A DNA stretch of 44,919 nucleotides. Source: Allofustis seminis DSM 15817. GTDB lineage: Bacteria; Bacillota; Bacilli; Lactobacillales; Carnobacteriaceae_A. The stretch lies in the NCBI RefSeq assembly GCF_000374325.1, contig NZ_KB894087.1:1-44919 (forward strand), written 5' to 3'. A program made the position numbers and the translations under genes. The notes under the pieces are model-generated. The model worked only from the letters and a program-made list of their open reading frames with translations, ran no database searches and had not been told where the DNA came from. Position 1 is the first letter of the stretch; every line of letters begins with the position of its first letter. Positions 1 through 44,919 of this stretch are shown one piece after another.

Positions 1-384
1 CCAGCAGATTTTCGGATGCTTGCTCCTATTGTATTGGAACAAGTCTTAAAAAAAGCTGGAACAGAATTGTTAGAGCCATATCTTAGTTTTAAAATTTATG
101 CGCCACAGGAATATCTTTCACGAGCATACAACGATGCTCCTAAATATTGTGCGAACATCGTAGACACTCAATTGAAAAATAATGAGGTCATTCTTAGTGG
201 AGAAATCCCTGCTCGGTGTATTCAAGAATATCGTAGTGATTTAACTTTCTTTACAAATGGACGTAGTGTTTGTTTAACAGAGTTAAAAGGGTACCATGTT
301 ACTACCGGTGAACCTGTTTGCCAGCCCCGTCGTCCAAATAGTCGGATAGATAAAGTACGATATATGTTCAATAAAATAACTTAG
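1..384 (+). CDS. tet(M): Tetracycline resistance ribosomal protection protein Tet(M), C-terminal part
   Basis: The reading frame is open from base 1 and encodes the last 127 residues of Tet(M), ending in [15 protein letters not shown]. Tet(M) is an EF-G-like GTPase that binds the ribosome and releases tetracycline. This fragment covers the C-terminal domains IV/V, which contact the decoding site; the GTPase domain is off the window. The ATG at 16 is only an internal methionine. Expression in this family is controlled by attenuation upstream of the gene, which is also outside the window. The identification rests on recognition of the protein and on the Tn916 genes that follow. Confidence 0.97.
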
Positions 385-481
385 TGTATTTTATGTTGTT
401 ATATAAATATGGTTTCTTGTTAAATAAGATGAAATATTTTTTAATAAAGATTTGAATTAAAGTGTAAAGGAGGAGATAGTT
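385..481 (+). other. Short gap between tet(M) and orf6
   Basis: A+T-rich spacer with no terminator after tet(M), consistent with read-through into downstream transposon genes. A strong Shine-Dalgarno (AAGGAGGAGA, about 468-477) for orf6 is the only clear signal. Confidence 0.5.
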
Positions 482-670
482 ATTATAAACTACAAGTGGA
501 TATTGTGTCCTGTATGTGGAAATAAAACACGATTAAAGATAAGGGAAGATACTGAATTAAAAAAATTCCCCCTCTATTGTCCGAAATGCAGACAAGAAAA
601 TTTAATTGAAATAAAGCAGTTCAAAGTAACTGTGATTACAGAGCCAGACGCAAAGACGCAGAGCCGATAA
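482..670 (+). CDS. Cysteine-rich KTR-domain protein (Tn916 Orf6)
   Basis: A 62-residue protein with two CxxC pairs (CPVC near the N terminus, CPKC about 25 residues later) that look like a zinc ribbon, and the KTR motif between them (GNKTRLKI). It matches Orf6 of Tn916, whose function is unknown. No ATG, GTG or TTG lies at the right distance from the Shine-Dalgarno at 468-477, so translation probably starts at the rare codon ATT (482) or ATA (485). The stop codon is embedded in the following terminator hairpin. Confidence 0.8.
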   Translation: MINYKWILCPVCGNKTRLKIREDTELKKFPLYCPKCRQENLIEIKQFKVTVITEPDAKTQSR

Positions 671-708
671 AATGAGATTAATACAATCTCATTTTATCGG
701 CTCTTTCC
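660..708 (+). terminator. Rho-independent terminator after orf6
   Basis: A perfect 20-bp stem (660-679 with 685-704) and a 5-nt loop followed by a T-rich stretch. It lies between convergent orf6 and orf9 and could work in both directions. Confidence 0.9.
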
Positions 709-729
709 GTTATGTATGGATTCTTTTAA

Positions 730-1083
730 TTAGTCTTCGATGTTTCTTGCTTCGTTGATACCGCTGGCTAAAGATTCCATTAAGGATAGTTCTTTGTCTG
801 TAAAGCTATCCATGTATTTCTCTATCTGTAATCGTCGGGTGCTTTTTACCAAGTTATTAGCAGGTAAGAAAAATTCATCAATGGAAACATGAAGTAACGA
901 TACAAGGTCATAAAGAACTTGTATGCTGGGGTGTTGCCCTTTATTTTCAATATTAGTTAAGTACCGTGGGTCAATTTCAATCAATGCTCCCACTTGTTCA
1001 CGAGTTAAACCTCGTTTCAATCGAGCTTCTTTAATGGCTAAACCAAAGGCTCTAAAATCATATTTATCTTCTTTTTTACGCAT
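730..1083 (-). CDS. Xre-family HTH regulator (Tn916 Orf9)
   Basis: 117 residues. A helix-turn-helix of the Xre/Cro type occupies roughly residues 15-70 ([21 protein letters not shown]), followed by a short helical tail. It corresponds to Orf9 of Tn916, which has been proposed to repress transcription of the orf7/orf8 regulators and so transposon transfer. It is the only leftward gene in the transposon segment, convergent with orf6 across the shared terminator. Start ATG has the Shine-Dalgarno GAGGTGG just upstream on the reverse strand. Confidence 0.93.
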
Positions 1084-1587
1084 AGTAGACCACCTCTATA
1101 CATTTTATTGTTCCTACTGAATTAAAAACAGGTATAGAAAAACGTGTTATATGGTTTATAGGTTTATATTTAATAAAAAGCACTACTAAACGCCAATAAA
1201 AAAAACCGTTATATGGTAGTGCTATTTACGCTGTTAAAATATTGTATATTACTTCCAAATGGCGGTTTGTTGGAGGTCAACGTCGCCATGAAGTACATCA
1301 TATACAATAAATTTCCTTACATTGGGTTCTTGTCAAAAAAAGTCGTCTATCTGCAATAGATAAGTACGTCCACCAATGTGGTTTTATAAATCATATAGAT
1401 AGAATAACAGAAGCATGTAAACAGAGAAATAAATCTGTTTATATGCTTTTTTGGCTATTCAGAACTTTTTTACAAAGTTTATTTATCAGTAATGCAACAA
1501 ATCCCCCTTTCACATTGGGACTAAGAGTGAAAGGAGATAAACGAGCAAGGCTCACTTCCTTTCCTAGACAGAAAGGGGGTGAGAAAC
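1084..1587. other. Regulatory gap between orf9 and orf7
   Basis: About 500 bp without a convincing gene. It holds a hairpin (1179-1186 with 1216-1223), a strong terminator at 1411-1452 and the leader of orf7. The small Tn916 'orf10' is annotated in this area in some records, but no start with a good ribosome site supports it here. In Tn916 this gap is where the orf7 promoter and its transcriptional attenuation lie, so a regulatory role is likely. Confidence 0.6.
1411..1452 (+). terminator. Rho-independent terminator upstream of orf7
   Basis: AAGCAT..AAACAGA pairs with TCTGTTT..ATGCTT across a short loop, followed by a run of T. It would stop transcripts entering from the left, so orf7 needs a promoter after 1452 or read-through. 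Confidence 0.8.
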
Positions 1588-2010
1588 ATGAAACCATCTT
1601 CTTTTCAGACCACAATAGAAAATCAGTTTGACTATATCTGTAAACGTGCTATGGAAGACGAGCGAAAGAATTATATGCTTTATCTTTCAAGGATTGCAAA
1701 GCGTGAGGTGTCCTTTTCGGATGTTGGCGATTATCTTGTTAGCCAGTTTGCGACAACAGATAACTATTCAACTGACTTTCAGATTTTTACACTCAATGGG
1801 TTATCAGTAGGCGTTGAAAATGATTTGTTGAGTGAAGCATTACGTGAGTTGCCAGACAAGAAACGTGAAATTCTACTGCTGTTTTACTTTATGGACATGA
1901 GCGATTCAGAAATTGCAGACCTGTTGAAATTGAACCGTTCTACTGTCTATCGGCATAGAACCAGTGGACTAGCCTTAATTAAAAAGTTTATGGAGGAATT
2001 TGAAGAATGA
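1588..2010 (+). CDS. Sigma-70-like transposon regulator (Tn916 Orf7)
   Basis: 140 residues with an RNA polymerase sigma-70 region-4-like C-terminal HTH (LPDKKREILLLFYFMDMSDSEIADLLKLN). It matches Orf7 of Tn916, which with Orf8 acts positively on transposon excision and transfer gene expression. The ATG at 1588 is chosen over an in-frame GTG at 1579 because the Shine-Dalgarno GAAAGGGGG (1571-1579) is correctly spaced only for 1588. The last bases overlap the start of orf8 (ATGA), indicating translational coupling. Confidence 0.94.
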   Translation: MKPSSFQTTIENQFDYICKRAMEDERKNYMLYLSRIAKREVSFSDVGDYLVSQFATTDNYSTDFQIFTLNGLSVGVENDLLSEALRELPDKKREILLLFYFMDMSDSEIADLLKLNRSTVYRHRTSGLALIKKFMEEFEE

Positions 2011-2237
2011 AAACACAATATCCTATGATTCCCTTTCCTCTCATTGTAAAGGCAACAGATGGCGATACCGAAGCGATTAACCAGATTCTACATCATTACA
2101 GAGGGTACATAACGAAGCGTTCCCTACGACTTATGAAAGATGAATATGGCAATCAAAGTATGGTCGTTGATGAAGTCTTACGTGGAAGAATGGAAACCAG
2201 ACTGATTACAAAGATTTTGTCATTTGAAATTAAGTAA
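2007..2237 (+). CDS. Helix-turn-helix domain protein (Tn916 Orf8)
   Basis: 76 residues, corresponding to Tn916 Orf8, the partner of Orf7 in regulation of the transfer and excision genes. The N-terminal half (ATDGDTEAINQILHHYRGYI) is the conserved helix-turn-helix entry segment of this family. It is translationally coupled to orf7 by a 4-base overlap and followed by a 460-bp non-coding stretch. Confidence 0.93.
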   Translation: MKTQYPMIPFPLIVKATDGDTEAINQILHHYRGYITKRSLRLMKDEYGNQSMVVDEVLRGRMETRLITKILSFEIK

Positions 2238-2697
2238 TATCCTCTCTCCTTTCGTGGAAGCGTGCTAAACCATTCCACGCTTCCCGAACAGGGAGGTTTG
2301 TTATTCCACCAAAGCATATTGAGCTTTCAATGTGTTTTGATAGGCTAACGAGCCATTGTTCTTTGAAAACTGAATAAAAGTAATCGAATACGTTTCGATA
2401 AGAAAAGAGCCAACGGAACTAACCGCCATGACCTATCTTATAAAGATAGCGAGCGATTCATGTTAGTGATCCGAGAAGCAATCTTTAGCAGGATTGCCTG
2501 CAACGACATTCTTATCGTGATAATGATACTCCCATACAGTCAATAGTCCGAGCGTGATAAAACCGTCGCAGGCAATGAGTATGGCTACATGAGAACCATG
2601 CAGGGGTGGAACTCCCGTGAGCTTTGCTAAAGCTGTTCGATTGCTGGTAAAACAACTTTTATGAAATCCAAATAAGTGATTTGGAAAGGAGGATTTT
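2238..2697 (+). other. Structured non-coding stretch between orf8 and xis
   Basis: 460 bp with no supportable gene. Several perfect short stem-loops are packed into it: 2433-2449 (7-bp stem), 2478-2497 (6-bp stem) and 2620-2634 (6-bp stem). A leftward reading frame at 2463-2714 exists but has no ribosome site and covers the xis ribosome site. The region ends with a strong Shine-Dalgarno (AAAGGAGG) for xis and probably carries the xis/int promoter or leader. Confidence 0.55.
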
Positions 2698-2901
2698 ATG
2701 AAGCAGACTGACATTCCTATTTGGGAACGTTATACCCTAACCATTGAAGAAGCGTCAAAATATTTTCGTATTGGCGAAAACAAGCTACGACGCTTGGCAG
2801 AGGAAAATAAAAATGCAAATTGGCTGATTATGAATGGCAATCGTATTCAGATTAAACGAAAACAATTTGAAAAAATTATAGATACATTGGACGCAATCTA
2901 G
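2698..2901 (+). CDS. xis: Tn916 excisionase Xis
   Basis: 67 residues, recognised as Tn916 Xis. A winged-helix (MerR-like) DNA-binding fold: [20 protein letters not shown] is the recognition helix region. Xis binds the transposon ends and directs the integrase towards excision. It has an ideal Shine-Dalgarno (AAAGGAGGATTTT) and lies 81 bp upstream of int in the same direction, as in the reference element. Confidence 0.97.
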
Positions 2902-2982
2902 CGTCGCCAAAGGGTCTTGTATATGATAAAATAGTATTAAGTCGTATCAAGGCTCTTTCCATAAAGGAAAGGAGCAAATGCC

Positions 2983-4200
2983 ATGTCAGAAAAAAGACGT
3001 GACAATAAAGGTCGAATCTTAAAGACTGGAGAGAGCCAACGAAAAGACGGAAGATACTTATACAAATATATAGATTCATTTGGAGAACCGCAATTTGTTT
3101 ACTCGTGGAAACTTGTGGCTACAGACCGAGTACCAGCAGGAAAGCGTGATTGTATCTCACTTAGAGAGAAAATCGCAGAGTTACAGAAAGACATTCATGA
3201 TGGTATTGATGTTGTAGGAAAGAAAATGACACTCTGCCAGCTTTACGCAAAACAGAACGCTCAAAGACCAAAGGTTAGAAAAAACACTGAAACTGGACGC
3301 AAATATCTTATGGATATTTTGAAGAAAGACAAGTTAGGTGTAAGAAGTATTGACAGTATTAAGCCATCAGACGCTAAAGAATGGGCTATTAGAATGAGTG
3401 AAAATGGTTATGCTTATCAAACCATCAATAACTACAAACGTTCTTTAAAGGCTTCATTCTATATTGCTATACAAGATGATTGTGTTCGGAAGAATCCATT
3501 TGACTTTCAACTGAAAGCAGTTCTTGATGATGATACTGTCCCTAAGACCGTACTAACAGAAGAACAGGAAGAAAAACTGTTAGCCTTTGCAAAAGCTGAT
3601 AAAACCTACAGCAAAAATTATGATGAAATTCTGATACTCTTAAAAACAGGTCTTCGTATTTCAGAGTTTGGTGGTTTGACACTTCCAGATTTAGATTTTG
3701 AGAATCGTCTTGTCAATATAGACCATCAGCTATTGAGAGATACTGAAATTGGGTACTACATTGAAACACCAAAGACCAAAAGTGGCGAACGTCAAGTTCC
3801 TATGGTTGAAGAAGCCTATCAAGCATTTAAGCGAGTGTTAGCGAATCGAAAGAATGATAAGCGTGTTGAGATTGATGGATATAGTGATTTCCTCTTTCTT
3901 AATAGAAAGAACTATCCAAAAGTGGCAAGTGATTACAACGGCATGATGAAAGGTCTTGTTAAGAAATACAATAAGTATAACGAGGATAAATTGCCACACA
4001 TCACTCCACATAGTTTGCGACATACATTCTGTACCAACTATGCAAATGCAGGAATGAATCCAAAGGCATTACAGTACATTATGGGACATGCTAATATAGC
4101 CATGACGCTGAACTATTACGCACATGCAACATTCGATTCTGCAATGGCAGAAATGAAACGCTTGAATAAAGAGAAGCAACAGGAGCGTCTTGTTGCTTAG
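2983..4200 (+). CDS. int: Tn916 integrase (tyrosine recombinase)
   Basis: 405 residues, the usual length for Int-Tn916. The N-terminal arm-binding domain (about 1-70) recognises the DR-2 repeats, the middle SAM-like core-binding domain follows, and the catalytic domain shows the Arg in TGLRISEFGG, the HxxR box in PHSLRHTF and the GHANIAMTLNYYAHA segment with the nucleophilic tyrosine. It is intact, so the element should be able to excise if the rest is present. The ribosome site is AAAGGAG, 8 bases before ATG. Confidence 0.98.
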   Translation: MSEKRRDNKGRILKTGESQRKDGRYLYKYIDSFGEPQFVYSWKLVATDRVPAGKRDCISLREKIAELQKDIHDGIDVVGKKMTLCQLYAKQNAQRPKVRKNTETGRKYLMDILKKDKLGVRSIDSIKPSDAKEWAIRMSENGYAYQTINNYKRSLKASFYIAIQDDCVRKNPFDFQLKAVLDDDTVPKTVLTEEQEEKLLAFAKADKTYSKNYDEILILLKTGLRISEFGGLTLPDLDFENRLVNIDHQLLRDTEIGYYIETPKTKSGERQVPMVEEAYQAFKRVLANRKNDKRVEIDGYSDFLFLNRKNYPKVASDYNGMMKGLVKKYNKYNEDKLPHITPHSLRHTFCTNYANAGMNPKALQYIMGHANIAMTLNYYAHATFDSAMAEMKRLNKEKQQERLVA

Positions 4201-4210
4201 TAGTACAAAT

Positions 4211-4234
4211 GAATTTACTACTTATTTACCACTT
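4211..4234. repeat. Int arm-binding DR-2-like repeats at the transposon right end
   Basis: GAATTTACTACTT (4211-4223) and TTTACCACTT (4225-4234) are imperfect copies of the AAGTAGTAAATT-type repeat, in reverse orientation, bound by the N-terminal domain of Tn916 Int. They sit 10 bp after int, as expected for the right end. Confidence 0.65.
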
Positions 4235-4412
4235 CTGACAGCTAAGACATGAGGAAATATGCAAAGAAACGTGAAGTATCTTCCTACAGTAAAAATACTC
4301 GAAAGCACATAGAATAAGGCTTTACGAGCATTTAAGAAAATATAAAAAGATAATTAGAAATTTATACTTTGTTTATTTTAAAAATATTTATTATTATATT
4401 TTTAAAAAAAGC

Positions 4413-4440
4413 TTGCATTTTATTTTTAGATGATTATAAT
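4413..4440 (+). promoter_or_regulatory. Promoter of the GntR-ABC operon
   Basis: TTGCAT (4413-4418), 16-bp spacer, TATAAT (4435-4440), 63 bp before the gntR start. It lies less than 100 bp from the transposon end, so Tn916-family insertion has left this promoter intact but replaced everything upstream of it. Confidence 0.75.
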
Positions 4441-4452
4441 AAAGATAGTTAG

Positions 4453-4468
4453 TTAGTTACTCAACTAA
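4453..4468. promoter_or_regulatory. Candidate operator of the GntR regulator
   Basis: Inverted repeat TTAGTT-actc-AACTAA beginning 12 bp after the -10 box. The position at the transcription start fits autorepression by the YtrA-type GntR protein encoded next. Confidence 0.6.
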
Positions 4469-4502
4469 TGAACCAATAAGGTTATTGAAGAGGAGGCTTA
4501 AA

Positions 4503-4859
4503 ATGAATCAATCATTACCCATCTATTTGCAAATTTCGCAGTATATAGAGGATGAGATTTTGAATCATCAGCTTCAAGCGCATGACAAAGTCCCTTCCAC
4601 CAATGAATTCTCTAAAATAATGAAAATCAATCCAGCAACTGCGGGTAAAGGGTTAAATGAATTGGTAGATAGTGGTATTTTGTATAAGAAAAGAGGATTA
4701 GGAATGTTTGTAACTGAAGAAGCTGAATCGATTATTATTGAACAGCGACGACGCACATTCAAAAAATATACGCTACCCGCTTTAATACGGGATGCTGCGT
4801 TGTTGAAATTAAGCAAAGAAGAATTAATTGAACTTATAAGAGGTGAATTTCATGATTAA
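4503..4859 (+). CDS. GntR-family (YtrA-type) transcriptional regulator
   Basis: 118 residues. An N-terminal winged helix (about 5-75; VPSTNEFSKIMKINPATAGKGLNEL is the HTH) is followed by only a short helical dimerisation tail, typical of the YtrA subfamily that controls adjacent ABC transporters. The ATG at 4503 is preferred because GAGGAGG at 4490-4496 is well spaced; the upstream in-frame TTG would bury that site inside the gene. The stop overlaps the start of the ATPase gene. Ligand unknown; many relatives respond to cell-envelope stress. Confidence 0.9.
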   Translation: MNQSLPIYLQISQYIEDEILNHQLQAHDKVPSTNEFSKIMKINPATAGKGLNELVDSGILYKKRGLGMFVTEEAESIIIEQRRRTFKKYTLPALIRDAALLKLSKEELIELIRGEFHD

Positions 4860-5703
4860 ATTAAAAGATGTTACAAAAAAATATGGAAAAAAAGTAGTGT
4901 TAGATCGAGTCAACTTAGAATTTTCAAATCCTTATGGAATTTATGGTTTACTTGGACGTAACGGAGTTGGCAAGACGACCATGATGACTATGATCTTTAA
5001 TATGATCACTGATTATGAAGGAATTATCGAATTAAATGGTCAAAATGTAAAAAATAATGATGAAGCACTTGCGCAAATGGTCTACGTCGGTGGAGAAATT
5101 AATTCAATGAATTTTATTTTCCAAGGAAAAATCAATAAATTGATTCAATATTATCAATTGATGTATCCAACTTTTGATGCAACATTTGCACGCAAAATGT
5201 TAAATGATTATAAGATTAATGAAAATGAAGCATTCAAAAAATTGTCAACTGGAAATAAAACACTCGTTCAAAATGTAATGGGACTTGCGACACGTGCGTC
5301 CATTAGTATATTTGATGAACCAACGAACGGATTAGATTCTGTTAATCGTAAGAAATTTTTTGATTTTATGATGGCTGATTATGAAAAATATCCGCGCATG
5401 ATAGTGCTGTCAACACATCTGATTCAAGAAGTGGAAAATTATCTAACAGATGTCATCATGCTGAAAGATAGTACTGTTTTACTTGACGAAATGATTGAAG
5501 TCATTCAGGAAAAAGCGTATCGCATTAATAATTACTATCCAGAAAATAAAAATATCATTCACCAAGAAAGCCTTGGAAATTATAACATATATGATATTTA
5601 TGATGAATTATCGGATGATGAGCGCCAAACAATCAATAAAGCCGGTGGTACAATTGAACATTTAGATTTACAGACATTATTTAATGACTTGATGGAGGGA
5701 TAA
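4852..5703 (+). CDS. ABC transporter ATP-binding protein
   Basis: 283 residues from ATG 4852 (Shine-Dalgarno AGAGGTG at 4840-4846), overlapping gntR by 8 bases. All nucleotide-binding motifs are visible: Walker A GRNGVGKTT (about residues 36-44), signature LSTGNK (a variant of LSGGQ), Walker B SIFDEPTNGLD and the H-loop STHL. The long C-terminal extension is usual for YtrB-like export ATPases paired with a GntR regulator. It should energise the membrane protein that follows 2 bp downstream; the cargo cannot be told from sequence. Confidence 0.93.
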   Translation: MIKLKDVTKKYGKKVVLDRVNLEFSNPYGIYGLLGRNGVGKTTMMTMIFNMITDYEGIIELNGQNVKNNDEALAQMVYVGGEINSMNFIFQGKINKLIQYYQLMYPTFDATFARKMLNDYKINENEAFKKLSTGNKTLVQNVMGLATRASISIFDEPTNGLDSVNRKKFFDFMMADYEKYPRMIVLSTHLIQEVENYLTDVIMLKDSTVLLDEMIEVIQEKAYRINNYYPENKNIIHQESLGNYNIYDIYDELSDDERQTINKAGGTIEHLDLQTLFNDLMEG

Positions 5704-5705
5704 AG

Positions 5706-6407
5706 ATGACACGTATTTTGGCATTAAGAAAGAAACAAATGGCATATGCCTTGAAATGTTCTTTGCTTATCAGTTTAGTGATTTTTATGGTTATGATTTT
5801 TGCGATTTTAGGAAGTCGATATTCAAATATAAATGTAGATAGTGTAATGCTACGTCCAGCATTATTACCAAAAGTATTCAGTGTTTTGGCATTGATATCG
5901 AAAGTGCTTTTTATATTTGTTACAGCATCAGATGGATTATTAAACTTTGATTCAAGTTTGCGCTTTGGTATTTCAAGAAATAGTTATGTTAAATTGAATT
6001 TAATCATTTTTGCCTTCTTGACAATTGTTTATAAATTTTTCGATTCATTTGAGACCGTCTTATTATCTGGCACATATGGTCAATATTTTAATGAAGCATT
6101 ATCAAATCTGACTATAAATAGTTTGCTATTGACATTTATGATAGGAATGTGCTACGCAATTTCTAGCTATTTATATTATCGCTTTGGTTGGAAAGCTGCT
6201 GTTGTCATCCTAGTTGGTTTTCTTGTAGCGCCAATGATTTCGGGAGTTGCCGCTGCTTTATTTGCTGCTCATTATCAAACTCCAACATATGTTGCAACTT
6301 TAATTGAATTTATATTGGATTATAAAGAACTTTTCTATGCATTTGGGGCAGTCATTTTGGTGGGAATTTATAATACACTCGTTCACAAAGTTGAACTTAC
6401 AAATTAG
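5706..6407 (+). CDS. ABC transporter membrane subunit (ABC-2 type, hypothetical)
   Basis: 233 residues with about six hydrophobic segments (e.g. LLISLVIFMVMIFAIL at 19-34 and AAVVILVGFLVAPMISGV), so an integral membrane protein. It starts 2 bp after the ATPase stop with its own GGAGGG site overlapping that gene's end, so the two are translated together. By position it is the permease of the GntR-regulated transporter. No periplasmic or enzymatic motif is present and I do not recognise a named family beyond this. Confidence 0.85.
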   Translation: MTRILALRKKQMAYALKCSLLISLVIFMVMIFAILGSRYSNINVDSVMLRPALLPKVFSVLALISKVLFIFVTASDGLLNFDSSLRFGISRNSYVKLNLIIFAFLTIVYKFFDSFETVLLSGTYGQYFNEALSNLTINSLLLTFMIGMCYAISSYLYYRFGWKAAVVILVGFLVAPMISGVAAALFAAHYQTPTYVATLIEFILDYKELFYAFGAVILVGIYNTLVHKVELTN

Positions 6408-6514
6408 AATTAAATATTTCAAAATGTTATATATTATAAAAAATATGCTATCAATAATTTTTAAAAGAGAAAATGATTGAAAAAAATTAGTATAATAAAT
6501 AGAAGAAAGAACAC

Positions 6515-6545
6515 AAAAAGCCGCTATCTAAGCGGCTTTTTGTGT
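6515..6545 (+). terminator. Terminator after the ABC operon
   Basis: AAAAAGCCGCT, 5-nt loop, AGCGGCTTTTT: symmetric, so it can act on both strands. It ends the gntR-ABC transcription unit about 110 bp after the last stop. A near copy closes the PTS island at 12197. Confidence 0.93.
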
Positions 6546-6563
6546 TTTGTTATGGAGATAATC
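6515..6563 (+). repeat. 49-bp direct repeat, left copy
   Basis: Terminator hairpin plus 3' flank ending TTATGGAGATAATC. It matches 12197-12245 at all positions except the 5-nt loop and one other base (6549). The two copies bracket the whole PTS island. Confidence 0.85.
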
Positions 6564-6564
6564 A

Positions 6565-6593
6565 TTCACAAGTTAGTGGTGTAAGGATGTATT
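6565..6593 (+). promoter_or_regulatory. Possible promoter of the PTS operon
   Basis: TTCACA (6565-6570), 17-bp spacer, TGTATT (6588-6593). Weak match to the vegetative consensus; no sigma-54 (GG-N10-GC) element is visible although some mannose-family PTS operons use one. Confidence 0.35.
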
Positions 6594-6617
6594 TTTTTCA
6601 TCATCATTAATGAAAAA

Positions 6618-6639
6618 AAGCGTATGGAAACGCTTACTG
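6618..6639 (+). promoter_or_regulatory. cre-like catabolite control site
   Basis: ATGGAAACGCTTACTG (6624-6639) fits the CcpA cre consensus WTGNNARCGNWWWCAW except at the last two positions, and the overlapping inverted repeat AAGCGT/ACGCTT (6618-6623, 6630-6635) gives it dyad symmetry. Its place just upstream of a sugar PTS operon fits glucose repression. Confidence 0.55.
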
Positions 6640-6674
6640 CATTTGCTAAAATTAAGAAAAGGAGTTGGTGTAAT

Positions 6675-7718
6675 TTGAGTAAAGTAACACTATTAGATAC
6701 GATTCGATCTATTCCATCACTAATTGATCAATTGGATCATAAAGCATTTGAAAAATATTTTAATTTGAAATATAAAAAAATAGTGATTATAGCATCTGGA
6801 ACCTCATGGAATGCTGCTAGTTTTGTTAAAAGTAAGTTATTAAAAAATAAAGAATTGAATATTGACATTTTTTATCCTAACTATTTTATAAGTGAAATTA
6901 ATGAGGATTTTATTGATAAAGAAATATTGTACCTATTTATCTCTCAAGGAGGCACGACAAAGACAGTATTAGATTGTATACAGCGCATTAAAAATATTGG
7001 AGCGAAAACGATGTCTTTGACAGAAGAAGCAACTTCTCCTATTGCACAAGCGAGTGATTATAATTTAGAGATAGGTTCCATTCATGAACCCTTTAAATTT
7101 AGAACATCTGGATATACCATGACTGTTATAACATTGATGCTCTTTTTTGTTTCACTTATTGGAGAAAAGCAAGAATTATTTGAATATATCGATGATTTAA
7201 AGCATGTGTCATGCGATATTAAGCATGCCATTGATGATGCATTGATTTGGTGCAAAAATCATCAAGTTGAGTTGAAAAAGGATAAAATTATATTTTATGC
7301 AGACAAACATTTATGGCCTGTTGCACAAGAAGCAAGTTTAAAATTTATGGAAATGGTTCCCCTTATGGCAGTAAGCTATGAATTTGAGGAGTTATTTCAT
7401 GGCCCTCAAAATGCATTTAATCCAAGCATGTCCTTTATTTCATTAATCATGGAAAAAGACAACTTAAAAAAAGCCATCGCCTTGGACAGATTTTTAAGAT
7501 ATGAAATTCAAACCACATCATTTATATTAACAACTATTGAACAATCAGAAGAAGCAGAAAATCTTCACTATATAAAACATACATCGAAATACTTTAAAGA
7601 ATTAGTGATAGTTACTTTCTTACAAGTATTAAGTTATCAATTAGCGATATTAAACAATCGTGATTTGAATGAAAGATTAAATAGTTCTATTGATTATTAT
7701 TTTAAAAAACAAGTTTAG
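6675..7718 (+). CDS. SIS-domain sugar-phosphate protein (deglycase/isomerase-like)
   Basis: 347 residues with two SIS (sugar isomerase) domains as in the C-terminal half of GlmS. The first shows IIASGTSWNAASFVK and FISQGGTTKTV, the phosphosugar-binding Ser/Thr loops; the second spans about 180-340. No glutaminase domain is present, so it is not a GlmS; such proteins in mannose-PTS operons include fructoselysine/glucoselysine-6-phosphate deglycases (FrlB/GfrE/GfrF) and AgaS. Start TTG 6675 is chosen for the AAGGAG site at 6659-6664; the in-frame ATG at 6624 has no ribosome site and lies inside the cre-like element. First gene of the PTS operon, 11 bp before EIIA. Confidence 0.85.
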   Translation: MSKVTLLDTIRSIPSLIDQLDHKAFEKYFNLKYKKIVIIASGTSWNAASFVKSKLLKNKELNIDIFYPNYFISEINEDFIDKEILYLFISQGGTTKTVLDCIQRIKNIGAKTMSLTEEATSPIAQASDYNLEIGSIHEPFKFRTSGYTMTVITLMLFFVSLIGEKQELFEYIDDLKHVSCDIKHAIDDALIWCKNHQVELKKDKIIFYADKHLWPVAQEASLKFMEMVPLMAVSYEFEELFHGPQNAFNPSMSFISLIMEKDNLKKAIALDRFLRYEIQTTSFILTTIEQSEEAENLHYIKHTSKYFKELVIVTFLQVLSYQLAILNNRDLNERLNSSIDYYFKKQV

Positions 7719-7729
7719 GGAGAAAAATT

Positions 7730-8146
7730 ATGAAATATTTATTAATTAGTCATGGTCATCTTGCAAGCGGAATGAAATCGGCTTTAGAAGTAATCTTAGG
7801 AAAAAATGAAAAGATCATTGCCATAGACATGTATGTAGATGGCAAAACATTTGAAGAAAAATTAAATGAAGCAATGAAAACGGTAGGCTTACAAGAAGAA
7901 TTGATTGTGATTACTGATGTTTATGGTGGAAGTGTCAATCAGAAAGTCGTCTCACATTTTGGTGTGGACAACAATTATATTATTTCAGGAATGAATCTTC
8001 CCATGCTACTTGAGCTGATTGGAACCAATGCTACAGATCTAAATGTCATTAAAAAAATAATAAGTGAGTCGCGGGAACAGATCGTTTATGTTAATAGTCT
8101 GTTGGAATCGACGATAGAAGAAGACGAGTTTGGATTTATAGAATAA
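7730..8146 (+). CDS. PTS system mannose-family EIIA component
   Basis: 138 residues, standard length for a single-domain EIIA of the Man family. The phosphorylated histidine is expected to be His8 in LLISHGHLASGM, which receives phosphate from HPr. DVYGGSVNQ is the second conserved loop. It passes phosphate to the EIIB encoded 14 bp downstream. Cytoplasmic. The substrate is not readable from EIIA itself; the accompanying SIS enzyme points to a glycated amino acid or amino sugar. Confidence 0.93.
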   Translation: MKYLLISHGHLASGMKSALEVILGKNEKIIAIDMYVDGKTFEEKLNEAMKTVGLQEELIVITDVYGGSVNQKVVSHFGVDNNYIISGMNLPMLLELIGTNATDLNVIKKIISESREQIVYVNSLLESTIEEDEFGFIE

Positions 8147-8160
8147 GAAGGAGGCGCAAT

Positions 8161-8631
8161 ATGATTCAATATATAAGAGTTGATGACCGATTATTACATG
8201 GGCAAATTGTTTCAAGTTGGCGTGGAAGTTTACATTTCGATGCTATTGTCTTAGTCAGTGAGGTGGCATCTAATGATCCACTTAGAAAAGCTGCTTTGAA
8301 ATTAGCAAAACCCGATGGTATTTTAATGGCAATAAAAAATACTGAGGAGGCGATTGAGCTTTTAAATAATCCGCTATTGAAAAGCAAAAAAGTATTTGTT
8401 ATTACAGATACCATTAAAGCGGCTTCTAAAGTGATTAGAAATATTGAGGATTCGGTAGTGTTAAATATTGGTGGAATTCAAAAAGATGAAAATAAAAAGC
8501 CGATTGTTTCCTTTGCTTATATTGATGAAAATGATAAAGCATTATTAGATCAATTAGATGATGAAGGTTATGAAATTGAGTTTCGATTAGTACCTACTGA
8601 TCAGAAAATAAAATATTCGGATGTGAAGTAA
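8161..8631 (+). CDS. PTS system mannose/fructose/sorbose-family EIIB component
   Basis: 156 residues. The family signature RVDDRLLHGQI near the N terminus holds the phospho-accepting histidine (His13). It takes phosphate from EIIA and gives it to the sugar bound by EIIC/EIID. The ribosome site AAGGAGG precedes the ATG. It is followed 13 bp later by EIIC. Confidence 0.94.
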   Translation: MIQYIRVDDRLLHGQIVSSWRGSLHFDAIVLVSEVASNDPLRKAALKLAKPDGILMAIKNTEEAIELLNNPLLKSKKVFVITDTIKAASKVIRNIEDSVVLNIGGIQKDENKKPIVSFAYIDENDKALLDQLDDEGYEIEFRLVPTDQKIKYSDVK

Positions 8632-8644
8632 GGAGGTTTTTTTT

Positions 8645-9430
8645 ATGAAAGAGGGATTATTAGTAGGACTTGCTGTTGCATTCATATGGTTCGTTGAAAA
8701 AATGTTAGGAACATCAATGGTCAATAGACCCATTGTTATTTCAAGTCTAGCAGGACTGGCACTTGGAGATCTTCATCAAGGCATTATTATTGGTGCCAGC
8801 TTAGAACTTGTTTTTATGGGTGCTATTCAAGTAGGTGCGGCAGTGCCTCCTGAATTGCTTGTTGGGACAGCATTAGGAACCGCTTTTGCAATTACGAGTG
8901 GTCAAGGAGCAGAAATTGCATTAACGTTAGGATTGCCTATTGCGATTTTAGCTCAGTCGTTGAAGGTTTTAGTATTTATTATTAGAAGCTGGTTTATGGA
9001 TTATGCAGTTTCACTTGCTAAAAAAGCGAATATTCGAGGAATGTTCTGGCTAAATATGGGGGGACTTCTTCTCCAATGTTCAATGTATTTTATTGTTGTC
9101 TTTTTAGCTTTATATTTTGGAGCACCCGTTGTTCAATCATTTGTTGAAAATATTCCAGAAACGTTAATGCATGGATTAGAAGTGGCTGGTAAATTATTAC
9201 CAGCTGTTGGGTTTGCGCTCATATTGCAACCGATGATGAACAAGCATAATTTTTTATATTTCATCCTAGGATTTGTAATGCTTTCTTATTTAGAGTTACC
9301 AATTATGGCAATTACTATTTTCGGAATTGTGCTAGCATTTGTCATTGTTTTTGAAGGAGAAAAAGCTTCTAACCAACATGACAATAATGGAGAAAATGAA
9401 GATGAATTGGAGGCGCTTTTCAATGACTGA
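8645..9430 (+). CDS. PTS system mannose-family EIIC component
   Basis: 261 residues, strongly hydrophobic with about seven membrane segments. The typical opening is seen (GTSMVNRPIVISSLAGLALGD) and the glycine-rich GAxLELVFMGAIQVGAA segment that lines the sugar path. With EIID it forms the membrane translocator. The C-terminal tail is acidic and cytoplasmic. Its last 8 bases overlap the EIID start. Confidence 0.94.
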   Translation: MKEGLLVGLAVAFIWFVEKMLGTSMVNRPIVISSLAGLALGDLHQGIIIGASLELVFMGAIQVGAAVPPELLVGTALGTAFAITSGQGAEIALTLGLPIAILAQSLKVLVFIIRSWFMDYAVSLAKKANIRGMFWLNMGGLLLQCSMYFIVVFLALYFGAPVVQSFVENIPETLMHGLEVAGKLLPAVGFALILQPMMNKHNFLYFILGFVMLSYLELPIMAITIFGIVLAFVIVFEGEKASNQHDNNGENEDELEALFND

Positions 9431-10244
9431 GAAATCAATGTATACAAAAGAAGAAAAAAAGCTTTTTAGAGAAATATTTTGGTCATCATTTTTACTTGAG
9501 AACTCCTATAATTATGAAAGACAACAGGCTTTAGGTTTTGCCATTGGAATGTGGCCTGCAATAAAGAGATTTTATAAAAATAAAGAAGAGCAAGGGAAAG
9601 CTCTTATCAGACATATGCAGATTTTTAACACTACACCACATGTTGTAACATTAATTACTGGAGTCGCATCAGCAATGGAAAAAGAAGCTGCAACCAGTCC
9701 TGATTTTGATTTGAGTTCTATTAATAGTGTAAAAGTATCATTAATGGGGCCACTGGCTGGGATAGGCGACTCATTCTTTTGGGGAACACTTCGAATAATT
9801 GCAACGGCAATTGCCATTCCTTTATGTGAACAAGGCAGTATATTAGGACCTCTCTTATTCTTGCTAGCCTTCAATATTCCTCATCTTTTAGTAAGATATT
9901 ATGGTGGAGTTTGGGGATATACCCTTGGAACATCTGTATTAGATAAAGCAACAGGCTCCTCACTCATGAATAAAGTGTCAAAAGCAGCAACGATTGTAGG
10001 GTTAATGGTTATAGGGGCAATGTCAGCAAGCATGGTTAATATGGAAATCACGACACAATTCACGCTAGGCGAAACGCCTTATTTGATTCAAGATTTTATT
10101 AACCAAATTATGCCAAATTTATTACCTCTCCTTTATACTTTATTTATGTATTGGCTGTTGGCACGTAGAAAACGAAACTCTACATTTCTTTTATTAGTGA
10201 CAATTGTTTTTGGTATAGCAGGTGCTTATTTAGGTATTTTATAA
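9423..10244 (+). CDS. PTS system mannose-family EIID component
   Basis: 273 residues from ATG 9423, which has the GGAGG site at 9409-9413 inside the EIIC gene. An upstream in-frame ATG (9339) would run far into EIIC and is rejected. Family marks include FWSSFLLENSYNYERQQALGFAIGMWPAIKRFY, the GPLAGIGDSFFWGTLR motif and a hydrophobic C terminus. EIID occurs only in the mannose family and completes the A-B-C-D set. Confidence 0.94.
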   Translation: MTEKSMYTKEEKKLFREIFWSSFLLENSYNYERQQALGFAIGMWPAIKRFYKNKEEQGKALIRHMQIFNTTPHVVTLITGVASAMEKEAATSPDFDLSSINSVKVSLMGPLAGIGDSFFWGTLRIIATAIAIPLCEQGSILGPLLFLLAFNIPHLLVRYYGGVWGYTLGTSVLDKATGSSLMNKVSKAATIVGLMVIGAMSASMVNMEITTQFTLGETPYLIQDFINQIMPNLLPLLYTLFMYWLLARRKRNSTFLLLVTIVFGIAGAYLGIL

Positions 10245-10262
10245 AATTTAAGGGGAGATTTT

Positions 10263-12110
10263 ATGTATGGCCTTTCTAACAGAGAAACATTGATTTTATG
10301 TTATTTGAATCCTGATAATTTTATAACTTCTAATAAACTCAGTGCGAATTTAAGTGTGACTGAGCGAACAATTGTAAATGACATCTCAAAATTAAAAATT
10401 TTCCTTAGAAAAATGGGAAATGATATTATTGCAAAACAAGGAATGGGGTACATACTAAAAAAGCTCTTAAATATAAATATTGATAAAAATCAAATGATCA
10501 AAAATAAAGATCTTATTTTGAACAATTATGATAGAGTAGCATATATCATCCATAAATTTATATTTATGGATGGTTTTGCTACTATTGATTCTCTTTGTGA
10601 TGAACTTTACATTAGTAAATCGACATTGAATAAAGCAATAAAAACTGTTAGGGAGCTTCTGTCTGACTTTGAATTAACATTAGAAGAATTGTCTCATCAT
10701 GGCTTAAAACTTAAAGGACCGGAATTTCAACGGCGAAAAGCAATTATTTATTTTTCGCAAGAAAGTTATTGGAAAAATTTATCGCATGAAGAGCAACATA
10801 TAAACTATTGGGGGAATGAAGTAGGACAAATTAGCTTATTGGTCAAGAAATATCTCTCACAACATAACATTTTACTTACAGATAAAAGCATAAAGCGATT
10901 TACTTATTATCTTATTTTAGCTATCAAAAGAAATGAGCATGCAAATAAATTAAAGCAATATATTTGTCAAAATAAACCGCAGAATTATGAATCAGAAGTT
11001 CGAGATATGGTAGCTTTCACTCAAAAGCTTTTAAATGAGCATCATCCCATAGATGCTTTGACAATTCAATATTTAATGTGTTACCTAGAAGGTTTGGAAG
11101 AGATTTCAACTATCAATGTAGAAATACTTAAACTTACACATGAAGTACTAGATGAAATACAACAAAATTTTAAAATCAGTTTTGAAGACAATCGTTATAT
11201 TATAGAATCGCTCTGTAAACTAATTGAATTTAGTTTAAAAATGACTAAGTTTGATATTTTTCAGTCAAAATCACTTATTCATGATTATTTTAGAAGATAT
11301 ATATTCGCCTCAAAAATTACAATTACTGCCCTTAATCAAATTTATAATGTGACAGGAATGAAAATTAGTGAAGAAGCTTTTGAATATTTTATTCCACTAT
11401 TTCAAACAGGGTTGAATATGATTTCTCAGGCAGAAGAAGATATTATTTTATATACGGGCAATGATATGATACAGGAAGGGTTTATTAAACAAGAATTGTT
11501 GAATAAGCATAATTTCAATTTAAAATTTATTAAACGATTAGAAGATCTTGATGCATGTTCAGAAGAAGATATTTTGATTTATACAAAAAATGTGATTCTT
11601 TCAAATGTAAAAACAAAATATCTTTTAAAATTTGATGATTTTAATAATTATAATGAATTTAACCTAGCGTTACAGCATTTGCGAGATAAGTCAAAGATCC
11701 AAAAATTGAATAAATATATTACGGCACATTCATTTTTAGAACTTTCAAGCTCAAAAAAAGTAGAAACTCAGGAACAAATTTATTCATACTTATATGAAAA
11801 TGACTACTTAAAAGATCATGCAAAAAATAATTTTGTTTATAGTGAAATAGGAAATGGATTGGTACATATTCAAGATTTGAAGAAATATATTAAAAAGAAT
11901 TTGTGCTTAATTGTAAAATTAAAAAAACCTATACTATGGGATAGAACAATGATTAGTGTACTCTTTTTAATTAAAACTAAAAAAGATGGTGATGAAGATT
12001 TATTTTATCTCTGTCATTTATTTTCCAAAATTGCGAATCATCCGAATGCATTAGAATATTTGAAAGATAACTTTCCTTTTTACAATTTATGGGATCTGCC
12101 AGGAATTTAG
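10263..12110 (+). CDS. PRD-domain transcriptional regulator of the PTS operon (MtlR/LicR-like)
   Basis: 615 residues. Order seen: an N-terminal HTH (about 5-55, SNKLSANLSVTERTIVNDISKL) and a second HTH-like segment (about 110-130, TIDSLCDELYISKSTLNKAI); two poorly conserved PRD-like helical regions (about 180-390); an EIIB-like segment; and a C-terminal EIIA(Fru/Mtl)-like segment (about 490-610) with a histidine in GNGLVHIQD. Such proteins sense PTS activity by phosphorylation and activate the neighbouring sugar operon. It follows EIID by 18 bp in the same direction, so it should be co-transcribed and self-amplifying. Very A+T-rich compared with the EII genes. Confidence 0.8.
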   Translation: MYGLSNRETLILCYLNPDNFITSNKLSANLSVTERTIVNDISKLKIFLRKMGNDIIAKQGMGYILKKLLNINIDKNQMIKNKDLILNNYDRVAYIIHKFIFMDGFATIDSLCDELYISKSTLNKAIKTVRELLSDFELTLEELSHHGLKLKGPEFQRRKAIIYFSQESYWKNLSHEEQHINYWGNEVGQISLLVKKYLSQHNILLTDKSIKRFTYYLILAIKRNEHANKLKQYICQNKPQNYESEVRDMVAFTQKLLNEHHPIDALTIQYLMCYLEGLEEISTINVEILKLTHEVLDEIQQNFKISFEDNRYIIESLCKLIEFSLKMTKFDIFQSKSLIHDYFRRYIFASKITITALNQIYNVTGMKISEEAFEYFIPLFQTGLNMISQAEEDIILYTGNDMIQEGFIKQELLNKHNFNLKFIKRLEDLDACSEEDILIYTKNVILSNVKTKYLLKFDDFNNYNEFNLALQHLRDKSKIQKLNKYITAHSFLELSSSKKVETQEQIYSYLYENDYLKDHAKNNFVYSEIGNGLVHIQDLKKYIKKNLCLIVKLKKPILWDRTMISVLFLIKTKKDGDEDLFYLCHLFSKIANHPNALEYLKDNFPFYNLWDLPGI

Positions 12111-12196
12111 GAAAAACACAAAAAATTATTTTTGAAATATAGCATTTGAAGAGTAAATAATTTTTTATTCAATGGTTAATTAAAAAATTGCATAAT

Positions 12197-12226
12197 AAAA
12201 AGCCGCTTAAATAGCGGCTTTTTGTG
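12197..12226 (+). terminator. Terminator after the PTS operon
   Basis: AAAAAGCCGCT, 5-nt loop, AGCGGCTTTTT. Symmetric, so it can also stop leftward transcription from the prophage integrase. Confidence 0.93.
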
Positions 12227-12245
12227 TTTTATTATGGAGATAATC
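12197..12245 (+). repeat. 49-bp direct repeat, right copy
   Basis: Second copy of the terminator plus TTATGGAGATAATC flank (see 6515-6563). Directly after it the sequence becomes prophage, with the integrase stop 71 bp further on, so the prophage left attachment site probably lies in or near this copy; the core cannot be defined without the right junction. Confidence 0.8.
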
Positions 12246-12316
12246 GGGCTCTATAAAACTTTTTATAAATGTTGTTATATCAACGTTTTTATAGATTTTT
12301 CTATAAATTTGTTACG

Positions 12317-13444
12317 TTATTTGTTACGTTCCACATATTCCGCAAAACTTTTTCCGAAGTTTTCTGCACTGGCTTTTGTAACATGAGTATAAATGTTCAT
12401 CGTGGTCGTGGCGTTAGAATGCCCCAAGCGTTGCTGCACGTTTTTGATGGTAGCTCCTGCTTCAAACGCGATGCTTGCGTGTGTGTGGCGCAAGCCATGA
12501 ATTTTTATAGGTGGAATGTGTGCTTGTGCTGCAATCTGTAGCAACCATTTTCTGGGCATGCTATCAGAAAGTAATTTTTCATCAGAGCAAGTGAACACAT
12601 AATCGTTTAATTGATATTTTTTTAATTGTTCAAGTATTTGAATCGTTTTATGGTCTAAAGAAACTGTTCGAAAGCTAGAGAGATTTTTAGGTTCTTTGAT
12701 ATAAACTTCTGAAATACCGTTTTTGCCCATTTTTCTTGAAATGCCTTGGCTAATTGACACTTTGCATGTTTCAAAATTTACATTTTTCCACGTTAACGCG
12801 ATGGCTTCTCCTTTGCGTAATCCTCCGAAAATTAAAAGTCTAAAAAAAGCTTGCTGCTGAAGGCTTTTATTTTCTAATACTTCTAAAAACTTGCGCAATT
12901 CTTCTTTTTCATAGAAAAGTTTTTTACTTTCTTTGATAGGCGGTTTGGGGATGGTGATTAATTCAGAGGGGTTATTGTGAACGATTGAATGCTTGAGTGC
13001 ATATCTAAAAATTCTTTTGATGGCAGAGGCCCATCGTCTGCATTTTTGAAAGTTTTTCCATTGATTAATAATTTTTTGAAGATCTGTAGCGGTTATTTTT
13101 CGTATTTTAAAATGACCGAGCGCTGGCAAAATACGATTTTCAAACATTTTTGTCGTAGAAAGATAAGTCGAGGCCGCAACCGTATTTTTATACTCGTCAT
13201 TCCACAAGTGATATACTTCTTCAAAAGTGTAGTTGTCAGTATCCTGTGTACTATCAAAATATTTACCCGCCACAACTTTTGCTTCGGTGTTTTTCAGCCA
13301 CAACGTTGCTTCACGTTTGGTTTTAAATCCCGATCGATTGGTCCGCTTTTGTTTTCCAGTCTTTGGATCCACCCCAAGATATACCCCTTGAACTTTCCAC
13401 CGAGTTTCGCCGCTTTTCAGTTGATATTTTTCGGGTTGTGCCAT
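12317..13444 (-). CDS. int: Prophage integrase (tyrosine recombinase)
   Basis: 375 residues, usual size for a phage Int. The N-terminal arm-DNA-binding domain has the AP2-like WKVQGVYLGVDPKTGKQKRTNRSGFKTK-type pattern, a SAM-like core-binding domain spans about 65-165, and the catalytic domain shows Arg in FGGLRKGEA, the HxxR box HGLRHTHAS, and GHSNATTTMNIYTHV with the active tyrosine. It reads outward to the left prophage end, the standard arrangement with attL downstream of the gene. Shine-Dalgarno GAAAGGAG precedes the ATG. Confidence 0.96.
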   Translation of the reverse strand: MAQPEKYQLKSGETRWKVQGVYLGVDPKTGKQKRTNRSGFKTKREATLWLKNTEAKVVAGKYFDSTQDTDNYTFEEVYHLWNDEYKNTVAASTYLSTTKMFENRILPALGHFKIRKITATDLQKIINQWKNFQKCRRWASAIKRIFRYALKHSIVHNNPSELITIPKPPIKESKKLFYEKEELRKFLEVLENKSLQQQAFFRLLIFGGLRKGEAIALTWKNVNFETCKVSISQGISRKMGKNGISEVYIKEPKNLSSFRTVSLDHKTIQILEQLKKYQLNDYVFTCSDEKLLSDSMPRKWLLQIAAQAHIPPIKIHGLRHTHASIAFEAGATIKNVQQRLGHSNATTTMNIYTHVTKASAENFGKSFAEYVERNK

Positions 13445-13512
13445 GAAATAAACTCCTTTCTATGATATAATGAATATTATAAAGAGCCCTTTTAAAAGGG
13501 TGATTTTGGTAT

Positions 13513-13560
13513 AAACACACGCGATTTGCTGGGGAGCAGGGCGTGTGTTTTTGTTTTTTT
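13513..13560 (+). terminator. Rightward-facing terminator in front of int
   Basis: AAACACACGC (13513-13522) pairs with GCGTGTGTTT (13541-13550), with an inner TGCT/AGCA stem, then a T-rich tail on the plus strand only. No rightward gene ends here, so it has no obvious client. Confidence 0.7.
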
Positions 13561-13673
13561 ATAGTGAAGTGAAACGGCAAATGTTTCACTTCGCCATTTC
13601 ATAGTGAAGTAAAAGCCAGAATACTTCACTATTGTTTCATATAGTGAAGTGAAACCGTTTTCGACTTCACTAT
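13561..13673. repeat. Three palindromes spaced exactly 40 bp apart
   Basis: The word ATAGTGAAGT begins at 13561, 13601 and 13641. Each copy is followed by its reverse complement: GAAGTGAAAC/GTTTCACTTC (13566-13575, 13583-13592), ATAGTGAAGT/ACTTCACTAT (13601-13610, 13623-13632) and again (13641-13650, 13664-13673). The set lies between the small RNA terminator and int. It may be a multi-site protein-binding region or structured RNA; no known family is recognised. Confidence 0.85.
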
Positions 13674-13699
13674 GATAATTTATTGGATAATTTGTAATA

Positions 13700-13774
13700 A
13701 AAAAAGCCGACACCTAACATGTGTCGGCACAACCCGTGGGTTACACGAGCCAAGGGCGAACCTTGTTTCCTCAT
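13700..13774 (-). ncRNA. Small structured RNA, about 75 nt, with own promoter and terminator
   Basis: Read leftward, a start near 13773 gives a transcript with three hairpins: CAAGG-uucgc-CCUUG (13765-13751), AACCC-ac-GGGUU (13742-13731) and GCCGACAC-auguuag-GUGUCGGC (13728-13706) followed by seven U, a textbook Rho-independent terminator. A near-consensus promoter lies directly upstream (13780-13808). No open reading frame of note is present. It sits between the DUF1828 gene and int in the lysogeny arm. I cannot assign it to an RNA family from memory. Confidence 0.75.
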
Positions 13775-13779
13775 AAAAA

Positions 13780-13808
13780 AATATACTACATTTTAATAAG
13801 GTAGTCAA
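13780..13808 (-). promoter_or_regulatory. Promoter of the small RNA
   Basis: On the reverse strand TTGACT (13808-13803), exactly 17 bp, TATATT (13785-13780), placing the start near 13773. Confidence 0.8.
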
Positions 13809-13872
13809 CACATTTAGAGATTACAACGGTGAAGAGAAAACATTTTCTGAATAGCTACTAATAGTTTTTGAT

Positions 13873-14655
13873 TTAGGCCGCAAATTCATTTTCAATTGTT
13901 TTCTTATCATTGAAGTTCACTACTTTAATATTATAATTTTCTAAAGCTAATTTATAATCGTCTGAAAGATTATTAAAGCCATCTTCGCTTATAATAATTC
14001 TTAACTCCTCATTGTCATTATAATTAGATTTTCTTACTTCAACTGTATCCAGCCAGCTTGCTAGTATGCTTTCAACTTGAGATTTATTAATAGTTCTAAA
14101 AACTTTCACTAATTTTGTTTTACCATTTGAGTGGAACGCATAATTAAACTTGTGATTTAAATGTGATTTACCGGCTAAATTAAACTCTGGTAAAAAAATA
14201 TATTTTTGGTTGTTAGTATTAAAGTAATCTTTAACGTCGTCAAAAAATTGTTGATAAACATTCTTTTGGGATAAATAAGTTAAATCATAAATTGAAAGTA
14301 AAAGTTGTGTCATGTCATGAATAGCTTGTCCTAATTCATTGGTGATCGTTATCTTGTAAATCTCATTCTCTTTATTAATACTAAAGCCATAGTAATTTAT
14401 TTTTGAATCAAGCAATTCCCGTCTTTTATTTTTTTTATTTAAATTAATATCTTGAAGATTCATGTCCCAATATGTGTATCCATTATCTGTAATAATATAT
14501 TTTTTCCCGTCTGCTCTAACTTCAAAGGAAATGCTTTCTCCTGTAGAATTTATAAAAGGGGTCACCACCTCAGTTTTTTGCCCTTTTGTTTTAGGAATTT
14601 GTGTGTTTTTTTCAATAAATTTCATATAACTTTCCTTAATCGCTAATGCATCCAT
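13873..14655 (-). CDS. DUF1828/DUF1829 domain protein
   Basis: 260 residues. The N-terminal half has the DUF1828 pattern (TPFINSTGESISFEV, then KKYIITDNGYTYWDM at about 40-60); the C-terminal half (about 130-255) resembles DUF1829, with a beta-rich stretch ending in SWLDTVEVRKSNYND. Function is not established for these domains. The ATG at 14655 has the AAGGGGG site 8 bases upstream; the longer in-frame start would include that site. It follows the DUF6978-like gene by 59 bp in the leftward lysogeny arm, the usual slot for superinfection-exclusion or defence genes. Confidence 0.75.
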   Translation of the reverse strand: MDALAIKESYMKFIEKNTQIPKTKGQKTEVVTPFINSTGESISFEVRADGKKYIITDNGYTYWDMNLQDINLNKKNKRRELLDSKINYYGFSINKENEIYKITITNELGQAIHDMTQLLLSIYDLTYLSQKNVYQQFFDDVKDYFNTNNQKYIFLPEFNLAGKSHLNHKFNYAFHSNGKTKLVKVFRTINKSQVESILASWLDTVEVRKSNYNDNEELRIIISEDGFNNLSDDYKLALENYNIKVVNFNDKKTIENEFAA

Positions 14656-14714
14656 GAATAACACCCCCTTCATATTTATAGTATACATTAAATAAAATAG
14701 TTTTATGATTTAAT

Positions 14715-15191
14715 TTAGACCAACAAATCTGTTTGGATGTTAATATTTAACAAGCCATTGTATTCAGTGTTTAAAAACTTAAGTACTTCTTTTAATAATA
14801 AAATAAAGTTATTAATACTATAAATATTTGCGTATGGCAAAGAATGAGCTTTCATATAGGTTGCTCCATCAGCTTTGTTAAAATACTCTTCTTCAGAAAA
14901 GATGTTTATACGTAGGCCTGCAACCTTTTCTTGGTTAGAATTTTTATGGAAGTTGTTGTCGATATTAACTCTAATTAAATTGATATTATTTTTAGCTTCC
15001 CTGAAATTAATTGTTTTTCTGTAATCTGAGAAAAAGTAATTCAAAATAAAAGGATAGCCATTATTGCCCAGTATTTTAATTTCTCCAGTTTCCTTATGAG
15101 ATGTAAAAGTTTTATCGATTTTTTTCTCGAGACTTTTTACTAACTTTATAAGTTCTTCAGCTTGTTGATCATTTATTGCTAAGGACTTCAA
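14715..15191 (-). CDS. DUF6978-like protein, partner of the DUF1828 gene
   Basis: 158 residues, no membrane segment, N-terminal amphipathic helix (QQAEELIKLVKSLEKKIDK) then a mixed alpha/beta body. It resembles proteins labelled DUF6978 that sit beside DUF1828 genes; I hold that assignment with moderate confidence. The likely start is TTG 15191, which is correctly spaced from GAAGGTGA; a GTG at 15200 overlaps that site. With the next gene it forms a two-gene unit in the lysogenic-conversion position. Function unknown. Confidence 0.6.
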   Translation of the reverse strand: MKSLAINDQQAEELIKLVKSLEKKIDKTFTSHKETGEIKILGNNGYPFILNYFFSDYRKTINFREAKNNINLIRVNIDNNFHKNSNQEKVAGLRINIFSEEEYFNKADGATYMKAHSLPYANIYSINNFILLLKEVLKFLNTEYNGLLNINIQTDLLV

Positions 15192-15238
15192 TTTTTTCAC
15201 CTTCTATATTATGAATTTAACTTTTATAAAATCATAAA

Positions 15239-15448
15239 CTAATCAATTCGTTCAAATACCATAGTGGCTTGAATTCTGTCTCCACCGCCGAAACCTTTTG
15301 AACCTCCATTGGTAGTAGAAATAGTGTGTAGTCGATATCCTTTTTCAGCTTGCTGATTAATAACATCTTCAAGCTCTGTTAAGTTTTTTGAATTCACACC
15401 AAAAAATTTCTCTTTTAAAACAACTTGTAATACGACGTATTTTTGCAT
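15239..15448 (-). CDS. DUF4177 domain protein
   Basis: 69 residues with the DUF4177 pattern: an initial beta strand (YVVLQVVLKEKFF), a helix (LEDVINQQAEKGYRLHTIST) and a final beta strand with MVFER. Small cytoplasmic protein common in Firmicutes and their phages; function unknown. Shine-Dalgarno GAAAGGAG. It lies 20 bp after the repressor stop, so it is probably transcribed with cI during lysogeny. Confidence 0.85.
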   Translation of the reverse strand: MQKYVVLQVVLKEKFFGVNSKNLTELEDVINQQAEKGYRLHTISTTNGGSKGFGGGDRIQATMVFERID

Positions 15449-15468
15449 AGTTATGCTCCTTTCAAAAA

Positions 15469-16182
15469 TTAAATAATTACTTTCCCTAAAATCTTAAAGT
15501 CGTCTTTCTCTTGAATGACCAGATCTTCATATTTCTCATTCAGCGACTGTAAACGAACTTCACCATTTGTTTTGAATCTCTTCATTGTAATCCCACCGTT
15601 CACTGCAAAAACGCCCAATTCGCCATTTTCAAGCACGGGCTGGGGTTTGTATTCGATAATATCGCCATCAAAAAAATCGGGTTCCATGGAGTCGCCGTTG
15701 ACCATGAGGCGGATGGTTTCTAAGCCGACAAAAGGAACGGGTTGTTGTCCGACAAGGGGTTCGCCTGCAGCCGTCTGCCCCACCACGTAGTCCGCATAAT
15801 GTTCTTCCAGTCGCTGCTGCTCCAATTGATGTTCTGCGAAGTGGTAAACTTTTTCTTGACGATATTCAGAGAGTAGTTCTGAGACATCGTTGATTTTTTG
15901 AAGAGTGGAAGACTTAGAATTATTTTTACTTTCAGAATTATCCAGTGATACTAATTGGTCACCATCAAGGGATATTATCAAATCATCAAAATCCATATTC
16001 ATTGCATTTGCCAATTTATGAATAGTCGTAATTGAAGGAATAACTGGGTCGCCAGAATTAGGGTTTTTATTTCTTTCTAGAACTGAAATATAAGCACGAC
16101 TTAAGTCGCTCAATTCTGCAAAATCTCTCATATTAATATTATGTTTTGTTCTATATTGCTTAATTATTTCACCTAGGTGCAT
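15469..16182 (-). CDS. CI-like phage repressor with S24 self-cleavage domain
   Basis: 237 residues. Xre-type HTH at about 5-60 (MRDFAELSDLSRAYISVLERN), a linker, then a LexA/S24 peptidase domain from about 140. The predicted cleavage site is the Ala-Gly in GQTAAGEP; the nucleophile is Ser in VNGDSMEPDF and the general base Lys in GGITMKRF. It should be inactivated by RecA after DNA damage, so the prophage is likely SOS-inducible. The ATG at 16182 follows AAGGAAG at good distance; the upstream in-frame ATG would span the operator. First gene of the leftward lysogeny operon. Confidence 0.92.
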   Translation of the reverse strand: MHLGEIIKQYRTKHNINMRDFAELSDLSRAYISVLERNKNPNSGDPVIPSITTIHKLANAMNMDFDDLIISLDGDQLVSLDNSESKNNSKSSTLQKINDVSELLSEYRQEKVYHFAEHQLEQQRLEEHYADYVVGQTAAGEPLVGQQPVPFVGLETIRLMVNGDSMEPDFFDGDIIEYKPQPVLENGELGVFAVNGGITMKRFKTNGEVRLQSLNEKYEDLVIQEKDDFKILGKVII

Positions 16183-16197
16183 AAAATCACTTCCTTT

Positions 16198-16298
16198 GTC
16201 TAACACATTATACATCTAATGTAAGTATAGAAAATAAAATAAGCAAATGCAACTTTTTTGTCTAATATAGTTGACAGCTTTTGTCTAGTATGTTAGAC
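16198..16298. promoter_or_regulatory. CI operator cluster
   Basis: 16-bp dyads of the type GTCTAANATRTTAGAC: GTCTAATATAGTTGAC (16260-16275), GTCTAGTATGTTAGAC (16283-16298) and a weaker GTCTAACACATTATAC (16198-16213). The first two cover the lytic promoter, the last lies between the cI promoter and its start, fitting repression of lysis and autocontrol. Confidence 0.75.
16224..16252 (-). promoter_or_regulatory. cI (lysogenic) promoter
   Basis: Reverse strand TTGCAT (16252-16247), 17 bp, TATACT (16229-16224). It drives the repressor and probably DUF4177, DUF6978 and DUF1828. Confidence 0.75.
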
Positions 16299-16299
16299 T
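16271..16299 (+). promoter_or_regulatory. Rightward early (lytic) promoter
   Basis: TTGACA (16271-16276), 17 bp, TAGACT (16294-16299). Its -35 and -10 boxes are overlapped by two copies of the repressor operator (16260-16275, 16283-16298). Confidence 0.7.
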
Positions 16300-16330
16300 A
16301 TGTATGAAGTTAAGGAAGGGAGGAAATGAA

Positions 16331-16435
16331 ATGGCTAAACAAAAAAAGAAGAAGCCTATAAAAGACTTCTCCTTGAAAATCAAATTCAAGCTACTAACGC
16401 TAGCGATAGAATTTGAAATAAAAATCAGTAGATAG
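16331..16435 (+). CDS. Small basic protein, first early gene (hypothetical)
   Basis: 34 residues, very lysine-rich N terminus (AKQKKKKPIKDF) and a hydrophobic-basic C-terminal half. The Shine-Dalgarno GGAAGGGAGG is strong. It is the first product of the rightward promoter and is followed by a terminator at 16450, so it may be a short regulatory peptide. Function unknown. Confidence 0.55.
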   Translation: MAKQKKKKPIKDFSLKIKFKLLTLAIEFEIKISR

Positions 16436-16449
16436 TAACTATAGACCCT

Positions 16450-16471
16450 AAAAGGGGCGAAAGCCCCTTTG
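16450..16471 (+). terminator. Terminator or attenuator after the first early gene
   Basis: AAAAGGGGC, short loop, GCCCCTTT. The T-run is only three long, so termination may be partial. Confidence 0.6.
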
Positions 16472-16561
16472 GAAGGGAGGTTACTCTCTAATAAGAGTTT
16501 AGCATTTCAGAGTACTCCTTTCAAGGACGTATGTTACAATGCGTAAGAAAGGATGAAAATA

Positions 16562-16711
16562 ATGGATAAAGAAAAATGGTTGGGTACCTGGTGGATGAAA
16601 GACACCGAAAAAAATGGCAAACGTAATGTAGAGGCTGAATTTGAAGCAGGAATTATTCCTAGCGCATTGCTTATTGGAATCGTCATCTACTTAATTTCTA
16701 AGATGTTTTAA
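16562..16711 (+). CDS. Small single-pass membrane protein (hypothetical)
   Basis: 49 residues: a charged N-terminal part (MDKEKWLGTWWMKDTEKNGKR) and a C-terminal membrane helix (IIPSALLIGIVIYLISKMF). Shine-Dalgarno AAAGGA precedes ATG. Placed early in the lytic direction between operator copies. Function unknown. Confidence 0.6.
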   Translation: MDKEKWLGTWWMKDTEKNGKRNVEAEFEAGIIPSALLIGIVIYLISKMF

Positions 16712-16718
16712 AAGATAT

Positions 16719-16747
16719 AAATGCTATCTGAAAGGATAGCTTTTATA
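16719..16747 (+). terminator. Weak terminator hairpin
   Basis: GCTATC-tgaaag-GATAGC followed by TTTTA, after the small membrane protein gene. Confidence 0.5.
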
Positions 16748-16758
16748 TATAGCAATCT

Positions 16759-16774
16759 GTCTAATATGTTAGAA
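16759..16774. promoter_or_regulatory. Extra CI-type operator before the HTH gene
   Basis: GTCTAATATGTTAGAA, the same dyad as in the cI region, 20 bp before the 16794 start. Confidence 0.65.
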
Positions 16775-16793
16775 TTTAAAAGAGGTGATTTTT

Positions 16794-16985
16794 ATGACAA
16801 AATTTAAAATTAAAGAGTTAAGAGAAAACAAAAAAATGACACAAGATGAGTTATCTGATAAATCCGGCGTTAGCAGGGCAACAATTAGTTCACTAGAGAA
16901 CAATGATACAAAAGTTTCGAACACATCAACATTAGTGAAACTAGCTCGAGCTCTAGATGTGAATGTAAAAGATTTATTTTTTTAA
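16794..16985 (+). CDS. Cro-like Xre-family HTH regulator
   Basis: 63 residues, essentially only an Xre HTH domain (LRENKKMTQDELSDKSGVSRATISSLE, about 8-35). Start ATG 16794 is spaced correctly from AGAGGTG (16781-16787); the GTG nested in that site is rejected. It follows a CI-type operator, so it is shut off in the lysogen and could act as Cro. It has the usual size of phage Cro/antirepressor proteins. Confidence 0.85.
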   Translation: MTKFKIKELRENKKMTQDELSDKSGVSRATISSLENNDTKVSNTSTLVKLARALDVNVKDLFF

Positions 16986-16991
16986 TATCTT

Positions 16992-17007
16992 GTCTAATAT
17001 AGTAGAT
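16992..17007. promoter_or_regulatory. Extra CI-type operator before the first RHH gene
   Basis: GTCTAATATAGTAGAT, 22 bp before the 17029 start and only 7 bp after the previous stop. Confidence 0.6.
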
Positions 17008-17028
17008 TTTTTAAGAAAGGGTGGGGAG

Positions 17029-17226
17029 ATGGAAGAGAGAAAAAATATAATAAACACATCTTTAAGATTAACGGAAGAACGAAATAATTACATAAAAGAA
17101 AAAGCGAATGAGATAGGTATTTCTCAAAACGCTTTAATTAATGTGTTGATTGATTTAGGAATTAAATTTTATGAATTGAACCTTGAGGATGTTCTTTTTC
17201 ATATTTGGAAATGCCCATCAAAATAA
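17029..17226 (+). CDS. Ribbon-helix-helix-like small DNA-binding protein
   Basis: 65 residues. The strand-helix-helix pattern of Arc/MetJ-type regulators is visible: INTSLRLTEERNNYIKEKANEIGISQNALINVLIDLGIKFYEL. Start ATG 17029 lies behind AAAGGGTGGGG; this ribosome-site-plus-start block is repeated at 17670-17705. The 3' end overlaps the convergent 17162-17338 gene by 65 bp. Probably a DNA-binding regulator; target unknown. Confidence 0.7.
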   Translation: MEERKNIINTSLRLTEERNNYIKEKANEIGISQNALINVLIDLGIKFYELNLEDVLFHIWKCPSK

Positions 17227-17338
17227 AATATTCAATTTGGGCATTTAGTGAACGTAATTCTTGTTCTGATATTTCTTTTAGTTTAGCGTGTACTTCTTCA
17301 TCTAGCCTAAGTTGTAAAGCTACTTTTTTAGCTGACAC
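17162..17338 (-). CDS. Arc-family ribbon-helix-helix regulator
   Basis: 58 residues with a clear Arc-like RHH domain: KVALQLRLDEEVHAKLKEISEQELRSLNAQIEYFILMGI. GTG 17338 is preferred to ATG 17347 because the AAAGGAG site abuts that ATG without spacing. It is convergent with and overlaps the rightward RHH gene, and diverges from the 17469 gene across an A+T-rich promoter region. Confidence 0.75.
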   Translation of the reverse strand: MSAKKVALQLRLDEEVHAKLKEISEQELRSLNAQIEYFILMGISKYEKEHPQGSIHKI

Positions 17339-17406
17339 TATAATCATCTCCTTTGATATGAATATAATATCATTTTAAAATCATTAAAAATAGATTTAAA
17401 ATAGTA

Positions 17407-17435
17407 TTGACTTAGTATCAATATAGTAGTATTAT
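17407..17435 (+). promoter_or_regulatory. Promoter of the second rightward RHH gene
   Basis: TTGACT (17407-17412), 17 bp, TATTAT (17430-17435), 34 bp before the 17469 start. Confidence 0.75.
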
Positions 17436-17468
17436 AGTGACACTAAAACAGTATTAAGGAGGAAGTCA

Positions 17469-17612
17469 ATGAAAAAGTTAGTTACAACTACTTTAAGATT
17501 ACCAAAATGGTTAGACGATAAACTAAAAAAAGAAAGCGCATATAAAGCGATTAGTAAAAACGCGTTGATATTGGAAAAGCTAAGACAAGCTACAAAAACA
17601 ACTGAAAAATAG
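17469..17612 (+). CDS. Small ribbon-helix-helix protein
   Basis: 47 residues: TTTLRLPKWLDDKLKKESAYKAISKNALILEKLRQA fits a minimal RHH fold. Strong Shine-Dalgarno AAGGAGG and its own promoter. Divergent from the leftward RHH gene at 17162-17338, so the two may form a cross-regulated pair. Confidence 0.65.
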   Translation: MKKLVTTTLRLPKWLDDKLKKESAYKAISKNALILEKLRQATKTTEK

Positions 17613-17684
17613 CTGATTTCATAGTGATGTTTGAAATAAAATTTTCACACGATTACTCACGATTATTTTAGAAAGGGTGGGGAG

Positions 17685-17855
17685 ATGGAAGAGAGAAAAA
17701 ATATAAAAGAAAAAGCTCTCAAGTTTAAACGAGAGCCTGATTATGAAGATGTTATAGAAATGTTTGAATTACTGACACCAGAGGATATGAAGCGTTTATA
17801 TTTCATCATTATTGGGTTGCTGGCTAATCGAGGTTATGAATTCATCAATCGTTGA
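17685..17855 (+). CDS. Small protein with duplicated start region (hypothetical)
   Basis: 56 residues. The first seven codons and 15 bases upstream are identical to those of the 17029 gene (36-bp repeat), and IKEKA then matches a later part of that gene, as if an internal segment had been deleted; the remainder (FKREPDYEDVIEMFELLTPEDMKRLYFIIIGLLAN) is unrelated. Overlaps the convergent HTH gene by 60 bp. Function unknown. Confidence 0.55.
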   Translation: MEERKNIKEKALKFKREPDYEDVIEMFELLTPEDMKRLYFIIIGLLANRGYEFINR

Positions 17856-18164
17856 ACGATTTTCTGCTGGAAGCTCCATGTATCGCTTAATCAAAGAAAT
17901 GGAAAAATCTGAAAGGCTGTATTGTTTTTGAATATCGGCTAAAAATTCATCTTTAGTCTGATTAAACATCTCGCCTTGTCCAGTGCGTAGCCAGTCTTCG
18001 TTGACGTTGTAAGTATAGCAAATGAGTTTTAGCATTTGGTCGGTTAGGTTGTTTTTACCTGTTTCAATTTGAGAGATAGCCATTCTGCCAACTCCTAAAG
18101 ATTCGCCAAATTTTTCGCCAGACAATCCTAATGTTTCACGTAGTAATTTTACTCTTTCATTCAT
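17796..18164 (-). CDS. Second Xre-family HTH repressor
   Basis: 122 residues. HTH at about 3-58 (LRETLGLSGEKFGESLGVGRMAISQIETGKNN), followed by DWLRTGQGEMF, a tail common in phage and ICE repressors, and a helical C terminus. No S24 domain. The ATG at 18164 follows AAAAGGAGG; the longer hydrophobic N-terminal extension upstream is non-coding promoter DNA. Divergent from 18305 across two consensus promoters and dyad symmetry, forming a second genetic switch inside the prophage. Confidence 0.88.
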   Translation of the reverse strand: MNERVKLLRETLGLSGEKFGESLGVGRMAISQIETGKNNLTDQMLKLICYTYNVNEDWLRTGQGEMFNQTKDEFLADIQKQYSLSDFSISLIKRYMELPAENRSTIDEFITSISQQPNNDEI

Positions 18165-18186
18165 GATGTTACCTCCTTTTAAACTC

Positions 18187-18215
18187 ATTATAAGAAAAAA
18201 GAGGAGAACAATCAA
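18187..18215 (-). promoter_or_regulatory. Promoter of the second HTH repressor
   Basis: Reverse strand TTGATT (18215-18210), 17 bp, TATAAT (18192-18187). Confidence 0.75.
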
Positions 18216-18243
18216 CAAAAAGTAAATTAAAATTACAAAAAAC

Positions 18244-18272
18244 TTGACATAGTAATTTGTGTTTAATATAAT
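18244..18272 (+). promoter_or_regulatory. Perfect consensus promoter divergent from the second repressor
   Basis: TTGACA (18244-18249), 17 bp, TATAAT (18267-18272). AAATTAC/GTAATTT words flank it (about 18228-18258 and 18281-18287), a likely operator for the HTH protein at 17796-18164. Confidence 0.85.
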
Positions 18273-18304
18273 GTAAATAGAAATTACAAGAAAGGAGGAC
18301 AAAC

Positions 18305-18433
18305 ATGCTAGAAAAAATAATAGCTTTAGCGATTTCAATTTCAACAATTGTTCATCTGTACTACCAAATCAGAATTAAAAAGTTAGAAATCGAAAAGCTA
18401 AAGCTAGAAATTAAAGCACTAAAGAGAGAGTAA
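18305..18433 (+). CDS. Small membrane-anchored coiled-coil peptide
   Basis: 42 residues: an N-terminal membrane helix (IIALAISISTIVHLYYQI) and a basic/acidic coiled coil (KKLEIEKLKLEIKALKRE). GAAAGGAGG ribosome site. First gene after a perfect promoter. Function unknown. Confidence 0.65.
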   Translation: MLEKIIALAISISTIVHLYYQIRIKKLEIEKLKLEIKALKRE

Positions 18434-18475
18434 ATCTCTCTTTGGTGGATATATTCTAACATGTTTTAAAAAAGA

Positions 18476-18589
18476 ATGAAATACATTTTATTCATAATGG
18501 CATTAGCCATTTTAATTCTTTTCATTTATGACTTGAAGTTGTCTAAAGACATTCAAAAATTAAAAGAACAAAAGGAGGAATTGCTATGA
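18476..18589 (+). CDS. Small membrane peptide with coiled-coil tail
   Basis: 37 residues, similar architecture to the previous peptide: membrane helix (YILFIMALAILILFIYDL) then SKDIQKLKEQKEELL. The ribosome site is poor. Its stop overlaps the next start (ATGA), and its last codons contain that gene's Shine-Dalgarno AAAGGAGG. Confidence 0.5.
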   Translation: MKYILFIMALAILILFIYDLKLSKDIQKLKEQKEELL

Positions 18590-18729
18590 AAGAACAATAC
18601 ACCAAAAAAGAAGAAAAACAAGCAAAAGAGTTAGCGGAACAATTGGAAAAATTAGGAGAAAAAGACTTAGAAAAAGTGAGTTGGGTTATTCATGGAATTG
18701 AATTATCCAAGGAGCGAGCCGGCATATAG
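18586..18729 (+). CDS. Small charged protein (hypothetical)
   Basis: 47 residues, helical and highly charged (KKEEKQAKELAEQLEKLGEKDLEKVSW). Coupled to the preceding peptide by a 4-base overlap, with AAAGGAGG upstream. Not recognised. Confidence 0.6.
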   Translation: MKEQYTKKEEKQAKELAEQLEKLGEKDLEKVSWVIHGIELSKERAGI

Positions 18730-18743
18730 AAAGGGTGGGGAGG

Positions 18744-18896
18744 ATGGAAGAAAGAGGAAAGCGAGAATGGGAAAAAATAACACTTCGCATACCTAGTGAG
18801 TTACACGAAGCGTTAAAAGATATTGGTGATTGCACGGGTTTAACAATCAATTCTCTTATGATTTTGGCGGTTCTGAAACGTCTGAATGTTCTTTAA
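18744..18896 (+). CDS. Ribbon-helix-helix protein
   Basis: 50 residues: KITLRIPSELHEALKDIGDCTGLTINSLMILAVLKRL is a clear RHH pattern. The start region AGAAAGGGTGGGGAGG-ATGGAAGA is a third variant of the block seen at 17014 and 17670. Its 3' end overlaps the convergent RHH gene by 41 bp. Confidence 0.7.
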   Translation: MEERGKREWEKITLRIPSELHEALKDIGDCTGLTINSLMILAVLKRLNVL

Positions 18897-19023
18897 CGTA
18901 TTCTTGGATAGCTACAATTATTTCCGCAGTTACAGAACGATAATTTTCTTTAGCGATTTTTTCAATTTGTTCATAAACGTCAACCGGCAATCTAAAAGTA
19001 AAGCGTTTAATTTCTGTTGTCAT
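18856..19023 (-). CDS. Arc-family ribbon-helix-helix regulator
   Basis: 55 residues: EIKRFTFRLPVDVYEQIEKIAKENYRSVTAEIIVAIQEYVKEH, a good Arc-like domain. Shine-Dalgarno TAGGAGGTG on the reverse strand. Convergent with one RHH gene and divergent from another (19126), repeating the layout at 17.0-17.6 kb. Confidence 0.75.
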   Translation of the reverse strand: MTTEIKRFTFRLPVDVYEQIEKIAKENYRSVTAEIIVAIQEYVKEHSDVSEPPKS

Positions 19024-19037
19024 TGGGCACCTCCTAG

Positions 19038-19103
19038 TGACACCATTATAACACCGAATATTTTAAAAAGAAACTTGACACCACAAATACACCACATTAT
19101 AAT
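19038..19103. promoter_or_regulatory. Divergent RHH promoters with paired 18-bp operator-like repeats
   Basis: Rightward: TTGACA (19075-19080), 17 bp, TATAAT (19098-19103), a perfect consensus. Leftward: TATAAT at 19050-19045 with a poor -35. Two direct repeats, TGACACCATTATAACACC (19038-19055) and TGACACCACAAATACACC (19076-19093), agree at 14 of 18 bases and each overlaps one promoter. Confidence 0.75.
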
Positions 19104-19125
19104 GAGTTAGAAAGGTGGTGCATAA

Positions 19126-19290
19126 GTGGTGTCTAGACAGATTAGATTTACTCTAAGAATTTCTAATGAGTTGAATAAAAAAATAGAACAGATATCGGAA
19201 GAGAAACAATTAAGTAAAAATAGAGTTGTTATTGAAGCGTGTAAACGATTAGTCGATGAGTGGAATAAGTCGCATGGGAAAAACGAATAG
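19126..19290 (+). CDS. Ribbon-helix-helix protein
   Basis: 54 residues from GTG 19126 (AAAGGTGG at 19111-19118): QIRFTLRISNELNKKIEQISEEKQLSKNRVVIEACKRLVDEW is an RHH domain. Driven by the perfect promoter at 19075-19103. Probably pairs functionally with the divergent Arc-like gene. Confidence 0.7.
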   Translation: MVSRQIRFTLRISNELNKKIEQISEEKQLSKNRVVIEACKRLVDEWNKSHGKNE

Positions 19291-19304
19291 AAAGGACGGA
19301 GAGA

Positions 19305-19442
19305 ATGAAAAAGTTAATAAAAACACTCGCTTTACTTCTAGTGGCAAAAAGATGGCTAGATTATGTAAAACGAGTGAGTAATAAAAAAATTGATAAAGGT
19401 ACTCTTTCGGCTAAAAAGATTTTGATAAAAAATCTTAATTAA
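19305..19442 (+). CDS. Small basic protein with hydrophobic N terminus
   Basis: 45 residues (MKKLIKTLALLLVAKRWLDYVKRV then a basic tail). Its start region, AAAGGACGGAGAGAATGAAAA, and N-terminal KTLAL motif recur in the 19735 gene, so the two are paralogues or share a copied start. Ends overlapping the convergent 19439 gene by 4 bp. Function unknown. Confidence 0.55.
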   Translation: MKKLIKTLALLLVAKRWLDYVKRVSNKKIDKGTLSAKKILIKNLN

Positions 19443-19687
19443 AAATAGTCATTAAAATCTTTTTTAGTTTCATCGAGTAGAGAAACATAGTAACCGTTTG
19501 CTTGCTTTTCTAGAGCATAGTTAGTATCTATGTTTTCAAACCCTTTATTTGTTTCTGTGTATACGAAAATAACGCCATTATCTAGAGTTACACGAACAAC
19601 TTTATTGTTTGACGCGTCAAAGCGTTCTTCTTTGGATTGAATTGCAGCGCCTTGAGCGTCGTATTTTAAAGTATCGAAAGTATTCAT
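19439..19687 (-). CDS. Hypothetical protein
   Basis: 82 residues, soluble, beta-rich in the middle (NNKVVRVTLDNGVIFVYTETN) and acidic. Good reverse-strand Shine-Dalgarno AAAGGAGGTG. Lies between two rightward paralogous peptides, convergent with the first. Not recognised. Confidence 0.65.
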   Translation of the reverse strand: MNTFDTLKYDAQGAAIQSKEERFDASNNKVVRVTLDNGVIFVYTETNKGFENIDTNYALEKQANGYYVSLLDETKKDFNDYF

Positions 19688-19734
19688 CGTTTCACCTCCT
19701 TTATGGAGAGTATATCAGAGAAAGGACGGAAAGA

Positions 19735-19920
19735 ATGAAAAACATAATGAAAACACTCGCCCTAGTCGCTATTGGGGTAGCGGTAGGACGAGTGAGCAAA
19801 TCCGTTCATCATTATCAAACTAAATATACAGAAAATGATGAACGTATCGTTGAATCATGGATACAAATAGATCTTTTGGGAAAGAGTTATTGTATCTCTA
19901 AAAAATATCTTTACATTTAG
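19735..19920 (+). CDS. Small protein, paralogue of the 19305 gene at its N terminus
   Basis: 61 residues: MKNIMKTLALVAIGVAVGRVSKS (membrane or signal-like) followed by a soluble tail. Start chosen for AAAGGACGG nine bases upstream; upstream in-frame codons run antisense to the 19439 gene. Overlaps the convergent YjzC-like gene by 4 bp. Confidence 0.55.
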   Translation: MKNIMKTLALVAIGVAVGRVSKSVHHYQTKYTENDERIVESWIQIDLLGKSYCISKKYLYI

Positions 19921-20084
19921 AGTTTTTTCCATTTATTCCCTGGCTTTTGAGTAGGAGGCAAGCGGTCGCCTGGATCAATGGTAACTATCCGTGGCTTGTA
20001 AACTTTACCTCCTTGAGGACCAACTTCCTTGTATTTACCTTTAGGCTTGTTGTCTTCGCCGGGTTTAAATAGTTGTTTCGCCAT
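19917..20084 (-). CDS. YjzC-like protein
   Basis: 55 residues: KQLFKPGEDNKPKGKYKEVGPQGGKVYKPRIVTIDPGDRLPPTQKPGNKW fits the YjzC family (F-PGE, G-Y-EVG, GG-V, GDR-PPT). Function unknown; such proteins are scattered in Firmicutes and phages. ATG 20084 follows AGCGAGGTG; the longer reading frame upstream contains its promoter and leader hairpin. Confidence 0.8.
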   Translation of the reverse strand: MAKQLFKPGEDNKPKGKYKEVGPQGGKVYKPRIVTIDPGDRLPPTQKPGNKWKKL

Positions 20085-20149
20085 ATTTTCACCTCGCTTT
20101 TTAATTAAAGGCATATCGCTCAGTTGGTAGTTGGTCGATATGCAAGCAT

Positions 20150-20178
20150 AGTATAACACACTACTTAGTTATACACAA
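20150..20178 (-). promoter_or_regulatory. Promoter of the YjzC-like gene
   Basis: Reverse strand TTGTGT (20178-20173), 17 bp, TATACT (20155-20150). The leader between it and the gene carries an 8-bp inverted repeat GCATATCG/CGATATGC (20111-20118, 20136-20143). Confidence 0.65.
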
Positions 20179-20230
20179 CCATTTATGGTATTATGGATAA
20201 CTTTGTCAACAACATATAGGGGGTATTCAA

Positions 20231-20461
20231 TTGAAACAAATTATACGATTAATTAATAACTCTAAAAAAACAAGATATCAAATATCAAAAGAAACGAACA
20301 TTCCACAATCTACACTAAGCAGAATCGTACATGGAAAACAAAAAAATATTGAGTTGGCAACCGCTGAAATGTTACTAAAAGCGCTGGGGTATGAAATCGT
20401 TTTTAGAAAGGTGGATAAAAATGTGGAGAATGGTAAACGCAAAATTGAATCACTTCTTTGA
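20231..20461 (+). CDS. Small HTH regulator
   Basis: 76 residues from TTG 20231 (AGGGGG at 20218-20223). HTH at about 12-45 (KTRYQISKETNIPQSTLSRIVHGKQKNIELATAEMLLKALG), like the short Xre regulators of phages and relatives of antitoxin HTHs. The next gene starts inside it in another frame. Confidence 0.8.
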   Translation: MKQIIRLINNSKKTRYQISKETNIPQSTLSRIVHGKQKNIELATAEMLLKALGYEIVFRKVDKNVENGKRKIESLL

Positions 20462-20570
20462 AGCGGATCTTACGATCGAACAAACTAAAGAACTGATGTT
20501 ATTTTCGTTATTTTTTGGAATTTTTGGAGTGTTACTTGCGTTTAACGTGCCACTTGGATGGTGGCTTTAA
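20421..20570 (+). CDS. Small membrane protein (hypothetical)
   Basis: 49 residues with a C-terminal membrane segment (LMLFSLFFGIFGVLLAFNVPLGWWL). Shine-Dalgarno GAAAGGTGG lies within the HTH gene, which it overlaps by 41 bp. Function unknown. Confidence 0.55.
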   Translation: MWRMVNAKLNHFFEADLTIEQTKELMLFSLFFGIFGVLLAFNVPLGWWL

Positions 20571-20590
20571 GTGAACAGGGGGTGGATAAA

Positions 20591-20866
20591 ATGTTTAGCA
20601 AAGAATTTGAAACATCACTATGCAACCAATTGGTTGACGGCATGAAAGAATATCTTGATGAGTTGACAAAGCGTTCTGCAGACAAAAATCGCCGATATTT
20701 CAATTCAAAAGACGCTGCAGAATATCTTGGCGTAAGTCGTGGAACGTTGCGTGCATGGGTGAATACGGAATCGTTGCCAATGATTAATGTGACGGGAAGT
20801 AACCTTTTTGATAAAAAAGACTTGGATGAATTTATGGCTAGAAGAAAAATTAAAGGGGAGGATTAA
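20591..20866 (+). CDS. Helix-turn-helix (MerR/excisionase-like) protein
   Basis: 91 residues from ATG 20591 (AGGGGGTGG upstream). The C-terminal half is a winged-helix of the HTH_17/excisionase type: YFNSKDAAEYLGVSRGTLRAWVNTESLPMINVTGSNLFDKKDLDEFM. It could be the phage excisionase or a DNA-binding accessory factor; it is far from int, so excisionase is only a possibility. Confidence 0.8.
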   Translation: MFSKEFETSLCNQLVDGMKEYLDELTKRSADKNRRYFNSKDAAEYLGVSRGTLRAWVNTESLPMINVTGSNLFDKKDLDEFMARRKIKGED

Positions 20867-21025
20867 GTGAAAAAACAAACGGTAGAATGCTTAATCAAAA
20901 ATTCTAATGCATATCCATGCATTAAAGAAAGGAGAGCAAGTTCATGGAAGAGAGTTTTTACATGGCTGGTATGGAGTATCCAACGGTTATTAATATCACA
21001 AAGGATCCGAAATTTGAAAAGATGA
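20867..21025 (+). CDS. Possible small basic protein (uncertain)
   Basis: 52 codons from GTG 20867, directly after the previous stop with GGGGAGG six bases upstream. Arg/Lys/Trp-rich. It overlaps the next gene by 82 bp in another frame, so it could be spurious; the good ribosome site is the main support. Confidence 0.3.
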   Translation: MKKQTVECLIKNSNAYPCIKERRASSWKRVFTWLVWSIQRLLISQRIRNLKR

Positions 21026-21210
21026 TCGATAAATACGAACGGCTGTTAGAAAATGATGAATTGACCCCGCAACATAAAGAAGAAGTGGACATGGTACTTA
21101 TGGCGTTCGATTACTGTGAACGCATTTATTACGACTTAGAAATTGAAAAAGAGCGAAGCAGAGAGTTAGAAGACCAAATTTACAACTACAAAAAAAGATA
21201 TGGCTACTGA
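20944..21210 (+). CDS. Phage hypothetical protein
   Basis: 88 residues, acidic and mostly helical (KFEKMIDKYERLLEND, then a C-terminal coiled coil EKERSRELEDQIYNYKKRYGY). Shine-Dalgarno AAAGGAGAG. Sits just upstream of the recombination genes. Not recognised. Confidence 0.75.
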   Translation: MEESFYMAGMEYPTVINITKDPKFEKMIDKYERLLENDELTPQHKEEVDMVLMAFDYCERIYYDLEIEKERSRELEDQIYNYKKRYGY

Positions 21211-21223
21211 AAGGAGTAAAGAA

Positions 21224-21370
21224 ATGAAAAAAGATTACATTCAAGAAGTGAATGCAAATATAGATATGTACATTCGTTATAAAAGAACCGAGTATTTAGA
21301 AACTGCTAAGCGAATTATTGCTGAAATGAAAGAAAATAAAAAGGCTCTTGCTGGACACAAGAGCGCATAA
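21224..21370 (+). CDS. Small phage protein (hypothetical)
   Basis: 48 residues, helical and basic (MYIRYKRTEYLETAKRIIAEMKENKKAL). Ribosome site AAAGGAG. Between the 20944 gene and the RecT-like gene; role unknown. Confidence 0.6.
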   Translation: MKKDYIQEVNANIDMYIRYKRTEYLETAKRIIAEMKENKKALAGHKSA

Positions 21371-21414
21371 AAAAACATTCAAACTAAGTATAACAAAAAT
21401 AGGGGGAAATTAAC

Positions 21415-22170
21415 ATGACAAATCAAGCAAAATCTCAAATTGTAACATATGAAGCAAATGGACACGAGGTGAAACTTTCGCCAACAATTGTCGACCAATT
21501 TATCACTAAAGGAAATGGAAAAGTTACTATGAATGAAGCGTTCAACTTTATGAATTTGTGCCGATATTCACAGTTGAATCCATTTTTAAATGAAGCATAT
21601 ATTGTGAAATTCGGCGATAAACCCGCGCAAATGATTGTTGGGAAAGAGGCATTTATGAAAAGAGCAAATCGACAGTCGCAATTCAACGGATACAAAGCCG
21701 GAATTACTGTGCTGAATTCGCAAGGAGATGTTGTGAAAAAAGAAGGACAAGCGGTTTATCCAAATGAAAAGTTGTTGGCGGGTTGGGCGGCAGTTTATAG
21801 AAAAGATATTGACTATCCTATTTTTGTTGAAACGAGCTTGACAGAGTATTCCAAAGGACAAGCGACATGGAAAGATATGCCCGCGAACATGATTCGAAAA
21901 GTTGCGTTGGTCAATGCACTACGTGAAGCGTTCCCAGAAGAGCTCGGGACGTTATATACAGAAGATGAGCCACGCTATGACGAATCGCAAGAAAGAGAAA
22001 AGGTTCAAGCAACGGGTTCGAAAGCTAAAAAGTTACTTCAAGGGTTTAAGTCGCCTGATGATGAAGAAACAGAAAAAGAAGATGAGATTGAAGAAGCAAG
22101 CGAGGTGATGGAAAATGCAAACTTGTTTGAAGGCGAAGACGAGTCAATCATTCCCGCTGAACTTAAATAA
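21415..22170 (+). CDS. RecT/Bet-like single-strand annealing protein
   Basis: 251 residues. Family marks: MNLCRYSQLNPFLNEAYIVKFGDKPAQMIVGKEAFMKRA and the later WAAVYRKDIDYPIFVE and KMPAN-like (KDMPANMIRKVALVNALREAFPEELG) box. It anneals complementary ssDNA in phage recombination. The C-terminal 60 residues are acidic and likely disordered. With the PD-(D/E)XK nuclease and SSB that follow it forms a recombination operon; the nuclease start overlaps its end. Confidence 0.92.
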   Translation: MTNQAKSQIVTYEANGHEVKLSPTIVDQFITKGNGKVTMNEAFNFMNLCRYSQLNPFLNEAYIVKFGDKPAQMIVGKEAFMKRANRQSQFNGYKAGITVLNSQGDVVKKEGQAVYPNEKLLAGWAAVYRKDIDYPIFVETSLTEYSKGQATWKDMPANMIRKVALVNALREAFPEELGTLYTEDEPRYDESQEREKVQATGSKAKKLLQGFKSPDDEETEKEDEIEEASEVMENANLFEGEDESIIPAELK

Positions 22171-23071
22171 TGATAACGATTATTACAGTGCAGAAGCTAA
22201 CTGGCAGTATATGTCAGTTAGCCAATATAAAAAATTTGTAGAATGTGAAGCGGCGGCGTTAGCAGAGTTGAAAGAAGAGTGGAAACCTGAAAGTGATCCT
22301 ATCGCATTATTAGTCGGAAATTATGTGCATAGCTATTTTGAAAGTCCAGAAGTCCATGAACGATTTAAAGAAAAAAACAGATCGTTGATTTATGCAGATG
22401 CTACTGTAGCACAATATAAAAAAGCATTAGATAGTTTAGGACTGGATTATAAAAAGACTGCAAAGAAAGAAGAATTAGTTGATATTTATGAGTCTATAGA
22501 GGGCGACAAACCCTTCTTACACGGAAAAATTTATCGCGATTTTTCAATCGCTGAACAAATGATCAATCGGGTGGAAGATGAGCCTCTTTTCCATCATCTA
22601 TGGAAAGGTGAGAGGGAAGTACCCGTCACTGGAAAATTATTTGGAATTGATTGGAAAGGTAAAATTGACTTACTCAATATAAAAGATGGATATTTCATTG
22701 ATCTAAAAACAAATGCTAAATTTGATAAAAGGTATTGGTCAAAAGATTATGGTAGATATGTGAGTTTTGTTGAATCATTTGGTTATGTGTTGCAGCTGGC
22801 AGTGTATGAAAAGCTGCTAGAAAAACGCTACGGAAAACCGTTTGAAGGATTTATCTTTGCGGTTAGCAAGGAAACGCCTAGTAACGTAGAGGCAATTTAT
22901 GTTGATGAACATAAAAAGGACTTTGAATTAAGTATGTTAGAAGAAAGAATTGATCACATTGATAAAGTAAAAATGGGTCAAAAAAAACCTAAAAAATGCG
23001 GAAAATGTGAGTACTGTAGAGGGCATAAAACGATCACAGATTTTATAGAATCATCAGCATTGATTGAATAG
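22115..23071 (+). CDS. PD-(D/E)XK nuclease-like protein (recombination exonuclease)
   Basis: 318 residues. The nuclease core is seen in KLFGIDWKGKIDLLNIKDGYFIDLKTN (Asp and Asp-Leu-Lys of the PD-(D/E)XK fold, about 185-215), and the C terminus has a CGKCEYCRGH cluster that may hold an Fe-S or zinc centre. By context it resects dsDNA ends to give ssDNA for the RecT-like partner. It overlaps recT by 56 bp; ATG 22115 follows GAGGTGATGG. Confidence 0.88.
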   Translation: MQTCLKAKTSQSFPLNLNNDNDYYSAEANWQYMSVSQYKKFVECEAAALAELKEEWKPESDPIALLVGNYVHSYFESPEVHERFKEKNRSLIYADATVAQYKKALDSLGLDYKKTAKKEELVDIYESIEGDKPFLHGKIYRDFSIAEQMINRVEDEPLFHHLWKGEREVPVTGKLFGIDWKGKIDLLNIKDGYFIDLKTNAKFDKRYWSKDYGRYVSFVESFGYVLQLAVYEKLLEKRYGKPFEGFIFAVSKETPSNVEAIYVDEHKKDFELSMLEERIDHIDKVKMGQKKPKKCGKCEYCRGHKTITDFIESSALIE

Positions 23072-23082
23072 GAGAGTGAGAA

Positions 23083-23496
23083 ATGAATAGTGTACATATA
23101 ATTGGCAGAATTGGTCACGATTTAGAGCTAAGACAGACACAAAATGGAAAAAATGTACTAAATTTTAATTTGGCCATTAGCGAAAACTCGAACGAACCAA
23201 CTACTTGGATTCGAGTAACCGCTTGGAACACAGTGGCAGAAAATACTACTCAATATTGTAAAAAAGGTAGCAAAGTTGGGGTTAGTGGAAAATTAACAAA
23301 TAATAATTACACAGACAAAAATGGAAATGAAGTGGCTCGAACAGAAGTTGTTGCAAATTGGATTGATTTTTTAGATCCAGCTAACAATCAACAAGCCACG
23401 TTGAATAATACGCAAGAACAAGTTAATAAATTTTCAAATAATTCATTTAAACAACAAAATGAACAAGTTATTGTAGATGATGAACTTCCTTTTTAA
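23083..23496 (+). CDS. ssb: Single-stranded DNA-binding protein
   Basis: 137 residues. An OB-fold of about 105 residues (VHIIGRIGHDLELRQTQNGKNVLNFNLAIS, TTWIRVTAWN), a Gln/Asn-rich linker and the acidic tip DDELPF that recruits partner proteins. Shine-Dalgarno GGAGAG. Placed after the nuclease, as in many RecT-type phage modules. Confidence 0.95.
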   Translation: MNSVHIIGRIGHDLELRQTQNGKNVLNFNLAISENSNEPTTWIRVTAWNTVAENTTQYCKKGSKVGVSGKLTNNNYTDKNGNEVARTEVVANWIDFLDPANNQQATLNNTQEQVNKFSNNSFKQQNEQVIVDDELPF

Positions 23497-23529
23497 AAAT
23501 GTAAAAAACATTTAGAGAGGAGGAGAATT

Positions 23530-24486
23530 ATGTCGGAATATTTTAGTCATGATAGTAATGCGCGAAATGATGAAAAATGCTTGAATCTAAGAATGAAACA
23601 CGGCGCTGCTGGCTATGGTATTTACTGGATGCTTATAGAAAGACTCCGCGACCAAGAAGATTATACGAGTGTCAAAGATTACAATGCGTTAGCCTTTGAC
23701 CTTCGTGCAGATGCAGGAGTTGTAAAATCGGTCGTTGAAGATTTTGGGTTATTTGCCTTCACCGAAAATGAAAAAGGTGAGTGTTTCTACTCCGAAAGTT
23801 TAAACCGAAGAATGAGTATGATGGAGGATATCAGTTCTAAGCGTGCGGCCGCTGGGAAAAAAGGTGCACAAAAGCGCTGGAACAAAAAGGATAAAGATGG
23901 CAAAAAGATAACAAAAGATAGCAAAGCTATGGCAAATGCTACAAAAGATGATAGCAAAGCTACTACTATCGCAATGGCAAAAAATGGCAATAAAAAGAAA
24001 ATAAAAGAAAATAAAATAAATAAAAATAAAATAAAAGACAACAAAGACCATGCGGATGTCAAAAATGATCAGCGACCTAGGGAAAAGTGTGCCCAAAATG
24101 AGAATGGTTTTCAAAAGATTTCAAGAATTTACCAAGAAAATATTGGTGTCCTTACTCCACTAATTGCTCAAGATTTGCAACAGTGGGTTATTGACCTCAA
24201 TACGGAAGTGGTAGTGTATGCTCTTCAACTGACCATCAAAAAAGGTGCAAGTTATTCTTATGCAAAAGCTATCATGAAAAATTGGATAGACAAAAACATT
24301 CAAACGCTAGAACAAGCGAAAGCAGAATCTTTAGCTTTCAAGAAAAAAACAATGCACGGTAGACGAGTGGAGTCTATACCAGACTGGATGAAAAATGAAA
24401 AGCAGAACAAAAGTGAGTATAAAAACATAGAACAACCAATACCGAATGAAGAGGTATTGAAAAGACTGGAGCGAGTCAGAACTTAA
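23530..24486 (+). CDS. DUF4373/DnaD-like phage replication initiator
   Basis: 318 residues. N-terminal DUF4373 (Lin1244/Lin1753-like) winged-helix domain, about 1-100 (YFSHDSNARNDEKCLNLRMKHGAAGYGIYWMLIERL). Middle: lysine/asparagine-rich low-complexity linker, about 115-190. C-terminal DnaD-like domain, about 195-260 (RIYQENIGVLTPLIAQDLQQ; YALQLTIKKGASYSYAKAIMKNWI). Such proteins bind the phage origin and load the host helicase; the repetitive linker DNA may contain the origin. No separate DnaC-like loader is visible. Confidence 0.88.
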   Translation: MSEYFSHDSNARNDEKCLNLRMKHGAAGYGIYWMLIERLRDQEDYTSVKDYNALAFDLRADAGVVKSVVEDFGLFAFTENEKGECFYSESLNRRMSMMEDISSKRAAAGKKGAQKRWNKKDKDGKKITKDSKAMANATKDDSKATTIAMAKNGNKKKIKENKINKNKIKDNKDHADVKNDQRPREKCAQNENGFQKISRIYQENIGVLTPLIAQDLQQWVIDLNTEVVVYALQLTIKKGASYSYAKAIMKNWIDKNIQTLEQAKAESLAFKKKTMHGRRVESIPDWMKNEKQNKSEYKNIEQPIPNEEVLKRLERVRT

Positions 24487-24518
24487 GCGAATTCTAATTT
24501 TGGGAGATTAATAGTTTT

Positions 24519-25169
24519 ATGCATAAAATCAAAAAAATTATCATTCCTGGAGAATTTCCTGGAATGAATCAAATTATTCATGCAAATCGAACGAATCGAT
24601 ATGCAGCAAATCATTTAAAACAAAAAACAGATCATCATGTAAAAATGTATGCATTAAAAGCGATGAGAGAGGGAATTGTTTTAGATAAGCTGCCTGTCAA
24701 TTTCACATTTATTTGGTACGTCAAAAATCGTCGCAAGGACAAAGACAACATTTCGAGTGCCGTTAAATTCATCTTTGATGGATTAGTTAAAGCGGGGTTA
24801 CTAGAAAATGACGGGTGGGAACAGGTTGGAAATATCTCTCATAAGTTTGATGTGGACAAGAAAAATCCACGAATAGAAATTTATATGAGTGAACAAAACA
24901 TCGAACGAAAACAGAAAGAACAGGAGATGAATAAAATGGAGCTTGCACAAGTGTATATGCCCACAACTAAAAAATATGAGCGTTACGAACTGCCAGACGG
25001 AGCGGCCTTTTATTCTAGAGACATGGACAAAGTTTGTTCCTGTGCATGGTGTGGGAAGAAATTGAAGTTTGGTGATACGTATACTAGTCGTCGTATCCAT
25101 ACCGAACAAGGGTTTGGATACGGAGTATGTGAAAAATGTTATTACGCACGTGACTTTAAACCGTATTAA
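24519..25169 (+). CDS. RusA-like Holliday junction resolvase fused to a zinc-ribbon-like domain
   Basis: 216 residues. The first about 130 are RusA-like, with the acidic catalytic residues in KDKDNISSAVKFIFDGLVKAGLLENDGW. The last about 75 carry CSCAWCGKKLKFGD and CEKCYYARDFKPY, two CxxC pairs of a zinc ribbon. RusA proteins are usually about 120-145 residues, so the tail looks added. An internal ATG (24936) with CAGGAG nine bases upstream could start the tail as a separate protein. Confidence 0.82.
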   Translation: MHKIKKIIIPGEFPGMNQIIHANRTNRYAANHLKQKTDHHVKMYALKAMREGIVLDKLPVNFTFIWYVKNRRKDKDNISSAVKFIFDGLVKAGLLENDGWEQVGNISHKFDVDKKNPRIEIYMSEQNIERKQKEQEMNKMELAQVYMPTTKKYERYELPDGAAFYSRDMDKVCSCAWCGKKLKFGDTYTSRRIHTEQGFGYGVCEKCYYARDFKPY

Positions 25170-25186
25170 AAATAAGGAGTGTACCC

Positions 25187-25276
25187 ATGTTAAAAGAGGT
25201 TGAAGAGGTGCTAGACAAGAAAACAAAAAACATTGATGAAAGATTTTGGGCATTCGCAGTGCCTGTAGACGAGTAA
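25187..25276 (+). CDS. Very small phage protein (hypothetical)
   Basis: 29 residues, acidic (MLKEVEEVLDKKTKNIDERFWAF...). Good ribosome site AAGGAGTG. Between the resolvase and the late activator. Function unknown. Confidence 0.45.
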   Translation: MLKEVEEVLDKKTKNIDERFWAFAVPVDE

Positions 25277-25296
25277 TTAATTTTAGGAGGAGTCAC

Positions 25297-25704
25297 GTGA
25301 AAGAAGCAACAAAGCGATTTATCGAGCAATTACTGAAAGATTATCCTTTGCTGGATACTGAGATTAAAAAGCGAAGAGCGGAACTCCTCTATCCCACAAA
25401 AAAAGAAGACGAAAATATTGGAGGCGGGAGAAGCAATTTACCGAACAATCCGATTGAAAAAATTGTATTAACGCTAGACCAAGATATGCGACTGAACGCT
25501 TTAGAAAGACAGCGGAAGATTATAGAAAACGTTTTGTCTAAATTATCTGCTGTTGAATATCAAGTGATTGAAGCGAGATATTTTAAAAAGTTTGGTGACT
25601 CATGGGAGAAAATATCAATGGCTACAAATTATTCACGTAGAAATTGTTTTTATGTAAGAGACAAAGTACTAAAAGAAATTGCAGAAAAGTTGGGACTATA
25701 TTAA
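25297..25704 (+). CDS. RinA/ArpU-family late transcription activator
   Basis: 135 residues from GTG 25297 (TAGGAGGAG). C-terminal sigma-region-4-like HTH: LSAVEYQVIEARYFKKFGDSWEKISMATNYSRRNCFYVRDKVLKEIA. This class sits at the end of the early region in Firmicute phages and switches on packaging and structural genes. The 400-bp gap that follows probably contains its target promoter. Confidence 0.85.
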   Translation: MKEATKRFIEQLLKDYPLLDTEIKKRRAELLYPTKKEDENIGGGRSNLPNNPIEKIVLTLDQDMRLNALERQRKIIENVLSKLSAVEYQVIEARYFKKFGDSWEKISMATNYSRRNCFYVRDKVLKEIAEKLGLY

Positions 25705-26101
25705 TGATTGCACTTTCTTTGCACTTTTAGCTACTTTTTGTGTGGTAAATTGGTAGTGTGGGAATTTAGATAAAAGTTATTTTAAAAAACAAAACTTGCA
25801 GACTGACTGGACAGACCGAACTAATAGATGAACCGTGAACGTTCTGCTTGCAATTCTCACGTATGCAGTCGTTATTAATTGCTATATGTTGTGTTCAAAG
25901 CGTACGTGTAGACTCTCGATGAGATTGAATAAATTGTGGCCATTTGTTCTCTAGGTGCAACTCCTGGACGAGAGCTTGGCCTTTATGATGTGCAAGGCCA
26001 AACGAGTGTTATTAGTTATAGCCTCATCTCCTTTCTTTGTTTACCCATCCAGTCAATTGCTGGGTGGGTTTTATTGTGGAATAAAAAAGAAGCCTGAAAA
26101 C
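25705..26101. other. Structured non-coding gap before the packaging genes
   Basis: About 400 bp with no supportable gene on either strand. It contains the hairpin TTGGCCTT/AAGGCCAA (25976-25983, 25994-26001) and a terminator at the right edge. Position between the late activator and terminase suits a late promoter and a packaging (cos/pac) site or a phage non-coding RNA. Confidence 0.6.
26042..26076 (+). terminator. Terminator in front of hicAB
   Basis: ACCCATCCAG pairs with CTGGGTGGGT (one G-T pair) over a short loop, then TTTTATT. It stops rightward transcripts before the antisense hicAB genes. Confidence 0.75.
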
Positions 26102-26488
26102 TCAGACTCCTAGTTTGTTTTTTAGTGCTTCTGTAAGAGTGGCGGAGAAATTTATATTTTCTTTTTCTGCCCAAATATTTAAATAGTTGGGAATAGACAA
26201 TGTTTTTTTAATTAACGTATTATTAAATCTTTCTCTAGCTAACTGAACGTTTGCTTCGATGGGAATTAATAGGTCTCCTTGTGGGACATCAATATCTTGA
26301 GGAGTGGAAGCGACAGGAAACGATTCTCCTTCGTCCTCCATATCAACAAGTAAGCCTTCTAGTAAGTCTTTTGCCATATATAAGGCTTCGTGCATATCTT
26401 CACCACAGGTAAACGCTCCGTCAATATCGGGAAAAGAAACATTGATACCATCAACATCAAAATTAAAAATTGCATAGTAAAGTGACAT
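26102..26488 (-). CDS. hicB: HicB-type antitoxin
   Basis: 128 residues. N-terminal degenerate RNase H-like HicB domain (YYAIFNFDVDGINVSFPDIDGAFTCGEDMHEALYMAKDLLEGLL) and a C-terminal DNA-binding part of the RHH/HTH kind (LSIPNYLNIWAEKENINFSATLTEALKNKL). It neutralises HicA and, with it, represses the operon. Downstream of hicA by 51 bp; strong AGGAGG site. Confidence 0.93.
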   Translation of the reverse strand: MSLYYAIFNFDVDGINVSFPDIDGAFTCGEDMHEALYMAKDLLEGLLVDMEDEGESFPVASTPQDIDVPQGDLLIPIEANVQLARERFNNTLIKKTLSIPNYLNIWAEKENINFSATLTEALKNKLGV

Positions 26489-26539
26489 GTGTATTCCTCC
26501 TAATTTTTATTTAAAAGAAGTTAAGCAAAAGCTTGCGGG

Positions 26540-26725
26540 TTATTTTTTCAAACCCGCTTGCTCCAAGATACTGTTTACTGTTTTCATTGGAATATCTTTC
26601 CGCGGATGTGGGATAGTCACTTTTCCTTTCTTTGTGGGGTGAATAAAGTGGTGGTGACTTCCTTTTGTATTCTTTTTGTACCAGCCGTCTTTTTGAATTA
26701 GCTTTATTAAATCTCTAGATTTCAT
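26540..26725 (-). CDS. hicA: HicA-type mRNA interferase toxin
   Basis: 61 residues, usual HicA size. dsRBD-like fold with the catalytic histidine in KGSHHHFIHP and the terminal IPMKTVNSILEQAGL helix. It cleaves mRNA independently of its HicB block. First gene of the leftward pair, AAGGAG ribosome site. The module is oriented against the surrounding late genes, so it should be expressed from its own promoter in the lysogen. Confidence 0.95.
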   Translation of the reverse strand: MKSRDLIKLIQKDGWYKKNTKGSHHHFIHPTKKGKVTIPHPRKDIPMKTVNSILEQAGLKK

Positions 26726-26746
26726 TGCTTAACTCCTTTCTTTCTA

Positions 26747-26781
26747 TACGTATTATAACACGTATCAAAGTTTGACGCAAG
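26747..26781 (-). promoter_or_regulatory. hicAB promoter and operator
   Basis: Reverse strand TTGCGT (26781-26776), 17 bp, TATAAT (26758-26753). The inverted repeat ATACGT/ACGTAT (26747-26752, 26761-26766) straddles the -10 box, as expected for HicB autoregulation. Confidence 0.75.
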
Positions 26782-26824
26782 CCTTTTTTAAAAAAAATAT
26801 AAATTAAAAATGAGATGATGATAT

Positions 26825-27193
26825 ATGAGTAAATTAACCGCAAGACAAAAAAGATTCGCTGATGAGTATATCATCACGGGAAATATTACTCAGGCGGCGA
26901 TTAACGCTGGATACAGTAAAAAATATGCAGACCGGCAAGGATACCGATTGTTGGGAATTGTTGGGATGCAAGACTATATTGAAGAGCGCAACAAGCTGCT
27001 AGACGCTGAAAAGATAGCCGATATGCAAGAAGTGAAAGAGTTCTGGACAAATGTAGTCAGAGATGATGAAAACACGTTAAACGAAAGAATTAAAGCGTCT
27101 GAACTTATTGCGAAAACTTATGGGGCATTTCTGGACCAAGTGGAACAAACAGGTGACGTTGATATTCGAATTGAGTGGGCAGACAATGACTAA
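26825..27193 (+). CDS. Terminase small subunit
   Basis: 122 residues with the terminase_2 pattern: LTARQKRFADEYIITGNITQAAINAGYSKKYADRQGYRLL, a DNA-binding HTH. It recognises the phage packaging site and recruits the large subunit, whose start overlaps its last codons. Confidence 0.95.
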   Translation: MSKLTARQKRFADEYIITGNITQAAINAGYSKKYADRQGYRLLGIVGMQDYIEERNKLLDAEKIADMQEVKEFWTNVVRDDENTLNERIKASELIAKTYGAFLDQVEQTGDVDIRIEWADND

Positions 27194-28391
27194 AATTCGG
27201 TTGGCTCCTTCTTATAAATCTGCACTAAAAACAAAGCAGAGATATCGGATTATTTATGGAGGTGCTGGTTCAGGGAAGTCTCACTTCTTGGCACAAGAAA
27301 CATTAATTAATATGCTGCAAGATAACAGATATTCATACTTAGTCGTTCGTAAGACGGGAAAAAGTATTCGAATATCTGTTTTTAGATTATTAGTGGAAAT
27401 GATAGCAGAGTACAATTTGACTCATTTATTTAGAATTAACCGTACGGAGATGAGTATGACTTGTGTAAATGGTTCATCTTTAATCACTAGCGGCTTAGAC
27501 GATGTGGAAAAGTTAAAGTCTGTTGCAAATATTAATCGCATTTGGGTAGAAGAAGCGTCGGAAATAACGGAGTCCGATTTCAGTCAGTTAGATTTACGTA
27601 TGCGAGGAACAAGCGCACTGGGTTATCAAATGACCCTCACGTTTAATCCAATTAGTGAGCTTCACTGGTTAAAAAAGCGTTTTTTTGATATTGGGGATAA
27701 GCAAGCGTTTGTCTTAAAGACGACATATAAAGATAATCCGTTTTTAGATGATAAATATATTCAAACGTTGCAGACAATGAAAACGACAGATCCGCAGTAT
27801 TTTAAAATATACGCCTTGGGTGAATGGGGTAGTGTGGGTAATTTAGTTTATACAAATTGGAAGAAAGAAGATCTATCAGATATTAAAAACACATTCGACA
27901 ACCATTTCAATGGACTGGATTTTGGATTTGCAGAAGATCCGACAGCTTTTATTAGAGTTCATTTAGACAATAAACATAAACGAATTTATATTGTTGATGA
28001 AATGTATCTTGTGCAAGAACACATCGATGCACTGGCACGCAAGCTAGCAATGAAAATTAACAATGAAATGATCACGTGCGACAGCTCAGAACCTCGAAGC
28101 ATTGCAGATTTAAAAAGGCATGGCATACGGGCACTGGCGGCAAAAAAAGGACCAGGAAGTATTGAGCATGGTATCAAATGGATTCAAGGTTATCAGCTTG
28201 TCGTGGACGAGCATTGCATCAATACAATTAAGGAATTGACCAGCTACAGCTGGAGAGAAGATAAAGACGGGAACGCAATACCTAAGCCAGTAGATGCAAA
28301 CAACCACTTATTAGATGCGCTAAGGTACGCACTTGAAAACGAAATGATTCAAAACAAAACTCAAGTTAAATTCTTTAAAGGAGGGATATAG
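27186..28391 (+). CDS. Terminase large subunit (PBSX/SPP1-like)
   Basis: 401 residues from ATG 27186. ATPase motifs: Walker A in GGAGSGKSH (about 24-32) and Walker B in IWVEEASEI; the C-terminal RNase H-like nuclease includes LDFGFAEDPTAF and MITCDSSEPRSI acidic residues. Packages DNA into proheads. Overlaps the small subunit by 8 bp and is directly followed by the portal gene. Confidence 0.96.
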   Translation: MTKIRLAPSYKSALKTKQRYRIIYGGAGSGKSHFLAQETLINMLQDNRYSYLVVRKTGKSIRISVFRLLVEMIAEYNLTHLFRINRTEMSMTCVNGSSLITSGLDDVEKLKSVANINRIWVEEASEITESDFSQLDLRMRGTSALGYQMTLTFNPISELHWLKKRFFDIGDKQAFVLKTTYKDNPFLDDKYIQTLQTMKTTDPQYFKIYALGEWGSVGNLVYTNWKKEDLSDIKNTFDNHFNGLDFGFAEDPTAFIRVHLDNKHKRIYIVDEMYLVQEHIDALARKLAMKINNEMITCDSSEPRSIADLKRHGIRALAAKKGPGSIEHGIKWIQGYQLVVDEHCINTIKELTSYSWREDKDGNAIPKPVDANNHLLDALRYALENEMIQNKTQVKFFKGGI

Positions 28392-29732
28392 TTGTATTTT
28401 ACCTATCCAAAAGACACAGAGATTACTGCGTCAGTAGTAGAAGATTTTATCAAACAGCACGAAGAGAAAATTAAGCGATACGATGAACTTTATAATTTGT
28501 ATGTCGGAAATGCTCCGATATTAAATCAAGAAGAAAAAGAAAACTATAAGCCAGATAACCGATTGATTGTTAACTTTCCAAGATACCAAGTGGATAACTT
28601 CAATGGTTTCTTTGTAGGAGTGCCCCCTAAAATTAGTTATAATAATCCGGATAAATCGGATGATCAAAATAAAACGATTGATGACATTATTAACGATTTT
28701 GAACGACGTAGTGAGATGCCTGATTTAATTTCAGAAATGAGTAAGCAGTCTTCTATCTACGGGCACGCTTTTGCTTATTTGTATCAAGATGAAGATGCGC
28801 AGTCTCGAGCGGTACGAATCCGTCCACAAAATGCCTTTGTAGTCTATGAGCAAACAGTTGCGCAAGAGCCTCTTTTTGCAGTGTATTACATAAAGAACGA
28901 AGATAACGAAATTGAAGGACAATTACATACAACGACGCATTCTTATGAAATCAGAAACGGGGAAGACGGAATTGTTCTAACAGATGAACGTCCTCATTTT
29001 TATGAAGATGTGCCGATTGTAGAATTCGTGGAGAATGACGAGCGATTAAGTTTAGTGGGCGTGACGGAGTCTTTAACAAATGCTTACAACAAAGCGATTT
29101 CTGAAAAAGCAAACGATGTGGATTATTTTGCAGATGCCTATCTCTCTGTTTTAGGCGTGGAGTTAGATGAAGAAGGAACCCATAAAATTAGAGACAATCG
29201 TATTATTAATATGTTTAATCAAGGTGGAGTTACTGGAGCAAAAGACATCGTAGTAGAATTTTTAGATAAGCCAGACGGAGATCAGACACAAGAAAATCTA
29301 CTCGACCGATTGGAACGTCTGATTTATGAAACAAGTATGATTGCTAATATTTCGGATATTAACTTTGGTGGAACAAATATGAGTGGAGTTGCTCTTGAAT
29401 TTAAATTGCAACCTATGCGTAATCTAGCTGCAGTTAAAGAGCGTAAGTTTATTAAGGCTCTCAATCGAATTTTTAAGATGTTTTTTGCGCTGCCAACAAA
29501 TGTTCCACCTGTTGACCGCAACGAATGGCTGGATATTCAATATACATTTACTAGAAATTTACCTCGAAACATTCGTGAGGAAGTAGAAATTGCACGAGGT
29601 CTTGACGGTGTGGTTTCTAAAGAAACGCAACTACAAGCATTATCCATTGTGGACAATGCGAAAGATGAAATGGGACGAATGGAAACAGAAGATGTGGGAC
29701 CTGCTTTATACGACTTTGAAAAGAGTGAGTAA
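28392..29732 (+). CDS. Portal protein (SPP1 gp6 family)
   Basis: 446 residues, the usual size of an SPP1-type portal. YKPDNRLIVNFPRYQVDNFNGFFVGVPPKISY and NISDINFGGTNMSGVALEFKL are typical. Twelve copies form the DNA gate at one prohead vertex. Start TTG 28392, immediately after the terminase stop, with AAAGGAGGG nine bases before it. Confidence 0.94.
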   Translation: MYFTYPKDTEITASVVEDFIKQHEEKIKRYDELYNLYVGNAPILNQEEKENYKPDNRLIVNFPRYQVDNFNGFFVGVPPKISYNNPDKSDDQNKTIDDIINDFERRSEMPDLISEMSKQSSIYGHAFAYLYQDEDAQSRAVRIRPQNAFVVYEQTVAQEPLFAVYYIKNEDNEIEGQLHTTTHSYEIRNGEDGIVLTDERPHFYEDVPIVEFVENDERLSLVGVTESLTNAYNKAISEKANDVDYFADAYLSVLGVELDEEGTHKIRDNRIINMFNQGGVTGAKDIVVEFLDKPDGDQTQENLLDRLERLIYETSMIANISDINFGGTNMSGVALEFKLQPMRNLAAVKERKFIKALNRIFKMFFALPTNVPPVDRNEWLDIQYTFTRNLPRNIREEVEIARGLDGVVSKETQLQALSIVDNAKDEMGRMETEDVGPALYDFEKSE

Positions 29733-29734
29733 TC

Positions 29735-31180
29735 ATGACTGGTTATTGGGAACAACGGAATAAAGAAAAACAGTATATGGAATCGTTGTTTAAAAGAGAC
29801 GCAGAATATAACCGTACTCTCCAAGAAATCTATCTACGAGCGCAATCTGAGATTGAAAAAGAAATTCAAGCGGAGCTTGCACGATATGCTGGAAGAGAAC
29901 AATTGTCTATTGTGGATGCACGAGAAAAGATTTCTAAAATGGACGTGGAAGCGTTTCAAACAAAAGCAAAAAAATATGTAAAAGAGAAGGACTTTTCTCC
30001 ACGGGCAAACGACGAATTACGAGCCTACAACGTAAAAATGCGAATGAATCGATTGCGACTTCTTTATGAAAATATACGGTTAGAACTGATTGCTTTAGCG
30101 GATGAAGAAGAGAGAAAATTAAAAGAAAGACTGGATCAAGAAGCGTACGAAGAAATTATACGTCAGGCAGGGATATTAGGACAAAGTATTCCCGATTTAA
30201 ACCTCTTAATACGTAAAACAAAAGCAATTGCTCAGGCGGATTTTAAAGGGGCTCACTACTCTGACCGAGTATGGAAAAGCATGTTTGATATGCAACGAGA
30301 TTTAGAAAAGGTGATTGAGCAAGTTTTAATTCAAGGACGACATCCGAATGAAGCGTCACGTATCCTTAAAAAACACGTGCGGGAAGCTTTTGAGAATAAA
30401 CGGTATGCTTCAGAGCGAATATCTATCACCGAATCTGCCAGAGTACAGAGCAGTTCACAAAAACTAGCGTTTGAAGAGTTTGGAGTACAGAAGTATGAAT
30501 TTATTGCTGAAACAGATAGTAAAACCTGTTCCATCTGTGGAGGACTCGACGGGAAAACGTTTGAAGTGAAAGACATGGCACCCGGTGAAAATGCAGCACC
30601 TATGCATCCCAATTGTCGGTGTTCGGTGGCAGCGAAATCGAGTCGAAAAGAATTAAATGATCGAGCAGAAGCGATGGATATGGAACCAGGAATAACTACT
30701 GATATGTTGTCAATTGAAAAAACATTAGATGCTTATTTAGGTGGGCTTGAATATCGATTGAAAAGTGTTGGTTCTCTGAAAAGAAAAGTTAATGACCGCC
30801 CTTATGATAAAATGCGAGATGTGGTACGTTATACTTTTGTTGGGACACCAGATAATTTAGTGACTGAATACTTTAAAGCAATTGATAAGCTTGAGAATAA
30901 AGGGTATACTATAAGTAAAGTAAAGAACACGTGGATTGATCCTAAGAGCCCGTATAAAGGTATTAACACAAATGTATACTCACCAGAAGGCTATGAGTTT
31001 GAGATTCAATATCACACGAAAGAAAGCTTTGATTTAAAAAATGGTGAGTTGCATGAGTTGTATGAGAAGCAGAGAAAAATTAAAGATAAAAACTCACCAA
31101 AATATTTAGAAATTGATGATCAAATGTTTAAATTGTCTAAAAGGTTATTAGTACCCAATAACATTAGGAGTGTGGAATGA
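29735..31180 (+). CDS. MuF-domain minor head protein with RelA/SpoT-like C-terminal toxin domain
   Basis: 481 residues. Residues 1 to about 300 are a phage Mu F/SPP1 gp7-type minor head protein; the MuF signature ends in TCSICGGLDGKTFEV and HPNCRCSVAA. Plain versions usually stop near here. From about 320 a separate domain follows: SLKRKVNDRPYDKMRDVVRYTF, KVKNTWIDPKSPYKGINTN and FEIQYHTKESFDLKNGELHELYE, which resembles RelA/SpoT-type nucleotidyl-pyrophosphate transferases and related toxin domains. MuF toxins of temperate phages are a known class of polymorphic toxin; the RelA/SpoT-like assignment is by pattern only. The next gene overlaps its stop. Confidence 0.85.
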   Translation: MTGYWEQRNKEKQYMESLFKRDAEYNRTLQEIYLRAQSEIEKEIQAELARYAGREQLSIVDAREKISKMDVEAFQTKAKKYVKEKDFSPRANDELRAYNVKMRMNRLRLLYENIRLELIALADEEERKLKERLDQEAYEEIIRQAGILGQSIPDLNLLIRKTKAIAQADFKGAHYSDRVWKSMFDMQRDLEKVIEQVLIQGRHPNEASRILKKHVREAFENKRYASERISITESARVQSSSQKLAFEEFGVQKYEFIAETDSKTCSICGGLDGKTFEVKDMAPGENAAPMHPNCRCSVAAKSSRKELNDRAEAMDMEPGITTDMLSIEKTLDAYLGGLEYRLKSVGSLKRKVNDRPYDKMRDVVRYTFVGTPDNLVTEYFKAIDKLENKGYTISKVKNTWIDPKSPYKGINTNVYSPEGYEFEIQYHTKESFDLKNGELHELYEKQRKIKDKNSPKYLEIDDQMFKLSKRLLVPNNIRSVE

Positions 31181-31401
31181 TGGTTCAATATTTTGAGTTG
31201 TTAGATAACGAGAATAAAGGAACAATTGTTAAATCATATGGCCAAAAAAAATATATGTTGATAGATGGAGAATGGGTGCGAACAGGAATACTAACAGATT
31301 ACCTTATGGCAGATATTTATGACGAAAGTCCGAAAAGTCCAAATGATTACATAGAAATTTCAGAAGAAGAAGCACTTAAAAAACTTGGAATAAATAACTA
31401 G
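31177..31401 (+). CDS. Candidate immunity protein for the MuF toxin
   Basis: 74 residues, acidic (pI clearly low), no membrane segment: YFELLDNENKGTIVKSYGQKKYMLIDGEWVRTGILTDYLMADIYDE. It begins within the stop of the MuF gene (ATGA), with TAGGAGTG upstream, and is closed by a terminator. Placement, size and acidity match immunity genes of polymorphic toxins; no family is recognised, so function is inferred from context alone. Confidence 0.65.
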   Translation: MMVQYFELLDNENKGTIVKSYGQKKYMLIDGEWVRTGILTDYLMADIYDESPKSPNDYIEISEEEALKKLGINN

Positions 31402-31434
31402 CACTTAACTATAAAGTTAGGTGCTAGTTTTATG
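31402..31434 (+). terminator. Terminator after the toxin-immunity pair
   Basis: AGCACTTAAC pairs with GTTAGGTGCT (one G-T pair) then AGTTTTATG. A weak to moderate terminator inside the late operon. Confidence 0.65.
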
Positions 31435-31545
31435 TACAGAAAGGAGTGAGCCTGTAGCTCTATGTGGAAAACGTATACCGAAGCATAGAAAGAGGTGATC
31501 GCCGTGTTCGGAAGAAAAGCGGCTTATCTGTAAGGAGGGAAAATA
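31435..31545 (+). other. Spacer without a convincing gene
   Basis: Two good Shine-Dalgarno sequences occur (AAAGGAGTG near 31440, AAGAGGTGA near 31490) but the frames after them are only 8-12 codons long. They may be decayed or leader peptides. Confidence 0.4.
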
Positions 31546-31686
31546 ATGTATCAATTATGGAAGTTGAAGTGCTGGTTCATTCAGAAATTTTTATGTGTCC
31601 ATGAATGGAAGTGGCGAGAATACGGGATTGAGTGCAGGTCATTTGCAACTTGTAAGAAGTGCGGGAAATTTACAGAAAAAACATAA
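31546..31686 (+). CDS. Small zinc-ribbon-like phage protein (DUF1660-like)
   Basis: 46 residues: CxHEWKWREYGIECRSF and CKKCGKF, the cysteine/histidine pattern of DUF1660 phage proteins. AAGGAGGG ribosome site. Function unknown; followed at once by a terminator. Confidence 0.65.
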   Translation: MYQLWKLKCWFIQKFLCVHEWKWREYGIECRSFATCKKCGKFTEKT

Positions 31687-31724
31687 GCTACTACTCCACG
31701 AGTAGTGGCTATTTTTATTGTCCG
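31685..31724 (+). terminator. Terminator before the scaffold gene
   Basis: AGCTACTAC, loop, GTAGTGGCT (one G-T pair), then ATTTTTATT. The second terminator within 300 bp in the late operon. Confidence 0.75.
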
Positions 31725-31797
31725 AAATGACGAAAAACTTCTCGACATACGGTCGTTAAATGGCATAGACATACGGTCTCAAAACGGAGGTAACGAT

Positions 31798-32394
31798 ATG
31801 GCAGAAGAAACAAAAACTGTTCAGGAAGTAGAAACTGAGACAGTCGACACTCAAGAATCTACTCGAGAAACAGAAGAAAAATTATTAACACAGGACGAAG
31901 TTAATCGATTGATTGCACAAAATAAGTCGAAAGCGAAAGAAGAAGCTCGTAAAGAACTTGAAAAAGAAATGCGAGAGCAACTAGAAGCTGAAGTAGAAGA
32001 AGCTAAACGTTTAGCCAAATTAAACGACGATGAGCGACGTGAAGAGGAATTCAAGAAGCTACAACAAGAACTAGAAGAATTAAAACGTAAAGACGCATAC
32101 AATGGTCTAGCTCGAGAAGCTTCAAAAATGCTTTCTGAACATTCTATTCAATCCACGGATGGTATTCTTCGATTTGTGGTAAAAGACACTGCAGAAGAGA
32201 CACAAGACGCAGTCAACGAGTTTGTAAAGTTGGTGAACGCTAAAGTAGAAGAAGGAGTAAAGGAAGCGCTCAGTGGAAAGACTCCGAAAGTCTACTCTGG
32301 CAATCCACCTATTACAAAAGAAAAGATTATGGAGATTCAGGACACAAGCGAACGACTGAAAGCAATTCAGGAGAACGCACATTTATTTAAATAA
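31798..32394 (+). CDS. Phage scaffolding protein (DUF4355)
   Basis: 198 residues, almost entirely a charged coiled coil in the first two thirds (EEKLLTQDEVNRLIAQ, ARKELEKEMREQLEAEVEEAKRLAKLNDDERREEEFKKLQ-type) as in DUF4355 scaffolds. It guides prohead assembly and leaves before packaging. ATG 31798 is preceded by ACGGAGG; a direct repeat GACATACGGTC (about 31744 and 31768) lies just upstream. Confidence 0.9.
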   Translation: MAEETKTVQEVETETVDTQESTRETEEKLLTQDEVNRLIAQNKSKAKEEARKELEKEMREQLEAEVEEAKRLAKLNDDERREEEFKKLQQELEELKRKDAYNGLAREASKMLSEHSIQSTDGILRFVVKDTAEETQDAVNEFVKLVNAKVEEGVKEALSGKTPKVYSGNPPITKEKIMEIQDTSERLKAIQENAHLFK

Positions 32395-32409
32395 AAGGAG
32401 AATTTAATT

Positions 32410-33276
32410 ATGCCAGAACAAAACTTATCAACTAATTTAGGAACTGCACTATCTATTGATTTTGTAGGTCGTTTTAATCAGCAATTTAAATCTTTAAAAG
32501 ATTTATTAGGAATTGAACGTTTACAGCCAATGCACGCAGGAACATTGTTAAAAACTTACACGAAAGCAGACGTTGAGCTTGCTGATGGAACTGTGGAGCC
32601 AGGTGCAGTGATTCCACTTTCTAAAGTTTCATTAGTAGAAGCAGATTCACACGAATTGACATGGGATAAACGTCGTAAGGCAGTCACCATGGAAGATATT
32701 CAGAAGTTTGGATTTGAAAATGCGATTGTTCGTTCAGACAATGCTTTTATCCGTGAAATTCAAAAAGCTGTTCGAACCAAGCTATTACAACAGTTGGCAA
32801 CAGGTAAAGGTGAAGCTAAAGGTGAAAACTTACAACAAGTCATGGCTCAGAACTGGGCAACTGTGAATGCAACCTTTGATGAAGATGAAGTGCAAGTTAT
32901 TTCATTTATGAACCCATTTGATGCGGCAGAATATTTAGGAAATGCACAAATTACCACTCAAAATACATTCGGAATGACGTATGTACAAGATTTTTTAAAC
33001 AACCGTGTAGTTTTCATGCATGGTGATATTCCACAAGGAACGATTTACTCAACAGCAGACCAAAACTTAGTAGCTGCTTTTGCAGTGATGAACGGTGGAG
33101 AAATTGACAAAGCGTTTGATTTCACCACAGATGATACTGGAATTATTGGGGTCACTCATGACATCAACAAACAACGTCTACAAGCAGAAACAGTCACTGC
33201 TTATGGCTTAGTATTGTTCGCAGAAGTGATTGACGGAGTAGTGGTTGGTAAAATCGAAGCGACTCCTGGAGTTTAA
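32410..33276 (+). CDS. Major capsid protein
   Basis: 288 residues, directly after the scaffold gene with an AAAAGGAG site. Features expected for an HK97-fold capsid protein: N-terminal arm, SHELTWDKRRKAVTMEDIQKFGFENAIVRSDNAFIREIQKAVRTKLLQQLATG spine-helix region and a C-terminal DDTGIIGVTHD. Identification relies on order and composition; the exact Pfam family is not certain. Confidence 0.9.
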   Translation: MPEQNLSTNLGTALSIDFVGRFNQQFKSLKDLLGIERLQPMHAGTLLKTYTKADVELADGTVEPGAVIPLSKVSLVEADSHELTWDKRRKAVTMEDIQKFGFENAIVRSDNAFIREIQKAVRTKLLQQLATGKGEAKGENLQQVMAQNWATVNATFDEDEVQVISFMNPFDAAEYLGNAQITTQNTFGMTYVQDFLNNRVVFMHGDIPQGTIYSTADQNLVAAFAVMNGGEIDKAFDFTTDDTGIIGVTHDINKQRLQAETVTAYGLVLFAEVIDGVVVGKIEATPGV

Positions 33277-33288
33277 GGAGTGGTCTAA

Positions 33289-33558
33289 ATGCTTTATAGA
33301 GTGCTAAAGCCTTTCAAAGATATGAAAGATGAAGAGCGTGAGTATCAGTTCAATGACTGGTACCCACGCTTTAACTTAAAAGTCGAACAAAAGCGATTAG
33401 ATGAACTAGTAAAATCAGGATTCATTCAAGAAGCTTCAACCGAAGAAAAAGAAATTTTTCCAAAACATACGGGCGGCGGTTGGTATGAGTTATCAAACGG
33501 AGAACGTGTTCAGGGAAAGGGAGAGGCTCAGAAAAAACAAAAATCACTAGATAAGTAG
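33289..33558 (+). CDS. Head-region hypothetical protein
   Basis: 89 residues: an N-terminal beta strand (YRVLKPFKD), YQFNDWYPRF, and a Gly/Lys-rich tail GGGWYELSNGERVQGKGEA. Similar small proteins sit between capsid and connector genes in Listeria- and Enterococcus-type siphoviruses. Function unknown. Confidence 0.75.
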   Translation: MLYRVLKPFKDMKDEEREYQFNDWYPRFNLKVEQKRLDELVKSGFIQEASTEEKEIFPKHTGGGWYELSNGERVQGKGEAQKKQKSLDK

Positions 33559-33566
33559 GTGATTGA

Positions 33567-33902
33567 GTGTTAGAAGAAGTCAAATTACTTTTGGAAATTA
33601 AAGATGACACACGAGATGAATTATTGAATCTATTAATTAAGAACGCAAAAACACAAATCTTGGGAAGATTAGAAGAATTAAAAGAACCACCAACGGAAGT
33701 ACCAAAAAGCCTTTCTTACATCGTTTTAGAGCTAGTAGTGATGCGTTATAACCGAATCGGAGCAGAAGGCATTTCTTCGCAAAGCGTAGAAGGATATTCA
33801 GCGCAGTATTTAGCTAACGACTTCGCACCGTATGAAAGCGTGATTACTGCTTATCTAAATAAATATCGTGAACCTAAAACTGGGGTGGTGAGATTCTTAT
33901 GA
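33567..33902 (+). CDS. Head-tail connector protein (gp6/gp15-like)
   Basis: 111 residues from GTG 33567. Helical pattern of phage connector adaptors (VKLLLEIKDDTRDELLNLLIKNAKTQILGRL ... LSYIVLELVVMRYNRIGAEGISSQSVEGYSAQY). Binds under the portal to extend the DNA channel. Overlaps the head-closure gene by 4 bp. Confidence 0.9.
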   Translation: MLEEVKLLLEIKDDTRDELLNLLIKNAKTQILGRLEELKEPPTEVPKSLSYIVLELVVMRYNRIGAEGISSQSVEGYSAQYLANDFAPYESVITAYLNKYREPKTGVVRFL

Positions 33903-34201
33903 GAGCAGATCAGAAGATAGAAATGGTTAAAGAATCGAAGCCGCAATTTAATCCGAATACTGGTAATTATGATGAGTCTTCAGAGACAGTTTTCGAGGTT
34001 TGGGCGAGCGTTAGTGATACGAGTGAAGAGCAAATGCAATTTTTATACGGTAATTTGAAGCGTGGTTCTTATATCATTCGAGTACACGATAGAATCGGGT
34101 ATGAATTCGATTTTATTCGTATGAATGATAGAAAGTATCAAGTAGACAATAAACGTGAATTGCGACGTTTTACAACATTTTATGTGAGTGAGAAACAATG
34201 A
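33899..34201 (+). CDS. Head closure protein (SPP1 gp16-like)
   Basis: 100 residues, beta-rich: FEVWASVSDTSEEQMQFLYGNLKRGSYIIRVHDRIGYEFDFIRMNDRKYQVDN. Matches the phage head-tail joining family that plugs the connector until tails attach. 4-bp overlaps with both neighbours. Confidence 0.88.
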   Translation: MRADQKIEMVKESKPQFNPNTGNYDESSETVFEVWASVSDTSEEQMQFLYGNLKRGSYIIRVHDRIGYEFDFIRMNDRKYQVDNKRELRRFTTFYVSEKQ

Positions 34202-34530
34202 GTGTAAAGATAACGGGATTGGACGTAATTAGTAGATATTTAAAGGAACAAGCGACTGATAGTGATATAAAACGAGTCATTTTACAAAACACGAGCGAGA
34301 TGCAAAACAAAGCGCAAAGAAAGGCAGCAGTCGATACGGGGAACATGAGACGTATGATTGAAATGGATATTCGTGACAATGGATTTACTGGAATTGTAAA
34401 AGCGTCGGCAGGATACTCCGGATACGTTGAATGGGGTACTCGATTTATGACCGCTCAACCTTTTATGCGACCTTCTTTTAATTCACAAATTATTCAGTTA
34501 GAAAAAGATATGAAAAGATTGATGAAATAG
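34198..34530 (+). CDS. HK97 gp10-family tail-joining protein
   Basis: 110 residues: KAAVDTGNMRRMI and KASAGYSGYVEWGTRFMTAQPFMRPSF are the signature stretches of HK97-gp10-type proteins. It works at the head-tail joint or tail terminator step. Confidence 0.93.
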   Translation: MSVKITGLDVISRYLKEQATDSDIKRVILQNTSEMQNKAQRKAAVDTGNMRRMIEMDIRDNGFTGIVKASAGYSGYVEWGTRFMTAQPFMRPSFNSQIIQLEKDMKRLMK

Positions 34531-34532
34531 AG

Positions 34533-34907
34533 GTGATTTCAATTTCACCACAGCAAAAAATATGGATAGCCATTCGTATGGCATCAGTTGAATTGGGATA
34601 CGACACGTATGATTATTTACCTGATGAACGAGTGGACTATCCTTTTGTTTTTATCGGAGAACAATTTAAGCAAGACGAACGCATTCATAAAGACTCGCTA
34701 AATGGTCGTACGCAGATTACCGTTCATGTTTGGCATAACGACTATAAAAAACGTGGGTATTTATCAAATATGATGACGGAGTTAGAGCATGCCGTACGAA
34801 ACAAATTTGGAATGCGACTTTTGCAATCTGACACACGGATTATTGTGGATAGTTCCACAGGCAGCGATTTATTACATGGGATTATCGATTTTAATATTAA
34901 ATATTAG
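34533..34907 (+). CDS. Tail terminator/completion protein
   Basis: 124 residues. YPFVFIGEQF, GRTQITVHVWH and the C-terminal GSDLLHGIIDFNI fit the siphovirus tail-completion group that follows gp10-like genes. Start is uncertain: GTG 34533 lies on its Shine-Dalgarno (AGAGGTGA), so initiation at a nearby ATT (34542) is possible. Confidence 0.8.
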   Translation: MISISPQQKIWIAIRMASVELGYDTYDYLPDERVDYPFVFIGEQFKQDERIHKDSLNGRTQITVHVWHNDYKKRGYLSNMMTELEHAVRNKFGMRLLQSDTRIIVDSSTGSDLLHGIIDFNIKY

Positions 34908-34920
34908 GAGTGAAAAATAT

Positions 34921-35415
34921 ATGGAAACAGTAAAAGGGATTGACCGCATCTTACTCTTTCGTCTTCTTTCTCAAAATGGAGAAAAAGACGCAAGCAAATT
35001 AGCATATCAAACAGAACACGAGATATCTAGTTCAGTAGATGTGGATTCATATGCAACAAAAGACGGGCGTGTTCAGTCGGCAGGGCAAGCAGAAATCACA
35101 ATTAGTGCCACAAGTGTCTTAGCTAAAAATGATAAGTTAGTCGATGACTTATGGGACGCTCACTTAAAAAACGAGATTGTGGAAATTTGGGATATTGATC
35201 GCTCCGCAGAAGCGACAAGTGGTAAGTTTAAGGCAACCTATTATCAAGGATACATTACAGACTACAGTCAAAATCCTAATGCAGAAGATGATATTGAACT
35301 TTCATTAGAATTTGTGATTAACGGAACTGGAGCACGAGGAGAAGCTACACTCTCAGAAGAACAAGCAAAAGTGGTGCAGTACGTATTTGAAGACACAACC
35401 GCAAAACAAGAATAA
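34921..35415 (+). CDS. Major tail (tube) protein, TP901-1 family
   Basis: 164 residues from ATG 34921 (TAGGAGTG). VKGIDRILLFRLLSQNG, SSVDVDSYATKDGRVQSAGQAEITIS and ITDYSQNPNAEDDIELSLEFVINGTG are typical of TP901-1-like tube proteins. Hexamer rings of it form the tail tube around the tape measure. Confidence 0.93.
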   Translation: METVKGIDRILLFRLLSQNGEKDASKLAYQTEHEISSSVDVDSYATKDGRVQSAGQAEITISATSVLAKNDKLVDDLWDAHLKNEIVEIWDIDRSAEATSGKFKATYYQGYITDYSQNPNAEDDIELSLEFVINGTGARGEATLSEEQAKVVQYVFEDTTAKQE

Positions 35416-35456
35416 GGAAGGGGTAACCCTTCCCTTTTTTTATAAGGAGGTATTTT

Positions 35457-35798
35457 ATGGAATTTGAAATTAATGGAAAGTTAAGAGAGCTAAAGTTTGG
35501 CATTGGTTTTGTTCGCAAGTTGAATGAAATTTATTCTGTTGAAAGAGACGGAGTAGCAGTAGATTTCGGAATTGGTATGGCAGCAATTGGTCTTTCTCAG
35601 TATAATCCAGCAACACTCTCCGATGTTATTCGTTGTTCAGCTCAAGGAAATCCGTCACAAAAACAAGTGGATGATGCTATCGAAAAGTATGCAGAGAAAC
35701 ACGGTGAAATTAATGAACTATTCAATGAAGTTAATGAGGCCATGGGAAAGTCTTCTATAGTAAAAGGAACACTCGAAGCCTTTCGAAACATGAACTAA
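35457..35798 (+). CDS. Tail assembly chaperone G
   Basis: 113 residues with the Firmicute TAC pattern (MEFEINGKLRELKFGIGFVRKLNEIY, GIGMAAIGLSQYNPATLSDVIRCSA). It keeps tape measure protein soluble during tail assembly. A fraction of ribosomes slip at GGGAAAG (35744-35750) and continue into the T frame. Strong AAGGAGG site. Confidence 0.92.
   Translation: MEFEINGKLRELKFGIGFVRKLNEIYSVERDGVAVDFGIGMAAIGLSQYNPATLSDVIRCSAQGNPSQKQVDDAIEKYAEKHGEINELFNEVNEAMGKSSIVKGTLEAFRNMN
35744..35750 (+). other. Programmed -1 frameshift site (GGGAAAG)
   Basis: In the G frame the bases read G GGA AAG, the same heptamer as in the lambda G/T gene. After a -1 slip the frame is open without any stop to 36142, joining G to the T part. 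A small CGAA/TTCG stem lies downstream but no strong pseudoknot is obvious. Confidence 0.85.
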
Positions 35799-36142
35799 AA
35801 AAGAAGATTACCTATGAAGATATTGCGATCAATGCTTTTCGTCATTTGGGTGTTAAATCTTTAAAAGAATTAGATGACATGACGTTTGAAGAATACGAAA
35901 TTCGAATGAAGTCAAAGCAGTTACAGAGATTAGACGAAATGCATGATATCCATTTACAAGCTTTCTTGAATCATGCAGTGACTGACACACGAAACCGTGG
36001 GAATAAACAAGTTCCTAGATATCAAAAATTTGAAGATTTCTTTAACTATGAAAAGCATGAGAAAGAATTGTTAGAAATTACTAAGAAACAAGATAAGAAA
36101 TTGATGAAAATGTTGAGAATAGCGAACGAGAAAGGAGGATAA
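35750..36142 (+). CDS. T part of the G/GT tail chaperone (made by -1 frameshift)
   Basis: About 130 codons in the -1 frame after the slippery heptamer; the fusion G-T product would have about 228 residues. The T part is charged and helical (KHELKKKITYEDIAINAFRHLGVKSLKEL, EEYEIRMKSKQLQRLDEMHDIH). A possible independent TTG at 35846 has no ribosome site, supporting synthesis only as a fusion. T recruits tail tube protein to the tape-measure complex in lambda. Confidence 0.85.
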   Translation, partial: VFYSKRNTRSLSKHELKKKITYEDIAINAFRHLGVKSLKELDDMTFEEYEIRMKSKQLQRLDEMHDIHLQAFLNHAVTDTRNRGNKQVPRYQKFEDFFNYEKHEKELLEITKKQDKKLMKMLRIANEKGG

Positions 36143-36143
36143 G

Positions 36144-38453
36144 ATGGCAGGGCAATCATTTACAGTAGAAGCAATTTTTAAAGCTTCAGGTGCGGATCAA
36201 TTTTCTAAGAGTTTTAAAAAAGCTGAAAAAGATGTTGGTGCATTTTATGATTCACAAGGTAGATTAAGAGAGGCTAACGGTCGATTCATGACTGAAGCAA
36301 GAAAAGCAGAGCTTGGATTAAAAAACATAGGAGACAGTGCTCAAAAAAGTTTTTCTGGTGGTTTAAAGAGCTTCATGTCTGGTATCGGTCAGATTGCGGG
36401 AGCTATTGGAATTACTAAAGCGGTTTCTGTAGGTTTTGGGATGATTAAAGATTCGATTGGCGGGGCAGTTTCTCGATTTGATACGCTAAATAACGCAAAT
36501 AAAGTGTTTGAAAATATGGGATTTGGGATTAAAGAAACAGAACGTACAATCGAAAGTATGAAAAAATCGTTAGACGGGTTGCCTACATCAGCGGATGACG
36601 CGATCCAAAATATCCAGCGAATTTCGATGGCTAATCAAGATATTGAATCTGCTGGGAAATTATTTGAAGACTTGAACTATGCAATTCTGGCCACGGGCAA
36701 GGGCCAAGAAGAAGTCAATAGTACAGTAGAGATGTTTAGCCGTTCATTACAACGAGGCACCATGAATGGTCATGAGTGGGAAAACTTGATGCAAAATATG
36801 GGGCCTACAATGAATGAAATGGCTAAAATGATGAACATGTCTACGGAAGAATTAAAACAGGGACTTTCTGATGGCACGATTTCTTTTGAAGAGTTCGGAG
36901 ATGCTTTACATGAACTTTCAGTTAATGGGAACGGAGATTTTGCAAATCTAGAACAACAAGCACGAGATATGACAGACGGAATCGGTACAGCCTTAGTCAA
37001 TATGAAAGGGCGAATCGAAGAAGGAATAAGAGTCGGCTTTTTAATTCCTATTGACGAATCTCTGAAGTCAAACGGTCTAAAGACTATGGGAGAAATGATT
37101 AACTCATTTAGTAGTGGAGTTCGAAATAGCTTAAGTTCACTAGCAACTCCTGTAGAGAATATTATTGATTTAATTGCAGACTTTGGTCGCTATGTGGGTG
37201 AGGTATTCTCTGGAATAGATACTAGCGGTATAGAGAAATTAGGTCAGACGATTATGCCGGCTCTTTCTGCAGGATTCGAAAAGTTTTCAGGAATAGTAGG
37301 ACCATCTATTGAAATGCTAGTAGAAGCTTTTGCTAAATTATGGGAAAAATCTCAACCTTTAATTTCAGCTATTGCAGATTTTTTGACTCCGGCGTTCGAA
37401 ATACTAGGTTCCTTATTAGGGGGAATCATCCATGGAATAGTCTTAAGAATTGTTGGATCATTTGAATTAATGGGAATTATCATTGAGTATTTAACCCCCG
37501 TTATTCAGTTTCTGGTAGATGTATTTAATTATATTTCGCCAGCACTTTCTAAAATTGCGGAGTGGATAGGAATTGCTATCGGATTTTTCGGTAATTTTGG
37601 GAAAGCTGGAACAAGTCTAAAAGAGCTAATGAAATCTGCCTGGGAAAACATTACAAATATTATTCAAAGCTCAAAAGACTTCATTATGGGGGCAATAGAA
37701 ACGGTTAAAACAAATTTTGCTTCATTAAAAGAATCTGGGAACGTATTAAAAGCTGGATTATCTGCAGCGTGGGACTTTATTTCAACTAAAATCTCCACTG
37801 TTAAAGAAACAATTTCAACAGTAATCGGAAAGATTAAAAGCTTTTTTGGTTCATTAGGGTCAAGTGGACAAGGAATGAGTGCTACTTTAAGAGGCGCTTG
37901 GAGTTCTTTTGCTAATGCCGTATCTAGTGCAAAAACCCGAGTAGAAGGGATCATTAATAAAATCAAACGATTATTTAGCGGACTAAAAGATATCAATCTA
38001 TTTAGTGCAGGTAGTGCAATAATGGGTGGATTCTTAGATGGATTAAGGTCTATGTGGGGTTCCGTCAAAAAATTCGTTGGTGGAATTGGAACTTGGATTA
38101 AAGATAACAAAGGACCTATTAGCTATGATAAGCGACTGTTAATTCCTGCAGGTAAAGCTATTATGGATGGTTTAGATCAAGGACTGAGTGAAAACTTTAA
38201 GAATGTCCAGCAAACGGTTCGTGGAATGGCTGCATCTATTAATAATGGATTTAATCAATCGCAAACCATTGATATTAATGGTAGGTTAGCTCATACAAGC
38301 GGACAAATTCAATCCGCTATATCTCATGAGATTGGAAGTTTACCAAAACAGCCCGTCGTTATTAGCATGAATATGGGACGTGCAGAATTTAAAGCATTCG
38401 TCGAAGATATAACTGCTCAACAAAATATTCAGTTATCGCTAGAAAGTTATTAA
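36144..38453 (+). CDS. Tape measure protein
   Basis: 769 residues, the longest helical tail protein. Tape-measure N-terminal domain at about 85-290 (FDTLNNANKVFENMGFGIKETERTIESMKKSLDGLPTSADDAIQ and EEVNSTVEMFSRSLQRGTMNGHEWENLMQNMGP), hydrophobic membrane-like segments at about 370-480 and repeated coiled segments. It sets tail length and may form the DNA channel in the cell membrane. GGAGG site directly after the T stop. Confidence 0.96.
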   Translation: MAGQSFTVEAIFKASGADQFSKSFKKAEKDVGAFYDSQGRLREANGRFMTEARKAELGLKNIGDSAQKSFSGGLKSFMSGIGQIAGAIGITKAVSVGFGMIKDSIGGAVSRFDTLNNANKVFENMGFGIKETERTIESMKKSLDGLPTSADDAIQNIQRISMANQDIESAGKLFEDLNYAILATGKGQEEVNSTVEMFSRSLQRGTMNGHEWENLMQNMGPTMNEMAKMMNMSTEELKQGLSDGTISFEEFGDALHELSVNGNGDFANLEQQARDMTDGIGTALVNMKGRIEEGIRVGFLIPIDESLKSNGLKTMGEMINSFSSGVRNSLSSLATPVENIIDLIADFGRYVGEVFSGIDTSGIEKLGQTIMPALSAGFEKFSGIVGPSIEMLVEAFAKLWEKSQPLISAIADFLTPAFEILGSLLGGIIHGIVLRIVGSFELMGIIIEYLTPVIQFLVDVFNYISPALSKIAEWIGIAIGFFGNFGKAGTSLKELMKSAWENITNIIQSSKDFIMGAIETVKTNFASLKESGNVLKAGLSAAWDFISTKISTVKETISTVIGKIKSFFGSLGSSGQGMSATLRGAWSSFANAVSSAKTRVEGIINKIKRLFSGLKDINLFSAGSAIMGGFLDGLRSMWGSVKKFVGGIGTWIKDNKGPISYDKRLLIPAGKAIMDGLDQGLSENFKNVQQTVRGMAASINNGFNQSQTIDINGRLAHTSGQIQSAISHEIGSLPKQPVVISMNMGRAEFKAFVEDITAQQNIQLSLESY

Positions 38454-38464
38454 GGAGGGAGAAA

Positions 38465-39232
38465 ATGTATCAATTTGTAGACACGAATGAAGAAAAGAAC
38501 GGAATATTAGCTCCCTCTGATAACATGAATATTAATGGAGTAGGGCTAAATCAGTATATAGAAGGTTATCAGCAACTTTCTGTAATGGGTAGAGAATTAA
38601 TTGGATATAACGTAAATGCCACCGAAATTCCTTTGAGGAACGGGGCATTTTTTAATTATCGTCAACTACCCGTTCGGGAATTAGAGGTTACTTATGAACT
38701 GAAATCAAACAGTCCTTTAGAAGTTCGAGAGAAGTTTGCACAACTCAATCAAGCACTCAAACCTGAGTTAGATTTGACATTTGATGATGAGCCTGATTGG
38801 CATTACTACGGCATGCTAACAGATGCAAGTACTCCGAAAATAAACGGTTTAGTTGCGGTAGGCTCATTTGTGATCACATGCTTTCAGCCATTTGCTTTTA
38901 AAAAAGAACAACAGAGCAAGGGAAACATTTCATTGGAATATGCCGATAGAGTACTTCCACAAAAAATCACTTTACATGCCAATACAACAGAAACGATTGA
39001 AGTTTCAAACGGTCGAGAAACGTTAAAACTTCGTGGGAGTTATTCTAGTGGTGACTTAGTAGAAATCATTTATGAGGAGCAACAAGTGATCATACAAAAG
39101 AACAGAAAAAACATCGCCAGCGATTTGGAGTTACAAAGTTATCCTGAAACATTTTATTTGCGTGATGGAGATCTTATCACGGTAAAAAATGGAACGTTGG
39201 TGTTGGTAGTTTGGAGAGATGAGAAACTATGA
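38465..39232 (+). CDS. Distal tail protein (Dit)
   Basis: 255 residues. Dit N-terminal beta-barrel pattern (YNVNATEIPLRNGAFFNYRQLPVRELEVTYEL, ELDLTFDDEPDWHYYGMLTDASTP, GSFVITCFQPFAF), then a galectin-like C-terminal half. Forms the hexameric hub at the tail tip. Overlaps the tail lysin gene by 4 bp. Confidence 0.92.
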   Translation: MYQFVDTNEEKNGILAPSDNMNINGVGLNQYIEGYQQLSVMGRELIGYNVNATEIPLRNGAFFNYRQLPVRELEVTYELKSNSPLEVREKFAQLNQALKPELDLTFDDEPDWHYYGMLTDASTPKINGLVAVGSFVITCFQPFAFKKEQQSKGNISLEYADRVLPQKITLHANTTETIEVSNGRETLKLRGSYSSGDLVEIIYEEQQVIIQKNRKNIASDLELQSYPETFYLRDGDLITVKNGTLVLVVWRDEKL

Positions 39233-42159
39233 TTTTACTATTTGATAAGCATGAAAAATTAATGCGTAGAGTCTCTCAAAAGGCGGTTCGAAAAGCAGAT
39301 CACAAACAAACGATAACAGATGAAGGCTACTTGTCCAACCAATTATATGTTGAAATTTTAAATATAGAAGATGATGTATTAAAAGAAGTAGAGTATTTGG
39401 CTATTCCAGTAAAAAATGCCGCCTACAAATATTTCTTCTTCTGGTTGAAAGATTATACAACAGAAAAAAATATTACGATTTTACAAGGTGTAGATAGTGG
39501 AATTGAAGAGTTAAGAAAAACACCTGTTTATGATGTAAGGCCATGGAATTCAGATTTAAGAACTGCTGCTAGACAACTCGTCCAAGGGACAAATTGGACC
39601 ATCGGCTATGTTCCTGAGGTTGGTAAAAGAAGTACAAACGCCTACTATACCGATGTCTTTACTGCTTTAAAAAAATATGCGAGCGTTTGGAATGTGGAAT
39701 TTCAATTGATTGTTGAAATCACAAATCAAGGAATTGGTAATCGATATATCGAATTTAAAAAAGCGTTAGGGAAAAACTCTGGCGCACGAGTGGTCTATGG
39801 GCACAACGCTCTTGAAATTTTAAAAGAAGTTGACCGATCTGAAGTATATACGGCACTTATCGGACGTGGGAAAGGTGAAGAGGTTGGCGAGACCTCTAAT
39901 GGGGGCATTACTTACGGTAGAAAAATAAACTTTGCAGATGTTGAATGGAAAAAATCTAAAGGAGATCCTGTCGATAAACCGTTGGGTCAAAAATATGTTG
40001 AAATTCCTAGTTTGACGAAGCGTTATGGTATCCGCAGAAATAAAAAGTTGGAGCCGAAGATTGGGTTTATTGAGTTTAGCGAAGAAGAGGACAAAGAAAA
40101 TTTACTAAGACAAACCTATTTAGCGTTAGAACAAACGAGCCATCCACAAGTGATGATGAAAACAACCACAGCATACTTGAATGCGGAAATTGGCGACAAA
40201 GTACGCGTGGTGCGCCCTGACCTAGGATTTGACTATTATACAAGAGTTTTTGAAGTAACTTACGATGTGCTGACGAATAAAATAACAGAAATTAAGTTGG
40301 GAGATCGATTGTTCGAATCTCAAGGCAAAAGAGCACGTCGCATTCTAAGTGATACAACGTCTAAAATAAATGATTCGATCCCAGGAACGGTTGAAAAAAT
40401 AGTGGATGCAATGACAACGGCGGATGGATTGAATCGAATTTTTCAAGGAGAAGTTGATCCGCGTCAATTAAATGTTAAACCGCGTGTCAACGATTTATGG
40501 TTCAAACCTGACCCAGATAATGAAAAAGAAACGATTCTTTATATCTGGAATGGTGAAATTTGGAAAGAAGTTCTAAAAACTGCAGTAAGAGACGATGTCG
40601 AGCGATTGCTTAAAGAATTACAAAAAGAAATTAGTACAAACAATTCTTCTATTGAGCAACTTCGCACTGAACAAAATAAGCGCTTAAGCGATTTCGAGCG
40701 CTCTTTAGCTGGAAGTGATTCCCTCATTCAAAGCCACATACTGGATAATGAAAAATCCTTTAGCAAGATCACCCAATCACTTAACGGAATTCGATCGGAA
40801 GTTTTTGACGGTTTAGGAAATAGCAAGATTACGCAACTTTCCAACTTGATCGAGCAAAAGGTATCACAAGCGGATGTGATGTCTATTGTTCGCCAAGATG
40901 CGAACAACATTTGGAATGCGGTAACTGATAAAAGCGGGAAAGTGCTATCTGAAATTAACCAATATAATGGCTCAGTGCGAATTAAAGGCGATTTAATTCA
41001 TCTAAGCGGGCGTTCACTTATTGACAATGCGGTGATTAAATCATCGCATATTCAATCGCTTACTGCTGATAAAATCAACACTGGAACGCTAAATGCGGCG
41101 CGTGTCAATATTATTAACTTAAACGCTAATAAAATTGTGGGTTTGACCAGTGAATTTTTACGTACGCGATGGAATGCCATCTCTGGCGGAGACATCGAAA
41201 TTACAGGAAATGCTTTAAAAACAAAATCTCCATTTGGATATAGTGCTTCATTATCTGGCGGGCGATTTGAGTTTTACAACCAAGGGAATGAACATTTGGG
41301 AATGATGGGGATTCAAAGCGATATTCGAGATAAGTGGGAACACTTCGTTTCGATAGGATTGGAGTATGGAAAGGGTTTCGCAATATCTAAAAAAACAGCC
41401 GAAAATTCTAAAGCTTACACGGATATTATGCGAATTAACTATTTTATGCGAGAGATTAATTTTTATGAAGATCTCGTACTTCGAAACAAATCGGTGCTCC
41501 ATACGAATTACATCAAAGCAAATGACGGGCCACTACTACACCTTTATGGCGGAAATTTTGGTAGTTATTATGGGCTATGGATTGAACATAAAAGTAAAGA
41601 TTTGGGTGCAAAAATTCATATCGCAAACGAACAAATTTCTCTCGTGACCGTTAATAAAAGCGGAAATGTTGGCTATATAACTTCCGCTTTAGACTCCTCT
41701 GGGTTTTATATCCAGTCAAAAACGATTTATAACCGCACCTACTCCTACTCATCAAATATGTACGTTACTTCATCGGGTGTTCTCGGTCGTTCAACCTCTG
41801 CTTCAAAATATAAACTGCTTATTGAAGATCAGTTTAAAACTTATGAAGAACAACTCAAGCATTCAATGAATCTTTTGAAGTTAAACGTATCATCGTGGTT
41901 TGACAAGACAGAAGCTGAAGAACGCGCAGAAGAAATGAGTAATCCGAATGCGGAATTTGCAGATCGGGGGATTATGAAGCGCCATGTGGGTCTGATTGCG
42001 GAACATGTTCGTGATATTGGACTGAATGAGCATGTCACATACGGTGCGGATGGCGAAGTTGAGGGGATTGAATATGACAGACTGTGGGTGCACTTAATTC
42101 CGATTGTAAAAGAGCAACAAAAACGTATTGAAAGATTAGAAAGGAAACTTAATTTATGA
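39229..42159 (+). CDS. Tail-associated protein with S74 self-cleaving chaperone domain
   Basis: 976 residues. The N-terminal about 360 match the prophage tail endopeptidase (Tal/gp44-like) fold that caps the tail hub. A coiled-coil region follows (about 455-555), then an intermediate beta-rich fibre part. The last about 110 residues fit a peptidase S74 intramolecular chaperone: Ser-Lys dyad in TSASKYKLL, HVGLIAEHVRDIGLNEHV, IEYDRLWVHLIPIVKEQQKRIERLE. This domain trimerises the fibre and then cuts itself off. Likely host receptor-binding device. Confidence 0.9.
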   Translation: MILLFDKHEKLMRRVSQKAVRKADHKQTITDEGYLSNQLYVEILNIEDDVLKEVEYLAIPVKNAAYKYFFFWLKDYTTEKNITILQGVDSGIEELRKTPVYDVRPWNSDLRTAARQLVQGTNWTIGYVPEVGKRSTNAYYTDVFTALKKYASVWNVEFQLIVEITNQGIGNRYIEFKKALGKNSGARVVYGHNALEILKEVDRSEVYTALIGRGKGEEVGETSNGGITYGRKINFADVEWKKSKGDPVDKPLGQKYVEIPSLTKRYGIRRNKKLEPKIGFIEFSEEEDKENLLRQTYLALEQTSHPQVMMKTTTAYLNAEIGDKVRVVRPDLGFDYYTRVFEVTYDVLTNKITEIKLGDRLFESQGKRARRILSDTTSKINDSIPGTVEKIVDAMTTADGLNRIFQGEVDPRQLNVKPRVNDLWFKPDPDNEKETILYIWNGEIWKEVLKTAVRDDVERLLKELQKEISTNNSSIEQLRTEQNKRLSDFERSLAGSDSLIQSHILDNEKSFSKITQSLNGIRSEVFDGLGNSKITQLSNLIEQKVSQADVMSIVRQDANNIWNAVTDKSGKVLSEINQYNGSVRIKGDLIHLSGRSLIDNAVIKSSHIQSLTADKINTGTLNAARVNIINLNANKIVGLTSEFLRTRWNAISGGDIEITGNALKTKSPFGYSASLSGGRFEFYNQGNEHLGMMGIQSDIRDKWEHFVSIGLEYGKGFAISKKTAENSKAYTDIMRINYFMREINFYEDLVLRNKSVLHTNYIKANDGPLLHLYGGNFGSYYGLWIEHKSKDLGAKIHIANEQISLVTVNKSGNVGYITSALDSSGFYIQSKTIYNRTYSYSSNMYVTSSGVLGRSTSASKYKLLIEDQFKTYEEQLKHSMNLLKLNVSSWFDKTEAEERAEEMSNPNAEFADRGIMKRHVGLIAEHVRDIGLNEHVTYGADGEVEGIEYDRLWVHLIPIVKEQQKRIERLERKLNL

Positions 42160-42455
42160 AACTAAAAAATGAAGAGCTGCTAGCCTTAAACATGACAGTT
42201 TTTGACATGAAAGAAAAACCTATCAAAGGAGCGCTAAAATTTAAAGTGTTCAAGCTTGCAAAAGAATTGCCGCTTCTACTGGAGCCGCTGCAAGAAGTAT
42301 TAGAAGATGAAAAAGATAAAAAAATGATTGAAGAAATTATGAAGGAAGAGCAAGACGTATCACTTCCTACTTTTACGCAAAAGGAACTAGAAGATGTAGA
42401 ACTGTCAATTAGCGACCTGTTCGCATTTGAAAAATTAATTCAAGAGGAGGTATAG
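42156..42455 (+). CDS. Tail-region hypothetical protein (DUF1617-like)
   Basis: 99 residues, acidic and helical: LKNEELLALNMTVFDMKEKPIKGALKFKVFKLAKELPLLLEPLQEVLEDE. The pattern recalls DUF1617 proteins that lie between tail fibre and lysis genes in streptococcal and enterococcal phages. Overlaps the preceding stop by 4 bp. Function unknown. Confidence 0.65.
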   Translation: MKLKNEELLALNMTVFDMKEKPIKGALKFKVFKLAKELPLLLEPLQEVLEDEKDKKMIEEIMKEEQDVSLPTFTQKELEDVELSISDLFAFEKLIQEEV

Positions 42456-42457
42456 CC

Positions 42458-42742
42458 ATGAGTAAATTTGTTGGAGAAAAAACTACGTACTATGTCGTTC
42501 GACTGCGCAAGGGTGAAGAAAAAGAGCAATTGGAACAACTTTTACAAGTGAGCCGTTGGGACGGGTCGGTTTATTGGACAACTGAATATAACAACGCAAC
42601 CGAGTTTGAAGAACAAAACCGTGCAGAAGAAGCAGCTAAAATGCAAGAAATGTTTATGAAATTCACGGGGATCGACTGTGAGATGAAAGTTTTACAAAAA
42701 GACGAAATAACAAAGTTTGTAGCGCTTAAAATGCAAGGTTAG
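42458..42742 (+). CDS. Hypothetical protein before the lysis genes
   Basis: 94 residues: TTYYVVRLRKGEEKEQLEQLLQ, then helical EEQNRAEEAAKMQEMFMKFTG. It resembles DUF1366-type lactic phage proteins in place and size, but the match is weak. GAGGAGG site overlaps the previous gene. Confidence 0.65.
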   Translation: MSKFVGEKTTYYVVRLRKGEEKEQLEQLLQVSRWDGSVYWTTEYNNATEFEEQNRAEEAAKMQEMFMKFTGIDCEMKVLQKDEITKFVALKMQG

Positions 42743-42757
42743 GAGTGTGATGTCATT

Positions 42758-43039
42758 GTGGAATTTGCGTATTTTGTGAAAGAATGGATGCCGCTCATCA
42801 GTTTTTTGATGAGTATTTTTTATGGCGGTTATCGGGGAATTAAAACATTAAATGATACACTGGTAAGTATCAAACATGAACTTGAACTGTCGAATAACCG
42901 ACTAGAAACTTCTGCTGCTGATCGAAAAAAACTGTGGATACAAATTGGCGAACATCAAAAAAAAATTTATGGATTGGAAGAAAAAGCGGCGCGGCATGAA
43001 GAAAAAATTAACTTTTTAGAAAAGAGAGGGAATGCATAA
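42758..43039 (+). CDS. Membrane-anchored coiled-coil protein of the lysis region
   Basis: 93 residues from GTG 42758. One N-terminal membrane helix (MPLISFLMSIFYGGYRGI) and a long coiled coil (IKHELELSNNRLETSAADRKKLWIQIGEHQKKIYGLEEKAARHEEKINFLE), the layout of XhlA-like holin partners. Overlaps the holin start region. Probably assists the holin. Confidence 0.7.
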   Translation: MEFAYFVKEWMPLISFLMSIFYGGYRGIKTLNDTLVSIKHELELSNNRLETSAADRKKLWIQIGEHQKKIYGLEEKAARHEEKINFLEKRGNA

Positions 43040-43040
43040 A

Positions 43041-43295
43041 ATGGATATTATGAGTTACATTGTTGAAGAAGGACTGGTGATGATTCCAGTTCTTTTTATT
43101 TTAGGCGAAATTATTAAGCATACGAATGTTTTAGATAATCGATGGATACCACTAACTTTACTTGTAATTAGCTTGGGATTAACGCCTCTAGCACTTGGCG
43201 GATACCACGCAAATACTATTGTTCAAGCAATTTTAGTGGCAGGTGTGCCTACTTTTGGAAATCAGATGTATAAACAACTAAAAAAAGAGGAGTGA
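43041..43295 (+). CDS. Holin (A118 Hol118-like)
   Basis: 84 residues from ATG 43041 with three hydrophobic segments (EGLVMIPVLFILGEII, IPLTLLVISLGLTPLAL, TIVQAILVAGVPTFG) and a basic tail, like Listeria A118 holins (LDNRWIPL). It makes lethal membrane holes that release the endolysin. An in-frame ATG at 43032 gives a second start, MHKM. Confidence 0.88.
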   Translation: MDIMSYIVEEGLVMIPVLFILGEIIKHTNVLDNRWIPLTLLVISLGLTPLALGGYHANTIVQAILVAGVPTFGNQMYKQLKKEE

Positions 43296-43301
43296 GTGCT
43301 G

Positions 43302-44309
43302 ATGAATATCATCGACAGACGTAACGCATCGCTTGGAAACCCACCACATAATCGCCCACTAAGTGGCATCACCACAATTGTCAACCATTACAGTGCGGTT
43401 TATCGAAAATCGGGAGCAAGCATTGAAAACCATGAAAAATATTGGGAGTCTCACCACGGGTGGGATCGTGGGGGCTATCATTTTTACATTGATAAAGATG
43501 CAAAAATTTATCAAAATTACGATCTAGATCAAATGACTTGGGGAGTTGCAAACTGCAATCACTACTGTGTCCACATTTGTGTGGAAGCAGGAAGCTATGA
43601 CGATTATACTTCAGAACAATTGGATACGTTAGAGTGGATTAATCGCTACCTGATGAAAAAACTAAATCTGCCAGCAAGTGCAGTTAAAGCACATTGGGAA
43701 GTGAATAACAACTCTCGCTGCAATGGATTCACTAAAGAACAAATGAACGCATGGAGAACACGCTTGGGCGGGAAAGGAACAGTTACTGTAACACCTTCTC
43801 GGCCGTCAAGTTCAAAAAGTGCTGGAAAAACTTTACATTTACCCGCCAATGCAGACACATGGCGGATTTATAGAACAAATGGTCCTTACACTGTTGGAAA
43901 CGAAGTTGGCTTTTTAAGACCTGCAAAATTTGGCGGACTGACTTATGAAATTAAGGGAACGCCCGTTGCTAACGTCTATCTTATTGACACGCAAGATTTT
44001 GGCCGTGTGGCGATTTATGCGGGAGCTGAAACAGGGGCTAAAGTTACAAAAGGAAGTAATCAGCCTGTAGCTAGTAAAAATACAAAGCAGTTGGTGTTGC
44101 CTAAAACGGCTTCTAGTTGGCGCATTTATAAAGTAGATGGTCCTTATACCATCGGAAATGAAGTTGGATACTTGAATCCAGCGAAGTTTGGTGGACTAAC
44201 CTATGATATTTTAGGCAGTCCCTTAACTGATGTCTATTTCATTCAAACAAGAGATTTTGGGAAAGCGGCAATCTACGCTGGAAAAGATACTGGTGCAACA
44301 ATTAAATAA
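43302..44309 (+). CDS. Endolysin: N-acetylmuramoyl-L-alanine amidase with two C-terminal repeats
   Basis: 335 residues from ATG 43302 (AGAGGAG nine bases upstream). N-terminal Amidase_2 domain, about 1-150, with zinc ligands in IVNHYSAV (His29) and KAHWEVNNNSRCNGF (His and Cys). Two about 65-residue repeats follow (about 185-250 and 265-330), each with TWRIY-type start, GPYTxGNEVG, PAKFGGLTY and IYAG; they are probably SH3b-like cell-wall-binding modules. It cuts the bond between glycan and stem peptide. No signal peptide, so release needs the holin. Confidence 0.94.
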   Translation: MNIIDRRNASLGNPPHNRPLSGITTIVNHYSAVYRKSGASIENHEKYWESHHGWDRGGYHFYIDKDAKIYQNYDLDQMTWGVANCNHYCVHICVEAGSYDDYTSEQLDTLEWINRYLMKKLNLPASAVKAHWEVNNNSRCNGFTKEQMNAWRTRLGGKGTVTVTPSRPSSSKSAGKTLHLPANADTWRIYRTNGPYTVGNEVGFLRPAKFGGLTYEIKGTPVANVYLIDTQDFGRVAIYAGAETGAKVTKGSNQPVASKNTKQLVLPKTASSWRIYKVDGPYTIGNEVGYLNPAKFGGLTYDILGSPLTDVYFIQTRDFGKAAIYAGKDTGATIK

Positions 44310-44312
44310 ACA

Positions 44313-44375
44313 AACTATTGGGAAATTCCCAATAGTTCAAATAGCGTACTTCTTCATAGGGGTACGCTTTTTTTG
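44313..44375 (+). terminator. Tandem terminator hairpins after the endolysin
   Basis: AACTATTGGGAA/TTCCCAATAGTT (44313-44337) followed by AGCGTAC/GTACGCT (44343-44368) with a T7 tail. Marks the end of the late operon. Confidence 0.85.
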
Positions 44376-44416
44376 TTTGATTTCTAATGAGTTTTATACA
44401 AGGTTTCCGCAATCTT

Positions 44417-44457
44417 AAAGAGCCCATTTAGTGATTATAAATGGGCTCTTTTTTTAT
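44417..44457 (+). terminator. Third terminator downstream of the lysis cassette
   Basis: AAAGAGCCCATTTA pairs with TAAATGGGCTCTTT then a T-run; symmetric, so it can also stop leftward transcription. Confidence 0.85.
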
Positions 44458-44489
44458 GCAAATAATTAAAAAAAAGTTTAGGAAAAGGT

Positions 44490-44518
44490 TTGACAAGATA
44501 CCGCCAACGTTATATAAT
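44490..44518 (+). promoter_or_regulatory. Perfect consensus promoter of the post-lysis locus
   Basis: TTGACA (44490-44495), 17 bp, TATAAT (44513-44518), 24 bp before the 44542 start. Isolated from the late operon by three hairpins. Confidence 0.85.
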
Positions 44519-44541
44519 AATGTTGTAAGGAGGTGAGGAAA

Positions 44542-44685
44542 ATGAATGAAGACAACATAACAAAACTTGTCACGGCGTTCATTGAATCGTTGCCAAATCT
44601 AATTACTGCGTATATCGCATATCTAACTTATAAAGAGTTAGAAAAAGGCAACAAAAAAGACGATAATCACCAGCTAGGAAATTAA
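44542..44685 (+). CDS. Small protein of the post-lysis locus (hypothetical)
   Basis: 47 residues: ITKLVTAFIESLPNLITAYIAYLTYKELEKGNKK, an amphipathic or membrane-associated helix then a polar tail. AAGGAGGTGAGG ribosome site and its own consensus promoter. Unknown function. Confidence 0.6.
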   Translation: MNEDNITKLVTAFIESLPNLITAYIAYLTYKELEKGNKKDDNHQLGN

Positions 44686-44692
44686 TCGTCTA

Positions 44693-44730
44693 AAGGGTAT
44701 GGGAGAGATAGAGCTCTCCCTACACCCTTA
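44693..44730 (+). terminator. Hairpin between the two post-lysis peptides
   Basis: GGGAGAG-atagag-CTCTCCC extended by AAGGGT/ACCCTT outer pairs. The T-tail is poor, so it may be an attenuator or mRNA-stability element rather than a full terminator. Confidence 0.5.
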
Positions 44731-44758
44731 TTATAAATAAAGAAAGGGGAAAATGCAA

Positions 44759-44839
44759 ATGGCACAAATCATTACACTTATTTTATTGTATCTATTATAC
44801 CTACAAGTGAAACAGAAGGGTGATCGTCATGACAAATAA
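44759..44839 (+). CDS. Very small membrane peptide
   Basis: 26 residues (or 28 from ATG 44753): MAQIITLILLYLLYLQVKQKGDRHDK, one membrane helix with a charged C terminus, after AAAGGGG. Size and shape resemble type I toxin peptides and phage membrane peptides. It overlaps the next start. Confidence 0.5.
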   Translation: MAQIITLILLYLLYLQVKQKGDRHDK

Positions 44840-44919
44840 AACGAGTGAAGCACAATTGAGAGCTAGCCGTAAATGGGAAAAAAAGAACCGCAGAAAAGCA
44901 ACGGTTGACGGTTACCGAC
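44829..44919 (+). CDS. Phage protein, N-terminal fragment (runs off the window)
   Basis: At least 30 residues: MTNKTSEAQLRASRKWEKKN, a start typical of small basic phage proteins (possible RHH regulators) near prophage ends. AGAAGGGTG site lies inside the preceding peptide gene. Only the beginning is visible, so no function is given. Confidence 0.5.
   Translation, partial: MTNKTSEAQLRASRKWEKKNRRKATVDGYR

Follow-up and report, generated by a model that had tools for sequence, protein, structure and literature searches.

The window, a stretch of 44,919 nucleotides from Allofustis seminis DSM 15817, carries a prophage whose integrase-side end comprises, all on the reverse strand, a DUF6978 gene (14715–15200), a DUF1828-DUF1829 gene (13873–14688), a small RNA gene (13699–13775) and, downstream of the RNA, a tyrosine integrase gene (int, 12317–13444). 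The two upstream neighbours were matched by PADLOC to PDC-M24A (1.1e-7) and PDC-M24B (2.7e-47), respectively, by protein models only, and the latter gene is treated here as a neighbour of the RNA rather than as part of it. The promoter, the three hairpins and the terminator of the original prediction were all present as claimed. The sigma-A type promoter TTGACT-17-TATATT (13780–13808, reverse strand) has its -35 at 13808–13803 and its -10 at 13785–13780. The RNA is about 77 nt long including the U tract, close to the ~75 nt predicted; it was the sole input for a covariance model, R1, used below. It begins with a purine-rich 5' element, GAGGAAACAA (13763–13772), the 3' end of which reaches into hairpin 1 (CAAGG-UUCGC-CCUUG, 13751–13765). 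Hairpin 2 (GCUCGUG-UAACC-CACGGGU, 13732–13750) abuts hairpin 1 and is followed, after a 3-nt linker, by the intrinsic terminator (13699–13728), with a stem at 13728–13706 and the U tract; RNAfold gave all three hairpins.

For the trimmed window RNA the minimum-energy structure and the centroid structure coincided (RNAfold), and an equally good fold was obtained in 8 of 1000 shuffled sequences (2 of 200 for a longer piece). With longer ends or the full U tract, the 5' purine stretch was able to pair with the U tract, both here and in the second copy described below. The predicted absence of a reading frame was borne out in that no listed ORF of at least 50 amino acids spans the RNA; a GTG-start ORF at 13492–13713 overlaps the terminator part only. 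A coding function was rejected, no ORF being common by eye to the window RNA and the second copy. Upstream of the RNA, as far as the stop codon of the DUF1828 gene, the minus strand has no other terminator-like site, so that transcripts coming from the operon would likewise stop at the RNA terminator.

The RNA was searched against Rfam 15, as the original prediction had proposed, and no known family matched it at gathering score; the overlapping matches at E-values up to 10 lay far below gathering, and the two gathering-score matches in the whole window (1071–1300 and 2520–2620) are both away from the RNA. At the DNA level, the search among phages gave weak matches only (best E 0.1), plasmids gave none, and the best match in 26 other genomes of the family had an E-value of 0.011 over 26 bases. 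A motif scan for TTGAC..TAT..T..GAGGAAACAA returned 23 loci including the window's own; a wider family on this basis was rejected, since in none of the 22 other loci did the 170 bases examined contain a terminator, and many of these loci were Shine-Dalgarno sites of genes, which GAGGAAACAA resembles. A wider family by model R2 was likewise not accepted: the candidates were L042/L110, L346 and L352, and the background of this model reaches 20 bits. Only two members of the RNA are known, both in one genome.

The second member is a diverged copy in the genome of the window, at positions 1492–1568 of locus L185 (contig C3, 188500–191899). As read, the order at this locus is an Abi_2 gene, a promoter TTGACT-17-TATCAT, GAGGAAACAA with a three-hairpin RNA and terminator, a block of ~90 nt, and an integrase. 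The Abi_2 match, the only one in this genome and located at the end of contig C3, starts at family position 34; the gene is truncated and retains the motif RNACAH. The integrase is split between two frames, which share 24% and 34% identity with the window integrase. The locus looks like a decayed prophage; it is an apparent prophage or satellite remnant with a frameshifted integrase, and yet its RNA gene looks intact.

The copy was spotted by reading the Abi_2 locus, and the model test came afterwards; it had been missed by blastn and by model searches with default filters. With filters off, R1 scored the copy at 24.1 bits (E 1.7e-8 over 301 bases; 4e-7 over 7 kb), which by our own arithmetic scales with length to ~8e-5 for the 1.44-Mb genome. 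The best R1 scores elsewhere were 16.3 bits in 97 kb from 15 other loci, also with filters off, and 16.2 bits in the 26 other family genomes. In a two-copy alignment (A8), which was fitted to the structure and so favours pairing, 38 of 38 counted cells pair, and 7 of the 20 base pairs are changed on both sides with none broken; these values were reached by 3 of 500 shuffles, and sliding the partners by 1–3 columns lowered pairing to 33–45% of cells. Compensatory changes in the stems are thus found across the two copies. The fold of the L185 copy was equalled by 2 of 1000 shuffles. Conservation extends beyond the terminator hairpin to the promoter spacing, the three stems and the 5' element, GAGGAAACAA being the longest stretch identical between the copies and mostly unpaired in the trimmed fold.

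A structure-preserving second copy with a matching promoter supports an independent small RNA gene, and we regard it as highly probable, judging from the sequences, that the RNA gene is real in some form. The copy is flanked on one side by a truncated Abi_2 gene and on the other by an integrase with no more than 24–34% identity to that of the window, from which it follows that RNA and cargo assort independently; as far as sequence comparison goes, one RNA gene is accompanied by different cargo and a different integrase at each of its two loci. Of the original prediction, the independent gene is thus supported, and the proposed partnership with the DUF6978/DUF1828 genes is not, the copy being located beside Abi_2.

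The reading that we prefer, although it is an even call, is that of a stand-alone small RNA of the integrase-side end of the prophage, acting in trans. The lysogen would make a compact RNA of ~77 nt from its own sigma-A type promoter and terminator, with no dependence on the adjoining cargo genes, and this RNA would act in trans on an RNA or protein target. The 5' purine stretch GAGGAAACAA is the likely site of contact with the target, since it is the longest identity between the copies and is mostly unpaired in the trimmed fold; in the modelled longer forms it may not be free, if paired with the U tract. As a side effect, the RNA terminator would shield int from upstream lysogeny-operon transcripts. 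When the 59 gene starts of the window were scanned for antisense targets, the best duplex was weaker than the mean best duplex of 40 shuffled RNAs.

What is a side effect in the trans-acting reading could also be the whole function: the unit would then insulate or attenuate int in cis, with transcripts of the repressor-DUF6978-DUF1828 operon, or those from the small promoter, stopping at the terminator ahead of int and the hairpins playing a supporting part only. The arrangement is consistent with this. The RNA shares its strand with int, which starts ~255 nt farther downstream, and the RNA promoter is the best one before int (10/12, the others there scoring 8/12). Within this interval, several TATAGTGAAGT-like repeats in both orientations were seen by eye at 13560–13675, which may be integrase arm sites. 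On the opposite strand there is a convergent RNA-like unit (13443–13556) with an extended -10 promoter, a CCCTTTTAAAAGGG hairpin and a stem at 13515–13548 followed by T; a ~90-nt block of this unit is ~90% identical at L185.

Units in a comparable place were found in streptococcal phages. The RNA of Streptococcus phage Javan197 is identical in three records, its own included, and has relatives 74–85% identical in another 19 records of streptococcal phages. Of the 22 records with a Javan197-type RNA, 11 were viewed (Javan197, phage 315.1, IPP5 and others), and in 10 of these the RNA stands directly before int with no annotated gene between; the exception is Javan597, where an Abi_2 gene and another gene intervene. 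The upstream genes change: a PemK-domain gene by Pfam in 5/11, a gene of PemK-like place and length in L180 and L182, and, once each, DUF1828, an M78 peptidase, DUF4429 and a repressor. Covariation in the streptococcal RNA is weak: a single pair shows changes on both sides, a few changes affect one side only, and Javan197 deviates, as aligned, at two outer pairs of hairpin 2. Among relatives of the window integrase (87 loci, 67 after removal of near-copies), the last 420–430 bases before int were inspected by eye for 58, and 56 lack a comparable unit, the exceptions being the window's own locus (L196) and L290. The L290 unit runs from promoter to terminator directly before the integrase and is unlike the others; it belongs to the same genus as the genome of L110, which we take to be Streptococcus. 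From these sequences, the integrase-side position seems to be used repeatedly for RNA-like units.

For the cis-only reading it counts that no annotated or evident gene separates RNA and int in L185 or in 10 of the 11 streptococcal records, and that in the streptococcal RNA, by our own reading, the 5' sequence UAGUUAC could base-pair with GUAACUA, an arm of the terminator. In the window RNA, however, such pairing of the 5' end with a terminator arm was not seen, the 5' end being able to pair with the U tract instead. Moreover, a terminator alone would suffice for insulation, which would make the two additional hairpins and the conserved element at the 5' end superfluous, and an int-proximal TATAAT (our own reading; 8/12 in the scan) suggests that int has a promoter of its own. 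A role in cis only is possible but unlikely.

The position of the second copy, immediately downstream of an Abi_2 gene with the RNACAH motif preserved, raises the possibility that the RNA is an orphan antitoxin or decoy for an Abi_2 RNase (AbiF/AbiD-type HEPN), either left over or kept to protect the lysogen. The original prediction had recognised no abi gene beside the window RNA, which agrees with what we found; the L185 copy has one upstream. In C. difficile, an AbiF RNA is reported to act as an antitoxin in trans (PMC12373285), and the RNA described here may work in a similar way. The DNA upstream of 30 Abi_2 genes (L329–L358) was inspected, and 17 had a promoter-hairpin-terminator leader by eye; ~10 of the 30 inspected regions end at or near the promoter, with the start codon set far upstream, and in 3 no leader was seen. 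At L135, a decayed Abi_2-type leader lies downstream of a DUF1828 gene, like that of Javan329 (L188), and no Abi_2 gene was seen behind it in the bases inspected. The streptococcal RNA of Javan597 was also considered as an Abi_2 leader and dropped, the Abi_2 gene there having its own.

The frequency of such leaders and the decayed example after the L135 DUF1828 gene would fit a decoy. The known leaders, however, lie upstream of abi_2 and the L185 RNA lies downstream, and the window slot is without Abi_2. The 17 leaders are by eye unlike the window RNA and diverse among themselves; R2 scored L346 at 20.2 and L352 at 17.8 bits, which is background (20.3 bits in L094). The AbiF RNA family RF03085 was not among the Rfam matches on the window or on 13400–13900, and was found in none of 11 genomes or records (the window's own genome and ten streptococcal ones) at E-values up to 10, with 150 of 507 candidates scored in the own genome. 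The RNA was thus rejected as a described AbiF RNA, RF03085 being negative and the gene order different, and a role as antitoxin or decoy for Abi_2 appears rather improbable. A more general variant is that of a fixed integrase-side RNA module of Lactobacillales prophages, mobile independently of integrase type and cargo, which would serve the slot as a whole, e.g. by decoying or neutralising in a general way the toxins (Abi_2 and others) that come and go there; this we consider distinctly improbable as well.

The ~100 nt between the RNA and the DUF1828-DUF1829 gene would also allow the RNA to be the RNA component of PDC-M24. This pair is a defence candidate of which we know of no test; among the papers searched, none uses the name PDC-M24, two mention DUF1828 and one DUF6978. 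The predicted structure of the B protein (13873–14688) has a mean pLDDT of 76 and a pTM of 0.49 and gave weak, partial matches, some of them to nuclease-type folds, for instance Can2/Cdn1 and also AF1548, which we take to be of nuclease type; the model of the A protein (DUF6978) is poor (pLDDT 54). DUF6978 was found in 26/395 genomes of the order, 9/348 of the class, and 7/245 and 29/301 of two families, these sets overlapping, and the B protein stands beside A in 56 of 60 stretches (partially in L127, L129 and L159).

Downstream of the pair, 58 distinct regions were compared (the window and others, some from phage and contig collections). A promoter-to-terminator unit occurs in five of them (L039, L038, L110, the window and L157) and at 4 of 303 other gene ends, many of which lie inside operons; with a stricter promoter the numbers are 3/58 and 3/303. 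The unit of L157 reads as a tRNA gene. Downstream of the DUF1828 gene of L110 there are two tandem promoter-hairpin-terminator units (~2940–3180, reverse strand). The excess over other gene ends, together with the fact that the two best R1 hits in the 97 kb of 15 loci fall behind the L110 pair (16.3 and 13.4 bits), would favour a component of PDC-M24. This set of loci, however, included some already picked by eye, L110 among them, and the R2 scores of L110 (20.3 and 17.7 bits) are matched at unrelated places (20.3 and 20.2 bits). The remaining 53 of 58 loci lack a unit, as do L170 and L171, whose DUF1828 proteins are 76% identical to that of L128. The idea of a partner RNA of PDC-M24 was rejected on these grounds. 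The second copy, which has a truncated Abi_2 gene and a different integrase for neighbours, further shows that the RNA is not tied to the DUF6978/DUF1828 pair. By the sequences compared, the RNA is not a fixed part of the pair, and that it belongs to PDC-M24 is very unlikely.

In the 4 kb scanned, 18 promoter-like sites were found where 16.3 were expected, and 10 terminator-like sites where 2.2 were expected, an excess as would come from gene ends. The promoter of the window is, on its own, at chance level and no evidence of a gene. That there is no functional RNA gene, the unit being the operon's 3' end with its terminator and a promoter-like sequence that arose by chance, would agree with these counts and with the terminator hairpins at many gene ends, but is very unlikely in view of the L185 copy, which retains the spacing of the promoter, the 5' element and, through compensatory changes, three stems.

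Overall, the find is real but modest: a small RNA that is new in itself and belongs to a general kind already known. In a computational screen of S. pyogenes, the prophage candidates, all of them next to integrase genes, were reportedly removed (PMC3675131); since such candidates were set aside and the window RNA has no Rfam family, prophage-encoded small RNAs seem to be under-annotated. A tiling-array study of S. pyogenes lists prophage-encoded small RNAs and, in its accessible text, states no adjacency to integrases (PMC2765633). If the integrase-side slot regularly holds an RNA gene, tests of PDC-M24 or Abi_2 cargo should include or exclude it on purpose.

Compared with known systems, PDC-M24 shares with the window the two genes upstream of the RNA, which match its A and B protein models, and differs in that 53 of 58 such loci are without an RNA-like unit behind the pair. 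Streptococcal prophages encode the small RNA Spy779816 (RF02589) in this intergenic region, on the convergent strand; it corresponds in place to the forward-strand unit at 13443–13556 and not to the minus-strand RNA, and RF02589 had no match in the window. In type III toxin-antitoxin systems (ToxI/AbiQ kind), tandem RNA repeats precede a gene of the ToxN/AbiQ type; the window RNA has three hairpins that are unlike by eye, and Pfam and PADLOC showed no ToxN/AbiQ-type gene among those of its neighbours that were scanned. The streptococcal unit resembles the window RNA in its position before int, its own promoter, two hairpins plus terminator and changing upstream genes, whereas its hairpins are separated by a linker and R1 and R2 gave no match above background, R2 scoring the RNA of L039 at 13.7 bits (E 0.28). 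The abiF RNA (RCd22, RF03085) is, like the window RNA, a prophage RNA of ~100 nt with a SigA-type promoter, two hairpins and a terminator; in contrast to it, the window RNA lacks the RF03085 motif and a downstream Abi_2 gene. The abiF RNA adjoins Abi_2 from upstream, whereas at L185 the truncated Abi_2 gene lies upstream of the RNA and in the window the RNA is followed by int. By this analogy in layout, and with no claim to membership, the AbiF RNAs are the nearest known kind.
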